Shown here: positions 1-59,893 of the stretch, piece by piece
How positions within the stretch are numbered: the first letter of the stretch is position 1
How the letters are laid out: every line of letters begins with the position of its first letter
DNA from: a virus
DNA: 59,893 nt
Virus record (IMG/VR): IMGVR_UViG_3300028595_000001
Location: 1-59,893 of that record
Reading direction: 5' to 3' (one strand)
The notes under the pieces: model-generated
The model's input: only the letters and a program-made list of their open reading frames with translations
Told to the model about the DNA's origin: nothing
Databases searched by the model: none
Position numbers and translations under genes: made by a program

Positions 1-630
1 CAGTACATGAACGGCAAAATGGGTCGCGCTCTTGGCTTGGATTGGTACATGAGCCAGAACGTGAAGCAGTTGACCCGTGGGACCAGAACGACCGGCCTCG
101 TTGGGACTACCGTCTCCGCCCAAGGCGCGACTACCCTCGTGCTTGATACCATCGGCGTTGATGGCGGCACCTATGTCGCTGGCGATGTTTTTACGGTTAG
201 CGGTGTTTACAAGGTAAACCCCGAAACCAAGGAAACAACCGGTGCGTTACAGCAGTTTGTAGTCACTACTGCTGCTACTGCTGTTGGCGATGATGCCACC
301 CTGACTGTTTCTCCCGCTATGTACACGACTGGTGCGAAACAGAACATTGACGCCTTCCCCGTTGACGGCGCTACGGTAACTATGGTTGGTACGGCTTCCA
401 CTGCGTATCCCGAAAACCTGGTTTTCCATCCTGAAGCTTATACGTTTGCTACCGCTAACCTTGAGATGCCGAGTGACGTTTCCTTTAAGTCCCAGATGGC
501 TCAGGACGGCATTAACATTCGTATCCTGCGTCAGTATGACATTAACTCAGCGAACTACCCGATGCGACTCGATGTATTCTTTGGCTTTTTGGCTCAAAGA
601 CCGGAGTTTGGATGCAGGGTGATCGGCTGA
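1..630 (+). CDS. P22-like major capsid protein, C-terminal part
   Basis: This is the second half of the coat gene that begins at 59197. The frame is open from base 1 and the stop is at 628-630. Joined across the ends (59197-59766 plus 1-630) the gene has 400 codons, 399 residues, slightly shorter than P22 coat (430). The stretch after the HK97-type core is rich in Thr, Val and Gly and contains the run VSGVYKVNP followed by a Gln-Gln-Phe-Val-Val strand, typical of the Ig-like/telokin insertion domain of P22-type coat proteins. It forms the procapsid shell together with the scaffold encoded just upstream. It is followed by a short hairpin and then two small paired genes. Confidence 0.9.
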   Translation, partial: QYMNGKMGRALGLDWYMSQNVKQLTRGTRTTGLVGTTVSAQGATTLVLDTIGVDGGTYVAGDVFTVSGVYKVNPETKETTGALQQFVVTTAATAVGDDATLTVSPAMYTTGAKQNIDAFPVDGATVTMVGTASTAYPENLVFHPEAYTFATANLEMPSDVSFKSQMAQDGINIRILRQYDINSANYPMRLDVFFGFLAQRPEFGCRVIG

Positions 631-640
631 TAGTTTAACC

Positions 641-658
641 GCCCCGGTTCGCCGGGGC
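641..658 (+). terminator. UUCG-capped hairpin after the coat gene
   Basis: A perfect 7-bp stem (GCCCCGG pairing with CCGGGGC) closed by a TTCG tetraloop lies 11 bases after the coat stop. No T-run follows, so it is more likely a 3' end stabiliser or partial terminator that sets coat message level than a full stop. The next gene's Shine-Dalgarno (AAGGAG) begins 8 bases later. Confidence 0.5.
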
Positions 659-677
659 TACCACAAGGAGTGAAGTA

Positions 678-932
678 ATGGCAGATTATGATGTTATCGG
701 AACCAACCGACCGGATGGGTGCCAGATTGGTACTGCGTCCACTGAAAAAGTTGGCTTTTTCGGCACGACCCCGTGCGACCAGCCTGCGAGTTCCAATCAG
801 GCGGCTGTAACGGCGATCACCACCACCCATTCTACCACGACTATCGCGGCTGTTGTTGCAGCGAACACCACGCTGCTTAATCAGATTCGGACCGACCTTG
901 TTGAGCTTGGTCTGATTAAGGGCGCGGCGTAA
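678..932 (+). CDS. Small virion-associated protein, possibly head decoration (copy 1)
   Basis: 84 residues, start supported by AAGGAG 8 bases upstream. The second half (Gln-Ala-Ala-Val-Thr-Ala-Ile then a Thr/Ser/His-rich turn, then Ile-Ala-Ala-Val-Val-Ala-Ala-Asn, then Leu-Leu-Asn-Gln-Ile-Arg-Thr-Asp-Leu) is repeated almost residue for residue in the next gene. The N-terminal 40 residues differ. Short Ala/Thr-rich helical proteins directly after coat genes are often head decoration or fibre proteins. That role is inferred from position only. Confidence 0.6.
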   Translation: MADYDVIGTNRPDGCQIGTASTEKVGFFGTTPCDQPASSNQAAVTAITTTHSTTTIAAVVAANTTLLNQIRTDLVELGLIKGAA

Positions 933-943
933 GGAGGTAGGTT

Positions 944-1144
944 ATGGCAGGTGGAGCAAACAAACACTATCTGTGGGAACTCGCGCAGAATCCGTTTTCC
1001 AGTTCCAGTCAGGCTGCGGTGACGGCGATTACGACTACCCACTCGACTACCACGATTGCGGCTGTAGTGGCTGCAAACACGGTCCTTTTAAACCAGATTC
1101 GCACTGACCTTATTGCGGCTGGTATTATCAAAGGGGCTGCGTGA
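944..1144 (+). CDS. Small virion-associated protein, possibly head decoration (copy 2)
   Basis: 66 residues, preceded by GGAGGTAGGTT. Shares its last 45 or so residues with the gene before it, including the final GIIKGAA versus GLIKGAA, but has a shorter and different N-terminus. The pair looks like a tandem duplication whose variable N-termini could attach different things to a common C-terminal oligomerisation helix. No known family was recognised. A UUCG-loop hairpin follows at 1157. Confidence 0.6.
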   Translation: MAGGANKHYLWELAQNPFSSSSQAAVTAITTTHSTTTIAAVVAANTVLLNQIRTDLIAAGIIKGAA

Positions 1145-1156
1145 TCTAACCTTAAC

Positions 1157-1174
1157 GGGGGTCTTCGGACCCCC
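1157..1174 (+). terminator. UUCG-capped hairpin before the glycosyltransferase gene
   Basis: GGGGGTC pairs perfectly with GACCCCC around a TTCG tetraloop, followed by ACGTGGTTTT, a weak T-run. It probably acts as an attenuating terminator that separates highly expressed coat/decoration genes from the less needed downstream genes. The same design occurs at 641-658. Confidence 0.6.
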
Positions 1175-1184
1175 ACGTGGTTTT

Positions 1185-2441
1185 ATGAAAATTCTTAAAT
1201 CGAGCGGTGCGTTTGGTGGCAAGCCGACAAGGGTTTTTATTGCCATACCAACAACAAGCGATATTTCCGCAGAGACAGTCTATTCTCTATTCGGCGCGAA
1301 AGAAGAACTACTTAAAAACGGGATTGGTTCAGAACTGGCGATATGCGCTTATGACTGTCATGTTGACGACCAAAGAAACTCGCTTGTTCAGGAGTTCCTT
1401 GAATCAAAGTGTGACACTTTTGTGTTTATAGATTCTGATGTTCACTTTGACCCTGAAGACTTGGTCAAGTTGGTCAAATATGACAGGGACGTTGTGGCTG
1501 GAGTCTACCCCAAAAAGTCGGAAGATCCTGAATTTCCAGTAAGATTTCTTGGTGGAGAGTTGTGGACCGACCAAGACGGGCTGATGGAAGTTGCGTCTGT
1601 TCCAACCGGCTTTTTGAAGATAAAGCGCAAGGTATTGGAACTACTGTATATTTCCGTACCAAAATACGCAAGCCGGTTTGACGTAAACCGGAAGATTAAG
1701 ACCCCACTCATTTTTGAAAGAAGACTTGACGGTAACATAAGGTGGGGCGGCGACTACGAGTTCTGTCAAAAGTGGAAAAAAACCGGCGGGAAAATTTATG
1801 TGGACCCGTGTATGCGGTTTGGTCACATTGGGTCTGCTGAATATTTTGGTTCGCTTGCCTACCACTTGAGAGAAAAAAATGGGCTTGTTGACCAGCACAT
1901 TGTCAGTTTGATTAAAAAAATTGAAAACGGAAATTGCGACACAAACAATTTTTGCGACCTTAGCGAACACTGGAACAACAAGTGGACCCCAACCATACCG
2001 ATGCTTGGCATGGTGGCAGAACTTTCCAGAGAAGCCACCGGTAACATTCTTGAGATTGGGTCTGGACTTACCACACTAATCCTCGGCGCATCTGGCAAAA
2101 AGGTTACTTCCCTTGAACACCATCCAGAATGGATTTCAAGGATGAACGGGCTTCTAAAGCAGTGCGGATACGGGAACGTAGAACTTTTGGAACGACCAGT
2201 TATTAACGGCTGGTACGACTATGACATAAAAGAAAAATACTCAATGATTTTAATCGACGGTCCTCCACAAGCGTTGAGCGACCGTACAAAAGTTGTTGAT
2301 AAAATAGAAGAAGTTGATGATGGGTGCATTTTTATTGTTGATGACGTTGACCAAAAACTCGACATGACACCAGCGTTGTCAGAAAAATTTGGCATAAACT
2401 TTTTACGGTTCGGACGGTTCGCCGTTGGGAGAAAAACATGA
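1185..2441 (+). CDS. Two-domain glycosyltransferase / SAM-dependent methyltransferase-like protein
   Basis: 418 residues from ATG 1185. The longer frame to 1113 would run through the hairpin and the preceding gene. Residues about 10-230 look like a GT-A glycosyltransferase: a first beta strand (VFIAIPTT), a metal-binding Asp-Ser-Asp (FIDSDVHF) and an AGVYPKK segment. Residues about 290-400 look like a class I methyltransferase: the glycine-rich SAM loop ILEIGSGLTT, an acidic strand end (LEHHPEWI) and a motif IV-like ILIDGPP. The gene sits between head and tail-factor genes, so virion or surface glycan modification is a reasonable inference. No Shine-Dalgarno is seen. The next gene overlaps by ATGA. 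Confidence 0.65.
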   Translation: MKILKSSGAFGGKPTRVFIAIPTTSDISAETVYSLFGAKEELLKNGIGSELAICAYDCHVDDQRNSLVQEFLESKCDTFVFIDSDVHFDPEDLVKLVKYDRDVVAGVYPKKSEDPEFPVRFLGGELWTDQDGLMEVASVPTGFLKIKRKVLELLYISVPKYASRFDVNRKIKTPLIFERRLDGNIRWGGDYEFCQKWKKTGGKIYVDPCMRFGHIGSAEYFGSLAYHLREKNGLVDQHIVSLIKKIENGNCDTNNFCDLSEHWNNKWTPTIPMLGMVAELSREATGNILEIGSGLTTLILGASGKKVTSLEHHPEWISRMNGLLKQCGYGNVELLERPVINGWYDYDIKEKYSMILIDGPPQALSDRTKVVDKIEEVDDGCIFIVDDVDQKLDMTPALSEKFGINFLRFGRFAVGRKT

Positions 2442-2746
2442 TTAACGACCATAGACAATGGCTTTACAAAGGCAGCGATGGAAAAATCTTTGAGCGCGGC
2501 GAAGTTATTCCAGAGGGTTGGTTTGACGCCCCGAACGCAAAAGAATGGAACAAAATGCCCGTTCAGCCGAAAATGAAAAACACAATGGTTTGGGATGACA
2601 CGCCTGATGTCGCCCCCGTCGAACTTGACGCGCCAGTAAGTGACGATGCACCTGAAATTCTTTACTGCGCTGAGTGCGATAAAGAGTACAAGGACAAGCG
2701 TTGGTACGATAAACACATGGCCGAAAAACACGGTGGGGCTGAATAA
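2438..2746 (+). CDS. Small protein with C-terminal C2H2 zinc finger
   Basis: 102 residues, ATGA-coupled to the gene before. The C-terminus has Cys-Ala-Glu-Cys, then 12 residues, then His-Met-Ala-Glu-Lys-His, a classic C2H2 finger spacing. The N-terminal half is rich in charged residues with no recognised fold. Translational coupling at both ends ties it to the glycosyltransferase fusion and to the gp4-like gene. Function unknown. Confidence 0.6.
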   Translation: MINDHRQWLYKGSDGKIFERGEVIPEGWFDAPNAKEWNKMPVQPKMKNTMVWDDTPDVAPVELDAPVSDDAPEILYCAECDKEYKDKRWYDKHMAEKHGGAE

Positions 2747-3480
2747 TGTCTACTATCGGGACAATTGTGCAAGCGGCTGGTCGCAAGATCGGTCTTGCCG
2801 ATATGGAAGTCGAAGAAATTGTTGACGGCATCAGTGCGTTAAACATGATGTTGAGCCAATGGCAAGCGATACCAAGCCTAAAAAACGCGATAACCAGAGA
2901 GAATTTCAACATTACAAACGGAACGGCGTCTTATACTGTTGGTTCTGGGGCAACCGTGGATACTACCTGGCCCGGTAGAATTAAAGCGGCTTTTCTTCGT
3001 GATGACGACAACGTAGATACGCCACTCGCTGTTTTTTCAGCGGAGGAATATGCCTATACTGGCCAGAAGTCAGAAACGCAAAAACCAGCCGCACTATATT
3101 ACGAAAGGACGTACCCGAACGGAACTTTCTTTTTTTGGCCCACTCCCGATGATACATACGCTGTTCACATCTGGTCACATAAAATATTTACCACTTATTC
3201 AGCCACAACGGATAGCCTGGCACTCCCGCCAGAGTACGAACCTGCGATAATTTTCAATCTTGCTATAGAAATGGCACCAGAATATAAAAAAGAGCCGTCT
3301 GGTGTTGTCGTGGCTAGAGCACAATCAACGCTGAGATCACTAAAAAATATGAACAGCCACCCAGTTCCCCAAGCGAACACAAATGTTGTTTGCCGTGGAG
3401 GGACTTCTTCTAAGGGTGATTTTAATATAGACTATTCTGCTCGTGTTGGTTACGCAACACTGCCGTTTGTTTTGAGGTAA
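2746..3480 (+). CDS. P22 gp4-like head-completion / tail accessory factor
   Basis: 244 residues. The opening (IGTIVQAAGRKIGL, then a helix ending with MMLSQWQ) and the later run PPEYEPAIIFNLAIEMAPEY are characteristic of the P22 tail accessory factor gp4 family, which binds the portal after packaging and plugs the head. P22 gp4 is shorter (166 residues) but many relatives are near 220-250. The order coat, gp4-like, tailspike, gp10-like agrees with a P22-type head-to-tail connector. Confidence 0.75.
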   Translation: MSTIGTIVQAAGRKIGLADMEVEEIVDGISALNMMLSQWQAIPSLKNAITRENFNITNGTASYTVGSGATVDTTWPGRIKAAFLRDDDNVDTPLAVFSAEEYAYTGQKSETQKPAALYYERTYPNGTFFFWPTPDDTYAVHIWSHKIFTTYSATTDSLALPPEYEPAIIFNLAIEMAPEYKKEPSGVVVARAQSTLRSLKNMNSHPVPQANTNVVCRGGTSSKGDFNIDYSARVGYATLPFVLR

Positions 3481-3492
3481 AAAGGGAAAAAA

Positions 3493-5505
3493 ATGGGCGA
3501 TTCAATTTATTCTCCGGTCATGCAGGTTTTCGATAGCGACGGCAACCCAGGCGTTGGGTATAAACTTTATACTTATGAATCTGGTACAACAACTCCGAAG
3601 GTTGTTTATACTGATGAAGCGTGTACTGTGCCAGCCGCCAACCCCGTTGTCTTTGATTCAAGGGGCGAAGCAACAATTTATTACGCCGACGAATACAAGT
3701 TCGTTCTTAAAACTGACGAAGATGTTACGGTTTGGACTGTTGATGGAGTTGGGACCGCAGCAACATCATCAAGTTCAACGACATACTCATATTATCCCGA
3801 CCCAGACGAAACAGACCAGGGCGTAACCGCTTCTGGAACTGGGGATACTATTTATGATATTATAACAGAGGTTGGCACATCTGAGGTCGCCAACATTGTT
3901 TTACGACACGACGGAAGTGCAAACACCACCGATTATACGTTAGACACAAATATTGACCTAACATCATACCCGCTGGTCTTCATAGAAATACAGCCCGGAG
4001 CAAGACTTGTAAGGACTACCGGAGATGAACTCTTAACCGTAGATACGCCAAACAACATTGTAGCGTCTAAAAACCAACAAATTACTGCGGTGAGCATGAT
4101 TCGTTTTAATGGATCTGGTTCTGTGCCTGTTGAATGGTTCGGAAGTGGGACAAGCGCCACTCAATTTGCGGTTAGTTCTTTGTTGGGCGGCGGAACAGTA
4201 GAATTAAACAATGGAACATACACATCTGTTAAGGTTACAATTACAACAGACATAACATTGTTAATAAAACAAGCAGCGACTTTAAAACTTGCCGATAGTA
4301 CGGACGACTCGCTTGTTTACGTTAATGGGGCGAACAGGTTTGATTTAATAGGAACTGGAATTATAGACGGAAACAAGGATAATAATAGCACATCAAACGG
4401 AACCATTGAAGTTAATGCAACCGATATAGTCAACATCGGATATGTGACGATAAAAGATTCTGATGGAGATGCTGTAAAAATTACGACTGCTACGAATGGA
4501 ACGATAACGCCGATCATTACGGATGCTGATGGGTCAGGTGTTTATACGGTTGATTGCGATAATTTAGACATTAGGCCAGACATTGACACATGCGAACACA
4601 ACGGGGTTATAGTTGTACCAAGCACGAAAAATTGTAGCAATATTAGGGTCGGAGGATACATTAAAAGTCCCGCTCAGACCGGAACGCCGTATGTCGGAGT
4701 TTATTTTAACTCAGGCGACACATATTACGTTGAGAACAGCTTTATAAGTTCTATTGTCGAAGACGCTGGTTATATAGGAATTTATCCTGGTGGAGACTTC
4801 AACACCATTACAGACGGAGCCAGAGTAAATGGTGCTGGGAAAGTAACAAGCGCCAGCGGATACGGAATATGGGTGCATGACTCAGCCCACATTACCATTG
4901 GTTCTGTAGTTGTCAGCAACGGGGAAAACACTGGAATTTTGGTCAACAAAGCCCATAATGTTACCATAACGGGAGCATTGTCATACCGGAACGCTAACGC
5001 TGGTTTTTGGTTTGATTATGACACAAACGCAACTGGAAGACACCAAACTACAGATACCAACAAGGCCACCACATGCGTTGGTTGCATGGCTATCGAAAAC
5101 AGCTATGGAAGCGTCGGAACATGGCCTGGATTTTATATAGATGGATATAGAAATTTGACCCTAAGCGGTTGCCAAGCGCATGATTACCAAGGAACTCAAT
5201 CACAGGGCCGTGGCGTTGTAGCGGCCACCAATGCAACCACAGCTAACATATCTATAATCGGGTGCGATTTTTCAGACAATGTTTCAGGGAACGGGATAAA
5301 CGTGGCAAGGGGCTATTTGTCGCAGTGTTTTGGGAATACACCAAATGACGGAACCTTTATTACTTTGGATGATGATGACTGGGACGATCAACCGGTTATA
5401 ATCGGAAGTTATTACCTATGGGTTGATAGTACGGGCGATCTAAGAATCAAAAGCAGTGCTCCTTCAAGCGATACCGATGGGACAATTGTTGGGACACAAT
5501 CATAA
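3493..5505 (+). CDS. Tailspike with head-binding domain and beta-helix
   Basis: 670 residues. Residues 1-90 match the P22 tailspike head-binding type: SPVMQVFDSDGNPGVGYKLY, then a VYTDEACT strand, then NPVVFDSRGEATIYYA. Residues about 230-560 are a long series of short strands with Asn/Gly/Thr turns and many NITI-like segments, typical of a right-handed parallel beta-helix such as glycan-cleaving tailspikes use. No catalytic residues could be assigned. It probably binds and cuts host surface polysaccharide. Unusually it lies between the gp4-like and gp10-like genes rather than after the ejection genes as in P22. Confidence 0.8.
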   Translation: MGDSIYSPVMQVFDSDGNPGVGYKLYTYESGTTTPKVVYTDEACTVPAANPVVFDSRGEATIYYADEYKFVLKTDEDVTVWTVDGVGTAATSSSSTTYSYYPDPDETDQGVTASGTGDTIYDIITEVGTSEVANIVLRHDGSANTTDYTLDTNIDLTSYPLVFIEIQPGARLVRTTGDELLTVDTPNNIVASKNQQITAVSMIRFNGSGSVPVEWFGSGTSATQFAVSSLLGGGTVELNNGTYTSVKVTITTDITLLIKQAATLKLADSTDDSLVYVNGANRFDLIGTGIIDGNKDNNSTSNGTIEVNATDIVNIGYVTIKDSDGDAVKITTATNGTITPIITDADGSGVYTVDCDNLDIRPDIDTCEHNGVIVVPSTKNCSNIRVGGYIKSPAQTGTPYVGVYFNSGDTYYVENSFISSIVEDAGYIGIYPGGDFNTITDGARVNGAGKVTSASGYGIWVHDSAHITIGSVVVSNGENTGILVNKAHNVTITGALSYRNANAGFWFDYDTNATGRHQTTDTNKATTCVGCMAIENSYGSVGTWPGFYIDGYRNLTLSGCQAHDYQGTQSQGRGVVAATNATTANISIIGCDFSDNVSGNGINVARGYLSQCFGNTPNDGTFITLDDDDWDDQPVIIGSYYLWVDSTGDLRIKSSAPSSDTDGTIVGTQS

Positions 5506-6843
5506 TGAAAATACCTTTCATTAGCGGCGAAGGACCGGACGGATATTTGCCGATAAACTTGTATTTTTCACCCCGCAAAATATATGGGCGTGACGCACTT
5601 GTTGGCAGACCTGGATTGCTTGAGTTCTGTGACCTTGGATCATCTGCGAAAGTACGGGCAATGGCAGAAAGTCGCGGCATGGGTTTTGTTGTTAGCGGCA
5701 GCGGTTTGTATAAAGTAACTCCGTTCGGTGGTAGCACACTTATTGGAACGCTTGACTATAGCTCTGGGAACGCTTGGATTGAAAGCAACGGAGAACAGGT
5801 GTGCGTGGTAGAAAACAACCGTTGTTATATTTATGAGGATGAAACCCTTAGTGACGTTGAAAACGACGACCTGCCTTTTTCACCTGCATCGCTTGCATAT
5901 GAGGGGGGGTATTTTCTTTCACACGATGCAAACTCAGAAAACTTTTATGAATCTGATTTGTATGATGGAAGCTCTTGGAACGGTGTAGAGTATGCCATCA
6001 CTTCAGTAAAAAAAGATTATTTGTCATCATTGTATGCGGTTAATGGACAAGTTTATGCGATGGGGCATGAGTCTGGTGAAGTTTACTACAACTCTGGGGG
6101 AAGTGATTTTGCGTTTTCAAAAATACAGGGTGGTAACATACCGTGCGGAATTCTTGCAGAAAAAAGTGGCGCGGTTTTTCTTAACAGCTTGGTGGCCTTG
6201 GACAATACTGGCGTTGTTGTTCAGCTTTCTGCCAACCCGATTAAACTAAGTAACGAGCATGTAGATCGTGAGATCGCGTCAATGACAACAGCTAAAGACG
6301 CGAATAGCTTTATGTTTTCAATGAGTGGTCACACGTTTTATGTGATTACTTTCCCGACCGGAAACAAGACTTTTGTTTACGACATGGTGTTCAAGCATTG
6401 GTACGAATGGAGAACGGGAACCGGAAGGTGGCGTCCAAACTGCTACATGAAACTCGACAAAAAGCATCTAGCCGGAGACTACGCAAACGGAAAAATATAT
6501 GAGTTAAGCGAGACTACATATTCAGATGACGGTGATGAAATAATCAGACAGCGAGCCATGCCGGTGCAGAAGGGGTCAGAGCTTGTTACTTTTTCTTCTT
6601 TTGAGTTGGAACAAGAAGGCGGGGTTGGAATTTCTACCGGACAGGGCTCTGATCCGCAAGCCGTACTGGAAGTTTCTGTTGATAAGGGCAAAACGTGGGG
6701 AAACGAAAAATGGCGCGATATTGGAAAAGCCGGTAAATATAAGCAGCGTTTGATTTGGAGAAGGCTTGGAAGGCACAGAGATTTCACGCCAAGAGTGACG
6801 GTTTCTGACCCTGTTAGGACTGTTTGGACGGGAGCGTACTTGA

Positions 6844-6857
<14 letters not shown>
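5505..6857 (+). CDS. P22 gp10-like packaged-DNA stabilisation / tail hub protein
   Basis: 450 residues, overlapping the tailspike stop by one base (TAATG). The opening [18 protein letters not shown] and repeated bladed segments ([44 protein letters not shown]) fit the Phage_stabilise family, a beta-propeller-like hub that joins gp4 to the tail needle and spikes. P22 gp10 is 472 residues. Its last 14 bases overlap the start of the collagen-like gene, placing it where gp26 follows gp10 in P22. Confidence 0.75.
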
Positions 6858-8034
<1,177 letters not shown>

Positions 8035-8035
8035 A

Positions 8036-8899
8036 ATGATTTCAGCTTCAATGATAGTTAAAAACGAAGAGGCCATGCTTGGTGCGTGTCTTGCGTCTAT
8101 CAAGGGACTGGACGAAATTGTCATACTCGATACGGGGTCTACCGACAAAACTGTTGAAATAGCTAAGAAATACACCAGCAAGGTTTATGCCGACGAGTAC
8201 AAGTGGAACGACGATTTTGCCGAAGCGAGAAACCTGTCGCTGTCTAAATGCCACGGCGACTGGATTTTTATCATCGACGCTGACGAAAAGCTGATTAGCC
8301 CGGTTGACCAGTTATATGAAGATGTAAGCAAACACTCAGATGAACACATTATTAACATAAATGTTAACGGCAACAAAACGTCCATGCTGGCACCGAGGTT
8401 GTTTAAAAACAACACGGGGATAGTGTGGAAGGGTGCCATTCATAACTACTTGAGCGTGACAGGTAATGCTGTTGGTAAAAGCGTTATTGAGTACGGGTAC
8501 AGCCCTACCCACAAAAAAGACCCAGACCGTACAATCAGGATTTTGAGGAAAGAACTGGAGAAAAACCCGAAGCTTGTCCGTGAGAGATACTATCTTGCCA
8601 GAGAACACTATTATCGAAAAAACTGGACGGCAGCAATTGCCTGGTTTGATTCGTATCTTTCCGTTGCGTGGTGGGCGCCTGAATGGGCTGACGCATGGGT
8701 TCTGAAGGCTGTTTGCCATAAAAACATAGGGCAGTTCAATCAGGCAAAAGATTGTTGTTTAGAAGCAATAAAAATAAACGCTGATTTTAAACAGGCGTTA
8801 AAGCTGATGGCGGAGTTGTCCGGCCCAAAGAACAAAAAAAAATGGCTTGATTATGCAAAGATGTCTAATAATAACGATGTTTTATTTATAAGGGCTTAG
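8036..8899 (+). CDS. Family 2 glycosyltransferase with C-terminal TPR-like helices
   Basis: 287 residues, starting 1 base after the fibre stop. The N-terminus is textbook GT2: ISASMIVKNEEAMLGACLAS, DEIVILDTGSTDKT, then WIFIIDADEKL with the DAD metal motif near residue 82. From about residue 185 the sequence becomes paired helices (a REHYYRKNW segment, then WADAWVLKAVCHKNIGQFNQ) typical of TPR repeats. This architecture is common for SPBc2/YqhB-like glycan transferases. It lies among virion genes, so glycosylation of a tail or fibre protein is plausible but unproven. Confidence 0.8.
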   Translation: MISASMIVKNEEAMLGACLASIKGLDEIVILDTGSTDKTVEIAKKYTSKVYADEYKWNDDFAEARNLSLSKCHGDWIFIIDADEKLISPVDQLYEDVSKHSDEHIININVNGNKTSMLAPRLFKNNTGIVWKGAIHNYLSVTGNAVGKSVIEYGYSPTHKKDPDRTIRILRKELEKNPKLVRERYYLAREHYYRKNWTAAIAWFDSYLSVAWWAPEWADAWVLKAVCHKNIGQFNQAKDCCLEAIKINADFKQALKLMAELSGPKNKKKWLDYAKMSNNNDVLFIRA

Positions 8900-8948
8900 T
8901 TGTTTTATAAACAAGCTGCTGGTTTAATGGAAACGTAAGGAGTTCGGC

Positions 8949-9764
8949 ATGGGATTTTTTGACAAAATTTTAAAACCTGTTCTTGGGGGTGCTGCTGGGT
9001 TTTTGGTGAGTGGTGGCAATCCTATTGGGGCAATAATGGGCGCGGGGCTTGGCGCAAGCATGAACGCAACCGATGCCCAGACTGAAGCAGCGCGAAACGC
9101 ATCCAATACACAAATGCAGTCTGCAAGAGAAGCCAATGCACTCCAAAAGTATATGTACGACACAACCCGTGCTGATACACAGCCGTTCAGAGATATAGAA
9201 CTTCAGGGCGCGAACATTGGCATCAACGCTATGGACCAGCTTTACGATAAAGCAATGGCTGGCCCTGGGGATTTTAAGGCAAGCGATGCGTATAAATGGA
9301 ACCTAAGCCAAGGAATAAACGCGCTTGATAAAAGTGCCGTTGCTGGCGGAAGATCCAGAAATGCCGACACCATGAGGTTTGCATCTGGTCTTGCTTCTAA
9401 TGAGCAAGATAATTTTTTGCGCCGTTATTACGACTCACTTAACCCGTTGCAGTCTTTGGCAAGGGTACAGACAGGATATAATAATGCCTTAAACTCTGCC
9501 GGTCAGAATTACGCTGGCAATTCCGGCACTAACTTGAGGTATGCTGGCGATGCCGCCGCACAAGGATTGCTTGCCGGTGGGCAGGCCGAGGCCCAAAAAT
9601 GGAATATGCTTGGCGCTGCCCCCATGAACGCAATGGCAGCGTACAATATGTACCAGCAGCCCAATCAGGTACCTTATTCTTACGGCAACGCCCTTGGCTA
9701 TGCCGCAGCGCCGACAGGACCATTTCATATGGGTCAGTTTAAAACCACAGCCTACGGGATGTAA
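8949..9764 (+). CDS. gp7-like DNA ejection protein
   Basis: 271 residues with AAGGAG 8 bases upstream. A Gly-rich hydrophobic N-terminus (GGAAGFLVSGGNPIGAIMGAGLG) is followed by a long Ala/Gln helix and the pattern Ala-Tyr-Lys-Trp-Asn-Leu-Ser-Gln-Gly-Ile-Asn-Ala-Leu-Asp then a Gly-Arg-Ser tract, which is a hallmark of short-tailed phage ejection proteins. The C-terminus is Ala/Tyr/Gln-rich and disordered. Such proteins leave the head with the DNA and help form a channel through the cell envelope. Confidence 0.6.
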   Translation: MGFFDKILKPVLGGAAGFLVSGGNPIGAIMGAGLGASMNATDAQTEAARNASNTQMQSAREANALQKYMYDTTRADTQPFRDIELQGANIGINAMDQLYDKAMAGPGDFKASDAYKWNLSQGINALDKSAVAGGRSRNADTMRFASGLASNEQDNFLRRYYDSLNPLQSLARVQTGYNNALNSAGQNYAGNSGTNLRYAGDAAAQGLLAGGQAEAQKWNMLGAAPMNAMAAYNMYQQPNQVPYSYGNALGYAAAPTGPFHMGQFKTTAYGM

Positions 9765-9767
9765 AAA

Positions 9768-11195
9768 ATGGTAAATTACAACGCTTTCAACGTAGACCCG
9801 AACCAATACCAGCAGCAGGCAATGGGAAACTTTTCCAATGCTATGCAGATTCGCAACCAAAATCAACAGGCGGCGGACAGGAACGCTTTGTATAAGCAGC
9901 AACAGGCTGACCTACAGGAGCAACGGAAGGCGCAGAACGCTTTTGAGGCGCAACGGGTTGGAGAGTTGCAAAAAAGAACTGTTTTACAACAGCAACAGCT
10001 TGAACAAGAAAAGAAACAAGATCAGTACCGTAGGTGGGGCAAAGGGATAGAAATAGCTTTGCAACAAAAAACGACAGATGGGGCCAATGCTGCATTGAGA
10101 AACATCGCTCCTGTTCTTGGCTTAGAAGACGTAGAAAGTTTTTCATTTACAAATGTAAACCCAACACAATCAACGGGCGTTATTAAAACATCACAGGGCG
10201 ATGTTGAGATAACAGCGCCGACCGAAAATTTTTTTCCTGTAGTCGAAAAGATGACCACCGATCCGACGTTGGCAAACAATCCTGAATTGATGGGTAAGTT
10301 TTTGGCGGACAATGGCGCTTCGTTGAAACCATACACAGCAAAAGAAAAAGACGATGGATTTACGTTGGGTGAGGGACAGATAAGATATGATAAAAACGGA
10401 AACATTATAGCAAAAGGAACTCCCAAAAAAGACAAAGAAGAATCAACAAAGCCTATTTACGATAGGAATGTAGAGTTGGCCCTTGCTGCAAACAATATCC
10501 AAAAAACCAAAACTGGTGGTTACGAACAATTGGGATTTAACATAGACGGAGAAGAAACGTGGGTTCCAGCGTCAAAAGAAAACGCGCAATGGGCTGCAAA
10601 AACAGAAAGAGAACAAAGATATTATACATCCCAGGTTTTAAAATTTAAGAAAGAACTTGAAAAAAAATACAATGATACAATTAGTTATGAAGACGCTGGC
10701 TATGAATTTGAACAAAGAAGGGCAGAAGAAAGAGCAAAAAGAGCGGCTCGCGATGCTGCCTTTAAAAAAAGTTCGGCGGACGAACAAAGGTTTAAGCGTA
10801 TAGACAGGGGCGGTCCTCAAAAAAACAAACAAAAATTTGACCCAGAAGGAAACGGTTACGACATGGAGTCTGCGAAAGCAGCCGGTCTTAAGCCAGATTC
10901 TACGGGCCACTGGCCGTCAAGAGATCCAAAAACAGGGCTTCTTTTAAAGGGTCGTGGCCATAAAACGTGGAAAAAAACAATAGCTGCTGAAAAAGCTGCT
11001 GGATACGAAGTATATAAAGGGGATGATGGTAGATACTATTCTCGTAAAAAGAAAAAAGATATGTGGGAAAACTACCAAGAAGAGAGCAAAAATGCCTTTA
11101 AAGGTGCGGGTTTGCCTGAATCTTTAATGCAAGACCTCCCCAAAAAGAATGTAATGTCAGGAATGCCAAAACCGTACAACGCGAGATTTCGATGA
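9768..11195 (+). CDS. Coiled-coil internal virion / ejection protein
   Basis: 475 residues. Residues 10-90 are extremely Gln/Asn-rich and predicted coiled coil (QQQAMGNFSNAMQIRNQNQQ, then more Gln repeats). The middle has short beta segments and the last third is Lys/Arg-rich. No enzymatic motif was recognised. It is translationally coupled (ATGA) to the giant gene that follows and lies in the P22 gp20/gp16 position, so an ejected internal protein is likely. Confidence 0.5.
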   Translation: MVNYNAFNVDPNQYQQQAMGNFSNAMQIRNQNQQAADRNALYKQQQADLQEQRKAQNAFEAQRVGELQKRTVLQQQQLEQEKKQDQYRRWGKGIEIALQQKTTDGANAALRNIAPVLGLEDVESFSFTNVNPTQSTGVIKTSQGDVEITAPTENFFPVVEKMTTDPTLANNPELMGKFLADNGASLKPYTAKEKDDGFTLGEGQIRYDKNGNIIAKGTPKKDKEESTKPIYDRNVELALAANNIQKTKTGGYEQLGFNIDGEETWVPASKENAQWAAKTEREQRYYTSQVLKFKKELEKKYNDTISYEDAGYEFEQRRAEERAKRAARDAAFKKSSADEQRFKRIDRGGPQKNKQKFDPEGNGYDMESAKAAGLKPDSTGHWPSRDPKTGLLLKGRGHKTWKKTIAAEKAAGYEVYKGDDGRYYSRKKKKDMWENYQEESKNAFKGAGLPESLMQDLPKKNVMSGMPKPYNARFR

Positions 11196-14100
11196 CTAAT
11201 TGGTCAAAAACATTTGATTATTTAGACAGGAAGGAAATTTTTCCGCTTCCTGAACAACCGTTAGTAAACCAGCCGAAGCCAGTTGAACCAGACGACAAGT
11301 CTGAGTTTGGCAAAGGTTGGAAAGCCGGATTGTATCAAACCGCTGCCGTTGCTCCTGCTGTTGTTTCAATGGCGGGAAAAGCTGTTGGTGCTGATTCCGT
11401 TGCTGAGTGGGGCGCAGAAAAAGCTGGCGGTTTGATGGAAAAAGCGTCTGAGTATGAGGGTGAAACTTCTTTTGAAGAACTAATTGACAGCCCAACATTA
11501 GAGGGTGCAACCAATTGGTTTTTGCACACGGCAGGAACGGTTGCTCCATCTATGATTATTGGCATGACGGGCGCTGGCATTGGCGCAAAAGCGTTGGGTG
11601 GTTTGGCCTTAAAGAAAATGTCAAAATCTTTAATTGCCAACAAAGCCAAGGGACTTGTGGCTGAGGGGGTTGCGAAAGACGTTGCTGTCAAGCTGGCAGC
11701 AAAACAGCTTGCTTCAAAAGCCGTTAAATACGGCGCTGCGGCTGGAATTGTTGCAACAACGGCACCACAAGAAGCCGCCCACAATTTTATGGCTGACGTT
11801 GAGCAGCACGGTATTGAGAACGCTTCTCCAGGCAAGGCAGCATTAACAGGAACAGCCGCTGGCCTTGTGGAGCTTGGTTTTGGTGGTGGTCATTTACGCC
11901 TTATTAATAAGGTGTTGGGGGTTAAGGCCGGAAAGGTTGCTACCAAAGAACTGAGTAAGCTTGCCAAAATAGGCAAAGTTGGTGATGAATACCGTCTTGT
12001 TCGGATGCTAAAAGAAGCCGTTATTCAGGGTGGCGGCGAAGGATTACAGGAACTAACCCAAGAAGAACTATCTATCCTGAACGAAATCTGGACCGGCGAA
12101 GACCAATCCTTTTTTGAAAAAAAGAACCTGCTGCGCGCTGGCGAATCGTTTGCTGCTGGTGCTGTCATGGGTGTTCCTACTGGTGGTGTGACGGGTGTGT
12201 TCAGCAAAGCTTCGGTTGATAATAGCGGTGATACCACAGGAGAGGGCGATACAGGCACAAAAGTTAAGGGGCGCACCATTGACCTTGGAGACATCCCCGG
12301 CCCTGACGAATACGCCCGTATGGAAGCGTCCATGGGTGAAGACAGGGGGACAAGGACACTTGATGTTTATAAACAATCTCGCGGGAAAACCGTACCGAAC
12401 AGAAACCCAATTCAAGCAGAAATAGAACGACGCAAAGAAGAACAATATTGGAAGGACGAAGAAACAAAAATTAAATCCCAGCGCAGAGATGCTGGAATGG
12501 ATAGAAAAGACCCCAAACAGCAAGCATTGGAGGAAGCATGGCAAAAGGACAATGTAACGGAACCGGTCAAGGCAACGGAAATGGCTGCAAGAACCCAAGC
12601 CCCTGCTGCGGAAGCAACCGCAAAGGTAACGGAAATTGCGGAAAGCCCCAAGGAAAGGGCCGCAATAAGTGACAAAACGCCCCGTAAAGCAAAAGAAGGT
12701 CAAGGCGTTAAGAAACCACTGGTACAAAAAGTCGCACCGGAAAAGGCAGCGGAGGTAAAAGTTGGAGGTGTCGCCGTTACGTATAACCCCACAATTTCAA
12801 GGGTTGACAAAAACCGAGGGAATGGCGCGGCGGGTGTTGTTTTAATGGAAGAATCAGGACTCTCTACAGAACTTCCTGTGAGCAAGGGTGACGATATATT
12901 ATATAGGGGCATGTCTAAGGCTGAATATGAAAACGTAATTGAAACAGGGAAAATAGCGTCACACGGAAAAGGTGACTTTGTTCACGTGGGACACGAAGGT
13001 CAGACATCTTTCGTGGATGACCCCGTTGTCGCTGGCATGTTCGCTCATGGAGGTAGCCCCCGTGCTGGTGGAAAACCGTCTGTCAATGAACCAGCATATA
13101 TAATCGGCGTGAAGACAAATGCGCCTAAAACTAAAAGGCCATACCAGTATGGAGTCAAGGAAGCCACGGAATACGGTGTTGCTGGAGAAATTAGTGCTTC
13201 GGAGATTGTGAGCGTTACTGAATCAAACATGTATGCGATTGCTGATAACATTACTATCGACATGCCGATGGCAGAGCGCATCGGCATCGGGTACAGGGCA
13301 TTAAAACACAAGATCGCATCGAAAGAAGGTCAAGGCGTTAAGAAACCGTTGGTACAAAGTGTCTCATATAAAGCGTCAAAGAAAGTAGATTCAGCCGCTG
13401 ATGTCTTTAACACGGGTTCCTCGTCTTTTGGAGGCGGAATAAATAGCGTTACTTCTAGTGTCAAGAAGCTTGGCAATATTAGAAATAGACTCGCCTCTCT
13501 TAATCATAGTTTTAGCGACCTTGATGTCAAAACTAAGAGGAATGTGCAGTCTATTATGGTCGATGCGCTTCATCAGCCTGAGGTTAGAAATGCGGTTATC
13601 AAGTCTATCCCCGTTAATGTGGTGGACGACTTCATCTCTTTTGCCGGAATTTTAAATGGACCTGCCGATATGTTCTTCCATAACGGCGATGTGCTCCTTG
13701 ACCCTAACATTATTAATACAAAAAACTCTATACCCACTGGAGTTTATAGTGCCAGTTCTTTGCTGGATGGCATAGCACGCCTGACTACATCACAAAAAGA
13801 GACGGAAGTAAAGACCAAAACACAAAAAGCCACACCCGAAAAGGCAGCGAAGATAGGTGTTGACAAAGCGTGGGTTAAATTAGCAGAAAAACACGGAATA
13901 AAAAAACCATCTGATGCAGAAATAAAAAGACGCAACGACGAACTGATTGAAAAAAAGCGTGAGTTTGAGAGGAAACGGACAAAAGCTGCACCGAAGGCGA
14001 CAAAGACCAAACTCGCTACCGACCGCCGTCAACACCCATTAGACCCCGGCGGCGCACAGTACACCGATAAGAAACGCCGCAACCCACTGTTTCCAAGAAG

Positions 14101-17100
14101 CAAGAAGCCTGACCGCCGTCAAAACATTACTATGGCTAAACAGGTAGCGGCAGAGTTCAAGCGCATGGGTTTCGGTTCACGGGTGAACGGTGACAGCGTG
14201 CGTGTGTCAACCCCCACCGGAAACATTGCCATAAACATCGCTGACAGCGTGGTGGGAGACGATAGCGCAACGATAAGGATGGCATACGGTAAGGAAGCCA
14301 AGCCGGGGGAGAAAGTCGTAGGATCGTACTTTGACGGTGAAATTAAGCTGAAGCGCAACAAGGCTGACAGGTTTATTCTTAGCCACGAACTTTTTCACCA
14401 CATGAAAGCTGCTGGCCTGTTCACGGCGGCTGAAGAAAAAATCCTGTCACGCAAGGGGAGTGAGGAAGCACAGGCAAGATGGGTTGAGCGTCAGTTGAGA
14501 AACCGTGGCAAACAGAGCAGTGTGGTAAGAAAACTAATTAAGAAAATAGCCGACTTTTTGGACGCCTTGGCTAACGTGTTTGTGCGAACTGAGCGAGGGG
14601 TTTTGCGGGATGTGGAGTCGGGCAGAATCTTAAAAAGGAGCGACCCCAAGAATATCAGCGGCCCTCTTACGAAGAACGACATCAGGAAGCCTTCTGCCAA
14701 AGGGGTTGTGCCACCCCCTGCGAATAAAAGCCTCTCTAATGGAATTGGGGTGGCGGTTAAAAATCTTTCCAAGTCTTTTGTACCCGATACCGGCGTCCTT
14801 AAGCCTTTTAGCAGTCTTGATGTCGTAGGCCAAAGGGATGTGCTTGCGATGATGCGCACTATCCTTAAGGACAGAAAGGTTCTCGATTCTGTTGTCCGCC
14901 TTGTCCCCATTGATGTGGTGAACATGCTCAGTGGGAAGAAGATTTCTCCCAAGGTTTTGCTCGACAACCCATCTATGCTCGTAGACTTGCTTCCCACCGA
15001 CCCTAACGACCTTATACCCAGCGGCGTTCGTGCCGTTGATATACTTGCCCCTGTTAGCGCAATCAACGCTGCAAAAGTAGTTTTTGGAACTTCTGTGGTA
15101 CATGTATCGTCTAAAGAAATTCTTTCCGCAATTGGAACAGACAAGATCGGGCATGACAGCCTCCTTTCAATTGTCGATAAAATACCACACCCAAATGAAT
15201 ATGTCAACCAACTTTTTAACGAGGATGCCGCTGAGATTAACGAGCATATTCAGTACGCCACGGCGGTAGAGGGGGAACAATACACATTACCCTTGACCAA
15301 CATGGATAAAGCCAAGTCTGTTTTTAATCGCAAGTTCAACGATGCAATGTACTGGATTGTTGATAAAAATTATTCCATCGACGTAACACAGAAAAAACTT
15401 GGCGAACTGACAGATAAAATCAACGTGTTCTTGAAGGAAACGCAACGACCGAAGATTACCGCTGCGAAAGTAGAAAAGTTCTGGGAAGACGAGGTTCAGC
15501 CGCTTATTAAAAAGATGGCAAGGTACGGCGTAAACGTGGAAGACCTTGAACTGTATTCCCACGCCAAGCACGTTATTGGTGACAACCTCAACCAACTTCT
15601 TAGGGAGCGCAACGCTAAAATTCAGGTTGAAGAAATCATTGGCGTTCTCGATAAAAAAGAATCTAAAGCCGTTGAAGCATCCGTTAAGGGCGTGAAGGCA
15701 CCCGCCGATTGGTTGAAGCATCTTGAAGAAATATTTGACGCACACAAAAACAACGAAGACGTTCAGATGCTTAAAGCGAAATGGGATAAGTTCGCTGAAA
15801 AGCCATCTGGAATGACAGACAAAGATGCTAAAGCTGTTCTAAAACAATATGAGGGCGACGAAAAAATAGAAGAACTCCGCAAGATGATGCTGAACATCAA
15901 CAAGGGAAGACTTGACCTTCTTTTCGATGCGGGGCAAATCCCCAAAGAAGAATATGACAGAATTGTAAAAAAATACAAGTATTACGTTCCCCTGTATCGT
16001 GAAGGCTACGACGACTCTATGTTCGGAACGACAAGGGGGCTGAAACCTTCTGGGCGACAGGTAAAAGTTCGTGGCGGTTCTACAAGGAACGTGGTCAATA
16101 TCTTTGCGAACACGGTTGCCAATTATGAGAAGGCAATCAACATATCTGAAAAGGCTGTGTCTCAAAGGGCGTTGTACGGGCTTGCCAAGGCCAACATTGG
16201 TTCTGAAACGCTCACCATAAGACCCGTTAAAAAGTCTCCCCGCACGGACAAGAATGGAAATATTAGAATGTATCCAAACTTGTTTGAAGTCGAGCCAAAC
16301 GAGATGCGGATTATGGTAGACGGCAAGCAGTATCTTATAGAGGTAAACAAAGACGACAAAGACGCAATGTTGATGATGCGGACGCTCAAGGCAGATGACG
16401 GCATGAACGGTCCAATTGTCAACTTTCTTGCCAGAATAAACAGGTTCCTTGCGAGAATAAATACTACATGGTCGCCTGAGTTTATTATATCCAACTTCTT
16501 GCGAGACTTTGGAACGGCGAACATCAATATAAGGGACACCGGGGTAAAAGGGGAAAATATGTTCTCCGGTGCCAGAAAAGCCATTGTTGCGATACTTGCG
16601 GTAGAACGTGGTAAACGAAAAGGCACAGACCTTGAAAAGATGTATGATCGTTTTAAAGCGGCTGGTGGGAAGATCGGTTGGGCAGATGTTCACGGTTCGG
16701 TTGAAAATCTATCCAAAAAAATAACCAGAGAAATTGAGATGCAGTCGGGTAAGCGTCCGACAAGGGCTGCGATTAAAGGGTGGCTGGAATTAATCGACAA
16801 CGCGAATACGGCAATTGAAAACGGTATTAGGCTTCACACGTTCAAGCTTGCTACAGAACAGGGGAAGACTGACGAACGTGCAGCGCAGATAGCGTCAGAC
16901 CTAACGGTAGACTTTACCAAGAAGGGTGCGGCTGGACCCGTTATAAACTCTTTATATTTGTTCGCCAATGCTGGTATACAGGGTTCCTATCGTATCTTAA
17001 GAGCAAGCATCAAGTCTCGTTCGGTTCAGAAAGTGCTGGCGGGTATTGTCGGAACAAGTTTTGTCGTTGGAATTTTAAACTCAATGGCGGGTGAAGACGA

Positions 17101-18019
17101 AGACGGGGAAGACTATTTCAACAAAATTGACGACTTCGTGCGCGAACGGAATATGATTTTTATGATCCCAGGCACGAAAGGAAAATACGCCAAAATACCA
17201 GCACCTTGGGGATACAATTTGTTTTGGAATATTGGATCTGAACTTTCTCGCGCAGTTACAAAAGAAAATTTCAGTGCCATGTCAAGTGCCGGAAGGCTGA
17301 TATCTATTGCGGCTGGTGCGTTTAACCCCGTTCAGTCGGGGACGTTATTGCAAACACTCTCACCGACCGTGGCAGATCCGTTCGTCATGGTTTCCGAAAA
17401 CAAGAATTGGTTTGGTGGCGATTTAATGCCAGCAGTTAATAAGTTTGAGAGGGTTCCTACACCGGATTCGCAAAGATATTGGAAGTCGGCAAGTTCTGGT
17501 TCAAAATGGGTTGCTGGAGCATTAAACAAACTAACCCGTGGCGACAAAATCAAGTCTGGCGCAATAGACGTATCACCAGAAACGCTTGATCTTATCTTGG
17601 ACACCGCTGGTGGGTCAGCACTTCGGTTTTTCAAAGATTCAATCGGTGTTCCTCTCGCCAAAATTCGTGGTGAAGAAATAGAAGCGCATAAAATACCATT
17701 TTACAGAAGGGTTGCTGGGGATCAACCAGCGTGGGCGAACTCAAGAATATATTATGAAAACATTGAGAATGTTTTAATCGCGAAGGAAAGGCTGAAAGCC
17801 TACAAGGGAACTGTCCAATACAAGAATGTGTTGATTGCCACGAAAGACCTGAGAAAGATGATGCCCCTTGCTGAACAAAGCGAAAAGAGACTCAGGAAGT
17901 TAAGAAAATCATTGAAGGCGGCTGAAGTATCTGGCGATAAAGACCGCGTTGAAACAATCAAAAAAAGAATGAACGCTGTATATAACCGATTTAACAAGTT
18001 TTACAACAAGGAGAAATGA
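11192..18019 (+). CDS. Giant polyvalent ejection protein with zincin motif (2275 residues)
   Basis: N-terminal 330 residues are Ala/Gly-rich amphipathic helices as in gp16-type ejected proteins. Residues about 565-680 look like an ADP-ribosyltransferase-type fold (LYRGMS, TSFVDDPVVAGMFA, GEISASEIVS). Residues 1065-1069 are HELFH, a zinc metallopeptidase motif followed by a helix. Near residue 1757 TTWSPEFIISNFLRDFGT matches the large polyvalent protein associated domain type seen in many phages. Residues 734-866 and 1147-1321 are encoded by the strand opposite two HNH endonuclease copies and resemble each other. The protein is probably carried in the head and injected, delivering several activities. 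One uninterrupted frame and an ATGA overlap with the previous gene support the start. Confidence 0.75.
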   Translation: MTNWSKTFDYLDRKEIFPLPEQPLVNQPKPVEPDDKSEFGKGWKAGLYQTAAVAPAVVSMAGKAVGADSVAEWGAEKAGGLMEKASEYEGETSFEELIDSPTLEGATNWFLHTAGTVAPSMIIGMTGAGIGAKALGGLALKKMSKSLIANKAKGLVAEGVAKDVAVKLAAKQLASKAVKYGAAAGIVATTAPQEAAHNFMADVEQHGIENASPGKAALTGTAAGLVELGFGGGHLRLINKVLGVKAGKVATKELSKLAKIGKVGDEYRLVRMLKEAVIQGGGEGLQELTQEELSILNEIWTGEDQSFFEKKNLLRAGESFAAGAVMGVPTGGVTGVFSKASVDNSGDTTGEGDTGTKVKGRTIDLGDIPGPDEYARMEASMGEDRGTRTLDVYKQSRGKTVPNRNPIQAEIERRKEEQYWKDEETKIKSQRRDAGMDRKDPKQQALEEAWQKDNVTEPVKATEMAARTQAPAAEATAKVTEIAESPKERAAISDKTPRKAKEGQGVKKPLVQKVAPEKAAEVKVGGVAVTYNPTISRVDKNRGNGAAGVVLMEESGLSTELPVSKGDDILYRGMSKAEYENVIETGKIASHGKGDFVHVGHEGQTSFVDDPVVAGMFAHGGSPRAGGKPSVNEPAYIIGVKTNAPKTKRPYQYGVKEATEYGVAGEISASEIVSVTESNMYAIADNITIDMPMAERIGIGYRALKHKIASKEGQGVKKPLVQSVSYKASKKVDSAADVFNTGSSSFGGGINSVTSSVKKLGNIRNRLASLNHSFSDLDVKTKRNVQSIMVDALHQPEVRNAVIKSIPVNVVDDFISFAGILNGPADMFFHNGDVLLDPNIINTKNSIPTGVYSASSLLDGIARLTTSQKETEVKTKTQKATPEKAAKIGVDKAWVKLAEKHGIKKPSDAEIKRRNDELIEKKREFERKRTKAAPKATKTKLATDRRQHPLDPGGAQYTDKKRRNPLFPRSKKPDRRQNITMAKQVAAEFKRMGFGSRVNGDSVRVSTPTGNIAINIADSVVGDDSATIRMAYGKEAKPGEKVVGSYFDGEIKLKRNKADRFILSHELFHHMKAAGLFTAAEEKILSRKGSEEAQARWVERQLRNRGKQSSVVRKLIKKIADFLDALANVFVRTERGVLRDVESGRILKRSDPKNISGPLTKNDIRKPSAKGVVPPPANKSLSNGIGVAVKNLSKSFVPDTGVLKPFSSLDVVGQRDVLAMMRTILKDRKVLDSVVRLVPIDVVNMLSGKKISPKVLLDNPSMLVDLLPTDPNDLIPSGVRAVDILAPVSAINAAKVVFGTSVVHVSSKEILSAIGTDKIGHDSLLSIVDKIPHPNEYVNQLFNEDAAEINEHIQYATAVEGEQYTLPLTNMDKAKSVFNRKFNDAMYWIVDKNYSIDVTQKKLGELTDKINVFLKETQRPKITAAKVEKFWEDEVQPLIKKMARYGVNVEDLELYSHAKHVIGDNLNQLLRERNAKIQVEEIIGVLDKKESKAVEASVKGVKAPADWLKHLEEIFDAHKNNEDVQMLKAKWDKFAEKPSGMTDKDAKAVLKQYEGDEKIEELRKMMLNINKGRLDLLFDAGQIPKEEYDRIVKKYKYYVPLYREGYDDSMFGTTRGLKPSGRQVKVRGGSTRNVVNIFANTVANYEKAINISEKAVSQRALYGLAKANIGSETLTIRPVKKSPRTDKNGNIRMYPNLFEVEPNEMRIMVDGKQYLIEVNKDDKDAMLMMRTLKADDGMNGPIVNFLARINRFLARINTTWSPEFIISNFLRDFGTANINIRDTGVKGENMFSGARKAIVAILAVERGKRKGTDLEKMYDRFKAAGGKIGWADVHGSVENLSKKITREIEMQSGKRPTRAAIKGWLELIDNANTAIENGIRLHTFKLATEQGKTDERAAQIASDLTVDFTKKGAAGPVINSLYLFANAGIQGSYRILRASIKSRSVQKVLAGIVGTSFVVGILNSMAGEDEDGEDYFNKIDDFVRERNMIFMIPGTKGKYAKIPAPWGYNLFWNIGSELSRAVTKENFSAMSSAGRLISIAAGAFNPVQSGTLLQTLSPTVADPFVMVSENKNWFGGDLMPAVNKFERVPTPDSQRYWKSASSGSKWVAGALNKLTRGDKIKSGAIDVSPETLDLILDTAGGSALRFFKDSIGVPLAKIRGEEIEAHKIPFYRRVAGDQPAWANSRIYYENIENVLIAKERLKAYKGTVQYKNVLIATKDLRKMMPLAEQSEKRLRKLRKSLKAAEVSGDKDRVETIKKRMNAVYNRFNKFYNKEK
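12692..13358 (+). repeat. 37-bp direct repeat bracketing an ART-like domain insertion
   Basis: Copies at 12692-12728 and 13322-13358 (two mismatches) encode Lys-Glu-Gly-Gln-Gly-Val-Lys-Lys-Pro-Leu-Val-Gln in the same frame, 630 bases apart. The following protein run Pro-Glu-Lys-Ala-Ala occurs after copy 1 and again at about 13837, beyond the decayed HNH copy. The layout suggests the ancestral protein had one such linker that was split by an ART-like domain and by the antisense endonuclease. Confidence 0.75.
13391..13789 (-). pseudogene. Decayed antisense HNH endonuclease copy
   Basis: Reading the complement in exact register with the ejection-protein codons gives an HNH protein broken by a TAA at 13652-13654 and by a TGA at 13790-13792 just before its Cys finger remnant. 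Preserved segments include SSGYRV, then EHIAVMEEHIGRSI, then after the stop VVHHINGDRLDNRISNLRLM and HIPLSFDIKVAKTM. Each aligns with the intact copy at 14630-15154. The downstream half alone could start at Met 13573. No promoter or Shine-Dalgarno is evident. The opposite strand remains fully open as part of the giant protein (residues 734-866). Confidence 0.8.
14630..15154 (-). CDS. HNH endonuclease nested antisense in the ejection gene
   Basis: 174 residues. A zinc finger (C6, C9, C28, C32) is followed by a GYKVV strand, EHRWVVEQ, then the catalytic HVHHINGDKADNRIENL (residues 77-93) and HHRKHIPL. The C-terminus has a helix-turn-helix-like segment with RHPNSIREAF, probably for DNA recognition. 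This is the usual free-standing phage homing endonuclease layout. AAAGGAGG (complement of 15160-15167) lies 5 bases before the ATG, and a strong promoter lies just upstream. The gene is wholly inside the giant ejection gene on the other strand, codon on codon, so its antisense has no stops. It avoids TTA, CTA and TCA codons. Confidence 0.9.
   Translation of the reverse strand: MPDLVCSNCGKNFFRRYMYHRSSKNYFCSVDCANRGKYINGTNAAGYKVVRVGGKQVYEHRWVVEQNLGRNLLPTEHVHHINGDKADNRIENLSVLKDSAHHRKHIPLAYDIKTAKRLKDAGIGYKRLGKIFNRHPNSIREAFIRRGWHNPFGRRLPDVVLRKRAADILGVAPF
15179..15207 (-). promoter_or_regulatory. Sigma70-type promoter for the nested HNH gene
   Basis: On the minus strand TTGACA (15207-15202), 17-base spacer, TATTTT (15184-15179). 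Transcription would start near 15172, giving a leader of under 20 bases that holds the AAAGGAGG ribosome site. The promoter bases are also codons of the giant ejection protein. Confidence 0.7.
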
Positions 18020-18020
18020 T

Positions 18021-18422
18021 ATGGCTGGCAGTGCAACAATTGTATCAAACAAACTTAACGGCATGTGGAGAACGATTGTATGGAGATGGACTTCCGATGC
18101 TTCTGGCGATGTCAGTGGCGTAGGTTCTTTGGCCATTCCCGGTGGGTCGGTGAACACGATTCTTTCCGTACCTGATTCTGGTGTTACCCCTGACTTTGAT
18201 CTTGTTATTACTGGAAAAATTTTTCTTGATAACGGCGCAACTGTTTCCGTTGCCGATTTGTTAAATGGTGTCGGTACGGACCTATCCAATTCAACGAATG
18301 GTGAAGCGATAAACGTAAACGTGACCTACCCGCTTCCGTACAATGTTGAAATCGCTCCGGTTATTTCTGGCGCAGGTAGCGCAACATCTGGGTACCTGTT
18401 TTTGTTCATATGGCAAGAATAA
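18021..18422 (+). CDS. Small beta-rich virion-associated protein
   Basis: 133 residues, AAGGAG 8 bases upstream. Composition is Gly/Ser/Thr/Val with alternating short strands and no charged helices. It begins MAGSATIVSNKLNG and ends in the hydrophobic FLFIWQE. This is typical of small phage structural or fibre-attached proteins. No family assigned. Its stop overlaps the next start (TAATG). Confidence 0.6.
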   Translation: MAGSATIVSNKLNGMWRTIVWRWTSDASGDVSGVGSLAIPGGSVNTILSVPDSGVTPDFDLVITGKIFLDNGATVSVADLLNGVGTDLSNSTNGEAINVNVTYPLPYNVEIAPVISGAGSATSGYLFLFIWQE

Positions 18423-18835
18423 TGAAACATACCGAATTAAACGCATTGCTCAAAAAGCATGACTTGGGTGACAGCTTTCTTGAAAAAAACCTTTTGTTTG
18501 ACATGGATTTTTCAAGAATTAAGTCTAAAAAATTGCAACACCCGGTAATGTACGCCGACAATAAAACCGCCTGGTACTGGACGGACCCTAAAAAATACTA
18601 CCTTCTTGCCGACTGTAACAGGTTCCATTTTATGTGGCTGGGACATTTTCAGGAATGGTGTACGCAGCACGGTATTTCCAGCCCGGCAATCGGAAGGGCG
18701 TATGGGTTTTGGGAGGGAAAAAACCACAATTGGGCGTGGGTTGTCGTTGACGACGAGCTTGTTTTCTTCAATTGGGGCCAGGAAGTGAAACCATCTGAAG
18801 TAAACTACGATGGAAAAGGAAGCGTAGCGGTATGA
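18422..18835 (+). CDS. Putative papain-like (agglutinin-C-like) cysteine domain protein
   Basis: 137 residues, starting at the ATG that overlaps the previous stop. A start 12 bases upstream is possible but less coupled. Key segments are YYLLADCNRFHF with a Cys after Asp, then GFWEGKNHNWAWVVVDDELV with a His, then FFNWGQE. The Asp-Cys, His-X-Trp and final aromatic-Gln order resembles small papain-fold phage proteins related to the agglutinin C-terminal domain. It could be a peptidase, and no other lysis enzyme was recognised, so a wall-degrading role is conceivable. Low certainty. Confidence 0.4.
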   Translation: MKHTELNALLKKHDLGDSFLEKNLLFDMDFSRIKSKKLQHPVMYADNKTAWYWTDPKKYYLLADCNRFHFMWLGHFQEWCTQHGISSPAIGRAYGFWEGKNHNWAWVVVDDELVFFNWGQEVKPSEVNYDGKGSVAV

Positions 18836-19491
18836 AAAAAACAATAGCAATATTATGGGTGCTATTCATCACTGTTGCGGTTGGGTATCAGTATTATGAC
18901 GGATACGACACGACCGGCACCAAGTCTGCCTTGAATCTAAACAAGAGCACAGGAGACACAATAACCTCAAGCGATTTTGGTGCAATTGACTTGGCTGTTA
19001 CCGACAACGATACCCGCATTGACACCATTGAGGGGCAAACAGGGATTGTGTTTTCTGACAATGACGGCACATACACCGACATGAGCGCGATTAGTTCAAC
19101 CGAGCTTGGTTATTTAGATGGTGTAGCGGGGGCCATTTGGCACGTAAGCAATGACGGGTCTGGTTCAGGGCTGGACGCAGACACCGTAGATGGATATAAC
19201 GCGGTGAGAATTATCGCCAGCGGAACAGCGGCAATGGGGACCAGCGAGATTGCCTCCGGTGCCTGCGCGACAGTTGTAACCGAAACCGCGTCAGGGGTGG
19301 CGACAACCGATGTTGTTAATTGGGGGTTCAACGCTGATGTAACCAGCACCACGGGTTATAACCCTTCTACGGGCGTGTTGGTTATTTACGCATACCCAAC
19401 AGCAAACAATGTTAATTTTAAAGTTTGCAATCTCACAGACGGTGCGATTACACCCGCAGCAGTTACATTGAACTGGGACGTCATGCGATGA
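18832..19491 (+). CDS. Signal-anchored fibre-like protein
   Basis: 219 residues, ATGA overlap. The N-terminus is a signal or anchor (three charged/polar residues, then IAILWVLFITVAVGYQYY). The middle contains ISSTELGYLDGV, a segment common in tail fibre and fibre-attached proteins, and the rest is Thr/Gly/Ala-rich beta structure. A membrane-targeting N-terminus on a fibre-like body is odd for a virion protein. It starts a run of five such genes. Confidence 0.6.
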   Translation: MKKTIAILWVLFITVAVGYQYYDGYDTTGTKSALNLNKSTGDTITSSDFGAIDLAVTDNDTRIDTIEGQTGIVFSDNDGTYTDMSAISSTELGYLDGVAGAIWHVSNDGSGSGLDADTVDGYNAVRIIASGTAAMGTSEIASGACATVVTETASGVATTDVVNWGFNADVTSTTGYNPSTGVLVIYAYPTANNVNFKVCNLTDGAITPAAVTLNWDVMR

Positions 19492-22400
19492 TTAAATACT
19501 TTTGCGTATTTTTATTTATTTGTCCATCCATCGTGTTAGCCAGTCATGGGATGCTCCCTTATCCTGGGTTCATTTATGATGTTTCTGTAGGCGGTGATAC
19601 GACTCCACCAACAGTCACAACGGCCACAATAGACAATGATGCAGGATCACCCGTAACAATTACTTATGACACAGCAACCGACCATGCGGACGATGCGTCG
19701 GCTGGATCAACTATTACCATATCGGTTACGGTTGGGTCTAATAATAATCGTGTTTTGGTTGTCGGTGTGGGTGCGGAGGAAACAGACAACACCATCGATG
19801 GAAATTTAGTAGTTAATAGCGTTACTTACGATGGAGAAGCTTTAACTGAGATTGATTGGGTCGAATACAAAACAGACGAAGACTGGGTGGGATTGTATTA
19901 TATTCTTGCTCCTTCCACCGGTGCCAATAATGTCGTTGTTACTTTCAACGAAAGTTGTAGGGCAACGGTCGGCGCAATCAGCCTTTACAATGTGGCACAG
20001 CAAGCGCCGGAGGCAAGCAACTCAACAACAGGAAGCAGTTCTCCAACGTCTTTGTCATTGACAACAATCACCGATAATGCGTGGGTTACCGATGTTATAT
20101 CTGTCAACTCATCCAGCGCATCCATAGCTGAAAACGCAGGGCAAACAGAAAGATACGACGGCAAGAATTATCAACGGTTGGCAGGATCGACAAAGCCTGT
20201 TGTTTCTGCCGGAGCGACGACAACCGGGTCAATACTAACTGGATATGTAAATGGTTGGGGCATGATTTCTGCGGCATTTACGCCGTTCATCAATTCGTCA
20301 ACGTCAACCCTAACATTAAATTTTAACGAGAACGTATCTCAAAGCACAAATTGGGCCAACGCCGAAATATTGGTCGATTGCAGTGTAACCGGGAATGATC
20401 TTGGCAGCACATATCAATCTGGCGATGGAACACCACAGCATGTGTTTGAGATTGATTCGGGGATAACCGCAGAGGATGTTTGCTATTTAAATTTTGATGA
20501 AAATTCAACCGGGGACGTTCTCGTAGACGATTCAGACAACGACCTTGCCGCAATCACCGGGACAGACAAACTAATCACCAATCTTTTTGCAGGAGCACCG
20601 GACACGGTAGCTCCATCAATTACCAGTGTCGTGATAACCGGTGACGCATTAATGGTGTATACTGATGAGGTTGTTGTGGAGGGTGCAGAAACGATAGTCG
20701 GTGAGTTCCTTGTCGACATGTCTACGACAGGCAACGGTATCGCTTGCACCTATGTGTCTGGGTGGGGAACCCAAGCTCTTTTATTTTCCACCGCAATCCC
20801 AGCGGTACACGGGGAAACTGTTTACCTCCGATTTGACATTGATAGTTCTGGCGACATTGTAGAGGACGCGGCAGAGAACGACCTTGCCCCGATAACCGGT
20901 ACAAGTCAGATAGTAACAAATGCTACCGCAGAGGGCGACGAATACGATCGGGTATTTTATGTCACACAAAGCGGTGCTGGGAGTATGACCGGCAGTTCGC
21001 TAAACAATGCCATGTCAGCCAGCATGTTCAATGCTTTAGGATCTGCCGGTTTTGAAGACTACGAGAATATGGTTTTTTATTGTAGCGGGCCAATTCCCAC
21101 GATATTAGTTATCGATATAAACGGTACGTCTAACGGCCACGTTACGCTTGACGGATACGAAACGGGCGATTGTGATCCGAAAAACTCATACTGTAGCGGT
21201 GCTGCAACGCTAACGCAGATTGACCTTAGTAATGGAGATGATTGGATAATTATTCGTGACTTTAATTTCGTGCCAGTCACGGGTTATCAGACAAGCAGCG
21301 GCACTGGTGTTGGGGTGATTCGGTCAACGTATTCAGAGGGTGTCGAGAATCAAGGGATCGAAATACGCAACTGCGCTTTTGGCCATACTGGCAATGGTGG
21401 CGCGAGTGTTTATTTGCAAAATAGGTTGAGCGATTTTGTCATTGATAACAACTACTGGTACAACACGTTTGACGCCGTAGCGCGACCAAACCTAACCATT
21501 GACTCTGCTTACAAAGGTAGGATTACAAACAATAAAACCTATGGAGGCATGGGGGCTGTCTGGTATACGCCAAAACGCGGGACGTTTGAGAAAGTCGTTC
21601 ACGCATACAACTATATCGAATCCCCATATGAGGAGGGTTACTCTTTTGACCTAGCTCCAGACGGAACAGCAACGACCGGATATAGGGAATATGCGACCGT
21701 TAGCGGCAGCACATCAACAACTGTTACGCTATCCGGTACTGGATACCCTGATTACACGGACGGCCAGTATTATATGTACTTTGCAACCGGAGATTTAAAG
21801 GGTCGAATTGCGAAAATAACAGGTCAGGATGACGACGAGTTTACACTTGATACGACAAATGGTGATTTTGACTTTTCGGATGTAAGCAACGGCGATGGTG
21901 CTTTTATTTACCTCATCTATCGGCACAACTATGTCGCCTATAATACATCAAAAGATGTGCGCTATGGCAACGCGTCGATTCTTTTTTATGGCAATTCGTT
22001 TGAAAACTGGATCGAATACAATACGGTTATAAGCTCCGATGATGCCACCAGGATTGAGCTTAGAACAATCGAGGGCGTTGAGGCACACGATGATAGCGCC
22101 ACTGGTGTTTGCGGGACAGTTGTTGCAGGGGCAAACCTGATTAAAAATAATTCAATGTCAACCACTTGCTCATGGGGCGATAGTTGCAAGGCGTCTGGAG
22201 TCAGTGCGTTTGTTTATGACATCAATCTTTGCGGCACATCCCCCGTGGTTGACGCTTATTACAACACGGTTATAGACAACACAATAGACTCATCTTCTGG
22301 GAACTCTTACGAAACCCTGAAAATGACAGATCAGTATTATTATGCGTCTGGAAACGAAGATTCAAGCAGCAATCCAACGACCATTATAAATACTGGTGAC

Positions 22401-22733
22401 TACGAAAACAGTGCGACATGGAAGGTTTACTGGCCGTACATCACAGACATACCCACAATAAACGGTACGAGCTTAACCTTTACTGCGAGTGAAACATTAA
22501 GTTTTGCGAATTATGAAACTGGGGATATGTGGCTTGAAAACGCTGACGGAGATAAAATTTACCTTGCTTACACGAGTGGCACGACAAGCATTACTATGAC
22601 TGCCGCGTCAGCAGTAAGCAACGGCGAAACATGGTATTTGTGGTTCATCGCGGACGATGACACCATAGAAGATTCGGACGGTGTAGACATGCCAACATTC
22701 GGTTATAAAACCGTAACCAATAATACACCTTAA
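19488..22733 (+). CDS. Large secreted beta-helix adhesin-like protein
   Basis: 1081 residues from ATG 19488, which overlaps the previous stop. The longer frame has no ribosome site. Residues 1-20 form a signal peptide (MIKYFCVFLFICPSIVLASH). Residues about 270-490 hold two copies of a calcium-adhesin-like repeat (LTLNFNENVSQ and LMVYTDEVVVEG openings, each with a YLxFD strand and an ITGT ending). Residues about 500-960 are a right-handed beta-helix with NNYWYNTF- and NYIESPY-type rungs. A third repeat closes the protein. It is probably exported or carried on the virion to bind glycans. Confidence 0.6.
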   Translation: MIKYFCVFLFICPSIVLASHGMLPYPGFIYDVSVGGDTTPPTVTTATIDNDAGSPVTITYDTATDHADDASAGSTITISVTVGSNNNRVLVVGVGAEETDNTIDGNLVVNSVTYDGEALTEIDWVEYKTDEDWVGLYYILAPSTGANNVVVTFNESCRATVGAISLYNVAQQAPEASNSTTGSSSPTSLSLTTITDNAWVTDVISVNSSSASIAENAGQTERYDGKNYQRLAGSTKPVVSAGATTTGSILTGYVNGWGMISAAFTPFINSSTSTLTLNFNENVSQSTNWANAEILVDCSVTGNDLGSTYQSGDGTPQHVFEIDSGITAEDVCYLNFDENSTGDVLVDDSDNDLAAITGTDKLITNLFAGAPDTVAPSITSVVITGDALMVYTDEVVVEGAETIVGEFLVDMSTTGNGIACTYVSGWGTQALLFSTAIPAVHGETVYLRFDIDSSGDIVEDAAENDLAPITGTSQIVTNATAEGDEYDRVFYVTQSGAGSMTGSSLNNAMSASMFNALGSAGFEDYENMVFYCSGPIPTILVIDINGTSNGHVTLDGYETGDCDPKNSYCSGAATLTQIDLSNGDDWIIIRDFNFVPVTGYQTSSGTGVGVIRSTYSEGVENQGIEIRNCAFGHTGNGGASVYLQNRLSDFVIDNNYWYNTFDAVARPNLTIDSAYKGRITNNKTYGGMGAVWYTPKRGTFEKVVHAYNYIESPYEEGYSFDLAPDGTATTGYREYATVSGSTSTTVTLSGTGYPDYTDGQYYMYFATGDLKGRIAKITGQDDDEFTLDTTNGDFDFSDVSNGDGAFIYLIYRHNYVAYNTSKDVRYGNASILFYGNSFENWIEYNTVISSDDATRIELRTIEGVEAHDDSATGVCGTVVAGANLIKNNSMSTTCSWGDSCKASGVSAFVYDINLCGTSPVVDAYYNTVIDNTIDSSSGNSYETLKMTDQYYYASGNEDSSSNPTTIINTGDYENSATWKVYWPYITDIPTINGTSLTFTASETLSFANYETGDMWLENADGDKIYLAYTSGTTSITMTAASAVSNGETWYLWFIADDDTIEDSDGVDMPTFGYKTVTNNTP

Positions 22734-22745
22734 AGGAAAAAACAC

Positions 22746-23531
22746 ATGAAAAAATTGGTTGCAGTACTCTTAATTGGCTTGTTTTTTACCGGATGCGCTG
22801 GTTATTCAGAAAGAGGCGCAGCAGGGCCACTAGTAGCACCATCCCCGTGCAGATGGACATCTAACGGTATTGAGTGCGACGGCAACCGGGACGGGACTGC
22901 CGATCTGCTTATTAATAAATCGGATGGGACGGTGGAGATTAACGGGGCTGTGGCTACTGGCGTTGATCTTGACGCACTTACTAACGGGGATGATATACGG
23001 ATAAGCACCACCACCGACGCCCATGAGTTTTGTATTCAAGCGCACAACGGTACTGGTTGGGTTGACATATTGTGCTTCGTCAACGATTCCGGTGGCTCTC
23101 CAGAAGTGCAGCTGCAAAGTGGGGCGGTATTGTCTGGGCTTGGTTTGATGAGTCCAGATGGCGTTTTGCCACAGGTATTAGATGACAGCGAATATTCAGA
23201 CACTGCTGACACCGATTATGTGCTAACGAGAACAGAAGTTGCTGGCAACATATTAACAAATAAAGGCGAGGCAGGTGCATCGACATACACTTTCCCTGCA
23301 TTGTCCACCATTGAGGGTAGTACTGGCATATTTAATATTGAAGCAGCACAAAATGTCTCTATTTGCCCTAACGGATCTGAACAATTTTACTTGAACAAAA
23401 CACAAATGGCTGCATCAGAATGTATTGTTAACGAGGCAGCAACGATTGGTGAATCTATTACTTGGTATTGTACTGAAACAGCTTGTTTCTTTAAATCCGA
23501 TGATGCAGATTTTGAGGAAGACACTCCATGA
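22746..23531 (+). CDS. Phage-encoded lipoprotein with fibre-like body
   Basis: 261 residues. MKKLVAVLLIGLFFTGC is a lipoprotein signal with the lipobox Phe-Thr-Gly-Cys. The rest is Gly/Thr/Asp-rich with several Cys and small strands resembling fibre-linker sequences. AAAGGA lies 9 bases upstream. Lipidation would fix it in the host membrane, suggesting a role on the infected cell such as superinfection exclusion, or a fibre assembled at the envelope. Function unproven. Confidence 0.6.
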   Translation: MKKLVAVLLIGLFFTGCAGYSERGAAGPLVAPSPCRWTSNGIECDGNRDGTADLLINKSDGTVEINGAVATGVDLDALTNGDDIRISTTTDAHEFCIQAHNGTGWVDILCFVNDSGGSPEVQLQSGAVLSGLGLMSPDGVLPQVLDDSEYSDTADTDYVLTRTEVAGNILTNKGEAGASTYTFPALSTIEGSTGIFNIEAAQNVSICPNGSEQFYLNKTQMAASECIVNEAATIGESITWYCTETACFFKSDDADFEEDTP

Positions 23532-24238
23532 GAATTATATTAGTTCTTTTAATTTTGGTTTTTGCTTCAGATGCGTTTGGCATGATGCCGTCAGTTGCAC
23601 ATAATGTGGGATCTATCGGCTGCCCCTCAGATGCTACCTTAGTTTTTGAGGATAGTTTTGAATCTCCGTGGGAGCCAGGTGTGGATACTGGAAACTGGAC
23701 AACAGTTAATTCGAATACTGAGATAGAGTCAACTATTGTTAAGTATGGCGCTCAATCACAAAAATCTAACGCCTCTGGTGAATATTCATTAAAGTCTGGT
23801 CTTACAACAACAAGTGAATTTTGGTTTGATGCGTGGATATACCCAGATGACTTGTCAGCTTATTTTTACATGATGAATGTTGGTGATTCATCAAACTATG
23901 TTAGAGTGAGAATAGCCACAGACGGAAGTGTGCTAATCTATAACGACTCTACTTCAGTTGCTGACACTGGGGTAAATATATCTGCGGATCAATGGTATCA
24001 CATTTTCGCGCATGTTATATTGACAACTGACGGTAGTGAAACTGCGGAAGTAGCTGTTAACCAACAAGTTTCTTTTGATTCATGGGACGTAAGCATCTCC
24101 AATGCTACGTTCACAGTTACAACACCTGACAGGTTTCTTTTGGGTTTAACTTATGTTGGAGGAGGAGGCACGCCCGTTGTTTATACAGATAAAGGCAGAA
24201 TATTCTCTGGAGGTAATATGCCATGCGCGTGGAAATAA
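23528..24238 (+). CDS. Secreted LamG/concanavalin-like lectin domain protein
   Basis: 236 residues, ATGA overlap. Signal peptide MRIILVLLILVFASDAFG, then a beta-sandwich: FEDSFES at the start, FWFDAWIYPDDL, YVRVRIATDGSVLIYND, WYHIFAHVILTTDG and a final RFLLGL strand. This strand order is typical of laminin-G/pentraxin-like carbohydrate-binding domains. Codons here are more AT-rich than in the head genes, hinting at separate acquisition. Confidence 0.6.
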   Translation: MRIILVLLILVFASDAFGMMPSVAHNVGSIGCPSDATLVFEDSFESPWEPGVDTGNWTTVNSNTEIESTIVKYGAQSQKSNASGEYSLKSGLTTTSEFWFDAWIYPDDLSAYFYMMNVGDSSNYVRVRIATDGSVLIYNDSTSVADTGVNISADQWYHIFAHVILTTDGSETAEVAVNQQVSFDSWDVSISNATFTVTTPDRFLLGLTYVGGGGTPVVYTDKGRIFSGGNMPCAWK

Positions 24239-25599
24239 TTTTTGTTTATATAGCTCTTTTATGCTTGCCCCTTAATGTTGTTTTAGCTGCTGATTATTAT
24301 GTCGATAAAAACCACGGCAGCGCTAGCGATTCAAACGATGGAACATCGGAGAGTTTGCCGTGGTTGACCATTAACAAAGCTGCGACCACATTAACCGCTG
24401 GTGATACTGTTTATGTCAAAGATGGAGAATATAATGAGGCGGTTGTTATAAGCAATTCGGGGTCAGTTGGTTCTCCTATTACATTTAAGAATTATCCTGG
24501 TCACAGTCCTGTAATAGATGGTACTGATGTAGTGATATCCAGTAATTATGCACTCATATATGCTAACAGTAAAGACTATATAATAATAGACGGTTTTGAA
24601 TTTAGAGACTCAGACGAGAATTGTTTAAATATGTGGAGGTGCGACGAGTTTATTATAAGAAATAACCTTATACATAGTAATGATGTGAATGGACGTGACT
24701 GTGTGCTCGCCGGTTACAGCGAAGGAGGATTGATAGAAAACAACGAGGTATACGATTGTGGCGGGAACGCTATAAATATATCAAGCACCACCGATGTCGT
24801 TGTTAAAAGCAACTACATACATGATAATCCTAATCATACCGGTGTTAATATATTTCCGGTTACAACTGATTCACAGGTAGATTTTTCAGGGAATAATGTT
24901 TTTTATAATAAAATTACAGGGTGCACTAGCGGGATTTACTCTAGACATCAAACAAACAACATAATTGCTTTTAATTTAATTTATGATAACGATGTTAGCA
25001 ATGCGTCCGGTATTTATTTTCATCACACGGATGGTGACGAAACTACCACAACAGCAAACACTAAAGTATATAACAATACAATAGTCAACAACGACAATTA
25101 CGGGATTGAGGTTGAACAACACCATAATTTAGATATAAAAAACAATATTATATACGGTTCTACTGTTGCCATGTCTTTTGAAAGTGGGTCCACCACAGGA
25201 CACACAATTGATTATAATCTATATACTGCGTCGTCTAATTTTAGATGGGGATCGGGCGACAATATAAATTTCGCGACATGGAAAACCAACAGTAGCCAAG
25301 ATGCAAATTCAAGCGAAGATGATCCTCTTTTTAATTCTAACTATTATATAACTAATGGATCGCCTGCAATAAACAACGGAGACAATCAATATTCAGACGG
25401 CGACGGGAATCAATTTGATCTTGGTGGTTTTTTGGTTTGGGATGATGACGTTGACGCTGTGTCTGGATATTGGGTCGATGGTGTGGATATGGGCGCATAT
25501 GCTTACATTGCCAACGTGATTATATCAGGATCTAATAAAGTGTCTGGTGGTGGAACAGGGACGCTTTTAAACGGTACAGGAACAATAACAGGACAATGA
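24223..25599 (+). CDS. Secreted parallel beta-helix protein (polysaccharide-lyase-like)
   Basis: 458 residues, overlapping the previous gene by 16 bases. A signal peptide ending near VVLAADYYVDKN is followed by the sequence DSNDGTSESLPWLTINKA, a frequent opening of pectate-lyase-like surface proteins. About ten beta-helix rungs follow (DYIIIDGFEFRDS, FIIRNNLIHSN, GLIENNEVYDCG, DVVVKSNYIHDN, TKVYNNTIVNND, LDIKNNIIYGS). It could be a polysaccharide depolymerase. No catalytic site assigned. Strongly AT-rich compared with neighbours. Confidence 0.6.
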   Translation: MRVEIIFVYIALLCLPLNVVLAADYYVDKNHGSASDSNDGTSESLPWLTINKAATTLTAGDTVYVKDGEYNEAVVISNSGSVGSPITFKNYPGHSPVIDGTDVVISSNYALIYANSKDYIIIDGFEFRDSDENCLNMWRCDEFIIRNNLIHSNDVNGRDCVLAGYSEGGLIENNEVYDCGGNAINISSTTDVVVKSNYIHDNPNHTGVNIFPVTTDSQVDFSGNNVFYNKITGCTSGIYSRHQTNNIIAFNLIYDNDVSNASGIYFHHTDGDETTTTANTKVYNNTIVNNDNYGIEVEQHHNLDIKNNIIYGSTVAMSFESGSTTGHTIDYNLYTASSNFRWGSGDNINFATWKTNSSQDANSSEDDPLFNSNYYITNGSPAINNGDNQYSDGDGNQFDLGGFLVWDDDVDAVSGYWVDGVDMGAYAYIANVIISGSNKVSGGGTGTLLNGTGTITGQ

Positions 25600-25880
25600 C
25601 ACACAACCCAATAAAACCGTTTCTCGACAAAATACCACCAGAGCTTCGACCAATGCTTGAAGCTTTGATGATTGAGCAACAAAATACGCGCGAAATGATT
25701 TGTAAAAAGGTTGAAGACAAGGTGGACGAAATCAAGCACCACTGCACCGATCAATCGTTAGCGTGCAACAGAAAGTTTTTGCCCAAGATCCAAGCATACG
25801 TGCTGGCAGGGGTAATTATTGGTTTACTGGTTGGCCTTGGGCTATTGGAAATTGACGCTGTTGCGGGACTTTTGAAATAA
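25596..25880 (+). CDS. Small membrane protein, candidate holin
   Basis: 94 residues, ATGA overlap. A charged helical N-terminal half (with Cys-Asn-Arg and His-His-Cys) is followed by one strong membrane segment, YVLAGVIIGLLVGLGLLEI, near the C-terminus. One-membrane-span proteins at the end of late operons are often holins or pinholins, and the next gene is also membrane-like. No endolysin lies beside it, which lowers confidence. Confidence 0.45.
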   Translation: MTHNPIKPFLDKIPPELRPMLEALMIEQQNTREMICKKVEDKVDEIKHHCTDQSLACNRKFLPKIQAYVLAGVIIGLLVGLGLLEIDAVAGLLK

Positions 25881-25894
25881 AAAGGGAGAGATTG

Positions 25895-26047
25895 ATGGAA
25901 AAATGGATGGAAATAATTAAAGATTTGTTGGACGACCACAACGTAATTCTTTATGCACTATTTATCCTTGCCTGCATTTACCCAGGCGAAGCAAAACCGA
26001 TAATTGCCGGTATGCTTGGCTTCTGGGCAAAGGGCAAGGTTTCATAG
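25895..26047 (+). CDS. 50-residue membrane peptide, last gene of the late operon
   Basis: Starts at ATG 25895 with AAAGGGAGAG 5 bases upstream. It has a central hydrophobic stretch (VILYALFILACIYPG) then a Gly/Ala/Ile region, so one or two short membrane segments. It may be a holin partner or a second holin. A terminator follows 6 bases after the stop. Confidence 0.5.
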   Translation: MEKWMEIIKDLLDDHNVILYALFILACIYPGEAKPIIAGMLGFWAKGKVS

Positions 26048-26052
26048 CTTGC

Positions 26053-26084
26053 CCACTTGACAATTCAGTCAAGCGGCCTGTTTT
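26053..26084 (+). terminator. Terminator of the rightward late operon
   Basis: CCACTTGAC (26053-26061) pairs with GTCAAGCGG (26068-26076), with one G-U wobble and loop AATTCA, followed by CCTGTTTT. It stands between convergent operons. The 3' half lies inside the 29-bp direct repeat. Confidence 0.6.
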
Positions 26085-26355
26085 AGTCAACTACATATTG
26101 GTTCAAGACAGTTCATATTAAAATGCATTTTTTTACCGTACATCCATGTTTTGCACGTGCAATAATGACTGTTGTGTATTTTAGTGATAATCAATTCGAT
26201 GCCGCCCATATCTCCACGGGTCTTAACCTTTTGACCAACATAAAACTTATTCTTACAGTCGTTTGATAGTGACCATTTCATTCTTGATTCTTCTTTTTTA
26301 GGAACTATCATATTCCCCCCTTTTCTATTCAGTCAAGCGGCCTGTTTTAGTCAAC
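26063..26355. repeat. 29-bp direct repeat flanking the last leftward gene
   Basis: Identical copies at 26063-26091 and 26327-26355. On the minus strand each begins GTTGACTAAAACAGGCC. The right copy supplies the last codons and stop of the 26347-26709 gene, the left copy the end region of the 26087-26311 gene. The small gene between them looks like an inserted cassette that duplicated its neighbour's 3' end. Confidence 0.8.
26087..26311 (-). CDS. Small uncharacterised protein, end of leftward operon
   Basis: 74 residues, AAAGGGGGG upstream. An internal Met at residue 11 is an alternative start. It contains FYVGQKVKTRGDMGGIELII, reminiscent of small SH3-like barrels, and a Cys-Thr-Cys plus later Cys residues. 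Flanked on both sides by a 29-bp direct repeat. No function recognised. Confidence 0.55.
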   Translation of the reverse strand: MIVPKKEESRMKWSLSNDCKNKFYVGQKVKTRGDMGGIELIITKIHNSHYCTCKTWMYGKKMHFNMNCLEPICS

Positions 26356-26709
26356 CGGCGGTTTGGTTAAAGCCTTAACCGACTCAAGGACTTCTAATGT
26401 TTGCTTGTACCAGTTTATTTTATTCAGTTCTGTCGCTATCGCCCGACGCTTTTTATTGATATTGATTTCACGTTCCAATTCGTCGTTGTGCATTACAAGG
26501 TGTTGACGATTCCAAACATCCCCGCCAGGAACAAAACCATCGCTTTTTCTAAAACGGTACTCATATTTTCCATTGGGCGATGCTACAATAATGAGCGTCT
26601 TTGTGGTGCGCTTAACCAAAGCGACTCCTTTACTGCCCCCATACCCGCCATGATTTATAATAACCTTATCCCCCGCCTTTAGTTCTTTTAGCCATTCCGT
26701 GTTAAACAT
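26347..26709 (-). CDS. Uncharacterised protein with SH3-like N-terminus
   Basis: 120 residues. LKAGDKVIINHGGYGGSKGVALVKR followed by a short KTLIIVAS strand suggests a small beta-barrel (KOW/SH3-like). The C-terminal 45 residues form a charged helix. It overlaps the preceding gene by 8 bases and belongs to the recombination operon. Function unknown. Confidence 0.6.
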   Translation of the reverse strand: MFNTEWLKELKAGDKVIINHGGYGGSKGVALVKRTTKTLIIVASPNGKYEYRFRKSDGFVPGGDVWNRQHLVMHNDELEREININKKRRAIATELNKINWYKQTLEVLESVKALTKPPVD

Positions 26710-26905
26710 TTTCTCCCCTTTCTTTATACATACCTATGGCCAGCCTTGCCCATCGTCGCATATCATAGGCGTCTTCTTCAGTAATCGGGCCTTGGATGTC
26801 AATTTTTTTGAGCCATTTACGATACCATCGGATTTCTTCTCTCATCGCACTCATTTCATCTGTAACCCGCTGGCTTGTGGTTCTTTTGTTGTCTTTCATC
26901 CCCAT
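26702..26905 (-). CDS. Small helical protein in the recombination operon
   Basis: 67 residues. The start at 26905 is chosen because AAAGGGGGA lies 4 bases upstream. The longer frame lacks a ribosome site. Highly charged helices (EMSAMREEIRWYRKWLKKID), no Cys or membrane segments. No function recognised. Confidence 0.55.
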   Translation of the reverse strand: MGMKDNKRTTSQRVTDEMSAMREEIRWYRKWLKKIDIQGPITEEDAYDMRRWARLAIGMYKERGENV

Positions 26906-26915
26906 GTTTCCCCCT

Positions 26916-27545
26916 TTACGCTGCTTTAAGGCGTTCAACCATCGTATACATATCTGCAATAAACACATCGGCTTTTTCGTTCAAGTCTGCGCCGGTCACA
27001 TGCTCAATCTTTTTGTTGATTGGTTTTTCGTCCCTGTAAACTCGACGAATTAACGGCGCGTTGCCCTGGTCAACATCTTCTGGGCAATAATCAATGCAGT
27101 CGCACCATTCTCTATCGCACACCCACAGCCCCCACTGGACTTGCCTGCGAAGACTAATATCCATTGTTTCAAAATGCTTTCTGACAAACACGGCGGGAGT
27201 ACGGACTTTGATTTCGATCATTCCGTTTTCACCAACGAGTCCATCAGCGCTGTAGTGTTTGTGCTTGTGGCAGCGGACTAATCCGACCTGTTTAGTCCTT
27301 ACGCTGTTCAGGATTTCATAGTAGGTTCTGGCGTGCGGCTCAAACTCATGCCCACGGTCTGCGTGTTGGAATTTAAAGCTGGCCGCAGGCACACCGGTTC
27401 TCAATTCCCCCACGAAATCATACAGCAAGTCCTGTCGACCTTTTTTACCGGGGGCAATCTTACCAATAGCACTACCCCCTATTGAACATAGACGAGACAA
27501 AAACCATTCTGGAGTTCCTTGCTCCCCATATATTATTTCATACAT
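26916..27545 (-). CDS. YqaJ-type / lambda-Exo-like recombination exonuclease
   Basis: 209 residues. N-terminal GTPEWFLSRLCSIGGSAIG is the conserved start of the YqaJ viral recombinase family. ADRGHEFEPHARTYYE supplies the early Glu, and then SADGLVGENGMIEIKVRTP gives the Asp...Glu-X-Lys core of the PD-(D/E)XK nuclease. It would chew double-stranded ends to expose single strands for the Sak-like annealing protein encoded two genes upstream. It overlaps the inserted HNH/AP2 gene by 8 bases. Confidence 0.85.
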   Translation of the reverse strand: MYEIIYGEQGTPEWFLSRLCSIGGSAIGKIAPGKKGRQDLLYDFVGELRTGVPAASFKFQHADRGHEFEPHARTYYEILNSVRTKQVGLVRCHKHKHYSADGLVGENGMIEIKVRTPAVFVRKHFETMDISLRRQVQWGLWVCDREWCDCIDYCPEDVDQGNAPLIRRVYRDEKPINKKIEHVTGADLNEKADVFIADMYTMVERLKAA

Positions 27546-28167
27546 CTGGATACCTTTTTACAGAATAGCACAACCCAATTGTATTTGATTTTTTTCTAAG
27601 ACCACACCATGAATAAATTGTTGGAGCAGACACTTCAAAAAAACTTGCCGCCTTGCTACAAGAATCAAATCGTTTGCCGAAAATAAACCACCAACGACTA
27701 TTTGTTTTATTACGATTGTTTTCCGCAACAGTTGTAAAACAACAATTTTCTGGGTTATAAGGACCGTTGGTGTCAATTCTTTCTATTGTTAGTCCTTCTT
27801 CGTATCCATTTTTTAAAGCCCAGTCTTTGAAGGTTTGGTAATCATCCCATTCGTTGCAGAAAGTTACTCCACGGCCACCATACCTACTAAAGTCTTTGCT
27901 TGTTTTTGTTCTACAACGGTATCGGAAGTTTCGCCACAAGGCATACAGCTTAGTTAAGTGGTCGCCATGGATTTTAGTAGCTCCCCCGTTTCCTTTTTTT
28001 CTTAAACAACCACACGACTTTGTTTTCCCGCTCCTAATTCTGGAACCGTCTTTAACCACGATATTTCCGCAATCACACAAACATTCCCACTGTCGTTTGC
28101 CTTTATATGAAGAAACAAACAACATCCCAAACTTTCTACCAGCAATGTCTATTGGATACGCAGGCAA
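27538..28167 (-). CDS. HNH/AP2-type homing endonuclease
   Basis: 209 residues from a TTG start with TAGGAGG 6 bases upstream. The N-terminal zinc knuckle (WECLCDCGN, then SCGCLRK) is followed by the conserved YGGRGVTFCNEWDD, LTIERIDTNGPYNPENC and W/N-rich C-terminus typical of free-standing phage HNH endonucleases with an AP2-like DNA-binding region. It lies exactly between the annealing protein and exonuclease genes, which normally adjoin, and so looks like an intergenic homing insertion. Confidence 0.85.
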   Translation of the reverse strand: MPAYPIDIAGRKFGMLFVSSYKGKRQWECLCDCGNIVVKDGSRIRSGKTKSCGCLRKKGNGGATKIHGDHLTKLYALWRNFRYRCRTKTSKDFSRYGGRGVTFCNEWDDYQTFKDWALKNGYEEGLTIERIDTNGPYNPENCCFTTVAENNRNKTNSRWWFIFGKRFDSCSKAASFFEVSAPTIYSWCGLRKKSNTIGLCYSVKRYPDV

Positions 28168-28177
28168 AACAAACCTC

Positions 28178-28774
28178 CTATGAGTCCTCCTCCCCAGGTT
28201 GCCGCATCATATCAATCTTTCGATTCAACAAGCCCGTTAGTTTCTTATAGTTCCTTCTGGGGATGGTTTCCATTGATTGAGCTTCGGCCACCCGTAGGAA
28301 AGCCGGTAGGTCGTCAACCACTTCATCGACAATTGCCTTCATTGCGACCAAATTATCACCATCAACATATTCATTTGTTTCGACTTCACTTGGAGGTAAA
28401 TCTTCCCCCGCATAAATATACAATCCGATCCCAGTGGCGATAGCGATAGCCTTCACAAGACACCGTTGGATCGACGTGTTGATGTCAAACGGGTTGGGGT
28501 CTGCAATCGGTTTGTTCTGGTTATTCAGAACAGGATGCACCTGTTCAAAATAAATCTTTTCTTCACCAACATCTGGCCAAACAATTACAGATACAAAGGC
28601 ACCCATGTCAGTCTTTTGGTATGGAAGATGGTCAAACCGAACAATTGTCCACTTGCCATTCGGACACGCCTTTCGGAACTCACTAACAGCGAACGGCCAC
28701 GACAGGTAGTTAAACCTGCCCTTCTTTTCAACCCTATCGGTTACATTGGTTTTTTCAAGTTCTGCAAAATTCAT
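28178..28774 (-). CDS. Sak-type single-strand annealing recombinase (DUF1071 / Rad52-like)
   Basis: 198 residues. RFNYLSWPFAVSEFRKACPNG and the later DINTSIQRCLVKAIAIATGIGLYIYAGEDLP are signatures of the Sak/DUF1071 annealing family. These proteins form rings that anneal complementary strands and act with a 5'-3' exonuclease in phage recombination, tolerating short and imperfect homology. The exonuclease is encoded downstream beyond an HNH insertion. Confidence 0.85.
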   Translation of the reverse strand: MNFAELEKTNVTDRVEKKGRFNYLSWPFAVSEFRKACPNGKWTIVRFDHLPYQKTDMGAFVSVIVWPDVGEEKIYFEQVHPVLNNQNKPIADPNPFDINTSIQRCLVKAIAIATGIGLYIYAGEDLPPSEVETNEYVDGDNLVAMKAIVDEVVDDLPAFLRVAEAQSMETIPRRNYKKLTGLLNRKIDMMRQPGEEDS

Positions 28775-28783
28775 ATCCCCTCC

Positions 28784-28963
28784 TTAGTCAACTACATCAA
28801 TATTAAGCGCATTAATAAAATCTTCGGCAAGACACATTCCGTCGCACTCAACTCCATCATAGAATACGGTTTGACTCGCAGCAAAATCATTAACCTGCAT
28901 AAACTCATACAGCACCATTGCAAGATAACAAACCCTGTCTTCATATGGTTCTTGTGTCCTCAT
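28784..28963 (-). CDS. Small acidic uncharacterised protein
   Basis: 59 residues from ATG 28963, ATGA-coupled to the gene before it. The longer frame has no start signal. Helical, acidic, with two Cys (GVECDGMCL). No function recognised. Confidence 0.55.
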   Translation of the reverse strand: MRTQEPYEDRVCYLAMVLYEFMQVNDFAASQTVFYDGVECDGMCLAEDFINALNIDVVD

Positions 28964-29148
28964 TTTTCCCCCCTTCGATACCCACCACCCGGCATCCATC
29001 GACGGCCAGTGAGTTCGTGAAATTTCTCTTGGTACGATTCGTGGTTTTCGTGGGAATTTTCTAAATCGTCCAGCAGTATTGAGAAACAGGAATAGCAAAT
29101 CCCCACATCATCGTCCATTGGTGCATCACATGTGCCGCACTTATACAT
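28960..29148 (-). CDS. Small zinc-ribbon protein
   Basis: 62 residues with AAGGAGGGGG upstream. Two Cys pairs (Cys-Gly-Thr-Cys and Cys-Tyr-Ser-Cys, 12 residues apart) form a zinc ribbon, followed by a His/Glu-rich helix. Possibly DNA- or protein-binding. Confidence 0.6.
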   Translation of the reverse strand: MYKCGTCDAPMDDDVGICYSCFSILLDDLENSHENHESYQEKFHELTGRRWMPGGGYRRGEK

Positions 29149-29162
29149 GCCCCCTCCTTTTA

Positions 29163-29372
29163 TTAATCATTAGCCCAACGCTTTAAACAAACAGGACAAA
29201 AATAGTCATGCCAATAATAATCATCCCCCGGAATTTTCTTTTTATTAACATGCTTACATTTATTTTGATGTTTGCGAAGCTCGTCTTCAAGTTCTTTTAT
29301 TTGCGCTTTAAGACGATGGGCTTTATACTTCGGGTTAAATTCTGGAAACTTAGTATATGATTTTAACTTCAT
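29163..29372 (-). CDS. Small coiled-coil protein with C-terminal zinc knuckle
   Basis: 69 residues with GGGGTTGGT upstream. Residues 18-36 form a charged coiled coil (AHRLKAQIKELEDELRKHQ), then Cys-Lys-His, and a C-terminal Cys-Pro-Val-Cys. The layout resembles small phage zinc proteins of the early region. Function unknown. Confidence 0.55.
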   Translation of the reverse strand: MKLKSYTKFPEFNPKYKAHRLKAQIKELEDELRKHQNKCKHVNKKKIPGDDYYWHDYFCPVCLKRWAND

Positions 29373-29381
29373 ACCAACCCC

Positions 29382-29540
29382 TCATTCTTCCGGTGTAAAC
29401 CAACCGCAAGACAAACCGTCAGAATCATCAAAAAACAATTCCTCTAAAATCTCGTCCGGTGTTATCTCGCACCCACCATCTATCAACCTGCGGTGGATAC
29501 AAACCTCACAATCCCGCCATGTCAAGTCAGCGATGCTCAT
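29382..29540 (-). CDS. 52-residue acidic protein
   Basis: Begins at ATG 29540 after a strong AAGGGGGTGGGG. It overlaps the preceding gene by 14 bases. Contains WRDCEVCIHRR and a later Cys-Gly-Trp, otherwise Asp/Glu-rich. Unrecognised. Confidence 0.5.
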   Translation of the reverse strand: MSIADLTWRDCEVCIHRRLIDGGCEITPDEILEELFFDDSDGLSCGWFTPEE

Positions 29541-29829
29541 CCCCACCCCCTTGTCTATCCATTAATGCATCTCTGCGGCACTCGTACAAATACTCTGCGC
29601 GATCTGCCGCCCATTCTGCGAACTGACGCTTGATGTCTGCCGATATTTCCTGTTCAAGAAAAACCTCAAATTCAAGCCAATCCACTTCATTACCGGCCTT
29701 ATCCTTGACCATGTAGATATTGATTTGTTCGGGGAATCGTGGCTCATGCCACCCATCCCCGCAGGGCGGCTCGTATTCATACTCAACCACCACTGGCTTA
29801 TCGTCTATTTCGGTTGTGTATTCCGGCAT
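29527..29829 (-). CDS. Uncharacterised early protein
   Basis: 100 residues. The ATG at 29829 is chosen because GGGGAGG lies 6 bases before it. The ATG at 29835 touches the Shine-Dalgarno. Acidic, beta-rich N-terminus (PVVVEYEYEPP) and helical C-terminus (FAEWAADRAEYLYECRRDAL). No function recognised. Confidence 0.55.
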   Translation of the reverse strand: MPEYTTEIDDKPVVVEYEYEPPCGDGWHEPRFPEQINIYMVKDKAGNEVDWLEFEVFLEQEISADIKRQFAEWAADRAEYLYECRRDALMDRQGGGDEHR

Positions 29830-30098
29830 TTCCATCCTCCCCGGCAGATAGCCATGTGTAGGTCGTTTTTAGCCTGTATGACGGCATCAATGATGCTGCG
29901 CGACTCAGCACACGCATTTCCAGCAGAACGGTCTATCACAGAACTGACAGCGTGGATTAAACTGGAATAATACGTTTGGCGCGATGTTCTGGTTGGCGTT
30001 CTTTTGTCAAGCTTAACTTTGAACCCGTCCCGCCACTCAGTTAGCGTCCAACAACCGGGGGTATAATCAAGGTCAAAATCGTCGTTTATTTTAATCAT
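29805..30098 (-). CDS. First gene of the leftward early operon
   Basis: 97 residues. ATG 30098 follows AAGGGG by 8 bases and is preferred over GTG 30104. The sequence has a Thr/Arg-rich middle (KLDKRTPTRTSRQTYYSSL) and a helical C-terminus. It is the first protein made from the leftward promoter, behind the structured leader RNA. In this position phages often place host-takeover or antitermination functions. No family recognised. Confidence 0.55.
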   Translation of the reverse strand: MIKINDDFDLDYTPGCWTLTEWRDGFKVKLDKRTPTRTSRQTYYSSLIHAVSSVIDRSAGNACAESRSIIDAVIQAKNDLHMAICRGGWKCRNTQPK

Positions 30099-30124
30099 TT
30101 TCACATCCCCTTTTTTTTAGAATC

Positions 30125-30194
30125 CCCACCGGCCTGCCACGTGTTGGAAATGCGACCCCGCATTTGTGGCCCGGTTCATCCGGGGGCCGGTGGG
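30125..30194 (-). ncRNA. Three-way-junction structured leader of the leftward transcript
   Basis: Stem P1 pairs 30125-30134 with 30185-30194 (10 bp, perfect). Inside, P2 pairs 30136-30140 with 30066+100-30170 (GCCAC/GTGGC) and continues after a 7-base bulge into AAATGCG/CGCATTT (30148-30154, 30159-30165) with a 4-base loop. P3 pairs 30171-30174 with 30180-30183 (CCGG/CCGG). Only two or three bases at the junction are unpaired. The predicted start of the leftward transcript is about 30196, so the structure forms the very 5' end of the message. No T-run follows, so it is not a simple terminator. Role unknown; candidates are cis-acting antitermination RNA, a ligand sensor or mRNA protection. Confidence 0.7.
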
Positions 30195-30202
30195 TTGATT
30201 AC

Positions 30203-30230
30203 ATAATACACGATTGGTTTTAGATGTCAA
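30203..30230 (-). promoter_or_regulatory. Leftward early promoter
   Basis: Minus-strand TTGACA (30230-30225), 16-base spacer, TATTAT (30208-30203). It drives the recombination operon 30098-26087. Back-to-back with the rightward promoter at 30293, about 60 bases apart, a lambda-like control arrangement. Confidence 0.75.
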
Positions 30231-30270
30231 GGATTATTTTCGCTCTGAAACAATTATTTTTGCGGCGGTC

Positions 30271-30283
30271 CAATATTTTATTG
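30271..30283. promoter_or_regulatory. Candidate operator between divergent promoters
   Basis: CAATATTTTATTG is a perfect 5-bp inverted repeat around TTT, midway between the two early promoters. A small HTH protein is encoded immediately to the right, so this is a plausible binding site. AT-rich chance palindromes are common. Confidence 0.3.
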
Positions 30284-30292
30284 AATTTTCTA

Positions 30293-30322
30293 TTGACATT
30301 ATTTTCAAAATGTGAATAGTAT
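30293..30322 (+). promoter_or_regulatory. Rightward early promoter
   Basis: TTGACA (30293-30298), 18-base spacer, TAGTAT (30317-30322). Transcription should start near 30329, within two bases of the ATG at 30331, so the first message would be leaderless. Confidence 0.7.
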
Positions 30323-30330
30323 ATAGAACC

Positions 30331-30558
30331 ATGCAAACCAAACCATACAAAATCAACGGCATAAACAGGCTCGCAAAAGACAACGGGCTAAATCCATCAA
30401 CACTCCACAATATCCTATACGGAAACCGTGGGGCATCAAACAAGGCCATCAGGCGGTTGGTTTCAATCTTCCCTGCAACTGATGAGGCTATGTGGGTCAA
30501 CGGCGACCGTGATGCTTTGGTTAAGGCGTTGGGGCTGAAAAAGGTTTTTTATGTTTAA
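30331..30558 (+). CDS. Small Cro/CI-like HTH regulator, probably leaderless
   Basis: 75 residues. INRLAKDNGLNPSTLHNILYG is a helix-turn-helix with the usual Ala and Ser/Thr positions, followed by a third helix (NKAIRRLVSIFP). There is no Shine-Dalgarno and the predicted transcription start lies about 2 bases before the ATG, as in lambda cI mRNA. It sits between divergent early promoters, so it probably represses one or both. It has no C-terminal dimerisation/peptidase domain, so it is Cro-like in size. No integrase was found, so its presence does not prove a temperate life. Confidence 0.7.
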   Translation: MQTKPYKINGINRLAKDNGLNPSTLHNILYGNRGASNKAIRRLVSIFPATDEAMWVNGDRDALVKALGLKKVFYV

Positions 30559-30736
30559 TGAAACAGAACGGGCCATACTTAAATCATATTACAATATGAT
30601 TCGTAGATGTTACAATCCAAAATGCGGCGGTTCAACTTACAAAGGGAGGCATCTGAAGAACAATGAGCGTTTTAAATATCGAAGATTTTCGCTCCCATCT
30701 TTCAGGAAGAATCAGGTGTGTTTCATGCCACTATGA
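30551..30736 (+). pseudogene. Remnant of an HNH/AP2-type endonuclease
   Basis: The frame opens with ILKSYYNMIRRCYNPKCGG, which resembles the segment just before the YGGRG motif in HNH/AP2 endonucleases like the one at 27538. It then loses similarity and runs into the next gene, which starts inside it with its own AAAGGGAGG. Overlap of 8 bases with the HTH gene. Probably a truncated homing gene. It could also be a short real peptide. Confidence 0.4.
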
Positions 30737-30956
30737 ATGGGTCGGCGTATGCCCTATTGACCCAGACGGGAATGCCCCGTGTCTTGAATGTCCTAATTGC
30801 GGGGTTATGCAGGGGTTTTTTATGCACCCCATATGCGCCGCTGAAGATAAATTGGCGTGGCGGTGTAAGTGTTCGGGTGAAACCTTCATGCTCACGCCAG
30901 ATGGTGCGCTTTGTATTCGATGCGGGTTGCACCATAAATGGGACGATATATTTTAA
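30663..30956 (+). CDS. Zinc-ribbon protein
   Basis: 97 residues, AAAGGGAGG upstream. Cys-Val-Ser-Cys (with His-Tyr-Glu-Trp), Cys-Leu-Glu-Cys-Pro-Asn-Cys, then Cys-Lys-Cys and a final Cys-Ile-Arg-Cys-Gly make two zinc ribbons. Similar small ribbons recur throughout the early region. Likely nucleic-acid or host-protein binding. Confidence 0.65.
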   Translation: MSVLNIEDFRSHLSGRIRCVSCHYEWVGVCPIDPDGNAPCLECPNCGVMQGFFMHPICAAEDKLAWRCKCSGETFMLTPDGALCIRCGLHHKWDDIF

Positions 30957-30976
30957 GAGTTTAATAGGGGGGAATA

Positions 30977-31162
30977 ATGGGTACTGACCGGTGGCATACG
31001 ACAAAACAAGAGTTGCGTTTCATCAAAAGCTTATATGAAAAGCGCAATGTCAAAGCCTTAGAGGGCTACGTCAAGACCGCAGCAGACCGACAATGGGACA
31101 ACGCGGTTGACGGCTTTGACTGTCTGGTGGCGGCAGAGGCGTATCTTGAGAGGCTTAAATAA
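30977..31162 (+). CDS. Small helical early protein
   Basis: 61 residues, GGGGGGAATA upstream. Charged helices (ELRFIKSLYEKRNV and FDCLVAAEAYLERLK), no Cys cluster. The 19-bp repeat begins right after its stop. No function recognised. Confidence 0.55.
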   Translation: MGTDRWHTTKQELRFIKSLYEKRNVKALEGYVKTAADRQWDNAVDGFDCLVAAEAYLERLK

Positions 31163-31194
31163 TTTATGGCGCGGTGGCGGCAGAGGGTAGAAGA

Positions 31195-31575
31195 ATGAGC
31201 AACCCAATACAAAATGGCTTAATTGCTGAACAGAAATTTATTTTACAGGCCCTTAAGAATGGGTGGGTTTTGTCCCGACCGTTGTTAGGCGTAGAAAAAT
31301 ATGATTTTATTGCAGACTACAACGGGAAACTACGCAGGGTTCAAGTAAAATTGGCTTATATCGATGAAAAAAATAGGAACGTGGTTTGTATTAGAGGATG
31401 TCATGGCCGTACTTGTAAAAAGAAACCGACACACCTTGAATCAGATATTTTAGTGGTTGTGTGTTTTGGTGATTTTTACATTATACCAACCAAAACAATA
31501 AGTCATATAAAATCGAATATTTGTGTGTCTAACAATGGAAAATACAAGGGCTTTTTAAATAATTGGAGTTTTTAA
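31195..31575 (+). CDS. PD-(D/E)XK homing-type endonuclease (I-Ssp6803I-like)
   Basis: 126 residues from ATG 31195. The order Glu-Gln-Lys-Phe in GLIAEQKFILQALKNGW, then SRPLLGVEKYDFIADYNGK (catalytic Asp), then RRVQVKLAY (Gln-X-Lys) matches the small PD-(D/E)XK endonuclease family that includes the intron-encoded I-Ssp6803I. A downstream basic segment (CHGRTCKKK) may bind DNA. It lies within a direct-repeat-bounded cassette and no intron features are seen, so it may be a free-standing homing gene. Confidence 0.7.
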   Translation: MSNPIQNGLIAEQKFILQALKNGWVLSRPLLGVEKYDFIADYNGKLRRVQVKLAYIDEKNRNVVCIRGCHGRTCKKKPTHLESDILVVVCFGDFYIIPTKTISHIKSNICVSNNGKYKGFLNNWSF

Positions 31576-31610
31576 CGATTCCCTGCTCGCGCCAACCGAA
31601 AGGATGGTAT

Positions 31611-31832
31611 ATGAAACTAAAACTACAAGGTGTAAACTGGACCAACGATTCAATAGAATTTAAAGTCCCACACGAAATAATGGAGCGAGCGGAATGGTCT
31701 GGTGGTGAAGCAGAGGTTGATTTACCTGCGATTAGTAATGTCGGTAGGAACACACTAAAGTGCCATTGCGACCCGCACGACAGAGTCCATTATGGGTGCC
31801 ATTGTGGGTATTGGGACTCTAAACACGACTAA
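31611..31832 (+). CDS. Small protein with C-terminal Cys/His cluster
   Basis: 73 residues from ATG 31611 with AAAGGA 9 bases before. A beta-strand N-terminus (MKLKLQGVNWTND) and a C-terminal LKCHCDPHDRVHYGCHCGYWDSKHD that could bind one or two metal ions. Function unknown. The 178 bases after it (31833-32010) hold a copy of the 19-bp repeat and the next gene's leader, and no gene was recognised there. Confidence 0.55.
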   Translation: MKLKLQGVNWTNDSIEFKVPHEIMERAEWSGGEAEVDLPAISNVGRNTLKCHCDPHDRVHYGCHCGYWDSKHD

Positions 31833-32010
31833 CGATTATGGCGCGGTGGCGGCAAAAGCCGTGGCAAGTCCAAAAGGAAGGCCGTCTGGTACGAGCGGGG
31901 TAGTGTTTGACATACGAAGCACAATTAAAGCGATGGACTCTTTATTATGTAATCGCGCCTGTCAGTAAGTCATAAGCCAGACCGCCGCGCCAACCCTTGA
32001 AAGGAAAGTT

Positions 32011-32226
32011 ATGTTTGCAGGATATAAGAAAATAGCTACAACAAAAGTAATTCGGATAAGGCATGAAGTTTCGTACAAAATCGGTTTTTCCGCACAGTCA
32101 ATTAAAAATTCATTATCTAACGTACCCGATGTTGCACATTTAGAAGATATAAGTGACGGTGACGATGTTGAGACGTTGATATTTTTAGAAGAAAAACCAG
32201 ACAAAGACGGTCCAAGCGATTGGTAG
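32011..32226 (+). CDS. Small uncharacterised early protein
   Basis: 71 residues, GAAAGGAAAG before the ATG. Basic N-terminus, then a KVIRIRHEVSYKIGF strand pair and an acidic C-terminus ending in PDKDGPSDW. Nothing recognisable. One of four genes with the CGCGCCAAC leader. Confidence 0.5.
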   Translation: MFAGYKKIATTKVIRIRHEVSYKIGFSAQSIKNSLSNVPDVAHLEDISDGDDVETLIFLEEKPDKDGPSDW

Positions 32227-32258
32227 CCTACCCACGCCAACCCATGAGAGGAAGAAAA

Positions 32259-32405
32259 ATGAAGGAAGTGTTCCGCAATATAGGTATTGGCTGGTGGGTC
32301 TTGAGCGGTCTCTTCGCTATTCGTTCTGGGCCAGATTGGGTGATAGCAACAACCTTTCTTCTTGGGGCTGGTTTTTGTCTGTTTTCGGCATTATTTAAGG
32401 ATTAA
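32259..32405 (+). CDS. 48-residue membrane protein
   Basis: ATG 32259 follows GAGAGGAAG. Two hydrophobic stretches (IGWWVLSGLFAI and WVIATTFLLGAGFCLFSALF) make a hairpin across the membrane. Shares the CGCGCCAAC leader. A small early inner-membrane protein could modify host envelope functions or exclude other phages. Confidence 0.55.
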   Translation: MKEVFRNIGIGWWVLSGLFAIRSGPDWVIATTFLLGAGFCLFSALFKD

Positions 32406-32432
32406 CCCGCGCCAACAGAAAAGGATGAGCAG

Positions 32433-32657
32433 ATGAAAACATCAATAGTAGTGCTCGCGTTTTTTATTGGCGTCCTATTACAAATTTTATACCCAAGCGA
32501 ATATTACAACGTAGATACCACCGCCCCAACCCTAGATTTCGTGGAAATTAGCGAATCAGGAGACTTTGATATAGACTACGATGAAGACTTTATTTTTGAT
32601 TGTGCTGACGATTTCTCGTGGCCCAGAAGGGCAATAGTAATCCGATCACGTATATAG
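32433..32657 (+). CDS. Membrane-anchored acidic protein
   Basis: 74 residues, AAAGGATGAG before the ATG. One N-terminal membrane segment (IVVLAFFIGVLLQILYP) is followed by a very acidic tail (DFDIDYDEDFIFDCADDF). Topology suggests a cytoplasmic or periplasmic acidic domain. Unknown function. A new promoter starts 12 bases after its stop. Confidence 0.55.
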   Translation: MKTSIVVLAFFIGVLLQILYPSEYYNVDTTAPTLDFVEISESGDFDIDYDEDFIFDCADDFSWPRRAIVIRSRI

Positions 32658-32669
32658 CGGGAATGGCGC

Positions 32670-32698
32670 TTGACACCCAACCCGTAGTATAGTATATA
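32670..32698 (+). promoter_or_regulatory. Strong internal sigma70-type promoter
   Basis: TTGACA (32670-32675), exactly 17 bases, TATATA (32693-32698). Start near 32705. This is one of the best consensus matches in the window and lies directly before a hairpin-rich region and terminator. Confidence 0.75.
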
Positions 32699-32704
32699 AC
32701 AGAT

Positions 32705-32824
32705 ACAAAGGACATCCAGAATGAAGACGGCACGCTTCATAATTAAATCTTTAAAATTAGAAAAAGTCCCAGGACAACACAAACGCCCGTTTGTGGGGGG
32801 TGCCGCCCTGTTCTGGGGCTTTTT
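32705..32824 (+). ncRNA. Candidate small RNA or attenuated leader
   Basis: About 120 bases between a strong promoter and a terminator. It includes an 8-bp hairpin CACAAACG/CGTTTGTG (32778-32785, 32788-32795) nested in a CCCAGGACA/TGTTCTGGG stem. A possible leader peptide (ATG 32721, 37 codons, AAAGGA 9 bases before) reads MKTARFIIKSLKLEKVPGQ and would run through the terminator, so on a terminated transcript it has no stop. It may be a regulatory RNA, or a leader peptide controlling read-through into the replication genes. Confidence 0.5.
32805..32824 (+). terminator. Rho-independent terminator before the replication genes
   Basis: GCCC (32805-32808) pairs with GGGC (32816-32819), followed by TTTTTGTGCTTTT. 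The larger alternative stem CCCAGGACA (32768-32776) with TGTTCTGGG (32809-32817) ends at the same T-run. The two stems are mutually exclusive in part, so switching is possible. Confidence 0.6.
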
Positions 32825-32845
32825 GTGCTTTTAAAGGATACTATT

Positions 32846-32989
32846 ATGAAACAAGGCCGGATCGATTATTTAATCTATCACATAGACAGATTAATTGAAC
32901 AATACGACACCATCATTAAATACACAAATGATGTTGATACGATTGTCGAATATCTAAATTGCCATGTTGAATGGCTGGTTGGTAAATAG
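32846..32989 (+). CDS. 47-residue helical protein
   Basis: ATG 32846 follows AAAGGATACTATT. Predicted almost entirely helical (DYLIYHIDRLIEQYDTII, then a second helix ending in EWLVGK). It sits 2 bases before the replication gene, so it is probably translated together with it. Unknown function. Confidence 0.5.
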   Translation: MKQGRIDYLIYHIDRLIEQYDTIIKYTNDVDTIVEYLNCHVEWLVGK

Positions 32990-32991
32990 GC

Positions 32992-33741
32992 ATGAATAGA
33001 GGCTACATAGCAATTTGGCGAAAAATCCAAGACCATCCATTCTATAAAGAACCTAGGGAGTTTTCTAAATACGAAGCTTGGTTGGATTTGCTGATGGAGG
33101 CTCAACATAATAAAGAACCAAGGGAGGTTATTTTAGGCATGAATGTATTGACATGCCATTATGGAGAAACCCTTAAATCCATAAAAACATGGTCGAGCCG
33201 ATGGATGTGGACAAGGTCAAAAGTGTTTCGCTTCTTAAAACTGCTAAAAAAGATGAACCAAATCCGATACACAAGCGAAAAGATAACGACACGGATTAAG
33301 ATAATAAATTATGAGTGTTACGACCCAAGGCGAAACGCAGATGAAACGCAGATGAAACGCAAGCGAAACGATCATGAAACAGTTGCGAACACAGACAAGA
33401 ATGTAAAGAATAATAATACCCCCCCTACCCCCCTTTCAATGGGAACCATATATTCAAAGTCATTTTTAGATTGGTACGAATTATATCCAGAAAAAAAAGG
33501 CAAGGGGGCGGCTTATAGATCCTGGCAAAAAATTGGGAAGAAGGGGATTGTCACACCGAATGAATTAATGGCCGCTATTGCAGCCCAGGTTAAGGCCAAT
33601 CATTTCCGAGGGCGGGACGGCCAGGATTACATACCCAATCCATCAACGTGGCTTAATCAAAACCGATGGGAAGACGAGATAAAAAATAATAAAGCTCAAT
33701 CAAACACATTGCCTGAAGTCATGGAGAATCCATATGGATGA
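32992..33741 (+). CDS. Replication initiator / helicase loader-like protein
   Basis: 249 residues. The N-terminus (GYIAIWRKIQDHPFYKEPREF, then SKYEAWLDLLMEA) and the following winged-helix region with WSSRWMWTRSKVFRFLKLL match the phage replisome organiser N-terminal domain. After a Thr/Asn/Pro linker, residues about 155-235 (LDWYELYPEKKGKGAAYRSW, IPNPSTWLNQNRWEDE) resemble the DnaD/DnaT-like primosome module. It overlaps the DnaB-type helicase gene by 8 bases. It presumably binds the origin and loads the helicase. Confidence 0.75.
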   Translation: MNRGYIAIWRKIQDHPFYKEPREFSKYEAWLDLLMEAQHNKEPREVILGMNVLTCHYGETLKSIKTWSSRWMWTRSKVFRFLKLLKKMNQIRYTSEKITTRIKIINYECYDPRRNADETQMKRKRNDHETVANTDKNVKNNNTPPTPLSMGTIYSKSFLDWYELYPEKKGKGAAYRSWQKIGKKGIVTPNELMAAIAAQVKANHFRGRDGQDYIPNPSTWLNQNRWEDEIKNNKAQSNTLPEVMENPYG

Positions 33742-35056
33742 CCTACACAAACTGCCGCCTCAATCCATCGAAACCGAGGAATCCGTACTGGCCTACTGTT
33801 TGCTTCACGATCCGGCAGACGCTATAGAGTCCTTGTTACCAGACCACTTCTACAAAACAGCCAACAAAACAATATTTGAAGCAATGTCAGAGCTTTACTC
33901 ACAAAATGAACCAATAGACATTGCGTTGTTGGTAAATCATTTAAGGGGGAAAGGAGATTTAGAACAGATTGGGGGTGCAACATATTTATCGAAGCTTATG
34001 GATACAGTACCCGCATCATCAAATATCTTTTATCACATTAAAATAATTAGGGATAAGGCAATAAAGCGAAGATTAATAGAAACGGTCAACCAGATTTCCA
34101 ACCAATGTTTTGAAGACCATGAATCCGTTGAAACCATCCTTGACCGGTCACAAAGGGACATCCTGGCGATTGATTACAAGCAAGACAGGGATGCAAAGCC
34201 TGTTTGCGAAATATTGGACGATGTAATTAGCCGAATAGAGGAAAGATCAACAGGAGGTCCAACAGGAATTAAAAGCGGGATAAGTCGCATTGATTTATTG
34301 CTTGGTGGTTTTCAACCCGGCGACTCAATTATTTTGGCAGGCAGGCCATCGATGGGTAAAACGAGCCTTGCCCTAAATTTTATCAATTACGCTTCGGTTG
34401 ATTGTAACATACCATCCGCGATTTTTTCGCTGGAAATGGCGAAGGGGCCGTTGGTGCAACGCTTATTGTCAATGGATGGACGGGTTGATGGTGGAAAATT
34501 CCTAAACAATATGTTCGTTTCCGACGATTGGGACCGGATAACCGATGCCGCCGGTAGAATAGCCGAGGCTCCGATTTACATCGATGATAGGTCTGGTTTG
34601 AGCTACATGGAGGTTAGTCGGTCACTCCGAAAATTGGTCAAAAAACATGGCGTTGAAATAGCGGTGATTGATTATTTACAACTTATGACCGGAGATAGAA
34701 AAGAGGGTCGAACCAGGGAAATCGGATCAATTAGCCGGGCGATAAAAGGCATGGCTAAGGAAAACGGCATACCCATTATTGCTATTTGCCAGCTTTCCAG
34801 GGGGTGCGAACAAAGGGCAGACAAAAGGCCGATGTTGTCCGATTTGCGAGACTCAGGGGAGATTGAACAGGATGCCGATGTTGTCATGTTCATTTATCGG
34901 GATGAAGTTTATTACCCTCAATCTGACAAAAAGGGAACAGCAGAAATATTAATCCGAAAACACCGCAACGGTGCGATAGGTCAAGTAACAATGTCATTTT
35001 TAAAGTCCTATCAAAGGTTTGAGCAGTTGGAAGAAAGATATGGTGATTATTCTTAA
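33734..35056 (+). CDS. dnaB: DnaB-type replicative helicase
   Basis: 440 residues, near the usual 450-470. N-terminal helical domain opens with PQSIETEESVLAYCLL. The RecA-like core has Walker A GRPSMGKT (203-210), the IFSLEMAKGPL segment, the Walker B IAVIDYLQLM, and ICQLSRGCEQRADKRPMLSDL with the DLRDSGEIEQDADVVMFIYR arginine-finger region. A hexameric 5'-3' helicase that unwinds at the phage fork. No polymerase or primase gene was recognised, so the rest of the replisome is probably the host's. Confidence 0.9.
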   Translation: MDDLHKLPPQSIETEESVLAYCLLHDPADAIESLLPDHFYKTANKTIFEAMSELYSQNEPIDIALLVNHLRGKGDLEQIGGATYLSKLMDTVPASSNIFYHIKIIRDKAIKRRLIETVNQISNQCFEDHESVETILDRSQRDILAIDYKQDRDAKPVCEILDDVISRIEERSTGGPTGIKSGISRIDLLLGGFQPGDSIILAGRPSMGKTSLALNFINYASVDCNIPSAIFSLEMAKGPLVQRLLSMDGRVDGGKFLNNMFVSDDWDRITDAAGRIAEAPIYIDDRSGLSYMEVSRSLRKLVKKHGVEIAVIDYLQLMTGDRKEGRTREIGSISRAIKGMAKENGIPIIAICQLSRGCEQRADKRPMLSDLRDSGEIEQDADVVMFIYRDEVYYPQSDKKGTAEILIRKHRNGAIGQVTMSFLKSYQRFEQLEERYGDYS

Positions 35057-35071
35057 CCAAAGGGGGTTAAA

Positions 35072-35959
35072 ATGAAAATCGTGTATTGGAGTATCGTTTG
35101 GTTAGTCATTGTTCTTTTTGGCATTGGTGTTGCTTTGGTATCTGCATGTGACGATTGTATCCCGATTCCTTCTAACATCGTGGTTAATCGTAATACATAC
35201 CACACAGACAACAGCGTCAAGAACGACTCAAGGTCTAACTCGTCAGCAATCTCATTTTCCGATTCGTATTCGGACTCACTGTCATTATCAGACGCGGAGG
35301 CATCCGGCGGTGATGCCCAATCCATTGTTGAAATTACAGACCACTCTCAAACAACAAACATTGATCGTCGCTATGTTAATCCTGGCAATATTCCAATCCC
35401 AACAGTGCCGGGATTTTATGCACAGCCTACCGTTGACCCAAGTTTTAGGCCGATGCAGGATATGTACGACATCTATGGCGATCCTTTTAAAATTACTGAA
35501 GGGGCGTTGGAGAGACTCGCAAAAGACGGCAAGGTGGATGTTAATTTTTTGGTCACTCGCGGACAGGACGAGGTTGCGAGGGTTTACACCGGCCACAAAC
35601 AGTGGAAATGGTTATGGGTTGGAAGTAAGCCGTATCATGGGTTGAGCGTGACCGCAATGGTAGACGGAAAGGCAGAAAGTGGGGAAACAAATTCCATGCA
35701 GGTTTTCGGTGAAATGGGATTGGCCGCACTCAAGGACGGTAATAATTGGTTGGTGATAACCCGTGAGAACCATCACCGCAGAGTTGAGGGTAGCGGGTGG
35801 GGCGTTGGGCTATACACCGCTGGCGGTCTGAATAGCTCCAATGGCCAGCAGTCGATTACTCCTGGCGGCGGCACCGGTTACGCGAGTTCAAAAACAGGGA
35901 CACAGGATTTGCCGTGGATACACGGCTATGCAGGGTGTTTACCGATGGTGATACATTAA
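35072..35959 (+). CDS. Signal-anchored Ser/Asp-rich secreted protein
   Basis: 295 residues, AAGGGGGTT before the ATG. Residues 5-26 are a signal or anchor (WSIVWLVIVLFGIGVALVSA), then Cys-Asp-Asp-Cys. Residues 50-85 are Ser/Asp-rich (SFSDSYSDSLSLSDAEASGG). The remaining domain (KITEGALERLAKDGKVDVN, then GWGVGLYTAGGLNSSNGQQS) is a predicted mixed fold. It looks like an envelope protein made early, perhaps for exclusion. No family recognised. Confidence 0.5.
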   Translation: MKIVYWSIVWLVIVLFGIGVALVSACDDCIPIPSNIVVNRNTYHTDNSVKNDSRSNSSAISFSDSYSDSLSLSDAEASGGDAQSIVEITDHSQTTNIDRRYVNPGNIPIPTVPGFYAQPTVDPSFRPMQDMYDIYGDPFKITEGALERLAKDGKVDVNFLVTRGQDEVARVYTGHKQWKWLWVGSKPYHGLSVTAMVDGKAESGETNSMQVFGEMGLAALKDGNNWLVITRENHHRRVEGSGWGVGLYTAGGLNSSNGQQSITPGGGTGYASSKTGTQDLPWIHGYAGCLPMVIH

Positions 35960-36016
35960 TAGGGGGTTTGCCGATGGCAACCATAGCAGCCAAGATAATT
36001 AATGGGGGACAAAGAC

Positions 36017-36337
36017 ATGAGTAACTATGACATCTGGAAGGATTTAATCGCGGAAGCCTTTGAAGACCAGGGTATAATTGCCACAAAGGAACAAATACAA
36101 GGCGTTGCTGATTGGGTGGATGGAACGCATGAAAATTGGTCAACATATTCAGGTTCAGAACATATACCAAATCCACTGAGTGCGGAAATAGACAATTTAA
36201 AAAAAGAAATCTCTCGGTTACGTGATGAAAGAGACAAGGCTAATGAAGACTTCCGTAAAAATGTGGCGATGAGGCGGAATGTAAATCCCTGTGATGTAAC
36301 CCTTGAAGGTAATGGTCATGCCACCTATCGTCCCTAA
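36017..36337 (+). CDS. Uncharacterised early protein with C-terminal coiled coil
   Basis: 106 residues from ATG 36017 with GGGGGAC before. N-terminal helices (YDIWKDLIAEAFEDQG) and a coiled coil at residues 63-85 (EIDNLKKEISRLRDERDKAN). The opening pattern is seen in small phage proteins of unknown function. The next 190 bases (36338-36530) hold a perfect 10-bp hairpin and no recognisable gene. Confidence 0.5.
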   Translation: MSNYDIWKDLIAEAFEDQGIIATKEQIQGVADWVDGTHENWSTYSGSEHIPNPLSAEIDNLKKEISRLRDERDKANEDFRKNVAMRRNVNPCDVTLEGNGHATYRP

Positions 36338-36472
36338 CCAACAAACAACTAAGTGACCGCGATCAAATGAGAAAGGTCTTGGGTTTAATAGAAAGGATGT
36401 GATGCCATGCGATAACCAACACCGGGCAAGGCCCGAACGCTTTTGGAGCGCAACCAATCGGACTAGGCAGTG

Positions 36473-36506
36473 CCAGACCCCCAAACATCAGGGCGCGGGG
36501 GTCTGG
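36473..36506. repeat. Perfect 10-bp inverted repeat in a non-coding gap
   Basis: CCAGACCCCC (36473-36482) pairs with GGGGGTCTGG (36497-36506) with a 14-base loop. No T-run on either strand, so not a standard terminator. The right arm continues into GGTCTGGTAAACACAA, a leader sequence that recurs before the genes at 36764 and 37029. Confidence 0.6.
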
Positions 36507-36530
36507 TAAACACAAAAAAATGGGGGGGAT

Positions 36531-36704
36531 ATGGAAAAAATTATTATGGAAGATGATATAGAAGACGAAGAAAGATATTGTTACCGATGCGACAATCAAG
36601 GAACCATCTTGATTTGTCCCGATGATATGTGTCAGGGACTTGGTTATTGTATACACGGTGATGGTGAAATCGTTTGTCCTGATTGTAAAGGGACGCGCAT
36701 ATAA
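36531..36704 (+). CDS. DnaJ-type zinc-finger-like small protein
   Basis: 57 residues. Cys-Tyr-Arg-Cys-Asp-Asn-Gln-Gly, then Cys-Gln-Gly-Leu-Gly, then Cys-Pro-Asp-Cys-Lys-Gly resemble the CxxCxGxG pattern of the DnaJ central zinc domain. GGGGGGGAT precedes the ATG. Its stop lies inside the 40-bp repeat that copies the MazG-like gene's 3' end. Confidence 0.55.
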   Translation: MEKIIMEDDIEDEERYCYRCDNQGTILICPDDMCQGLGYCIHGDGEIVCPDCKGTRI

Positions 36705-36763
36705 GCACGGCGGGAAAAAATTTTAAACGCTTTGACGGGGTCTGGCAAACAAAAGGAGAAACG

Positions 36764-36991
36764 ATGGAAAATTGGTTCATTGATATAACCGTAGGTAAGG
36801 TTTCATTGTCGATTGGCGATAATTGGGTTTCAGGCTCGCCCAGTGAAGATATAGACGAAGTAAAACATGAAATCTTCGCAGTTATGGATCATGTTTATGC
36901 CTTTATTGGTGATGGGCCGCTTTGTTCTCAATGTGAACAGCCTCTAGACTGTCCTAATTGCCAAGGCGAGGCGATGGTAATTGGGCGGTAA
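36764..36991 (+). CDS. Small protein with C-terminal zinc ribbon
   Basis: 75 residues with AAAGGAGAAACG before the ATG. N-terminal beta strands (WFIDITVGKVSLSIGDNW), C-terminal Cys-Ser-Gln-Cys then Cys-Pro-Asn-Cys. Part of the repeat-bounded cassette with the MazG-like gene. Unknown role. Confidence 0.55.
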   Translation: MENWFIDITVGKVSLSIGDNWVSGSPSEDIDEVKHEIFAVMDHVYAFIGDGPLCSQCEQPLDCPNCQGEAMVIGR

Positions 36992-37028
36992 AGCTAACGG
37001 GGCCGGGCAAACACAAGGAGAGAATCAA

Positions 37029-37367
37029 ATGGAATGGAAATCAGAGTGGATTTCTTTTAACGAGTTGGCGCAGGAAGTTAATCAAACCGCAATTGAAAAG
37101 GGTTGGTGGGAGGGAGAGCGAAACGAAGGCGAATTGATTGCTTTAATGCACTCCGAATTATCTGAGGCGCTTGAAGCGTTGCGCCACGGTAATCCACCTG
37201 ATGATAAAATACCGGAATTTTCAGGAGTTGAGGCCGAACTCGCAGATGTTATTATCCGAATTATGGATATGGCAGCGGCGAAAAATTATCGCGTTGGTGA
37301 CGCTGTACTTGCTAAAATTAAACACAATAAGGGACGCGCATATAAGCACGGCGGGAAGAAATTTTAA
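37029..37367 (+). CDS. MazG-like nucleotide pyrophosphohydrolase
   Basis: 112 residues from ATG 37029, which follows CAAGGAGAGAATCAA. HSELSEALEAL (41-51) and EAELADVIIRIMD (68-80) are the paired acidic helices that bind magnesium in all-alpha NTP pyrophosphohydrolases. A conserved Lys/Asn turn near the end precedes GRAYKHGGKKF. Phage MazG-type enzymes cleave dNTPs or the alarmone pool and keep the host metabolically active during infection. Confidence 0.8.
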   Translation: MEWKSEWISFNELAQEVNQTAIEKGWWEGERNEGELIALMHSELSEALEALRHGNPPDDKIPEFSGVEAELADVIIRIMDMAAAKNYRVGDAVLAKIKHNKGRAYKHGGKKF

Positions 37368-37378
37368 AAGGAGAAACG

Positions 37379-37561
37379 ATGTATTGTCCATATTGCAAAA
37401 AACGAATCCGATTGAAACAAGAATATCTTTCTCAATACTGGATTGCCAAGTGCAATTGTGCCGAGGAATCACATAAACTGCGGGAGTGGGCAGAGAAAAG
37501 GCTTTTAAAGGCGGCTTACCAGAAATCGAAGGAGGGGGAAGATGAATTACATCGGGGTTGA
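37379..37561 (+). CDS. Small zinc-binding protein
   Basis: 60 residues, AAAGGAGAAACG before the ATG, the same ribosome-site string as at 36764. Cys-Pro-Tyr-Cys at residues 3-6 and Cys-Asn-Cys near residue 29, then a basic helix (KLREWAEKRLLKAAYQ). Overlaps the RuvC-like gene by 20 bases. Function unknown. Confidence 0.55.
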   Translation: MYCPYCKKRIRLKQEYLSQYWIAKCNCAEESHKLREWAEKRLLKAAYQKSKEGEDELHRG

Positions 37562-38012
37562 TCCAGGCATGACCGGCGCGATTGCGATTATATCTGGTGA
37601 TTTTATTGAAGTTGGTGATTTTGGAAACATGGATGGACTACGGTTATTAACCGGCGCTGTCATGGGGACCAAAGGGTGTTATGCGTTGGTCGAAAAAGTC
37701 CATTCTATGCCGAAACAAGGGGTTAGTACAACATTTAAGTTTGGCAAAGCGACAGGCCGTGCTATCGGTTGGCTTGAGGCGCTTGGAATCCCATATGAAG
37801 AAATAACCCCAACCAAATGGCGTAAGCGTGTATTTGACTCAGGTATAAAAACGGGTGACAATAAAGCTGATAGCCTCACCATGGCACGAAAACTTTTCCC
37901 GAGTATATTGGGTAGGCTTAAACGAAAAAAGGACCACAATCGAGCCGAGGCGCTTTTAATCGCTGAGGCTTGCCGGAGGGGGAACCATGTTTGTAATAAC
38001 CGCAAAAGCTAA
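37542..38012 (+). CDS. RuvC-like Holliday-junction resolvase
   Basis: 156 residues, GGAGGGGGAAG before the ATG. IGVDPGMTGAIAII carries the first catalytic Asp (residue 7), ALVEKVH the Glu (about 51), and the C-terminal KKDHNRAEALLIAEACRR the last acidic pair. Close in size to RuvC (about 170). It probably trims branched DNA from replication and recombination before packaging. Confidence 0.85.
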   Translation: MNYIGVDPGMTGAIAIISGDFIEVGDFGNMDGLRLLTGAVMGTKGCYALVEKVHSMPKQGVSTTFKFGKATGRAIGWLEALGIPYEEITPTKWRKRVFDSGIKTGDNKADSLTMARKLFPSILGRLKRKKDHNRAEALLIAEACRRGNHVCNNRKS

Positions 38013-38172
38013 AACGGTCAAAGATTCAAACAAGTACGATGGTGTTGGCGTATGGACTGACGGTATCGGCATTTACTCTGACAATGACGAGTTTTGTGCG
38101 TACCGGCTTGTTGATGGTGTATGGTATAGAGTGACGATTGAAAAGCTTAAGGGGAACCATGAACAACCCTGA
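37987..38172 (+). CDS. Small uncharacterised protein
   Basis: 61 residues, GGAGGGGGAACC before the ATG, overlapping the resolvase by 26 bases. It contains the strand-rich GVGVWTDGIGIYSDNDEF and YRLVDGVWYRVTI. No Cys motif. Unrecognised. Confidence 0.5.
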   Translation: MFVITAKAKTVKDSNKYDGVGVWTDGIGIYSDNDEFCAYRLVDGVWYRVTIEKLKGNHEQP

Positions 38173-38581
38173 AAACTTTGAGTATGGTGGTCATTGCACA
38201 GTATGTGGCAAAATAGTTGACTATAACTATATGGGTTCTTGCCAAGAGTGTGGGGGTGCATTCCATTGGTCTGAGTGCGGTGGTTGGGGTGAAAGCGGTT
38301 GTTTATGCGATGATTGCAAGGAGGATGTTCAATCCCGTGCTTTTGATGTATGGTGGGATGACATTTCAGTGGACCGTTTTTTTTTAAAAAAGGGGGGAAT
38401 CTCCATGCGCGAGTCAGAAAAAATAAGAGCGGAGATACAAGAAAGCTTGCGAAACCTACTGGCATCCCGCCATTTAACCAACAGCATCATGGCCCGGATA
38501 GATGCCCTGGTGTTGGTGACGATCATGGAGCGCACCGGACGGGAAGACGGTGATATTGTCATGGGGAGTCATGGGCGATGA
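38159..38581 (+). CDS. Zinc protein fused across a T9A6G6 tract to a helical domain
   Basis: 140 residues from ATG 38159 with AAGGGGAACC before. Residues 10-65 hold a multi-Cys zinc domain (Cys-Thr-Val-Cys, Cys-Gln-Glu-Cys, Cys-Leu-Cys-Asp-Asp-Cys). At 38377-38396 lies nine T, six A and six G, after which the frame continues as a separate-looking helical protein beginning MRESEKIRAEI at 38405, itself preceded by GGGGGG. This could be one fused protein, two genes joined by a run-length change, or a slippage site. Confidence 0.55.
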   Translation: MNNPENFEYGGHCTVCGKIVDYNYMGSCQECGGAFHWSECGGWGESGCLCDDCKEDVQSRAFDVWWDDISVDRFFLKKGGISMRESEKIRAEIQESLRNLLASRHLTNSIMARIDALVLVTIMERTGREDGDIVMGSHGR

Positions 38582-39024
38582 GCCATCAAACAACATTTAA
38601 TCCGCACGATAAAATAGGGCCAGTGTGGACTTGGTTACAGTCTATTTGGCCGCTTTTGCGCAACCGCAGCCACACGATTGAGATCAAGGAGTACAGCCCA
38701 GGCCGGTCAAACACAATCAACGCATATTATTGGAAGATAGTCATACCGGCATACATGACAGCTATGGGAATACCGGACAGCGCAAGTGGAAGAGACTACA
38801 TGCATTATGACGTATTAGGGCGGGAATTGAGACAAATACCAGACCCATATCGTCCTAAACTTAACAATACACACAAGACCATGACCCAACAAACCAGCAC
38901 CATGACCGGCAGCGAGTTTTGGAAATATCTTAATAAATGTAAATACTTGTTTCAGCATTATTTTGATTATGTTTATCCATCACCGATAAACGCAGGGTAC
39001 GACCCGAAGGAATGGGACAGATGA
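38578..39024 (+). CDS. Uncharacterised recombination-region protein (NinB-like pattern)
   Basis: 148 residues, ATGA overlap. The pattern NAYYWKIVIPAY ... MHYDVLGREL ... STMTGSEFWKYLNKC ... YVYPSPINAGY follows that of phage proteins annotated near ninB/ninG (an N(A/K)YYW..VI.P opening, an H...LG/K helix, then a Ser/Thr-rich turn and an IP.P ending). They occur beside HNH and resolvase genes, as here. Function not established. Confidence 0.5.
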   Translation: MSHQTTFNPHDKIGPVWTWLQSIWPLLRNRSHTIEIKEYSPGRSNTINAYYWKIVIPAYMTAMGIPDSASGRDYMHYDVLGRELRQIPDPYRPKLNNTHKTMTQQTSTMTGSEFWKYLNKCKYLFQHYFDYVYPSPINAGYDPKEWDR

Positions 39025-39215
39025 AACTTAACATAGATCCAAAGCCATCAGAAGAATATAACTGGTGGTACTGCGGTAAGTGCGGGGCAAAAAGCATAGG
39101 TGAACAATCGGCGCGAGAGTGCTGCGCCCCATCACCGGAAAAGCCAGGACAGCACAGCCGGGACAACAAAAAACCGTATAAACCCGCACCAGTTCCTAAC
39201 GATGTTTGGCCATAG
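39021..39215 (+). CDS. Small Cys-rich protein
   Basis: 64 residues from ATG 39021, ATGA overlap. WWYCGKCGAKSIGEQSAREC is a one-zinc knuckle, then a Pro/Lys-rich tail. Unrecognised. Confidence 0.5.
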   Translation: MKLNIDPKPSEEYNWWYCGKCGAKSIGEQSARECCAPSPEKPGQHSRDNKKPYKPAPVPNDVWP

Positions 39216-39223
39216 GAGGAATA

Positions 39224-39412
39224 ATGAGACCATGTGATTGTGTGTCAGAGCAAGAGGTGAAAAACCTTACAGAGCAGGGAGTTGCGTTTAATGACAAAGC
39301 GATAACTGTATCACCATTGTCGGTTATTTTGGTAAGTGGTTCATGTACGATAAGAATACCAATGAAGGTTTTTCAGGTATTTGCAGAATGGTATCTAAAG
39401 GACCAGAAATAA
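39224..39412 (+). CDS. Small uncharacterised protein
   Basis: 62 residues from ATG 39224, chosen for the perfect AGGAGG 5 bases before. Cys-Asp-Cys at the start, then helices and strands (VSPLSVILVSGSCTIRI). Unrecognised. Between it and the HNH gene a 16-codon frame (39412-39462) overlaps both ends and may be a coupling peptide. Confidence 0.5.
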   Translation: MRPCDCVSEQEVKNLTEQGVAFNDKAITVSPLSVILVSGSCTIRIPMKVFQVFAEWYLKDQK

Positions 39413-39454
39413 TGCCTAAATACAAGCCAACCAACTCAAATAATAAGAGGGGCC

Positions 39455-39808
39455 ATGTATAGAAAAAACACATCATATGGTGCTCAGCAACGATATATGG
39501 TGATTCAGGTTCAGAAACCATGGCGGTCAACGAAATATCGTAAATGGATCGCAAGTGAACCATGCTGTATTTGCGGCACAACCGAGGGTGTTCACGGGCA
39601 TCACGAATCTTTCGGCCTGCGGGCGAAGGGCATGGGAACAAAATACCCGGACGTTCAAATGTTGCCGATGTGCGACGGAGAGTGTCACCGGCAACGCACG
39701 GATTGGCAGGGTAAATGGTACGATTTTTATTTTGAACACAATGTCAATCCCGTGAGGGTGGCGTTTGGTTGTATTAACCGGTATTTGCAGGAGAGGGGGA
39801 TTAAATGA
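39455..39808 (+). CDS. HNH nuclease of the recombination region
   Basis: 117 residues. PWRSTKYRKWIASEPCCICGTTEGVHGHHESFGL has the zinc Cys pair and catalytic His-Gly-His-His. PDVQMLPMCDGECHRQRTDW completes the HNH fold with a further Cys and His. The size and context (beside NinB-like and RuvC-like genes) suggest a recombination or packaging-linked nuclease like Ref/NinG-type proteins rather than a homing enzyme. Confidence 0.75.
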   Translation: MYRKNTSYGAQQRYMVIQVQKPWRSTKYRKWIASEPCCICGTTEGVHGHHESFGLRAKGMGTKYPDVQMLPMCDGECHRQRTDWQGKWYDFYFEHNVNPVRVAFGCINRYLQERGIK

Positions 39809-40374
39809 TAGAAGCCCTATGCCGCCGAGATTGTGTCCACATCAAAGAAGATAAAAACGAATGCCGTCTACTCCCAGATTGCCCAATACGCATACCAACC
39901 CTGATGTCGCCGGAAGACCAGCGCAATAGAAACATAGAAAAAAAATATATTAAGTACGACAAATGTGTATTCCCTATGTGCCGGTCAAAAATGCGTATCA
40001 ACGGTTATTGCGCCTTTCACAACGAAGTTGTAACCAACCGTCGAGAGCTGGGTTGGCCTGACGAAATGCTGCACTATCCGATTAAGCCTCACAAGTGTAA
40101 AATGGAGGGTTGTGACAACGAAACCGACAAAAATGTGTGTTATGCGCATCGCAAAACTATTAGAAACCGGACGAAAGCGGGAGTATCAGAAGATAAGATG
40201 TACCTGAAAACGATACGAACAAGAAAAGTGATGCCGTCAAAAAAATGTGAGGTATGTGGGCAAATGTACGAGAAAAAACCGAACGTGAGTATCAAAATTT
40301 TTCAAAAACGCCGTTTTTGTAGTCCCGAATGCTCCCAAGCGGCACAGCGGGGGGCGGAAGTGTCAGCCCGATAA
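39805..40374 (+). CDS. Multi-zinc-finger protein
   Basis: 189 residues, ATGA overlap. Three Cys/His clusters: VFPMCRSKMRINGYCAFH, CKMEGCDNETDKNVCYAH, and a C-terminal CEVCGQMYEK with FCSPECSQAAQ. The last matches the C..C...F........FCS..C finger seen on HNH endonucleases, without the nuclease. The first two look like GcrA/NUMOD-type small fingers. Possibly a DNA-binding partner of the HNH nuclease next to it. Confidence 0.55.
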   Translation: MIEALCRRDCVHIKEDKNECRLLPDCPIRIPTLMSPEDQRNRNIEKKYIKYDKCVFPMCRSKMRINGYCAFHNEVVTNRRELGWPDEMLHYPIKPHKCKMEGCDNETDKNVCYAHRKTIRNRTKAGVSEDKMYLKTIRTRKVMPSKKCEVCGQMYEKKPNVSIKIFQKRRFCSPECSQAAQRGAEVSAR

Positions 40375-40376
40375 TT

Positions 40377-40652
40377 ATGCCGAATAAAGAAAGATGCGAA
40401 ATGAAAGCCGAAAAAGGGGAGTGCTACCACTGCAAGCAGCCAGCACTGCCTGGATACAGGCTATGTGCATGGCATCACGAGAGCAACTTAAAGGCGAGCA
40501 GACGGTATGCCAAAAATCATCCAGAAAAAATAAAGTCGAAAAAAAAGAAACAGCAGAAAAAAATGAAAACAGAGCATCGGTGTCTTTGGTGCTATAATAT
40601 ATTGCTGGACGGCATGGGGTCAATGTGTCCTAACTGCATGGATAGGGGATAA
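40377..40652 (+). CDS. Basic zinc-binding protein
   Basis: 91 residues from ATG 40377. ATG 40401 is an equally good alternative. It has GECYHCKQPALPGYRLCAWH, then a Lys-rich stretch and a C-terminal Cys-Leu-Trp-Cys...Cys-Pro-Asn-Cys ribbon. Likely nucleic-acid binding. Confidence 0.55.
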   Translation: MPNKERCEMKAEKGECYHCKQPALPGYRLCAWHHESNLKASRRYAKNHPEKIKSKKKKQQKKMKTEHRCLWCYNILLDGMGSMCPNCMDRG

Positions 40653-40656
40653 AACA

Positions 40657-41514
40657 ATGGAATTTATTTCAAGACCTGTTCCATCAAACTTTAATATCTT
40701 TTTTTTCGGTGATTTACACATCGGCACTAAGCTTTTTTACGCTAAAGGTGTGTCGCAATTTCTGGAAGACTTGAACGGCGAGCATGATGGGTGCAAAAAC
40801 AACGTAGCGATTGGCATGGGTGACTACATAGAAGCAATTGACCATACAGACCGTAGATTTGATGTGGATTCCATTGATCTGAAAAAAATCCGGCCTCAAC
40901 AGCAGATAGAACATTTCATTAGACTGTTTGAGCCAGTTAAAGACAAGATAGCCTGTTTGCTAATCGGGAACCACGAATGGACGCTGTTAAAATATTATGA
41001 TTATGCACAATCAGCGGCACACCACTTGGGTGTCCCATACGGCACATACTCGTCAGTCGTTACATTTAAACGTAAGAAAAAAAACAAGCATATTTTAAAA
41101 GTCTATGTGAATCATGGATCAGGGTCTATCAACTCCATTGCCGACGATCCAGAAAGAGTAGAGGCCAATCTGAATTTAAGCTTGAAGCGCAAATTGAAAA
41201 ATAAGGCCGGGGATACCGCGATAATGGGCATGGGGCATACCCATAAGATACTTGTTGCAAGACCGAAAACCAAGTTGTATCTGACATCCAACGGTAGGGA
41301 ACTGGAACAGCACTACACCAAGAGTGAACAGACGGCCCAATACATACACCCAGACCATCGATGGTATATTAATACAGGATCATTTGTCCGGTCACAAATG
41401 CTTGGTATATCAGGGTACGCTGAAAGAGCAATGTACGATCCGCTTGAACTGGGTTATTGTGTTGCAAAGATTCGGGATAGAAAAATAGTTGGTGTTGATA
41501 AGGTGTTTGTATAA
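40657..41514 (+). CDS. Calcineurin-like metallophosphoesterase
   Basis: 285 residues. GDLHIG (18-23), GMGDYIEA (about 52-59), IGNHEW (about 103-108), VNHGSG and GMGHTHK are the five metal-ligand motifs of the family. Similar phage proteins are annotated as phosphatases or DNA repair exonuclease-like. The substrate cannot be told. The 27-bp end of this gene is repeated at 41888. Confidence 0.8.
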   Translation: MEFISRPVPSNFNIFFFGDLHIGTKLFYAKGVSQFLEDLNGEHDGCKNNVAIGMGDYIEAIDHTDRRFDVDSIDLKKIRPQQQIEHFIRLFEPVKDKIACLLIGNHEWTLLKYYDYAQSAAHHLGVPYGTYSSVVTFKRKKKNKHILKVYVNHGSGSINSIADDPERVEANLNLSLKRKLKNKAGDTAIMGMGHTHKILVARPKTKLYLTSNGRELEQHYTKSEQTAQYIHPDHRWYINTGSFVRSQMLGISGYAERAMYDPLELGYCVAKIRDRKIVGVDKVFV

Positions 41515-41914
41515 AAACAGAACAGCATAAAAGGAGAATGGTATGAAATCAATTTATTTGGCATGTCCATACTGGCATGAAGACCCAGAGGTTAGAGAGG
41601 AAAGATATGTAAAAGTTAATAAACAAGCTGGTCTTTACATGAAAGAGGGGCTTATTGTTTTTTCCCCAATAAGCCACAGCCACCCAATAAGCCTCACGAT
41701 GGATAATCAAGACCATTCTTTTTGGCTTGAGCAGGATTACTATTGGCTTGACAAGTGTGATGAGTTGTGGGTGTTTACTTTGCCAGGATGGGAGGTTTCT
41801 TTTGGTGTTTCAAAGGAGATTAAAAGGGCTAAAAGTACCGGCAAGACAGTGAGGTTTGTATGATGACAAATACAGATTGGTGGGATTGTTGGTGTCGATA
41901 AGGTGTTTGTATAA
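41488..41914 (+). repeat. 27-bp direct repeat: duplicated 3' end of the phosphoesterase gene
   Basis: 41488-41514 and 41888-41914 differ at one base and are exactly 400 bases apart. The first copy encodes the last residues (GVDKVFV) and stop. The second lies after the DUF1937-like gene and has no gene attached. The gene between is a repeat-bounded cassette. Confidence 0.85.
41543..41863 (+). CDS. DUF1937-like / nucleoside deoxyribosyltransferase-fold protein
   Basis: 106 residues, AAAGGAGAATGGT before the ATG. IYLACPYWHEDPEVREERY at the start, FSPISHSHP in the middle and LDKCDELWVFTLPGWEVSFGVSKEI at the end follow the nucleoside 2-deoxyribosyltransferase-like (DUF1937) pattern. Possibly acts on nucleosides or nucleotide signals. 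It is bounded by a 27-bp direct repeat. Confidence 0.7.
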   Translation: MKSIYLACPYWHEDPEVREERYVKVNKQAGLYMKEGLIVFSPISHSHPISLTMDNQDHSFWLEQDYYWLDKCDELWVFTLPGWEVSFGVSKEIKRAKSTGKTVRFV

Positions 41915-41917
41915 GAA

Positions 41918-41937
41918 AAGCCGCCCGAAGACGGCTT
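41918..41937 (-). terminator. Terminator of the leftward RHH gene pair
   Basis: On the minus strand AAGCCG pairs with CGGCTT around TCTTCGGG, followed by TTCTTAT. It separates the convergent DUF1937-like gene and the leftward regulator pair. Confidence 0.5.
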
Positions 41938-41980
41938 GATTGGTGGGATGGTTGGTGGGTTATTGTGGTTTGTTCGCCTT

Positions 41981-42139
41981 TTAGAAAAAATTGTCTTCAG
42001 CTTCACTCAGTTTTCGGGACCGGTGAAGCATCAAAATCCACTCAATGCAGTTGTTTCGGCTCCGGTTGTCCTTTTTGGCTTGCTCATCAATCCATTTCAA
42101 TAGTTTTTCCTCGATACGAATTGAAACTGGTACTTTCAT
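41981..42139 (-). CDS. Ribbon-helix-helix DNA-binding regulator
   Basis: 52 residues from ATG 42139, with AAGGGGGCAAG before. MKVPVSIRIEEKLLKWIDEQ then a helix with RSRNNCIEWILMLH is the Arc/CopG-type beta-helix-helix fold. Likely a small transcription repressor, possibly of its own leftward unit or of the rightward genes beginning at 42505. Confidence 0.7.
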   Translation of the reverse strand: MKVPVSIRIEEKLLKWIDEQAKKDNRSRNNCIEWILMLHRSRKLSEAEDNFF

Positions 42140-42175
42140 CTTGCCCCCTTTTGTTGAAAATTCGAAGTTTAACTG

Positions 42176-42385
42176 CTAATCTTCAAGGATGTTTCCGTCA
42201 ATCGGGTAGAAATTAACCAGTTTCATACGGAAATTTTCGACGGCTTTCACAACCGCATCTTCCAAATGGCCGATGTTGGCATACGTCAGTTGTACCGTGG
42301 CGTTTCCATCCGACAGCGTAGCTCGCCACCGAATTCCCGGGAATAAATCATTAATGGTTTCAAACTGTTCCGATAATGTTGGCAT
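42176..42385 (-). CDS. Small partner of the RHH gene
   Basis: 69 residues from ATG 42385 with AAGGGGGACGCC before. LFPGIRWRATLSDGNATVQLTYANIGHL suggests a small alpha/beta fold. First gene of the short leftward unit. Unknown role, perhaps an antitoxin-like or control partner. Confidence 0.5.
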   Translation of the reverse strand: MPTLSEQFETINDLFPGIRWRATLSDGNATVQLTYANIGHLEDAVVKAVENFRMKLVNFYPIDGNILED

Positions 42386-42504
42386 GGCGTCCCCCTTGCT
42401 TTGTGTTGTTTTCAAATACAGCGTACACCAGTTGTAATTATGATGTCAAGCAAAAACTTCAGATAAAGGTTGTTTTTTTATTTAATAGGTGATACAGGTA
42501 AATT

Positions 42505-42681
42505 ATGAGAGGGTCAGACTATTATTTTGCATATGGTCGTTATCATCCGGTGATAAACAAAACAGCGACCGCAGCCATAGTAATTGCGATCATTATTTTA
42601 TTTGGTATTACTTTTATTACCCGCTCAATCGAAAAGGCGTGCATGAGGGGATTAAGGAAATTAGGTTTTATTGAGCCATAG
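42505..42681 (+). CDS. 58-residue membrane protein
   Basis: ATG 42505 begins a frame with one strong membrane helix (AAIVIAIIILFGITFI) flanked by a Tyr-rich N-terminus and a basic C-terminal helix (EKACMRGLRKLGF). It is preferred to the overlapping frame at 42489, which lacks a start signal. Early membrane protein of unknown role. Confidence 0.5.
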   Translation: MRGSDYYFAYGRYHPVINKTATAAIVIAIIILFGITFITRSIEKACMRGLRKLGFIEP

Positions 42682-42688
42682 GTGGGGC

Positions 42689-42868
42689 ATGAAGGTGTCC
42701 ATTGAATATCATGGCAAGGACATCACGGTATCCTGCGAGGATGGCCGCAAAGTCACGATACACCCAGGCGACCTAACCGACTATGGAGACAATATACACC
42801 GAAGATTACAGGATGTTAAGGCACTAATCGAAGGGACCTGCTCGCTGATGTGTAAAGATGACGGCTAA
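42689..42868 (+). CDS. Small uncharacterised protein
   Basis: 59 residues from ATG 42689, GGTGGGGC before. MKVSIEYHGKDITVSCEDGRKVTIHPGD is beta-rich, followed by a helix and two Cys. Unrecognised. Confidence 0.5.
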   Translation: MKVSIEYHGKDITVSCEDGRKVTIHPGDLTDYGDNIHRRLQDVKALIEGTCSLMCKDDG

Positions 42869-43025
42869 AATAATAAAACTGATCGATGGTGACATATGTA
42901 TTGAGTGCAAAAAATGTGGCAGTCAAACATGGTATGCGATAGTTGACCCCGATAGCCATCAAGATTTAATCAGGCTTGAGTGTAGCACCCAAGACTGCCC
43001 CGCAACCATACCATTTGATTTGTAA
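42858..43025 (+). CDS. Small zinc-ribbon protein
   Basis: 55 residues, overlapping the previous gene by 11 bases. Cys-Ile-Glu-Cys-Lys-Lys-Cys and Cys-Ser-Thr-Gln-Asp-Cys frame a short beta hairpin. Similar in plan to the other small ribbons of this phage. Confidence 0.5.
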   Translation: MTAKIIKLIDGDICIECKKCGSQTWYAIVDPDSHQDLIRLECSTQDCPATIPFDL

Positions 43026-43047
43026 GATGATATTGAACTGATATTAG

Positions 43048-43212
43048 ATGATTGATCCGCATAACATACCAATCAGCGGTTACATTACATTAGGTATTTT
43101 TTGGTATTTAATTAGCCTGTGGGTTGTGTGGACGGTTATGAACAAGCTGTTTAAAACAGCACTAAAATCATACGAGGCGTTAGACAACTATAAGAGGCAG
43201 CACCGTGTTTGA
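43048..43212 (+). CDS. 54-residue membrane protein
   Basis: ATG 43048. One membrane segment (YITLGIFWYLISLWVVWTV) followed by a basic amphipathic helix (NKLFKTALKSYEALDNYKRQ). Overlaps the next short gene. Unknown role. Confidence 0.45.
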   Translation: MIDPHNIPISGYITLGIFWYLISLWVVWTVMNKLFKTALKSYEALDNYKRQHRV

Positions 43213-43288
43213 CGACCTAATCATGTGGGCAGCATGGATTATGGTAATAGCAACCGTGGCGGTTTATTTGCTGGTGCTTATATGGTAA
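43205..43288 (+). CDS. 27-residue membrane peptide
   Basis: GTG start at 43205, TTTGA overlap with the gene before. Almost entirely one membrane helix (IMWAAWIMVIATVAVYLLVLI). Kept because it fits the packed, overlapping gene order. Could be spurious. Confidence 0.35.
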   Translation: MFDDLIMWAAWIMVIATVAVYLLVLIW

Positions 43289-43316
43289 GCGGGCAACCCA
43301 TGTTGGGGGGTGTAAA

Positions 43317-43520
43317 ATGATAATCGTAAGAATAACAGATCAAGAGCAATGGGAGGCTCCGTTAGAGGAGGCTTTTAGGCGAAAACTTATCCGTATTGGG
43401 TTTCAATTCCCGATTACGGGGGGAATATCGGGATGGTCAAAAAACTACAGTGACTTTTCGGTCGGCGTTCTTTTCCAGCCATCACGAAAAGATTTGCTGT
43501 TTAAACGGTTTGATCTATGA
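43317..43520 (+). CDS. Small protein, paralogue of 54124-54324
   Basis: 67 residues, GGGGGGTGTAAA before the ATG. It matches the product of 54124: both have a KLIRIGFQFPITGG / ELRNLGFRPPITGE core, then F-x-V-G/E-x-L-F-(Q/R)-P-S-R-(K/R)-D-L and an aromatic C-terminus. A duplicated small gene kept at two ends of the early regions. Function unknown. Confidence 0.55.
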   Translation: MIIVRITDQEQWEAPLEEAFRRKLIRIGFQFPITGGISGWSKNYSDFSVGVLFQPSRKDLLFKRFDL

Positions 43521-43690
43521 AAGCAGACATCCCCAAAGTACCTTATAGACATATGTGGCACTTACTGCGGCTCAACGCCGACAATAAGTATTTATCAGAC
43601 CGGTATTTTCGATCATTGGCAAGAAAGGCCGTTGCAGCAGTTGACCAAAAGATCAAACAGGCAAAGGCGTATAATGAACCCCGATCTTGA
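43517..43690 (+). CDS. 57-residue basic helical protein
   Basis: ATGA-coupled start at 43517. Basic helices (MWHLLRLNADNKYLSDRYF, then ARKAVAAVDQKIKQAKAY). Perhaps DNA-binding. Unrecognised. Confidence 0.5.
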   Translation: MKADIPKVPYRHMWHLLRLNADNKYLSDRYFRSLARKAVAAVDQKIKQAKAYNEPRS

Positions 43691-43856
43691 CGTAAGCGTA
43701 CACGCCCAATGGATTTGGAAAAGTCCGGCAAAGGACAAGTACGAGCAAATATTGCGGGATCACGCCCAAGCGATGCTGCTGGTGGCGGCGTATGCGAGCA
43801 CGGGCAGGGTTCGTCAGTTGGTGAAATCTGAATTAAGCAAGCAGAACGATGGATAG
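43674..43856 (+). CDS. Small protein, paralogue of 48482-48676
   Basis: 60 residues from ATG 43674 (17-base overlap with the previous gene). MNPDLDVSVHAQWIWKSPA aligns with MQPKLTIDINARWDWPSPA of the other copy, followed by a helix with an Asp/Glu start. A dispersed gene family in this genome. Unknown function. Confidence 0.55.
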   Translation: MNPDLDVSVHAQWIWKSPAKDKYEQILRDHAQAMLLVAAYASTGRVRQLVKSELSKQNDG

Positions 43857-43938
43857 TTGGTGGGAAATCATAATCTTGTTTGTCGGTATAGCGGCGTTTT
43901 TTATCCCGGTGTACTTACATTACAAGGCTTACCACTGA
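43849..43938 (+). CDS. 29-residue membrane peptide, end of rightward unit
   Basis: ATG 43849, overlapping the previous stop. One membrane helix (WWEIIILFVGIAAFFIPVYL). Small phage membrane peptides of this size occur, but evidence is only position and composition. The convergent terminator follows 16 bases later. Confidence 0.4.
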   Translation: MDSWWEIIILFVGIAAFFIPVYLHYKAYH

Positions 43939-43954
43939 GTTGCTAAAAACAAGA

Positions 43955-43978
43955 CAAGCCCCCGTTGACGAGGGCTTG
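43955..43978 (-). terminator. Terminator between convergent units
   Basis: CAAGCCC (43955-43961) pairs with GGGCTTG (43972-43978). On the minus strand the hairpin is followed by TCTTGTTTTT, a proper T-run, so it ends the leftward island. It may also slow rightward transcripts. Confidence 0.6.
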
Positions 43979-43996
43979 GTCTTTGGTAAATTGGCG

Positions 43997-44200
43997 CTAA
44001 TCGTTTTTCCGATGGTCAAAAATTCTATATGCGCCACCTCTTTCACGACAATGAGTAGGACTGATTAAAAAATCATAGTGCTCACGGTTTATTGACATCA
44101 TTAACGGCTCATCAATGCAGTAAGTATCCCTTTCTTTTTTTGAGTCAAACAAGTGGATGCCACCGCCACGGCCTGTATCTAAAGCGTAAAATGTTTTCAT
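43997..44200 (-). CDS. Small uncharacterised protein, end of leftward island
   Basis: 67 residues, AAGGGGGGATT before the ATG. FYALDTGRGGGIHLFDSKKERDTY resembles small phage proteins with a beta hairpin and Gly turn. One Cys near each end. Unrecognised. ATGA overlap with the next gene upstream. Confidence 0.5.
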   Translation of the reverse strand: MKTFYALDTGRGGGIHLFDSKKERDTYCIDEPLMMSINREHYDFLISPTHCRERGGAYRIFDHRKND

Positions 44201-44361
44201 AATCCCCCCTTTTTATCTGCATGTAACTCCATGCCCTCAAGGCAAGCCCTGGTCATGGGCTTAGGCGTTTCGTCTAATTCCATGAGTTCAAGGTTACGGC
44301 GTTGGAACCGTAGGTACAGGTCCAGCGGTATTCGTATTGTTAGTGTCTTGTAATCTTTCAT
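44197..44361 (-). CDS. Small ribbon-helix-helix-like protein
   Basis: 54 residues from ATG 44361 with AAGGGGGGAATT before. MKDYKTLTIRIPLDLYLRFQ then two helices fits an RHH/Arc-type fold. The leader of this gene (44359-44384) is repeated 208 bases upstream before the next gene. Possibly an autoregulator of the island. Confidence 0.55.
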   Translation of the reverse strand: MKDYKTLTIRIPLDLYLRFQRRNLELMELDETPKPMTRACLEGMELHADKKGGL

Positions 44362-44592
44362 AATTCCCCCCTTAAAGCCCCCTTGCGGGGGCATGTTCTT
44401 TGATAATTTGGGTTTATTACCATCTTTTTCCGTTTTTATAAATTTTTATTGATGTCGCGTTTTTATTCACGAGTTTGTTTATAAATTCGCAGGCATCTGA
44501 ACCATAGTGAAATGTTCGCTCATAGTTTTTGCCACCTATCGACCACTTAACCTTAAATTTTCCACACATAATTCCCCCCTTAAAGCCCCCTT
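44359..44592. repeat. 26-bp direct repeat of a gene leader (start, ribosome site, hairpin arm)
   Basis: 44359-44384 and 44567-44592 are identical. On the minus strand each is AAGGGGGCTTTAAGGGGGGA then the ATG region, and each is preceded by a hairpin: GCCCCC/GGGGGC at 44377-44392 and GCCCC/GGGGC at 44585-44600. The 51-codon gene 44417-44569 lies between. Confidence 0.8.
44417..44569 (-). CDS. 50-residue basic protein
   Basis: ATG 44569 with AAGGGGGGAATT before. KFKVKWSIGGKNYERTFHYG and a C-terminal TSIKIYKNGKRW give a small beta-alpha-beta fold rich in Lys. Unknown function. Bounded by duplicated leaders. Confidence 0.5.
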   Translation of the reverse strand: MCGKFKVKWSIGGKNYERTFHYGSDACEFINKLVNKNATSIKIYKNGKRW

Positions 44593-44609
44593 TCTGGGGC
44601 GGTTGATGG

Positions 44610-45062
44610 TTATAGTAAACCGGCAATTTCCATCGCCAGCGTATCGTAGCTGTCAGACGTTCTGCGGTTAGCGGTAAAAAATAGTTCTCTGCCGTCTGTG
44701 AGCTTGGCGCGTGCATAATGGGCGGTAATATTGCTTGTAAGCTTTTCGCACATTCTAAAAATGTTAATTCCCTTCACCGTCATCCACTTTTCCGGCGGTA
44801 GCACGTTTAAAGCATAGTCCCATTTTTTTTCCGGTATTTTTTCCCATGCCCCGATGTATTGGGCATCACAAGCGGCGTCTATTTGCTTAAGTGCATCATC
44901 AAAAGGGATACAGACAAACCCTGGTCCCTTCTTTTCAAGGTATTCAACAACTGTGTAGTTCTCCCCGTTCTCCCTGCCGTATCCTGTGAAGTCGCAATAT
45001 CCATTTGTCACAGTGGTCTGTATTTGTGTATCGCCTGTTTTGTATATTACGAGTTGATTCAT
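44610..45062 (-). CDS. Uncharacterised protein of the leftward island
   Basis: 150 residues from ATG 45062 with AAGGGGGACACC before. Beta-rich N-terminus (LVIYKTGDTQIQTTVTNGYC, then GYGRENGENYTVVEYL) and a helical C-terminus (NIFRMCEKLTSNITAHYARA). It resembles no family I can name. The length suggests a real enzyme-sized domain. Confidence 0.55.
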   Translation of the reverse strand: MNQLVIYKTGDTQIQTTVTNGYCDFTGYGRENGENYTVVEYLEKKGPGFVCIPFDDALKQIDAACDAQYIGAWEKIPEKKWDYALNVLPPEKWMTVKGINIFRMCEKLTSNITAHYARAKLTDGRELFFTANRRTSDSYDTLAMEIAGLL

Positions 45063-45082
45063 GGTGTCCCCCTTATTAGATG

Positions 45083-45262
45083 TTAGAACTGGTTTGAATC
45101 TTTTTCCAAATTGTGTACTAACCAAGAGACATCTTCTTTTTTAACCCGCAACCGCTTACCATGCTTGATGACACCAATCACAATGATTTCACGGTTTTTG
45201 TTGATCTGCAAAGAAGACACATGGTCTTTGCCCTGTTTAATGCTGATAAACTCTGCGGACAT
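45083..45262 (-). CDS. 59-residue basic protein
   Basis: ATG 45262 with AAAGGGGGATATT before. EFISIKQGKDHVSSLQINKN, then REIIVIGVIKHGKRLRVKK, is a small beta-barrel-like sequence. Unrecognised. Confidence 0.5.
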   Translation of the reverse strand: MSAEFISIKQGKDHVSSLQINKNREIIVIGVIKHGKRLRVKKEDVSWLVHNLEKDSNQF

Positions 45263-45273
45263 AATATCCCCCT

Positions 45274-45453
45274 TTATAGATTAATGGTTATCGGTTTTTC
45301 GGTATCCATCTTAGTGGCTTTTTTATCAAGCCACCAGGCATGGGCCCTATTATATCCATCTAAATGACCCGCATTGTATCCGGTTTGACATCCGGCGATA
45401 TATGCGGCTGTGATGATTGAACAGAATAGGATTATTTTGATTGCTTTTTTCAT
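45274..45453 (-). CDS. Small lipoprotein or anchored protein
   Basis: 59 residues from ATG 45453. MKKAIKIILFCSIITAAYIAGC has a lipobox-like Ile-Ala-Gly-Cys, followed by a Gly/Tyr/His-rich tail (GYNAGHLDGYNRAHAWWLD). It may be placed in the envelope of the infected cell. Confidence 0.5.
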   Translation of the reverse strand: MKKAIKIILFCSIITAAYIAGCQTGYNAGHLDGYNRAHAWWLDKKATKMDTEKPITINL

Positions 45454-45530
45454 AATTTTATTCCCAATTTTCCGGCAAATCTCCGTTAGCCATATAAAGC
45501 ATGCAATCTTCTTGGCTCGACCGGAGTCAA

Positions 45531-46198
45531 GCCTCATGGTTTGGCTGCTAAGCATTGACAAGTTTACCGGTTTTCACGCTATAAACAGGGTACGGCGCTT
45601 TTCCACTTTCAAACCAATCATGGCCGAAACAATAACCACGATTATTTTCATGGGATATTCCATCAACTACATACTCTCTAATTTGTTCCTTGATGTCTAA
45701 AGGGTTCATCAAGTAAACTGCACCCGGAGCGCAAGGTGAGCAAAACTGGGCATATGTAAAGTACGGGCTTTTCATAATAAAAATATCGCAATCATCTTGT
45801 GATTGATGTGCCTCGTACCCATCGCCTACGTAATAAAAACAGATAGGATCTTCGGGCCAAATGTCAGGGTTGTTACTATCGACGCCTTTTTCGCAATGAA
45901 CGCAAAAATACTCGTCAATTACTTCGTTGCCTTCGTTGTCTTGCATTGGGCCACCCTCAAAACTGAAATCGGCTGTTTCATCGATCTCATTGAAGCAATC
46001 AGGGCAAAACGGTTTTCCGTACTCGCCCTCGCTTTCATCATACCAAGCTTGGCCGACTTCGTTGGCAGGGATAACCCCATAACGAAAATTACCGTCTGTG
46101 TTTGTCTTGCCCAAACCGTAATCAATGCCCGCATAATCTGTTTTCATGGTTTAATCCTTTCTATACAATAAGCTTGTGCCTCATGGTTTGGCTGCTAA
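45531..46198. repeat. 21-bp direct repeat at the 3' ends of two adjacent genes
   Basis: 45531-45551 and 46178-46198 are identical. On the minus strand each starts TTAGCAGCCAAACCATGAGG and supplies the stop codon (TAG) of the 45548 gene and of the ArdC-like gene. The leaders of the same two genes also share 20 identical bases (46145-46164 and 47038-47057). Confidence 0.8.
45548..46147 (-). CDS. Uncharacterised protein with two Cys pairs
   Basis: 199 residues with AGAAAGGATTAAACC before the ATG. KPFCPDCFNEIDE and YFCVHCEKGVD form a zinc ribbon. Further parts are Asp/Glu-rich (FYYVGDGYEAHQSQDDCDIF). It lies next to the ArdC-like gene and shares both its leader and its 3' end sequence. Unknown role, perhaps linked to antirestriction. 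Confidence 0.55.
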   Translation of the reverse strand: MKTDYAGIDYGLGKTNTDGNFRYGVIPANEVGQAWYDESEGEYGKPFCPDCFNEIDETADFSFEGGPMQDNEGNEVIDEYFCVHCEKGVDSNNPDIWPEDPICFYYVGDGYEAHQSQDDCDIFIMKSPYFTYAQFCSPCAPGAVYLMNPLDIKEQIREYVVDGISHENNRGYCFGHDWFESGKAPYPVYSVKTGKLVNA

Positions 46199-47040
46199 TC
46201 GTTAAATGTAACTCCTAAAATATAGTCGGTTGATTTTTGGGCTTGAGCGGCTGCATGGACTAACCATTTCTTGTTGTTCTTAAGCCTTTTCATCCAATTT
46301 TTGATATAGGCGGCAGAATTATCAATCGTTTTGTTCTCAATTCCGGTTTTGCCGCAAAGAAACGCCGCGCCCATTTCGGCGACTAACTCTTCCTTGCTAT
46401 AGTCTTTAGTTCCGAACCGGTGGCTTGTTTTTTCTTTCGTGTGTCGGCCTAATCGGCCATCATGCCCGGTTGAATGTGTCAATTCATGGAAAAGTGTGCT
46501 ATAGTACTTTTCAGCGTCGATAAAGTGACCACGGTCCGGCATACCGATAGAATCAGTCGATGGCCGATAAAATGCACCCGTTTGACCGTGCTCCACTTTC
46601 GGCTTGTTGGGCATACCAGCTACAAGTTTTTCACAAGCTTCGATAGCTGGTATGTCTTTCAGTTCTGGCTTAGGGTAATCAATATCATCGCATTGAACAG
46701 CATTGAAAACCGTATAATACCGGAGGATAGGAAACCGCTTTATGCTTCCGTCTTGATCCTCTTTGTCTATCCACTTCCAAAAAATAACCGGTGTCCCTTT
46801 TTCACCCTTGCGAACGGAGCCTTTAAGTTTTTTGGCTTGTTTATAGGTCAGCCAATAAGGACAAGCAAAACCTTGCACTGCCAGCATAAAAGGATTAATC
46901 CCCCTGTACGGCTTCTTTGAAACCAGGTTTTGCGGATCAATGCCGCTACCAGCCCATGGTTTCTGCCATGGTAAAAGGTTGTCTTTTTCAACCGCTTGTT
47001 CGATACGATCAAAGATCATTTCATAGATTTTTTGGCTCAT
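46195..47040 (-). CDS. ardC: ArdC-like antirestriction protein
   Basis: 281 residues, close to the 297 of plasmid ArdC. The N-terminal half (LPWQKPWAGSG, YRGINPFMLAVQGFACPYWLTYKQAKKL, GSVRKGEKGTPVIFWKW) is the single-stranded-DNA-binding domain. HELTH (185-189) followed by LGR is the zincin metallopeptidase motif. ArdC-type proteins protect entering single-stranded or newly made DNA from host restriction. AGAAAGGATTAAACC precedes the ATG. Confidence 0.85.
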   Translation of the reverse strand: MSQKIYEMIFDRIEQAVEKDNLLPWQKPWAGSGIDPQNLVSKKPYRGINPFMLAVQGFACPYWLTYKQAKKLKGSVRKGEKGTPVIFWKWIDKEDQDGSIKRFPILRYYTVFNAVQCDDIDYPKPELKDIPAIEACEKLVAGMPNKPKVEHGQTGAFYRPSTDSIGMPDRGHFIDAEKYYSTLFHELTHSTGHDGRLGRHTKEKTSHRFGTKDYSKEELVAEMGAAFLCGKTGIENKTIDNSAAYIKNWMKRLKNNKKWLVHAAAQAQKSTDYILGVTFND

Positions 47041-47056
47041 GGTTTAATCCTTTCTA

Positions 47057-47365
47057 TTAAAGTTTATGAAAAATCCATCCACTGTAAAAATTACTTGGTT
47101 TGCCTTCGTCTTGAACAAATTCAACCTTGCAGCGGGATTTTAACCAATTGGTATTCGGAAAGGTATAATGAGGTTTTCCAGTAACCTTAATATTGACCGC
47201 AAAAACAACCCCTTCGTGCTTTCCAGAGGTCAAATAAAATTGACAACCCGGAAATTCACTGTCCCGATAGTCTGTTCCTTCTTGCAATGTCCCAAAAGTC
47301 GGCCAGCCATCCGGTTGAACAGTGTTCCCTATTTCTGGAATATGCTTTGTTTGGCTTACTATCAT
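47057..47365 (-). CDS. Uncharacterised protein of the island
   Basis: 102 residues, TAGAAAGGACATGAC before the ATG. Beta-rich with Gly/Tyr turns (YLTSGKHEGVVFAVNIKVTG, then YTFPNTNWLKSRC). Nothing recognised. Sits directly upstream of ArdC in the same transcript. Confidence 0.5.
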   Translation of the reverse strand: MIVSQTKHIPEIGNTVQPDGWPTFGTLQEGTDYRDSEFPGCQFYLTSGKHEGVVFAVNIKVTGKPHYTFPNTNWLKSRCKVEFVQDEGKPSNFYSGWIFHKL

Positions 47366-47377
47366 GTCATGTCCTTT

Positions 47378-47578
47378 CTATATAGTTCTGATACCCATCA
47401 ATATATCTTTGGCGCTATCCAATTCTAACCAGGCTTCATGTAACTGATCATCACGGTTTGCGGCTAATTGGTTAGTTGAAATATTAAACCGATCATCGTT
47501 GTCTGCAATCTTATCGTCAATCAAACTCATCATTTTTTCGATGTTTTTTATTGTTTGGGCCAATCCTTTAATTTTCAT
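47378..47578 (-). CDS. Small coiled-coil protein
   Basis: 66 residues, ACGGAGAAAACC before the ATG. Long helices (QTIKNIEKMMSLIDDKI and QLHEAWLELDSAKDILMG). Probably an oligomerisation or antitoxin-like helical protein. Unrecognised. Confidence 0.5.
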   Translation of the reverse strand: MKIKGLAQTIKNIEKMMSLIDDKIADNDDRFNISTNQLAANRDDQLHEAWLELDSAKDILMGIRTI

Positions 47579-47620
47579 GGTTTTCTCCGTGTTTTATGGT
47601 TAACAAACAAGCCAATTGGT

Positions 47621-47920
47621 TCAAATGTTTTGGCCTGCGACAATACGACGGCAGAAGGTCCGGTCGCAGAATTCACGAGTATAAGCTTGCTCGAAGTGGG
47701 GGTTGCTTTTTTCGGCCCTGATGTGCTCGCATACAGCGCGGAAAGATACAACAGGAAATGGATGTCCTTCACCGTATCCCATGTTATATATAATGTGTCG
47801 GTGTGTTTTAGCTTCAACGGCGTTGTGTGTAAAAATACCTGGAAAGTCTTTCATTCCTTCATTGTATTGGCGTTTAATAATGTCAAATGCTAACTTATAA
47901 GCATCTCTGTTATAGTCCAT
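47621..47920 (-). CDS. Uncharacterised protein of the island
   Basis: 99 residues, GGGAGGGAAACCAA before the ATG. Helical opening (MDYNRDAYKLAFDIIKRQY) and a C-terminus with Arg/Cys (TREFCDRTFCRRIVAG). Preferred over the overlapping frame 47575-47817. Function unknown. Confidence 0.5.
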   Translation of the reverse strand: MDYNRDAYKLAFDIIKRQYNEGMKDFPGIFTHNAVEAKTHRHIIYNMGYGEGHPFPVVSFRAVCEHIRAEKSNPHFEQAYTREFCDRTFCRRIVAGQNI

Positions 47921-47934
47921 TTGGTTTCCCTCCC

Positions 47935-48126
47935 CTATCTATAAGAAACGGTTGAAAGTTTAACACGATAGTTATGCTTATAATCAGAGCAAAACACAAT
48001 GGCCTCGTCACCGACTACACCAGCCAAAAGCCCGGCAATGATTTTAACGCCATTGGGAGACGGTGCCTTAATCCATCGGCAGTTTAACGGCCGCTCCATC
48101 AGTCTGATTGCAAAATCCTTTTCCAT
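47935..48126 (-). CDS. First gene of the leftward island
   Basis: 63 residues, CGGAGGAACTC before the ATG. MEKDFAIRLMERPLNCRWIK, then a Gly/Val-rich strand region (IIAGLLAGVVGDEAIVFC). It lies about 30 bases inside the transcript from the 48157 promoter. No family recognised. Confidence 0.55.
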   Translation of the reverse strand: MEKDFAIRLMERPLNCRWIKAPSPNGVKIIAGLLAGVVGDEAIVFCSDYKHNYRVKLSTVSYR

Positions 48127-48156
48127 GAGTTCCTCCGTGTTTTATGGTTTGATTAA

Positions 48157-48185
48157 ACAATATACACATACAAAACGGTTTGCAA
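48157..48185 (-). promoter_or_regulatory. Promoter of the leftward accessory island
   Basis: Minus-strand TTGCAA (48185-48180), 17-base spacer, TATTGT (48162-48157). Drives the genes from 48126 down to 43997, including ArdC, which would be needed early. Confidence 0.65.
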
Positions 48186-48285
48186 GTGCCAAAAAACCGG
48201 AAAATGGCGGGTTATTGGAGATTAGGGGAAGATAAGAGGATAAAACAAAAAAGATCATATATTAGCGCACAATAGCTATAGCGTG

Positions 48286-48314
48286 TTGACTTTATCGAAA
48301 AAAGTTGATAAAAA
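48286..48314 (+). promoter_or_regulatory. Possible rightward promoter before the small-terminase block
   Basis: TTGACT (48286-48291), 17 bases, TAAAAA (48309-48314). The minus 10 box is weak. It would start the unit 48343-49283. The non-coding gap 48186-48342 otherwise shows only AT-rich sequence with a GATAAAA repeat. Confidence 0.4.
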
Positions 48315-48342
48315 AACGTATGGTTTTAAAGTGGGGTAAGAT

Positions 48343-48492
48343 ATGAGTTTATGGGATAGTGACTTGACGCTACAGGTCCAGCGGCTGGCAGATAAGACTG
48401 AAGAGCTGATCGATGTAATTCAATCGCTAATCATTCTATTGCAAGAACAGCGGCAAGAGCTATCAGATAAGCATGGAAGTAATGCAGCCTAA
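48343..48492 (+). CDS. 49-residue coiled-coil protein
   Basis: ATG 48343 with GTGGGGTAAG before. Predicted single coiled coil (QVQRLADKTEELIDVIQSLI then LLQEQRQELSDK). Overlaps the next gene by 11 bases. Unknown role. Confidence 0.5.
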   Translation: MSLWDSDLTLQVQRLADKTEELIDVIQSLIILLQEQRQELSDKHGSNAA

Positions 48493-48676
48493 ATTGACGA
48501 TAGACATCAATGCCCGATGGGATTGGCCATCACCTGCCGTTACTCCAGAAGAGCTGAAACGGCGAGACACCGCCGAACACATATTAAATATGGCAGTAGA
48601 CAGCCAAAGGGATTATATAAGCGACGTGATAGCGATGGAATGTATCAAACTGTATGCCGACTATGAAACAATTTAA
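48482..48676 (+). CDS. Small protein, paralogue of 43674-43856
   Basis: 64 residues. ATG 48482 is chosen over 48473 because MQPKLTIDINARWDWPSPA then aligns from its first residue with the paralogue at 43674. The C-terminal helix differs. A second member of this phage's own small-gene family. Unknown role. Confidence 0.55.
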   Translation: MQPKLTIDINARWDWPSPAVTPEELKRRDTAEHILNMAVDSQRDYISDVIAMECIKLYADYETI

Positions 48677-48833
48677 GCTAAATTCATATCAACGGCGCAT
48701 CGTGGGCGTAATCGAATCGGGTGAACACTTGTCAATCATGACAGGCAGAAAACACGGCCGAACGTACTGCAATCAAATCATACAGGATATGGAACGGTTC
48801 ATCGATCAGTTGTGTAAGGACCATAAAAACTAA
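48663..48833 (+). CDS. 56-residue basic helical protein
   Basis: ATG 48663, overlapping the previous stop. NSYQRRIVGVIESGEHLSIMT and GRTYCNQIIQDMERF suggest a small winged-helix or HTH fold before the small terminase. Possibly DNA-binding. Confidence 0.5.
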   Translation: MKQFKLNSYQRRIVGVIESGEHLSIMTGRKHGRTYCNQIIQDMERFIDQLCKDHKN

Positions 48834-48836
48834 ACA

Positions 48837-49283
48837 ATGCCACGCCGACCTGTAGGACAACCCCCAGCATACAACGACACAATAGCCCGTAAAATATGCG
48901 ACCGACTATCCGCTGGTGAATCCCTTACTGCAATATGTAAAGACCCTAAAATGCCGTCAACAAGTATGGTTTTTCGATGGCTTCGGGATGAAAGATACTC
49001 TAAGTTCAGGGATTGGTACACGCGCGCGAGGGATGACCAGGCGGAACTTGGTTTCGAGGAAATAGCGGAAATATGCAAGCTTGTCAGGTCTGGCGACCTT
49101 GATCCAAATGCCGCACGGGTCGAAATAGACGCGATCAAGTGGCGGTTGGGCAAGCTAAGGCCCTCAAAATACAGCGATAAGATACAGATTGATCAAGATA
49201 CCAACATCACGATTGAAGTCCTTAATTATGCTAACCGCAAGGCAATCCCCGTGTCTGGCAGCGCCACCCCTATAGATGAATAG
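48837..49283 (+). CDS. terS: Small terminase subunit (Sf6-type)
   Basis: 148 residues, near Sf6 gp1 (140). The N-terminal HTH (AYNDTIARKICDRLSAGESL, then PSTSMVFRWLRDERYSKF) recognises the packaging site, the central helices (ELGFEEIAEICKLV, then ARVEIDAIKWRLGKL) form the ring, and PSKYSDKIQIDQDTNITIEV is the typical exit to the C-terminal barrel. It would pick out phage DNA and hand it to the large terminase. Unusually its partner is encoded 5.7 kb away. Confidence 0.85.
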   Translation: MPRRPVGQPPAYNDTIARKICDRLSAGESLTAICKDPKMPSTSMVFRWLRDERYSKFRDWYTRARDDQAELGFEEIAEICKLVRSGDLDPNAARVEIDAIKWRLGKLRPSKYSDKIQIDQDTNITIEVLNYANRKAIPVSGSATPIDE

Positions 49284-49442
49284 CCATTCAATAAAAGTAG
49301 CTACATTGTATCCGCAACGTCTGATAAGGTATAGTAGGTAAACATCAGACAATTGTAACCCTCCGTTATTCCTTCCGATATTAAAACAGCACAAATTATC
49401 AATTTACATTGAGATTATCATCCATTTTAGACACAGATATTG

Positions 49443-49667
49443 ATGGCATTACAAGCTAATCAGGTCCCAACTGAGCCGCCATTCAGCCGGAGCCGTGCCC
49501 CAGGCCAGCTACAGGCAGACCAGCCATCGAGGACCGGGGGGGCTACAATGAACGGTACCATACCCCCTCCCACTAATATTATAAGTCCCAACCCACAAAC
49601 CAACCCAAGGGGGGGGCATATATACGAGATTAGCCACGCCGAAACCCGGATTCTGGAAATTTTTTAG
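49443..49667 (+). CDS. Doubtful Pro/Gln/Asn-rich frame in the gap after the small terminase
   Basis: 74 residues, no ribosome site. Low-complexity N-terminus (Pro/Gln/Arg/Thr), C-terminus HIYEISHAETRILEIF. The 49284-49747 gap (464 bases) otherwise contains a G-run/C-run pair at about 49537-49568 and a G8 tract at 49610-49617 and may include the packaging start site. I do not see a convincing gene here. Confidence 0.25.
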   Translation: MALQANQVPTEPPFSRSRAPGQLQADQPSRTGGATMNGTIPPPTNIISPNPQTNPRGGHIYEISHAETRILEIF

Positions 49668-49686
49668 AAAAAAAGTGGGGAAGGGG

Positions 49687-49715
49687 TTGACACAAAATTA
49701 TACTTATGTTAATTC
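49687..49715 (+). promoter_or_regulatory. Promoter of the HTH regulator unit
   Basis: TTGACA (49687-49692), 17 bases, TAATTC (49710-49715). Start near 49722, ahead of the HTH gene at 49748. Likely drives the small genes up to 54533. Confidence 0.55.
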
Positions 49716-49747
49716 TCTCGTAGGAAAAGATTAACAAACTGGTCAAA

Positions 49748-49918
49748 ATGGACAAAAAAGAGCTAAAAGAGGTACTGATTCGGTTAGGTTGGACACAGGC
49801 GGAGCTTGCTCGACGGGTTGGCAAGAGTCAAGTTTCGGTAAGTCGTTGGCGGCGTGTTCCTGGTTGTGTAGTTGCGTATTTAAGGTTGTACGAGTCTGTA
49901 TCGGATGCGCTTGAGTGA
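49748..49918 (+). CDS. Small Cro-like HTH regulator
   Basis: 56 residues from ATG 49748. LGWTQAELARRVGKSQVSVSRW is a perfect Cro/CI helix-turn-helix (Gln, Ala, Gly/Val, Ser positions), followed by a last helix with CVVAYLRLYE. No clear Shine-Dalgarno. A weak AGG is 11 bases upstream. Directly behind its own promoter, so autoregulation or control of the late switch is likely. Confidence 0.7.
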   Translation: MDKKELKEVLIRLGWTQAELARRVGKSQVSVSRWRRVPGCVVAYLRLYESVSDALE

Positions 49919-49971
49919 TTTTTGTCAATAGGGCGAAGTCTAACTGGGAGGCTTTAAGATAAGGGGGGACA

Positions 49972-50121
49972 ATGAAAGCACGAAAAGAAAAATACACAAA
50001 AGAAGAAATGGAAGATAAGCTTATAGAATATATTAACAAGTGGATGGAGGAAAAGGGTATTGTTGGTGTCAGGTGGAAGAAACGGGTTCGTAACGAGTCC
50101 ATTACGAGGGGGGAAAAGTGA
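49972..50121 (+). CDS. 49-residue Lys/Glu-rich protein
   Basis: ATG 49972 with AAGGGGGGACA before. Charged helix (YTKEEMEDKLIEYINKWMEEK) then a basic strand region (VRWKKRVRNES). GTGA overlap with the next gene, whose N-terminus (KEKY) it resembles. Unknown. Confidence 0.5.
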   Translation: MKARKEKYTKEEMEDKLIEYINKWMEEKGIVGVRWKKRVRNESITRGEK

Positions 50122-50360
50122 AAACACCAAAAGAAAAGTACATGAACGATCCTGAATACAACTATTTAGTTTGCACGTTAGAACAACTTATTGAACAGGC
50201 ACGTTTCACACCGTCTGAGTTAAGAGAGGCATGTATTCTGGCCTGTATAAATTATGAAATGAGGCATGTTCGTGAACACAACATCGACCCGCGAGTTGAC
50301 CAAGCATTTAGGGTTCTTGACGAGTTTATTATGAGGGGGAAAAATGGCAGACATGGTTGA
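50118..50360 (+). CDS. Small helical protein
   Basis: 80 residues from GTG 50118 (GGGGGGAAAA before). Helices with QLIEQARFTPSELREACILA and RVDQAFRVLDEFI. Two Cys. Similar proteins occur in many phages without known role. Overlaps the next gene by 17 bases. Confidence 0.55.
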   Translation: MKTPKEKYMNDPEYNYLVCTLEQLIEQARFTPSELREACILACINYEMRHVREHNIDPRVDQAFRVLDEFIMRGKNGRHG

Positions 50361-50865
50361 AAAATATATTGATAATTGGCGAAAAGAGCAAGCTGCATTG
50401 TCAGATGAGCAACGCAGGCAGGCAGAGGTAAGCTGGGAAAATCTAGAATTAAGGACACAAGACCACTTTACTGCCGACAAGTGGACTGACGCCGAAATGA
50501 AAAAGTTTGTGCAAGGCCAGCATACACTTGAGCCTGACACTACAACCGCCACTGTGAGTGGGATGGACGGTGTTGTTTTTCATGTTCCGAAAGATTTTGG
50601 CAGTCGCCGGAAAGAACTGACAATGGCCGATCTTCGACGCGACTGTTTCCCCAAGGAATACACATGGTGGACGAGGCAACCCGACGATCCTCCGCAAGAG
50701 GACAAGTTCCGCGATTTGTTGTCTGAGGTTATGCCGAAGAAGTCTGAGTCTGCTATTTGCTTTGACAAAGAAGCTGACCTACCATCTGTTTTAGATGATG
50801 TTTCAGCAAGAATATATTATTACGCTGGGAACACGCTTCCAAAAAGCTATTTTGAAGAAACGTGA
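50344..50865 (+). CDS. Uncharacterised protein
   Basis: 173 residues, GAGGGGGAAA before the ATG. N-terminal helix (EKYIDNWRKEQAALSDEQRR), then an acidic beta region with TWWTRQPDDPPQEDK and a C-terminal helix. No motif recognised. Confidence 0.55.
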   Translation: MADMVEKYIDNWRKEQAALSDEQRRQAEVSWENLELRTQDHFTADKWTDAEMKKFVQGQHTLEPDTTTATVSGMDGVVFHVPKDFGSRRKELTMADLRRDCFPKEYTWWTRQPDDPPQEDKFRDLLSEVMPKKSESAICFDKEADLPSVLDDVSARIYYYAGNTLPKSYFEET

Positions 50866-50878
50866 CAGGGGTGGTGGA

Positions 50879-51064
50879 ATGAACTGGATAAGCGTGAGGG
50901 ACAAAACCCCAGAGAGGGAAAAAGATGTTCTGTTGTTTGACGGGCAAGAAATGATAGTTGGTGCTTTTAACGGGCTTGATTTTTGTGAAAACTATTCTGA
51001 CTATGATATAATGGTCTTTGCAACCCACTGGATGCCGCTACCCGAACCACCAGAGGCGACATGA
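50879..51064 (+). CDS. DUF551-like protein
   Basis: 61 residues from ATG 50879 with AGGGGTGGTGG before. MNWISVRDKTPEREKDVLLF at the start and THWMPLPEPPEA at the end are the DUF551 signature, a very common small phage protein of unknown function. ATGA overlap follows. Confidence 0.75.
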   Translation: MNWISVRDKTPEREKDVLLFDGQEMIVGAFNGLDFCENYSDYDIMVFATHWMPLPEPPEAT

Positions 51065-51189
51065 AGCTCTGCCCGAACTGCAAAAACAAGCTTGAGTTAC
51101 AGGTGACCACTCTTGGGTTGACGGTTGGGTGGTGTAAAAATTGTAGGCAATATTATTCTGCACACATTAAACCACCGGAGGCCAAATGA
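51061..51189 (+). CDS. 42-residue zinc ribbon
   Basis: ATGA-coupled at 51061. Two Cys pairs (Cys-Pro-Asn-Cys and Cys-Lys-Asn-Cys, 21 residues apart). Similar in plan to the next gene. Unknown function. Confidence 0.55.
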   Translation: MKLCPNCKNKLELQVTTLGLTVGWCKNCRQYYSAHIKPPEAK

Positions 51190-51320
51190 ACCTCTGCCCG
51201 TTCTGCAACTGTGATGTACGTCCGTGGCAGGTAGGCTTTTGCCACAGAGACTTGGTTTACCACCGGCCTTGCTGGGACGTATTTTTAATTCTGGTCTTAT
51301 TGAACGAGGGGGAATTGTGA
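51186..51320 (+). CDS. 44-residue Cys-rich protein with hydrophobic tail
   Basis: ATGA-coupled at 51186, GGAGGCCAA before. Cys-Pro-Phe-Cys-Asn-Cys then a second Cys/His pair and a hydrophobic C-terminus (WDVFLILVLL). GTGA overlap with the next gene. Unknown. Confidence 0.5.
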   Translation: MNLCPFCNCDVRPWQVGFCHRDLVYHRPCWDVFLILVLLNEGEL

Positions 51321-51730
51321 AGACCATCGTTCTGGTCCTGTTGTTATTGCCGTGCTGTGCTTTCGCTGGCGATGTTGTCGTTGGTTACGCGCCATTCTGT
51401 TATCATTTCAGCGGTGCGGAGGACATGAACGAGCGGAACAACCACGCATTTCTTTTGTCGGTCAACCAATGGTTCGGCATGACATTTCGCAACAGCCATT
51501 ATAATCGGTCGTATTCGGTCGGGTACGAGTTTATGACTCCCAAAATACGATTTGGCGGGGATGTGTTTTTGAGAGGGACGCTTCCGGCTGGCTTGGTGTA
51601 TGGCTACGGTGGGATAAAGCCAGCGGCGGCGGGTGTTGTTGAGGTTGGGCGTGGCAGGGGCAGTGTTAAGATGATGTTTATTCCTGTTGACGGTGGTGTG
51701 GCGAGTGCCATGTTTTGTTGGCGGTTTTAG
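51317..51730 (+). CDS. Signal-peptide outer-membrane-like protein
   Basis: 137 residues from GTG 51317 (GAGGGGGAATT before, GTGA overlap). Signal peptide KTIVLVLLLLPCCAFAGD, then beta strands with NERNNHAFLLSVNQWFGM, FRNSHYNRSYSVGYEF and repeated Gly-Tyr-Gly, a pattern of small phage-encoded beta-barrel or periplasmic proteins. May alter the outer membrane, for example to block adsorption of other phages. Confidence 0.55.
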   Translation: MKTIVLVLLLLPCCAFAGDVVVGYAPFCYHFSGAEDMNERNNHAFLLSVNQWFGMTFRNSHYNRSYSVGYEFMTPKIRFGGDVFLRGTLPAGLVYGYGGIKPAAAGVVEVGRGRGSVKMMFIPVDGGVASAMFCWRF

Positions 51731-51740
51731 GGGGACACGT

Positions 51741-51953
51741 ATGAAACTTGTCTGTATAGACGGGCCATGTATCGGTAAAATTGTGTCAACGGAAAAAACT
51801 ATACGAGGTTTTGACATTGCGGTTAGAGAGGTTGGCCCACTTAAGTTTTTTGAAAATGAGCGGGTAAGGGAATTAATGGCACCCAAAGATTATATATACC
51901 GAATTGATAGCAAAAATAAGCGGTTTTGGCTTTATTATGTAGGGAAAGCATGA
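51741..51953 (+). CDS. Small uncharacterised protein
   Basis: 70 residues from ATG 51741 with AGGGGGACACGT before. MKLVCIDGPCIGKIVSTEKT, a small beta-rich protein with a C-terminal FWLYYVGKA. ATGA overlap with the glycosyltransferase that follows. Unknown. Confidence 0.5.
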   Translation: MKLVCIDGPCIGKIVSTEKTIRGFDIAVREVGPLKFFENERVRELMAPKDYIYRIDSKNKRFWLYYVGKA

Positions 51954-52735
51954 AACTTTACCATTCTCCGCTAATGGAGTTCCACGGTAAACGAGCCTTG
52001 GACAACTTTGATTTTGAGTTGTACGATCCCGCCAAGGATAATGACGAACCGACTCAGTTCTGGCTGTACTCTTTTGAAGACCACCAGTTGATGCGTAACC
52101 ATCGTGGATACAAGTGCGTGTTTTGGCACGGTATTGACGTTTTATTCTTGTTGCAAAACAAGGAAAGGTTGCTTGACAAGTTTTTAGAGGCCAGTCCTGT
52201 GTGCGCTTGCCACAACCATGTTCAGCAGAACTACTTGGCCGAAATGGGGATTTACGCCAAAGTTCGCCCGTGGTTTATCAACGACATTAAAAAGTATAAA
52301 AAACAAAAGAACCTGGCCAAAAAGGTGTATATGTCATCCCATGTAGGCCGTGAACAAGAGTACGGTGAGCCAATGATAAACGCCGTAGCCTGCGCCATGC
52401 CGGATTGGGAGTTCCATATTTTTGGCACGGAACCAACCTTTCCTTTCAACGAAAATGTGTTTTATCACGGGCAGGTTCCTGAAGATGAAATGGACGCTCT
52501 TACCAACGACCACGCAGCAACGATCAGGTGGAAGCCGTATGACGGGTTTGCCCAGACGACGATGAAGGCGATTTTGAGGGGGCAACTTGCAATAACGAAG
52601 ATTCCTTACAGCTGCTGTTATCATGCTGACGGGGTTGAAGACATTATTAGGATTCTTAACGACTACAAGTTACATTTAAGAACTATTTTACCTGACCCTG
52701 GCCTTAACATTTTTGATTGGATGGGGGGATTATGA
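51950..52735 (+). CDS. GT-B-type glycosyltransferase-like protein
   Basis: 261 residues from ATG 51950 (ATGA overlap). VYMSSHVGREQEYGEPMINA opens a Rossmann domain. WEFHIFGTEPTF, NVFYHGQVPEDEMDAL and RWKPYDGFAQTTMKAILRG follow the GT1/GT4 C-terminal domain (nucleotide-sugar site with the final helix containing Ala-Ile). The N-terminal domain is short. The third glycosyltransferase of this phage. It may act on host surface glycan or modified bases; no evidence chooses between them. Confidence 0.65.
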   Translation: MKLYHSPLMEFHGKRALDNFDFELYDPAKDNDEPTQFWLYSFEDHQLMRNHRGYKCVFWHGIDVLFLLQNKERLLDKFLEASPVCACHNHVQQNYLAEMGIYAKVRPWFINDIKKYKKQKNLAKKVYMSSHVGREQEYGEPMINAVACAMPDWEFHIFGTEPTFPFNENVFYHGQVPEDEMDALTNDHAATIRWKPYDGFAQTTMKAILRGQLAITKIPYSCCYHADGVEDIIRILNDYKLHLRTILPDPGLNIFDWMGGL

Positions 52736-53133
52736 ACGAGTGTTGTGAATTTACAATACAAATGAATAAAGAAATGTGTGGTAATACCAGCAGTTTTAAA
52801 CCATCAAAATTTTGTCCACAGTGCGGCACTAAAATCGACTCAATAAAATACAAGGGCAAAACAGTATATATTGTTGGGAACAATGTGTATAAAAATAAAC
52901 GTGAACCAGTTTACTGTATTTCTTGCGAACATTTCCGTGACGATGAATATAACTGGCGCAGTCAAAAATACGAAGACGGTGGTGAAGAATGGGAAATGGT
53001 CGGTGCTTGTTGGGCAGATGAAAACAGAAAAGCGAACTGGAAGTCTGAGGAAGGTGCAAGAAACAAACTACCATGCAACATAAATGCCAATAATGACTGC
53101 CCTTGGTATAAAAACAAGTATTGGGGGGATTAA
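52732..53133 (+). CDS. Multi-Cys zinc protein with CxWYK ending (copy 1)
   Basis: 133 residues, ATGA overlap. Four-Cys N-terminus (Cys-Cys-Glu-Phe, then FCPQCGTKI) and a C-terminal half with YCISCEHFRDD, a Cys-Trp-Ala turn and the ending NANNDCPWYKNKYW. The C-terminal module recurs in the next genes. Unknown function. Confidence 0.55.
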   Translation: MNECCEFTIQMNKEMCGNTSSFKPSKFCPQCGTKIDSIKYKGKTVYIVGNNVYKNKREPVYCISCEHFRDDEYNWRSQKYEDGGEEWEMVGACWADENRKANWKSEEGARNKLPCNINANNDCPWYKNKYWGD

Positions 53134-53135
53134 TT

Positions 53136-53483
53136 ATGTCGGAAATTAACAATTTTTCGTCAGAAAGCAGAATAAACGAATCTTTAGTAGAGCAATCAAA
53201 GCACATTGTTAGGACAGAAATTCTATATGCGACAAACAAAATACGGAACGAACTTTTAGAACGGATAAGGGCGCTGGAACAAAAGGTTGGCAGAGAGGGC
53301 AAAAAAACGAATTCAGTTTTCTGTCAACATTGTTTTTACAGGTGCGCTAACGAGACATTTCAGTATTGCGTTTACCCAGACAATATTGTTGTTGGAAACT
53401 ACGGAATAGACTCAAGGCGACCGGCACGAACGATAAACACAAACCACGACTGTGGGTGGTATAAAAAAAGGATTGGGGAATGA
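53136..53483 (+). CDS. Coiled coil plus CxWYK module (copy 2)
   Basis: 115 residues from ATG 53136, GGGGGGATTAATT before. N-terminal coiled coil (VRTEILYATNKIRNELLERI then ALEQKV), then FCQHCFYRCANE, a Cys-Val-Tyr turn and NTNHDCGWYKKR. Same C-terminal module as 52732. ATGA overlap follows. Confidence 0.55.
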   Translation: MSEINNFSSESRINESLVEQSKHIVRTEILYATNKIRNELLERIRALEQKVGREGKKTNSVFCQHCFYRCANETFQYCVYPDNIVVGNYGIDSRRPARTINTNHDCGWYKKRIGE

Positions 53484-53794
53484 CAATACACAGGGAGTTA
53501 ATGAAAATATCCAAGGGTCGCACATTTATAACGACAGACATGGTGAAAGAAGCGGAGGACGAGTTCAATAAAACGTGTCTAACTGATCTTGAACGGAGAT
53601 ATTTTAATTTTTCAAAGGGATTGCTACCTCAGCAACAGTACTTTAGACAGAATCAAATCCAAGCCATGCAAAATCAATACCAACATCAAGGGTTGGCCGC
53701 TTTCGGTACAAACTATTACGAATTTTTTTTAGGTCAAGTTATTGGAAACGTATTGGGTTCTGTGTATGGTCGATGTCGTTGTTGCGGAAGATAG
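53480..53794 (+). CDS. Gln-rich uncharacterised protein
   Basis: 104 residues, GGGGAATG overlap. Middle is Gln/Tyr-rich (QQQYFRQNQIQAMQNQYQHQ), the C-terminus has a small hydrophobic helix and Cys-Arg-Cys-Cys. Overlaps the next gene by 22 bases. Unknown. Confidence 0.5.
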   Translation: MTIHRELMKISKGRTFITTDMVKEAEDEFNKTCLTDLERRYFNFSKGLLPQQQYFRQNQIQAMQNQYQHQGLAAFGTNYYEFFLGQVIGNVLGSVYGRCRCCGR

Positions 53795-53955
53795 GCAGGG
53801 TTTACTGTTCTGAATGTGCTAACTACGTTCAGGGCAAGTGTCGAGCGCCGAAGAATATGGGAACATGGTACGACCGCCTTACTCCGAGGCGATCACCGTC
53901 AGAAATAAACAAGAATAATAAGTGTAGGTGGTATAAGGATAAATCATGGACCTAA
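53773..53955 (+). CDS. CxWYK module alone (copy 3)
   Basis: 60 residues. It consists mostly of the module: YCSECANYVQGKCRAPKN, then NKNNKCRWYKDKSW. The ATG overlaps the previous gene. It looks like a third copy of the zinc module in the 52732 and 53136 products, without a partner domain. Confidence 0.55.
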   Translation: MSLLRKIGRVYCSECANYVQGKCRAPKNMGTWYDRLTPRRSPSEINKNNKCRWYKDKSWT

Positions 53956-54143
53956 GTGATTCAATTGGCGTGTTTTGTGATCTTGAGACAGGAGAGCCAG
54001 TATCAATTTTGTTTCGGGACGAACAATACGGGCTTGTTGCTGTTTCTGCGCATCGTTGGTTTTCAATCAATAAGCATGGTAAAAAAACAGAAATAGAACC
54101 GTTGCCCATTGAAAGGTGGTATCGTGATAAAAATAAAATTTGA
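53946..54143 (+). CDS. Small uncharacterised protein
   Basis: 65 residues, ATGGACC start overlapping the previous gene. Beta-rich (IGVFCDLETGEPVSILFRDE, then YGLVAVSAHRWFSI). Unrecognised. Overlaps the next gene by 20 bases. Confidence 0.5.
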   Translation: MDLSDSIGVFCDLETGEPVSILFRDEQYGLVAVSAHRWFSINKHGKKTEIEPLPIERWYRDKNKI

Positions 54144-54324
54144 CGAGCGTTTGCTAAACGGCAATTTCCTCCGTTCGTTGGGCCAGGAACTACGCAATTT
54201 AGGTTTCCGTCCACCGATTACGGGTGAAATTGTTAGTTACGAAAGGGATTTTTTAAACTTGGAGTTGCTTGTTTTGTTCCGGCCATCTAGGCGAGACTTG
54301 ATCTGGAAGGAGTTTATTTTGTGA
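54124..54324 (+). CDS. Small protein, paralogue of 43317-43520
   Basis: 66 residues from GTG 54124 with GAAAGGTGG before. ELRNLGFRPPITGEI and VLFRPSRRDLIWKEFI align with the 43317 product over its whole length. GTG overlap with the next gene. Unknown role. Confidence 0.55.
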   Translation: MIKIKFDERLLNGNFLRSLGQELRNLGFRPPITGEIVSYERDFLNLELLVLFRPSRRDLIWKEFIL

Positions 54325-54533
54325 ATGTGAACAAATCAGACAATCCATTTTACCACAACTATGTCTTTTCTAAATTTGATTTGAATAGACACAGGATAAA
54401 GTGGTGGGAATATCCATTTTTGTTGTTTTGTAAAACTTATGTTCAATTTTCAGATGGTTATGCGTTTTTCTTTAAGTATGGATTGGGTGGAAGATATTTT
54501 TTAATGAAGGTTGAGAGGCTACCTGACTCATAA
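54321..54533 (+). CDS. Small aromatic-rich protein
   Basis: 70 residues from GTG 54321 (GGAGTTTATTTT before). Phe/Tyr/Trp-rich (WWEYPFLLFCKTYVQFSDGY, FFFKYGLGGRYFLMKV) but not clearly membrane-spanning. Last gene before the late promoter. Unrecognised. Confidence 0.45.
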   Translation: MNVNKSDNPFYHNYVFSKFDLNRHRIKWWEYPFLLFCKTYVQFSDGYAFFFKYGLGGRYFLMKVERLPDS

Positions 54534-54579
54534 GCATAAAAGGTTTTTTAACATTTTCGTAATAAATTGTAAATATACC

Positions 54580-54608
54580 TTGCAATTTTGTTATTTTTGT
54601 GCCATAAT
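54580..54608 (+). promoter_or_regulatory. Late-block promoter
   Basis: TTGCAA (54580-54585), exactly 17 bases, CATAAT (54603-54608). Start near 54615, upstream of the DUF2292-like gene, tRNA, terminase, portal and coat genes. No other strong promoter is seen before the coat gene, so this probably feeds the virion operon. Confidence 0.65.
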
Positions 54609-54623
54609 GATTGCCAAGGTAAA

Positions 54624-54758
54624 ATGTTAAAGAAATTAATTACAATTTTGTCAGATTTGGTAGCTCGAAAATTTACGGGTTGTGTTGAAATTCATTTCTC
54701 TGAAGGCGTTGTTTGTCGTTTGGATGAGAGGCGCAACAGGACCAAAGAGGTAAGGTAG
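54624..54758 (+). CDS. DUF2292/YezD-like small protein
   Basis: 44 residues from ATG 54624. LITILSDLVARKFTGCVEIH then FSEGVVCRLDERRN follows the DUF2292 pattern (helix, then Gly-x-Val-x-Ile strand, then a Gly-x-Val strand and an Arg end). Such proteins are common in bacteria and phages, with unknown function. First gene of the late transcript. Confidence 0.5.
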   Translation: MLKKLITILSDLVARKFTGCVEIHFSEGVVCRLDERRNRTKEVR

Positions 54759-54814
54759 CAATGAGAGATTCGGCGGTATTTTATTATAGTTCATCGTCCG
54801 TTAATTGAATAAAC

Positions 54815-54900
54815 GGAGGGTACCGCTGAATGGTCGGCAACCGGTCTTGAAAACCGGGGCGTGGTAAAACATGGGCGTTCGATTCGTCTACCCTCCGCCA
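54815..54900 (+). tRNA. tRNA-Ser(UGA)
   Basis: Acceptor GGAGGGT (54815-54821) pairs with ACCCTCC (54890-54896), then G and an encoded CCA. Anticodon stem CCGGT/ACCGG encloses the loop CTTGAAA with anticodon TGA at 54848-54850. The long variable arm after 54857 is as expected for serine, and the T arm has loop TTCGATT with two G-U pairs. It reads UCA codons. It is placed in the late transcript between its promoter and the terminase. Confidence 0.9.
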
Positions 54901-55000
54901 AAACGGTATGGTGGCCGAAATAGGGCATAACTCAGACCGAAAGGTATCTGAAACCCGAATTATCTGCGAGAAATCGTGGGTGGTTCGGGTTTTTGCGTTT

Positions 55001-56377
55001 ATGACGACCATACAGATTCCGAATAATTGGATGCCACGCGACTACCAAATGAACGTGTGGGACTACTTGGAAGGTGGCGGTAAACGCGCAGTCTCAGTTT
55101 GGCACCGTCGCGCTGGGAAAGATGATGTCTGCCTGCATTGGGGAGCCAAGGCAACTGTTTTACGGCCAGCGACTTACTGGCACATGCTTCCAGAGGCGTC
55201 ACAGGCGAGAAAGGCAATTTGGGATGCAGTAAACCCCCATACTGGGATCAGGCGAATTGATGAAGCGTTCCCTAAGGGGTTTAGGGACACTACCCGCGAA
55301 CAGGAAATGATGATTCGGACAAAGACCGGATCGACTTGGCAGGTGGTCGGCTCTGATAACTTCAACAGCTTGGTCGGTTCCCCCCCTGCCGGAGTTGTGT
55401 TTTCAGAGTGGCCCCTGTCAAATCCTGACGCTTGGGCATATCTCAGGCCGATTTTGGCAGAAAACGGTGGGTGGGCGTTGTTTGTTTATACGCCGCGTGG
55501 TCCGAATCATGGCAAAACCACCTATGAGTTTGCCCTGAAAGAAAAAGATTGGTTCGCTGAACTGCTTACTGCCGACAAAACGGGGGTTTTTACAGAGAAA
55601 CAGCTTGAAACTGAAAAACGGGAGTACATTTCTCAATACGGCGTTTCAAGAGGTCTTGCCCTGTTCAACCAGGAATATATGTGTTCTTGGGACCCAGCGT
55701 TTACGGGCAAGGCGGTTTATCCAGAGTTCGACAGAGAAACCCATGTTTCCAAGGTTCCGCTGCTTCCCATTGTTACAAAGGGGATTGAGAACGGACATAC
55801 AACAGTCATTAGAGGATGGGACCACACAGGACTTCACCCGGCGTGTGTGGCCACATATTTGATGGGAAATCAATGGCTTGTGTTCAAAGAGTTTTGGGAA
55901 GAAGACCTTGGCATTGAGGATTTCGGGGATCTTGTGAAAATTTGGTGCGCCCAAAATCTTCCACCGGACACAACCTATACTGATATTGGCGACCCTGCTG
56001 GAAACAAAACGCGGGACGCAACCAAACAAACTCCCGCTGACTATGTAAGGAAGCATTGTGGCATAAACATTCGTCCCGGCATACAGACGTTCAAGATTCG
56101 CAGGGAGTCTGTTGCTAATCGCCTTAACAGGCGGGGTGGGTTCTTGATGGACCCAACAGAGTGCTCGTTGCTGCTTTCAGGTTTCTTGGGTGGGTACGGG
56201 TATCCTGAGATTGGTCATTCCGGTGTTTTCAAGGACACTATATCTGGAAGTCACAAGGATAAGTATTGCGATGTGCATGACGCCCTTCAGTACCCGGCAA
56301 CAAAAATATTCGGTCCTTCTCGTCCGCAACGGATTGAGATGCCGCCACCGCAGCCTTCAGGATGGATGAGCTTGTGA
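55001..56377 (+). CDS. terL: Large terminase subunit
   Basis: 458 residues from ATG 55001 (MTTIQIPNNWMPRDYQ), chosen because family members start just before this motif. A longer frame opens at 54908 next to the tRNA, and neither has a good ribosome site. Walker A variant HRRAGKDD (about 35-42), Walker B GVVFSEW, coupling YTPRGPNHGK, nuclease Asp in GWDHTGLHP and YTDIGDPAGNKTRD, final acidic part in HDALQYP. Packages the genome into P22-like heads by ATP hydrolysis and cuts it. The portal gene overlaps its end by 16 bases. Confidence 0.9.
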   Translation: MTTIQIPNNWMPRDYQMNVWDYLEGGGKRAVSVWHRRAGKDDVCLHWGAKATVLRPATYWHMLPEASQARKAIWDAVNPHTGIRRIDEAFPKGFRDTTREQEMMIRTKTGSTWQVVGSDNFNSLVGSPPAGVVFSEWPLSNPDAWAYLRPILAENGGWALFVYTPRGPNHGKTTYEFALKEKDWFAELLTADKTGVFTEKQLETEKREYISQYGVSRGLALFNQEYMCSWDPAFTGKAVYPEFDRETHVSKVPLLPIVTKGIENGHTTVIRGWDHTGLHPACVATYLMGNQWLVFKEFWEEDLGIEDFGDLVKIWCAQNLPPDTTYTDIGDPAGNKTRDATKQTPADYVRKHCGINIRPGIQTFKIRRESVANRLNRRGGFLMDPTECSLLLSGFLGGYGYPEIGHSGVFKDTISGSHKDKYCDVHDALQYPATKIFGPSRPQRIEMPPPQPSGWMSL

Positions 56378-58329
56378 AAAAAGAAAAAGACGAACTTTTA
56401 AAGAAGGCAAGGTTGAGGTTTAAAGACTCTGAGTCTGCCGAGCAGGAGAATCGTGAACTGTTCGACAGGGACACCGCTTTTGAAAATGGCGAACAATGGA
56501 CAGACGAAGACAAGTCTGAACGGATAGGCCGCCCCTGCATTGTTATTAATAAAGTGGCAGGCGCAGTTAAACAAATCACGGGCGAGGCAAGAAAGAACCG
56601 TCCAAGAATTAAAGTAAGACCCGTTGACCAAAACGGTGATTTTGCGATTGCCGAGGTTTATACGGCGCTGATTAGAAACATCGAGAACATCAGTGACGCA
56701 GAATCGGCGTATGACGCTGGTTACGAGAACGCTGTCCGTGGCGGTTATGGTTATTGGCGTGTTGTAACCGATTATTCTGACGACACGACATTTGACCAGG
56801 ACATTCGCATAGAACGAATAGTCAACCCAAACTCAGTTTATTATGACCAATCATCCATTCGTTCCGATTACTCCGATGCAAAATACGCCTTCATCGTTGA
56901 TGTCATGCACGAAGACAAATTTAAAGAAGAATTCCCGAAAGCCCAACTTGCCAGCTTTGAGTCAAGCAAGGGAGAGGAAGAATCCGGTTGGTTTGCTGAC
57001 AATACCGTTAGGGTTGCCGAATATTTTTACAAAGTAAAGGCAGAGAAAGAAGTTTTTCTTTTAGCCAACGGGAAAACAGTAGAGATAGAAAACCCTAAAA
57101 TTGTTGAGCAATTTGTTGAAGACCATGAGATTGGTGCAAGGATTGCCAAAACCGTTAGCGGAGACAACCTGTCTGAACCACAAGAATTTAAGCGCAGCCG
57201 CAAGGTTAAGTACGAAAAGGTCATGTGGTGCAAGATGAACGGGCAGGAAATTCTTGAAGGGCCAAACGAATGGCCCGGTAAATACATACCGATTATTTGT
57301 TGCAGTGGCGAGGAAGTTTGGATTCAAGGGAAAAGGGTATTTCGCTCTACCGTAAGACACGCCATTGATGCTCAACGACTTTACAACTGGTCGCGATCTA
57401 ACACAGTGGAAACATTGGCAATGGCTCCAAAACAGCCATACCACGTCACTCCAGAGGAAATTGAAGGTCACGAACGACAATGGCAGGAAGCTCATAGAAA
57501 GCCACAAGCTTATCGTTTGTTCAACGAAGTTGGTCTGGGTAGGCCACAGCCGTCAGCCCCGTCAATTCCGAATACGGGTGCATACCGTGAGGCAATGGTT
57601 TCGTCTGACGATATTAAGTCTACCACGGGAATCTTTGACGCATCCCTTGGTGCAAGCGGCAACGAAACTTCTGGCAGGGCGATTGCCGCAAGACAGCAAC
57701 AGGGCAACGTAGCAACTTACGTTTTTATAGATAACCAGGCAAGGGCGATTAAATACACCGCTCAAATTCTTGTCGATTTAATTCCCAAAATTTACGACAC
57801 ACAGCGGGTTGTCAGGCTTTTAAACGAAGACGGTGCTGTTGGTTGGCTCCAGATTAACTACGAAGACCCTGTTACCGGTGAGATCGTTAATGATATTTCG
57901 GTGGGAAGGTATGACATCACCTTTGATGTTGGTCCGAATTATCTTACCAAGAGAATTGAGGCCGCTGATGGTATGACAAAACTTGCTCAAACGGCACCAT
58001 ACGCTGCTCCTGTTTTGATACCAAAAATAGCCAAAAATCTTGATTGGCCGGGTGCTGAAGGATTGGGAGACGAATTAAAAGAGATAGCTCAACCCCAACC
58101 GAACCCGGAGGAACAAGCAAGAATTAAAGCCGAGGTTGACAAGCTTGCGTTGGAGGTTGAGGCAAAAAAAATAGATTTTCAGATTAAACAAATCGGTCTT
58201 GAAGAAAAGAAGCTTGATTACGACAAGACACTTCTTGAACTACAAGGAAAGGGTTTAGAACTGAAGGGCAAGGATCTGGATAACACCAAGAAATTTATTG
58301 ACATCCAGACACCACATAAAACTGGGTAA
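56362..58329 (+). CDS. P22-like portal protein
   Basis: 655 residues (P22 gp1 725). FDRDTAFENGEQWTDEDKSE, CIVINKVAGAVKQITGEARKNRP, YGYWRVVTDYSDDTTFDQDI, then NPNSVYYDQSS and GNETSGRAIAARQQQGNVATY are well-conserved portal segments. The last 90 residues are a long coiled coil (EEQARIKAEVDKLALEVEAK) like the P22 barrel, but shorter. It forms the dodecameric DNA channel. Start overlaps the terminase stop. Confidence 0.9.
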   Translation: MDELVKKEKDELLKKARLRFKDSESAEQENRELFDRDTAFENGEQWTDEDKSERIGRPCIVINKVAGAVKQITGEARKNRPRIKVRPVDQNGDFAIAEVYTALIRNIENISDAESAYDAGYENAVRGGYGYWRVVTDYSDDTTFDQDIRIERIVNPNSVYYDQSSIRSDYSDAKYAFIVDVMHEDKFKEEFPKAQLASFESSKGEEESGWFADNTVRVAEYFYKVKAEKEVFLLANGKTVEIENPKIVEQFVEDHEIGARIAKTVSGDNLSEPQEFKRSRKVKYEKVMWCKMNGQEILEGPNEWPGKYIPIICCSGEEVWIQGKRVFRSTVRHAIDAQRLYNWSRSNTVETLAMAPKQPYHVTPEEIEGHERQWQEAHRKPQAYRLFNEVGLGRPQPSAPSIPNTGAYREAMVSSDDIKSTTGIFDASLGASGNETSGRAIAARQQQGNVATYVFIDNQARAIKYTAQILVDLIPKIYDTQRVVRLLNEDGAVGWLQINYEDPVTGEIVNDISVGRYDITFDVGPNYLTKRIEAADGMTKLAQTAPYAAPVLIPKIAKNLDWPGAEGLGDELKEIAQPQPNPEEQARIKAEVDKLALEVEAKKIDFQIKQIGLEEKKLDYDKTLLELQGKGLELKGKDLDNTKKFIDIQTPHKTG

Positions 58330-58374
58330 AACCAGGCACACTTTCACTGCTTTATGCAGGCATAGGAGGAACCG

Positions 58375-59184
58375 ATGGAGACTGAAAACGCAATGGCGGA
58401 AGAAGTCGAGGAAGAATTTACTGAGGAAACTCAGGCAGATGAAGAAGAAATTACTGATGAAGATCAGGCACCAAAAGCGGAGGAAGACGAGGAACCCCCT
58501 TGGTTTAAAAAGCGGTTCGACAAGATTACCTACCAGCGCGAGCAGGAAAGGCGCGACAAAGAGGCCGCATTAGCAAAGGCCCAAGAGTTAGCCGAGGAAA
58601 AAATAAGGCTGGCTGAAGAACTGGAAAAGGTAAAGTCCGAACGGCTGAAAACAGAGGGAAGACCAAAGCTTGAAGACTTTGAGACTGACGAAGATTTTTA
58701 TGATGCGCTGACAGATTGGAAGCTTGAGCAGCGTGATGTCAAAGCCAAAGAACTTCGGGCCAAGGAGAACGAAACAAAAACTCGTCAACAGCAAGAGGCC
58801 GAGTTTGCTGAAAAGGTGGCGAACACCAATAAAAGCGGGAAAGAAAAATACAAGGATTACGAACAGGTTGTTTTTTCTTTGCCCGGCGATGTGATGAGCA
58901 ACGAAATGGCGCAAGCTCTTTTTGAAACCGACGCTCCCGAAGATATCGCATACCACCTTGGGAAAAATCCAACAGAGGCCGCAAAAATCGCAAAGCTGTC
59001 TCCGCTGAAAAAAGCGATTGCCCTTGGAAAAATTGAAGCAAGATTGTCAAATAAAAAAACTACAAATGCTCCCCCGCCGATTAGCCCGGTCAAGGGGAAA
59101 TCTTCAAGCACTTTCGATCCTGACAAGTTGCTTGCGGAAAACCCAAATGAGTGGATCAGGTTGCGGAACGAGGGGAAGATATAA
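58375..59184 (+). CDS. Scaffolding protein
   Basis: 269 residues (P22 gp8 303). AGGAGGAACCG before the ATG. Acidic N-terminus (ETENAMAEEVEEEFTEETQA), then a PWFKKRFDKITYQREQER helix and a long charged coiled coil. The C-terminal basic segment NAPPPISPVKGK and a final small helix are typical for coat binding. Between portal and coat, as in P22, and likely lost from the mature head. Confidence 0.85.
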   Translation: METENAMAEEVEEEFTEETQADEEEITDEDQAPKAEEDEEPPWFKKRFDKITYQREQERRDKEAALAKAQELAEEKIRLAEELEKVKSERLKTEGRPKLEDFETDEDFYDALTDWKLEQRDVKAKELRAKENETKTRQQQEAEFAEKVANTNKSGKEKYKDYEQVVFSLPGDVMSNEMAQALFETDAPEDIAYHLGKNPTEAAKIAKLSPLKKAIALGKIEARLSNKKTTNAPPPISPVKGKSSSTFDPDKLLAENPNEWIRLRNEGKI

Positions 59185-59196
59185 GGAATAGGAAAA

Positions 59197-59893
59197 ATGT
59201 CTAGTACTCTTTTAGGACCGTCTGCAATTACCGCGGAAAGCCTCCGCGTGTTGCATAACAACCTGGCGTTTGTCGGAAATATTGACAAACAACATGACAA
59301 AGAAACCGAGTTCGGTGGTCAGAAACGTGGGTCCACCCTGCGTATCCGTCTGCCCAACCAATACACCGTTCGTGAAACCTGGGGTATTAACGCTCAGGAC
59401 CAGAGCGAATCCAGCGTTTCGTTGGTGATCGGCACAATTCGTGGTGTTGACATGAACTTTTCCGACGCTGAGTTGGCTCTTGACATCAATGAGTTTTCTC
59501 GTCGGTTCATTCAACCGGCCATGTCCGTTCTGGCTTCCAAGATTGACCACTACTGTTATGGTAAAGCTGTTGAGGCTACTTACAACCTGGTCGGAACAGC
59601 TGGTACCGCCCCGTCTACTGTTAATACATGGATGGGCGCTCACCAGAAGCTAAACGAGTCTGTTGCTCCAATTAATCCTCGTATCGCTGTTGTGAACCCC
59701 GCTGCTGAAGCTGCTACCATTGACGGGCTGAAGGCGTTGTTCAACAACTCCACGGAAATTGGCAAACAGTACATGAACGGCAAAATGGGTCGCGCTCTTG
59801 GCTTGGATTGGTACATGAGCCAGAACGTGAAGCAGTTGACCCGTGGGACCAGAACGACCGGCCTCGTTGGGACTACCGTCTCCGCCCAAGGCG
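59197..59893 (+). CDS. P22-like major capsid protein, N-terminal part
   Basis: First 232 residues plus one base, starting ATG 59197 with AAGGAATAGGAAAA before. LGPSAITAESLRVLHNNLAF, then VGNIDKQHDKETEFGGQKRGSTLRI (N-arm and E-loop), SRRFIQPAMSVLASKIDHYC spine helix. The reading continues without a break at base 1 after closing the circle (59766 joins 1), giving 399 residues in all. Confidence 0.9.
   Translation, partial: MSSTLLGPSAITAESLRVLHNNLAFVGNIDKQHDKETEFGGQKRGSTLRIRLPNQYTVRETWGINAQDQSESSVSLVIGTIRGVDMNFSDAELALDINEFSRRFIQPAMSVLASKIDHYCYGKAVEATYNLVGTAGTAPSTVNTWMGAHQKLNESVAPINPRIAVVNPAAEAATIDGLKALFNNSTEIGKQYMNGKMGRALGLDWYMSQNVKQLTRGTRTTGLVGTTVSAQG
59767..59893 (+). repeat. 127-bp terminal overlap, identical to bases 1-127
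   Basis: The last 127 bases are the same as the first 127, in the middle of the coat gene. The length equals a common maximum assembly k-mer and no repeat boundary features are seen. It therefore marks a circular or circularly permuted assembly rather than biological terminal repeats. Confidence 0.9.

What the first reader, a model, noticed from the sequence alone, without database searches (positions are those of the whole stretch)
14630..15207. Complete HNH endonuclease gene nested antisense, codon on codon, inside a giant ejection-protein gene
Seen: the minus strand at 14630-15154 encodes a full HNH enzyme (four-Cys finger, HVHHINGD core), with AAAGGAGG 5 bases before its ATG and TTGACA-17-TATTTT just upstream. 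The plus strand is an unbroken part of a 2275-residue frame, and the codon boundaries of the two genes coincide. To keep both frames open the HNH gene avoids TTA, CTA and TCA. Inference: a homing gene landed in the only register that spares the host gene, or evolved to do so. The ejection protein then carries a 175-residue segment that is the reverse reading of an endonuclease. Homing genes usually sit between genes or inside self-splicing elements, so this is an unusual way to live in an essential gene.
Basis: partly seen in the sequence, partly recalled or inferred. Interest (0 to 1): 0.95.

Follow-up and report, generated by a model that had tools for sequence, protein, structure and literature searches.

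The report
Endonuclease gene hidden antisense in phage gene
A DNA-cutting gene that looks like a mobile (homing) element sits backwards inside a giant phage gene in the one reading register that lets both genes stay readable, and at least 23 other viral or bacterial contigs carry relatives that do the same, which points to a way for selfish genes to live inside other genes that I could not find described.

Summary
A complete HNH gene (14630-15154, minus strand; two CxxC-type pairs, HNH core, C-terminal HTH, AAAGGAGG five bases before the ATG) lies codon-on-codon antisense inside an unbroken 2275-codon polyvalent-protein gene (LPD38). A second, decayed HNH copy with two stops lies in the same gene, antisense and in the same register (13415-13792). 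Its insertion interrupts a linker that also occurs uninterrupted 600 bases upstream.

It is not a one-off. Scans of IMG/VR and GTDB found 23 more HNH genes nested antisense in long ORFs (mostly 1045-4125 codons), all codon-on-codon, in at least 13 host sites. Twenty tested loci hold 0 TTA/CTA/TCA codons against 96 expected; 55 free-standing relatives show no avoidance (129 against 120). Substitution patterns in an orthologous group show the HNH frame under purifying selection in place, the reverse of the host-gene flanks. Related host genes lack the insert.

Best explanation: a family of HNH homing endonuclease genes adapted to sit silently in protein-coding DNA, needing neither intron nor intein. 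Homing itself is inferred, not shown. "Ejection protein" is plausible but unproven; essentiality was not tested.

The parts
14630..15154 (-). Intact HNH endonuclease gene, 174 aa: N-terminal Cys pairs (C6/C9, C28/C32), HNH core at residues 58-103, HTH-like C-terminal region at about 112-145
15160..15167 (-). Ribosome-binding site AAAGGAGG, 5 nt before the ATG
   Evidence: Shine-Dalgarno match of 4 or more bases at 65% of nested HNH genes against 6.6% at random antisense positions of the host genes
15179..15207 (-). Promoter-like TTGACA-17-TATTTT with TG before the second hexamer; not above chance by count
   Evidence: the same short region is shared with L022/L023/L265 as the host residues KIPxP
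14660..15211 (.). Approximate extent of the inserted cassette: host residues 1157-1340, absent from or replaced in all host relatives
   Evidence: L007 homology stops at host residue 1156 and resumes at 1341
11192..18019 (+). Host gene: 2275-residue large polyvalent protein
   Evidence: (LPD38 1.5e-36)
17114..17701 (+). LPD38 domain of the host protein (residues 1975-2170)
14384..14401 (+). Zincin-like metallopeptidase motif HELFHH (residue 1065 on), N-terminal neighbour of the insert
   Evidence: sequence; conserved in L007 and L014
13415..13792 (-). Decayed second HNH copy (39% identical to the intact one, one TGA and one TAA), antisense and codon-on-codon in the same host gene, host frame still open
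13354..13821 (.). 468-bp insertion (156 codons) holding the HNH relic, between the two halves of a linker
12692..12756 (+). Uninterrupted copy of the linker (KEGQGVKKPLVQKVAPEKAAEV): an empty-site control inside the same gene
   Evidence: 30/32 and 28/33 identical to the two halves 13322-13353 and 13822-13854

Best explanation
The HNH gene is a member of a family of homing-type endonuclease genes (zinc finger, HNH core, HTH) that live inside protein-coding DNA of large phage genes, on the opposite strand and codon-on-codon. Shown: the gene is intact, both frames are open, the arrangement recurs in at least 24 loci always in this register, the HNH frame evolves under purifying selection while nested, and host alleles without the insert exist at the same sites. 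Inferred: the HNH protein is made from its own start signals, cuts host-gene alleles that lack it, and is copied in by recombinational repair. The insert does no harm because codon-on-codon antisense needs only that TTA, CTA and TCA be replaced by other Leu/Ser codons, so any endonuclease sequence can be written with an open complement, and because it sits in linkers, loops or variable cargo slots of modular polyvalent proteins. The host protein then carries a passenger segment of roughly 170-300 residues. In this window the cassette descends from one that sits in a loop of ART-like domains in five relatives; here the ART-like domain around it is gone and the HNH gene remains.
For: Recurrence: 16 other nested loci (L051 excluded as doubtful), 3 in bacterial MAG contigs and 4 more, all codon-on-codon. 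Nested genes cluster in the HNH tree: 6 changes against 19.7 in shuffles. Stop avoidance: 0 observed, 96.5 expected in 20 nested loci; 55 free-standing relatives 129 observed, 120.5 expected; clade members whose host frame is lost or absent do use these codons, 3/21, 3/22 and 4/18. Selection in place: in orthologs L029/L030/L031/L033, HNH-synonymous/host-changing substitutions 0.41 per site, HNH-changing/host-synonymous 0.245; the host flank reverses this, 0.19 and 0.49. In every pair the HNH frame is more conserved than the host frame. Start signals enriched. Presence/absence at one site: filled in L029, L030, L031, L033, empty in about 60 related host genes. Host relatives of the window lack the insert and any HNH on their contigs. 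Internal empty/filled linker pair. No intron-type RNA and no intein domain.
Against: No cleavage, transcript or peptide data. No cultured phage with the arrangement was found. Seven of 20 nested genes have no recognisable Shine-Dalgarno match, and the promoter match is not above chance. Zero stop-creating codons is partly by construction, since nested loci were recognised by an open frame. The enzyme might serve another purpose than homing. Nested and free-standing genes are not cleanly separate clades.
Confidence: 0.74

Rival explanations
1. The host-frame segment is the functional part (a helical domain of the polyvalent protein), and the HNH reading is a leftover or coincidence on the other strand.
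For: The host segment is predicted as a helical bundle with pLDDT 83-86 over about residues 70-160 of the segment and pTM 0.61 from four sequences. In the relic copy the host frame stays open while the HNH frame has stops. Host-changing/HNH-synonymous changes are about half as frequent as doubly synonymous ones, so the host frame is not wholly free.
Against: The HNH frame is the better conserved in every pair, with its wobble position freest. HNH catalytic and Cys residues are intact and match free-standing endonucleases. No fold match for the host segment, only one of five models is confident, and host relatives lack it altogether.
Confidence: 0.06
2. The HNH gene is nested and expressed but is not a homing element; it serves the phage in another way, for example packaging, counter-defence or exclusion of rival phages.
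For: HNH nucleases have many roles (general knowledge); polyvalent proteins belong to conflict systems (PMC5512222); homing was not tested.
Against: Sporadic presence in unrelated host genes and hosts, presence/absence at one site, a decayed second copy in the same gene, and zinc finger + HNH + HTH modules typical of homing enzymes all fit a selfish gene better. Intron-less homing genes can also exclude rivals, so the two are not exclusive.
Confidence: 0.14
3. The HNH genes are inert debris: free-standing genes swept into polyvalent genes by module shuffling and kept only as spacer.
For: Linker repeats flank modules, and one copy in the window is already decayed.
Against: All 24 nested genes used here have an intact HNH frame, the ratio dNN/dSN for the HNH frame is 0.31-0.57, and start signals are enriched.
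Confidence: 0.04
4. Chance: long antisense ORFs are common in this register and the HNH match is incidental.
For: Codon-on-codon antisense is the most open register (2.8% of 185-codon stretches).
Against: HNH homology at 1.4e-10 to 3e-17 and 24 loci; in A+T-rich loci such as L028, L043 and L041 about 10-15 stops would be expected and none is seen.
Confidence: 0.01

Closest known systems
Free-standing HNH/GIY-YIG homing endonucleases of phages (T4 mob and seg genes; review PMC2988022)
   Same: Small endonuclease gene with its own signals, sporadic among relatives, HNH core with extra DNA-binding modules.
   Different: T4 free-standing genes lie between conserved genes and overlap neighbours by at most about 24 bp as described there; here the gene lies wholly inside a coding sequence, antisense, with the host frame kept open.
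Intron- and intein-encoded homing endonucleases
   Same: Endonuclease gene housed inside a host gene without destroying it.
   Different: Those are removed by RNA or protein splicing. Here no intron family and no Hint domain is found, and the complement is predicted to stay in the protein.
WHO elements of yeasts (PMC7282813)
   Same: Homing element that keeps the target gene working without splicing.
   Different: WHO elements replace the 3' end of FBA1; they are not read antisense through the gene.
Rickettsia palindromic elements (described in the MITE review PMC10969869)
   Same: Mobile DNA inserted in-frame in many coding genes, adding a peptide segment.
   Different: About 150 bp, read in the sense direction of the gene, no nuclease gene on the other strand.
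ardD nested antisense in tniA of Tn5053 (PMC3533173)
   Same: A functional gene lying antisense within another gene of a mobile element.
   Different: A single reported case with an anti-restriction gene; not a recurrent, mobile, register-locked arrangement with a decayed copy and empty sites.

Membership tests
HNH endonuclease (Pfam HNH_3, PF13392) | Profile match above the curated cut-off | tested here: met
   41 bits against cut-off 24.8
HNH endonuclease (Pfam HNH_3, PF13392) | Catalytic His/Asn/His residues conserved | tested here: met
   H79, H80, N82, D87, N88, R89, N92 and H101 invariant across the nested group
Homing endonuclease gene | Present/absent polymorphism at one site among related genes | tested here: met
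   L029-type host gene, filled in 4 lineages and empty in about 60; the window's host relatives are empty
Homing endonuclease gene | Site-specific cleavage of the empty allele | not testable with these tools
   needs biochemistry
Homing endonuclease gene | Copying into empty alleles in mixed infections | not testable with these tools
   needs a cross
Intron-encoded homing endonuclease | Lies in a group I or II intron | tested here: not met
   no Rfam match at 12500-16500, host frame open throughout
Intein-encoded homing endonuclease | Lies in a Hint/splicing domain | tested here: not met
   no Hint match in the host protein; the insert of about 184 codons is filled by the HNH gene and its upstream region
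Large polyvalent protein (Iyer et al. 2017) | Giant multidomain phage protein with LPD, ART or zincin domains | tested here: met
   LPD38 1.5e-36, HELFHH motif; other nested hosts carry ART-PolyVal, InPase, RadC, LPD1/3/5/22/23/38
Large polyvalent protein (Iyer et al. 2017) | Injected with phage DNA | not testable with these tools
   a prediction of PMC5512222 for the class
Overprinted (de novo) overlapping gene | The new frame arose within an older host gene | tested here: not met
   the HNH frame is the old, homologous one; the host segment is the newcomer

The most novel reading that the evidence does not exclude
A distinct class of mobile genes, exonic antisense homing endonucleases: selfish endonuclease genes that have evolved to write their complement as a tolerated, foldable segment of the host protein. 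They can invade the interior of coding genes without splicing, and after they decay they leave new protein segments behind, as in the relic at 13354-13821.
Probability: 0.55. Interest if true: 0.95.

Novelty: new variant of a known kind. Interest (0 to 1): 0.88.

Why it matters
Homing genes are thought to need a neutral address: an intergenic gap, an intron or an intein. These genes make a coding sequence neutral by being read codon-on-codon on the other strand, a property of the genetic code that lets any protein be written with an open complement. That would be a further way for selfish DNA to persist. It would also be a set of long antisense gene pairs with known homology, natural empty sites and measurable selection, and a source of new protein segments. 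Standard annotation reports only one of the two genes, so such pairs may be widely overlooked.

Tried and rejected
An intron or intein around the insert: rejected. A single chance antisense ORF: rejected by recurrence. L051 looked nested but its HNH ORF runs out of the opposite ORF and carries such codons: excluded. L220 looked like a further case but matched only the antisense of an InPase domain in the over-long L025 ORF: excluded, and L025 was trimmed to 5986-6498. L114 has a 552-codon antisense ORF in G+C-rich DNA with no sign of being a gene: not counted. L024, L267, L268 and L269 belong to the same HNH group but have no open host frame: not counted, used as controls. DNA-level search of the insert against phages found nothing. 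Cultured phage records with HNH hits that I opened show ordinary sense genes or unannotated intergenic matches. The HNH model is too weak for a fold search (pLDDT 61); the host-segment model found no fold match in PDB or viral libraries. Literature searches for a precedent found none in the held library, which lacks most subscription journals. I read some searches only by title and abstract.

Full report
What is there. The minus strand 15154-14630 encodes a complete 174-residue HNH endonuclease (Pfam HNH_3 1.4e-10; PHROG 3e-17) with Cys pairs at 6/9 and 28/32, the core HVHHINGDKADNRIENL and a C-terminal helix-turn-helix-like region (helices at 112-120, 125-131 and 136-145 with block pLDDT of about 69-86; the model as a whole is weak, mean 61). 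AAAGGAGG stands 5 bases before the ATG. The plus strand is an unbroken 2275-codon gene, a large polyvalent protein with LPD38 (1.5e-36) and a zincin-like HELFHH motif. The two frames share codon boundaries. The AT skew turns negative over the insert, and the codon-based strand signal falls to about zero there and over a second stretch, 13397-13756.

The second stretch is a decayed HNH copy (13415-13792, 39% identity, one TGA and one TAA), also antisense and also codon-on-codon. It sits in a 468-bp insertion, a multiple of three, between the halves 13322-13353 and 13822-13854 of a linker that occurs uninterrupted at 12692-12756 (30/32 and 28/33 identities). The window therefore carries its own empty-site control. 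The host frame has stayed open although the HNH frame there is broken.

Host relatives. In L007, 70% identical over the C-terminal 938 residues and 67% identical before the insert, homology stops at host residue 1156 and resumes at 1341; between them L007 has a DUF3990/ART-like module instead. L014 has other sequence in the slot. L008/L012, L013 and L015 align only downstream of it. None of these contigs has an HNH match.

Recurrence. A scan of IMG/VR with an HNH alignment gave 80 loci. With L001, 16 of them, besides the doubtful L051, have the HNH gene lying antisense in a long ORF (1045 to 4099 codons, or 667 codons up to a contig end in L032), every one codon-on-codon. GTDB added L102 (Phycisphaerales MAG), L103 (Desulfuromonadaceae MAG) and L106 (Verrucomicrobiota MAG). 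A tighter scan added L265 (66% identical), L266, L270 and L271. Together with the window that is 24 nested genes. The hosts examined are mostly polyvalent proteins: LPD38, LPD23, LPD22, LPD1/3/5, ART-PolyVal, InPase, RadC; L028 and L040 gave no Pfam match, and L050, L032, L106, L265, L266, L270 and L271 host proteins were not scanned. Comparing flanks on both sides, the first 20 fall into about 13 unrelated host sites.

Register. In the other two antisense registers some amino-acid pairs force a stop in the complement (Phe followed by Ile/Met/Thr/Asn/Lys; Phe/Tyr/His/Asn/Asp/Cys followed by Tyr). Nineteen of the 20 nested proteins tested contain at least one such pair; L029 has none. Codon-on-codon forbids only TTA, CTA and TCA, which always have synonyms. 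This follows from the code and explains why the register is constant.

Codon evidence. Twenty nested genes contain 0 of these codons against 96.5 expected from the codon usage of neighbouring genes. Fifty-five free-standing relatives contain 129 against 120.5. Part of the first figure is by construction, since nested loci were recognised by an open frame; the A+T-rich loci, where 10-15 stops would be expected, carry the weight. Three members of the wider group without an open host frame do use these codons (3/21, 3/22, 4/18).

Selection. In the orthologous group L029/L030/L031/L033, which diverged with the HNH gene already in the same host site, changes that are silent in HNH but alter the host occur at 0.41 per site, changes that alter HNH but are silent in the host at 0.245, both-altering 0.167, both-silent 0.84 (few sites). 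The host gene just beside the insert shows the opposite, 0.19 and 0.49. Apparent dNN/dSN for the HNH frame is 0.31-0.55, dNN/dNS for the host frame 0.59-0.82. In every pair the HNH frame is more identical than the host frame, and HNH third positions are in nearly all pairs the least conserved. The HNH gene is therefore maintained while nested; the host frame is under weaker constraint that goes somewhat beyond the absence of stops.

Sites. In L022, L023, L102, L265 and L266 the insert lies in the same loop of an ART-like domain, between GTGEGxQAxGxGxYxA...Y and GNLYxVE (L102 lacks the exact right border in the stretch aligned). The flanks were compared separately and not joined. The window's cassette shares the short upstream stretch KIPHP(S/N)E with L265, so it most likely comes from such a site, with the ART-like domain since lost; this is inference. 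In the L029 group the insert lies between GQQFDQ or NILNQSA and PRATFNPSTLTVTLLKGADLSSFLHESGH. About 60 related host genes run straight through with FxQ..ARGSFNPATLSITLLKNADLSTFLHES, and left-flank relatives without the insert exist (L233 for L029, L224 for L031). A short FxQ motif stands on both sides of the insert, which may be a target duplication or a shared linker.

Expression. Thirteen of 20 nested genes have a Shine-Dalgarno match of at least 4 bases near a start codon, against 6.6% at random antisense positions. The window's promoter-like site is not above chance. No transcript data exist here.

What it works like and what it is. It works like a homing endonuclease gene: modular zinc finger-HNH-HTH, sporadic, present/absent at one site, with a decayed sister copy. 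Membership by mechanism (cleavage, transfer) could not be tested. It is not in an intron or an intein. I found no description of such an arrangement in the library searched. The nearest are T4 free-standing enzymes (PMC2988022), WHO elements (PMC7282813), Rickettsia palindromic elements (PMC10969869) and the single nested gene ardD (PMC3533173).

Limits. All examples are metagenomic or MAG contigs; no cultured phage carries the arrangement in the records checked. The predicted helical fold of the host segment (pTM 0.61, one of five models, four sequences) has no match in PDB or viral libraries and is only a hint that the complement may fold.

Noticed in passing
L147:6820-9135 (Polynucleobacter sp. 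Tro8-14-1) and L151:3-2237 (Burkholderiaceae MAG): A gene that looks like the phage terminase large subunit (judged by eye) carries an intein-like insert (weak Hint_2 match, below the curated cut-off) whose HNH-HTH homing endonuclease is encoded on the opposite strand in a different, not codon-on-codon register. Between the two, host third positions are 98% identical in the overlap against 68% elsewhere (Fisher 4e-24).
   Followed up: partly
window 12692-13862: Direct repeats of a linker flank a probable ART-like module (about residues 520-710, judged by eye) and the HNH relic, suggesting that modules move in and out of polyvalent genes at repeated linkers.
   Followed up: partly
L024:175-690, L268:1517-2611, L269:3651-4745, L267:5059-5553: Close relatives of the nested HNH genes whose complement has stops and no continuous host frame; L024 and L267 contain TTA/CTA/TCA codons. 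They may have escaped from, or outlived, a host gene.
   Followed up: partly
host segment, window 14609-15226 (+): The reverse reading of the HNH gene is predicted as a helical bundle more confidently than the HNH enzyme itself (pTM 0.61 against 0.36), with no known fold match.
   Followed up: partly
mycobacteriophages such as Bipolar, ShiLan, Pollywog: HNH domains of this type are found under genes annotated as DNA methylase/methyltransferase, apparently in sense; not examined.
   Followed up: no

Follow-up and report, generated by a model that had tools for sequence, protein, structure and literature searches.

A putative conditional terminator heading the replication operon of a phage

Accounts of early replication in phages usually invoke repressors and antitermination proteins, and a compact RNA switch directly before an initiator gene would offer a new handle on timing or limiting phage replication. 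A promoter followed at once by a terminator that controls what lies beyond is familiar from lambda pR'-tR', where protein Q and the qut site act at the late genes. The nearest described systems to the unit reported here are P4 and the IsrK RNA of prophage Gifsy-1. In P4, premature transcription termination via complementary leader segments silences the replication genes (PMC4825925). From one promoter in Gifsy-1 come IsrK, a short RNA that runs to an intrinsic terminator, and a read-through mRNA with a small ORF repressed by pairing (PMC4825925). Two further systems place a terminator inside a reading frame: the pyrBI attenuator, whose terminator sits inside the leader peptide gene ahead of the operon (PMC4824070), and the nonstop genes arfA and brfA, which yield RNA without a stop codon (PMC8012679).

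The locus compared with these systems lies in an IMG/VR virus record, of which all 59,893 bases were analysed (hereafter the window). It resembles lambda pR'-tR' in having a promoter-like sequence directly before a terminator, placed before replication genes rather than at late genes. Like P4, it would place termination ahead of phage replication genes, and the complementary leader segment recurs in its relatives; in contrast to the P4 CI RNA with its seqA and seqC segments, the complement falls within the terminator hairpin's own loop, and no Rfam family matches. The likeness to IsrK lies in the promoter and terminator and in the dual transcripts predicted from the sequence, whereas IsrK leads to an anti-repressor gene and the window unit to replication genes. 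For IsrK, the excerpted text of PMC4825925 describes no pairing between a 5' segment and the terminator loop and no common sequence is known; literature searches likewise brought up no description of an RNA whose 5' segment pairs with its own terminator loop. The unit adds to phage leader-RNA control, perhaps as a class of its own.

The unit in the window

The window encodes a P22-type portal, both terminase subunits and a scaffold protein, with a head protein match at its very start. A rightward early region opens with a small HTH protein at 30331 and continues over small ORFs to Rep and then DnaB. The PHROG families matched by Rep are DnaD-like helicase loaders and initiators. A tblastn alignment spanning 97% of the 130-aa query puts its identity to the SPP1 gene 38 product at 40.8%, with homology at the N terminus. 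A preliminary description of this DNA had placed a compact promoter-hairpin-terminator unit ahead of replication genes, and the two genes downstream bear out that position (Table 1).

Table 1. Features of the promoter, hairpin and terminator unit and of the genes that follow it
Feature	Position in window	Strand	Description
Sigma70-type promoter (putative)	32670-32698	+	TTGACA 32670-32675, 17-nt spacer, TATATA 32693-32698
Shine-Dalgarno-like AAAGGA	32707-32712	+	8 nt before ATG of ORF A (direct reading)
5' hairpin HP1	32721-32740	+	AUGAAG/CUUCAU; 8-nt loop ACGGCACG (32727-32734); pair probability 0.88-1.0
ORF A	32721-32834	+	37 codons, crosses terminator
Extended imperfect inverted repeat	32736-32850	+	
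Intrinsic terminator hairpin	32761-32824	+	15-bp stem 32761-32775/32810-32824; A-tract against U-tract at foot
Inner hairpin P5	32778-32795	+	CACAAAC/GUUUGUG
Inner hairpin P6	32796-32809	+	6-nt loop GUGCCG (32800-32805); pair probability only 0.23-0.40
ORF B	32846-32989	+	47 codons; AAAGGA 32833-32838 overlaps ORF A stop
Rep	32992-33741	+	DnaD-like replication initiator/helicase loader; relative of SPP1 gene 38 product
Iterons	33332-33386	+	five tandem 11-bp GAAACGCAGAT-like iterons, GAAACG-type; inside rep; AT-rich sequence follows
DnaB-type replicative helicase	33734-35056	+	

The TTGACA-17-TATATA sequence noted earlier is present; it occupies a 63-nt gap between ORFs that are otherwise closely packed, and transcription is predicted to start at about 32705. 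TATATA matches TATAAT at only 4 of 6 positions and makes an imperfect -10 box. A consensus scan of the 10-kb region returned 22 promoter sites against 20.6 in shuffles, that is, no excess, and the window promoter is absent from its list because TATATA fails the rule requiring T at position 6. Early transcription could also start at a promoter-like site at 30293.

The terminator hairpin (-32.7 kcal/mol) has no equal among the terminator-like hairpins on either strand of the window, the runner-up reaching -22.7 kcal/mol, and its stem encloses the two hairpins P5 and P6. The nested hairpins of the earlier account are real: the fold of 32704-32828 reaches -42.8 kcal/mol (z -3.94) and that of 32705-32860 reaches -57.8 kcal/mol (z -5.72), with none of 200 shuffles as good, and the observation in the window is more than chance. 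Some details required correction. The terminator read as GCCC/GGGC plus a T-run exists, but its stem is the 15-bp one and GCCC/GGGC is a minor inner alternative; the hairpin unit, taken to end at 32834, is embedded in an inverted repeat that reaches about 32850. Overlapping stems had been suggested to compete, and such competition is predicted in relatives such as L208, L212 and L214, but the window's own fold is governed by the large terminator stem, with pair probabilities of 0.58-1.0. The P6 loop is the complement of part of the HP1 loop (CGGCAC, 32728-32733).

Known RNA families offer no counterpart. Rfam 15 gave no match in the window at the gathering threshold, and a search of 32640-32880 at E of at most 5 returned only mir-578 (17.5 bits against a threshold of 98). 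There were no Rfam matches in a set of 13 loci and only a weak tRNA, in L169, among 15 unit-bearing loci. Direct DNA relatives of the unit were sought in the phage collection, and none of note was found.

Layout and loop complementarity in relatives

Scans with Rep, DnaB and the iteron pattern yielded loci from 116 distinct groups in which Rep was matched; the start and the upstream sequence were both usable in 107. The frequencies below are not population frequencies, because the loci are interrelated and many were found through the Rep motif or the iteron pattern. The window belongs to a clade of 12 Rep groups, 8 of which carry a promoter-like site and a terminator upstream of Rep (the window, L002, L100, L204, L208, L209, L212 and L214); in the other four (L201, L210, L211 and L213), the upstream stretch covered holds no unit. 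In L100, whose Rep is 63% identical, a terminator of -44.5 kcal/mol stands at the same place with quite different sequence, followed by a 48-codon ORF and Rep. TTGACA-17 sites and large terminators precede Rep in L204, L208, L209, L212 and L214, with -10 boxes that vary and a poor one in L209. In L002, TTGAAA-17-AATAAT is accompanied by a terminator that lies 441 nt upstream of Rep, and L260, with a Rep of 39% identity, also has a unit. Among 11 sigma70-type units, from which the later addition L002 is excluded, TTGAC lies within 110 nt of the terminator in 10, including the window, and within 90 nt in 7, compared to 21 of 224 control terminators. Judged by sequence, the promoter, hairpin and terminator layout before Rep is conserved though the sequences are unrelated.

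Eight named phages with a related Rep (three Vibrio phages, phages of Staphylococcus, Bacillus, Anoxybacillus and Enterococcus, and SPP1), drawn from 76 and 91 such records, have no unit within 1.5 kb. In genome contigs, query A1 found no relative of Rep and query A3 found one, in a Cytophagales MAG. Relatives found via the portal were too distant to help.

In L208, L212 and L214, the RNA begins with bases that can pair with the terminator loop at 15 to 22 positions, the sequence being different in each. A wider survey took, for each Rep group, the terminator stem that scored best in the 700 nt upstream. A stem score of at least 24 was reached in 42 of the 107 groups, and 33 of these passed a filter on loop (10-60 nt) and flank. 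Addition of L212 by hand after reading brought the set to 34, while nine terminators were dropped, among them that of L002, whose loop is 61 nt and which is not in the 34. Pairing was scored by the longest Watson-Crick run that the loop can form with 90 nt of 5' flank; this measure replaced duplex-energy statistics because those were noisy. The mean longest run was 7.47, compared to 5.15 in dinucleotide shuffles, with 23 of the 34 at p<=0.05. In a second run with 200 shuffles, 20 of 34 reached p<=0.05, while among 224 terminators taken from elsewhere in the retrieved records 18 did (Mann-Whitney 4e-13), and after identical segments were collapsed, runs of at least 7 occurred in 23 of 30 against 50 of 224 controls (Fisher 8e-9), both values ignoring the relatedness of the loci.

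The control is conservative because some of its hits are themselves units, with promoter, complementary 5' segment and terminator, before other genes: L020 (at 478), L065 (at 2704), L069 (at 2710), L080 (at 2990) and L218 (at 1265), in records mostly fetched through DnaB, as L069 and L080 were. By our reading of the proteins, the L020 unit is followed after 18 nt by a Rep-like gene of a different kind and then by DnaB, and the L065 unit precedes a gene that reads like ParB; the L218 unit is 3.7 kb upstream of Rep. L020, L065 and L218 were chosen from the control hits for their complementarity, L218 being already known to have TTGAC nearby.

The window itself stands at the weak end of this range. 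Its longest run is 6 nt (p 0.27 in the free-position test), and L100 (p 0.35) and L204 (p 0.49) are not significant either; in L204, the stem had been drawn too long and the 9-bp match includes G-U. L002 has a run of 10 nt (p 0.017). With the whole 6-nt P6 loop of the window as query, a complement occurs in about 1% of shuffled 5' segments (p ~0.01), the window's copy lying in the HP1 loop. The window's own loop match could be chance. Alignments of the units misplace their stems, and the key pairing is a pseudoknot. Pairing is kept in many phages while the sequence turns over completely, and a search for 5' segments complementary to a terminator loop provides a rule for finding a class that sequence-based RNA libraries miss.

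A second set of loci shows a related arrangement, in which a TAnnTTTG promoter box is followed by HP1, a linker and the terminator, and the HP1 loop is complementary to the terminator loop. We take TAnnTTTG to be the Bacteroidota type of promoter box; these are probably Bacteroidota phages. HP1 loop and terminator loop pair over at least 6 nt in 26 of the 107 Rep groups, compared to 1, 4 and 4 with reversed, complemented and direct controls, and over at least 7 nt in 21, compared to 0, 1 and 1. The box is present in only 49 of the 107 groups. The set comprises 22 different loop segments, one or two of which are rich in AT and probably spurious. In its promoter the window is like the first set, and in its match of hairpin loop to hairpin loop like the second.

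An ordinary strong terminator, acting as an insulator between the early genes and the replication operon and possibly working both ways, would be in keeping with several features of the window alone: its hairpin is terminator-like on the minus strand as well, the promoter scan found no excess and did not list the site, and promoter, frame and loop match might all be there by chance. This is quite unlikely, as it leaves unexplained the promoter and terminator pairs at the same place in relatives, the recurrence of TTGAC and the excess complementarity between 5' flank and loop.

Possible modes of action

Predicted folds of the nascent RNA suggest how the complementarity might be used. Before the 3' terminator arm is present, the helix between 5' segment and loop is complete in L208 (22 of 22 pairs), L212 (15 of 15), L214 (17 of 17), L204 (9 of 9), L218 (10 of 10) and L002 (10 of 10), nearly so in L065 (23 of 27), slight in L020 (4 of 17) and absent in the window (0 of 6). 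Once the 3' arm is included, the terminator becomes the best fold in L208, L214, L204, L065 and L020, whereas in L212 and L218 the helix persists. A bistable attenuator is thus well motivated in the relatives by modelled folds; in the window it is proposed only by analogy.

Because the helix can precede the terminator in several relatives, the unit is read as a conditional intrinsic terminator, or attenuator, that heads the replication operon and also releases a structured RNA of about 120 nt, a reading that we hold to be somewhat more probable than its negation. The preliminary description had offered a small RNA or an attenuator. The layout and the pairing of 5' flank with loop in relatives lend this comparative support; the window's own match is 6 bp and falls short of significance in the free-position test.

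We infer that the unit is transcribed, terminated, read through and regulated, in the following manner. RNA polymerase would start at about 32705 and transcribe the 5' segment and then the terminator hairpin, and most transcripts would be expected to end at 32820-32824. The fraction that reads through would become the mRNA of ORF B, Rep and DnaB and would also transcribe the likely origin inside rep. The window unit would be one of a class of phage units with a 5' RNA segment complementary to their own terminator loop. In relatives with a long 5' segment, the helix is predicted to form before the 3' terminator arm and may therefore delay or replace the terminator, whereas in the window and in the Bacteroidota-type units a loop-loop (kissing) contact would be compatible with it. 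The balance might be tipped by Rep, by a host factor or, in trans, by the released RNA.

A bolder and more tentative extension, possible though on the unlikely side, is that these units form an undescribed class of phage RNA across distantly related phages with different initiators. The first bases of the transcript would pair with its own terminator loop, this early helix would let polymerase pass, and the released short RNA would compete for the same segment on new transcripts, closing the terminator as genome copies rise. If true, a single short RNA would govern replication, being product, target and effector together.

Action in trans might instead come first. The terminated RNA of about 120 nt would bind nascent or read-through transcripts of the operon and shut off replication in the manner of the P4 CI RNA or Gifsy-1 IsrK, read-through being minor. 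Both halves of the complementary pair lie on one RNA in the relatives, hence copies could pair in trans, and both systems provide precedents for a short RNA and a read-through mRNA from one phage promoter (PMC4825925). Intramolecular folding explains complementarity within a molecule equally well, however, and the window's loop match is only 6 bp. Furthermore, no phage integrase was found among the window proteins scanned, a subset of its ORFs, and there is therefore no sign of lysogenic immunity in the window. Primary action in trans seems rather unlikely.

The 37-codon frame reported to run through the terminator is present as ORF A and raises the question of control by a leader peptide. Translation of ORF A would open the terminator, as in pyrBI, and make the ORF B start accessible, so that expression of ORF A, ORF B, Rep and DnaB would be coupled. 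The AAAGGA spaced 8 nt from the ATG, the passage of the frame across the terminator and the position of the pyrBI terminator inside its leader peptide gene (PMC4824070) are in keeping with this. So are predictions for the read-through RNA (32705-32860), in which both the AAAGGA and the AUG of ORF B would be base-paired, since the inverted repeat extends beyond the terminator. The AUG has a predicted unpaired probability of 0.00, as would befit a hidden start of the IsrK kind, the AAAGGA one of 0.08-0.54, and the AUG becomes freer once the 5' arm is masked.

The frame itself argues against this role. In the window it stays open in 93% of hairpin shuffles, and among units of the window type it is kept through the terminator in 7 of 8 against 4.85 expected, which is not significant (P 0.09). 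All units taken together give 15 of 34 against 9.0 expected (P 0.001), an excess driven partly by one related subgroup, and control terminators give 34 of 224 as a raw count unmatched for composition. The peptide is not conserved: L100 likewise has a 37-codon frame across its terminator with no evident similarity to that of the window, and the L209 frame, read by eye, ends within the hairpin loop. Searches with the ORF A peptide found no Pfam-A family up to E 10 and no PHROG, and a degenerate-pattern scan of viral contigs gave two matches (L098 and L099) that look like chance. As composition alone would give such a frame and these searches brought up no homologue, the leader peptide is rejected as the main reading; such control is unlikely, and the frame is probably mostly incidental. 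Compared to pyrBI, there is no sign that peptide or translation matters. A nonstop gene of the arfA or brfA kind shares the terminator inside the frame but has 72 codons against 37 here, and an ArfA-like nonstop factor was set aside as the peptide has no Pfam support. In a related subgroup (L102, L103, L107, L110 and L140), the frame through the terminator upstream of Rep continues in phase into the next ORF, so that read-through would add about 30 residues to the next protein.

Type III toxin-antitoxin operons carry an RNA antitoxin, built of tandem repeat units, between promoter and terminator. By analogy, excess RNA from the unit might bind or titrate Rep. The order of promoter, structured RNA, terminator and protein gene is the same, and units precede other replication-type proteins too. 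The unit, unlike type III antitoxins, lacks tandem repeat units, and the downstream proteins vary between phages; a partnership of this kind is most improbable.

A probable origin within rep and further elements

Read-through under a conditional terminator would reach a second element of interest. The iterons inside rep are, on sequence grounds, a probable replication origin. Similar arrays occur at the same position of rep in the relatives examined, and the repeat is shared by rep genes of distant phages, a conservation that is overstated because most of those relatives were found by patterns that include the motif; imperfect versions occur in L002 and in L100, which was retrieved with other stretches. 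SPP1 has its oriL inside the coding sequence of G38P (PMC3485210), a possible parallel to the five 11-bp iterons within rep.

Several other elements of the window were recorded. The GCTCTTWA pattern, searched as a mark of N/nut-like boxA antitermination, matches the window once, far from the unit, and this candidate was discarded. An ArdC-type anti-restriction protein gene lies at 46195-47040 on the minus strand. A 40-nt direct repeat (98% identical; 36688-36727 and 37329-37368) lies at the ends of two ORFs, which thereby share their C-terminal residues, and another repeat, of 43 nt (26049-26091 and 26313-26355), 88% identical around a perfectly matching core of ~29 nt, lies between the late and the leftward early genes. 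A leftward promoter, TTGACA-16-TATTAT, occupies 30230-30203 on the minus strand, and just downstream of it, at 30105-30200, is a branched RNA fold with a 10-bp closing stem (z -2.98), which could be an antitermination element or another leader element.
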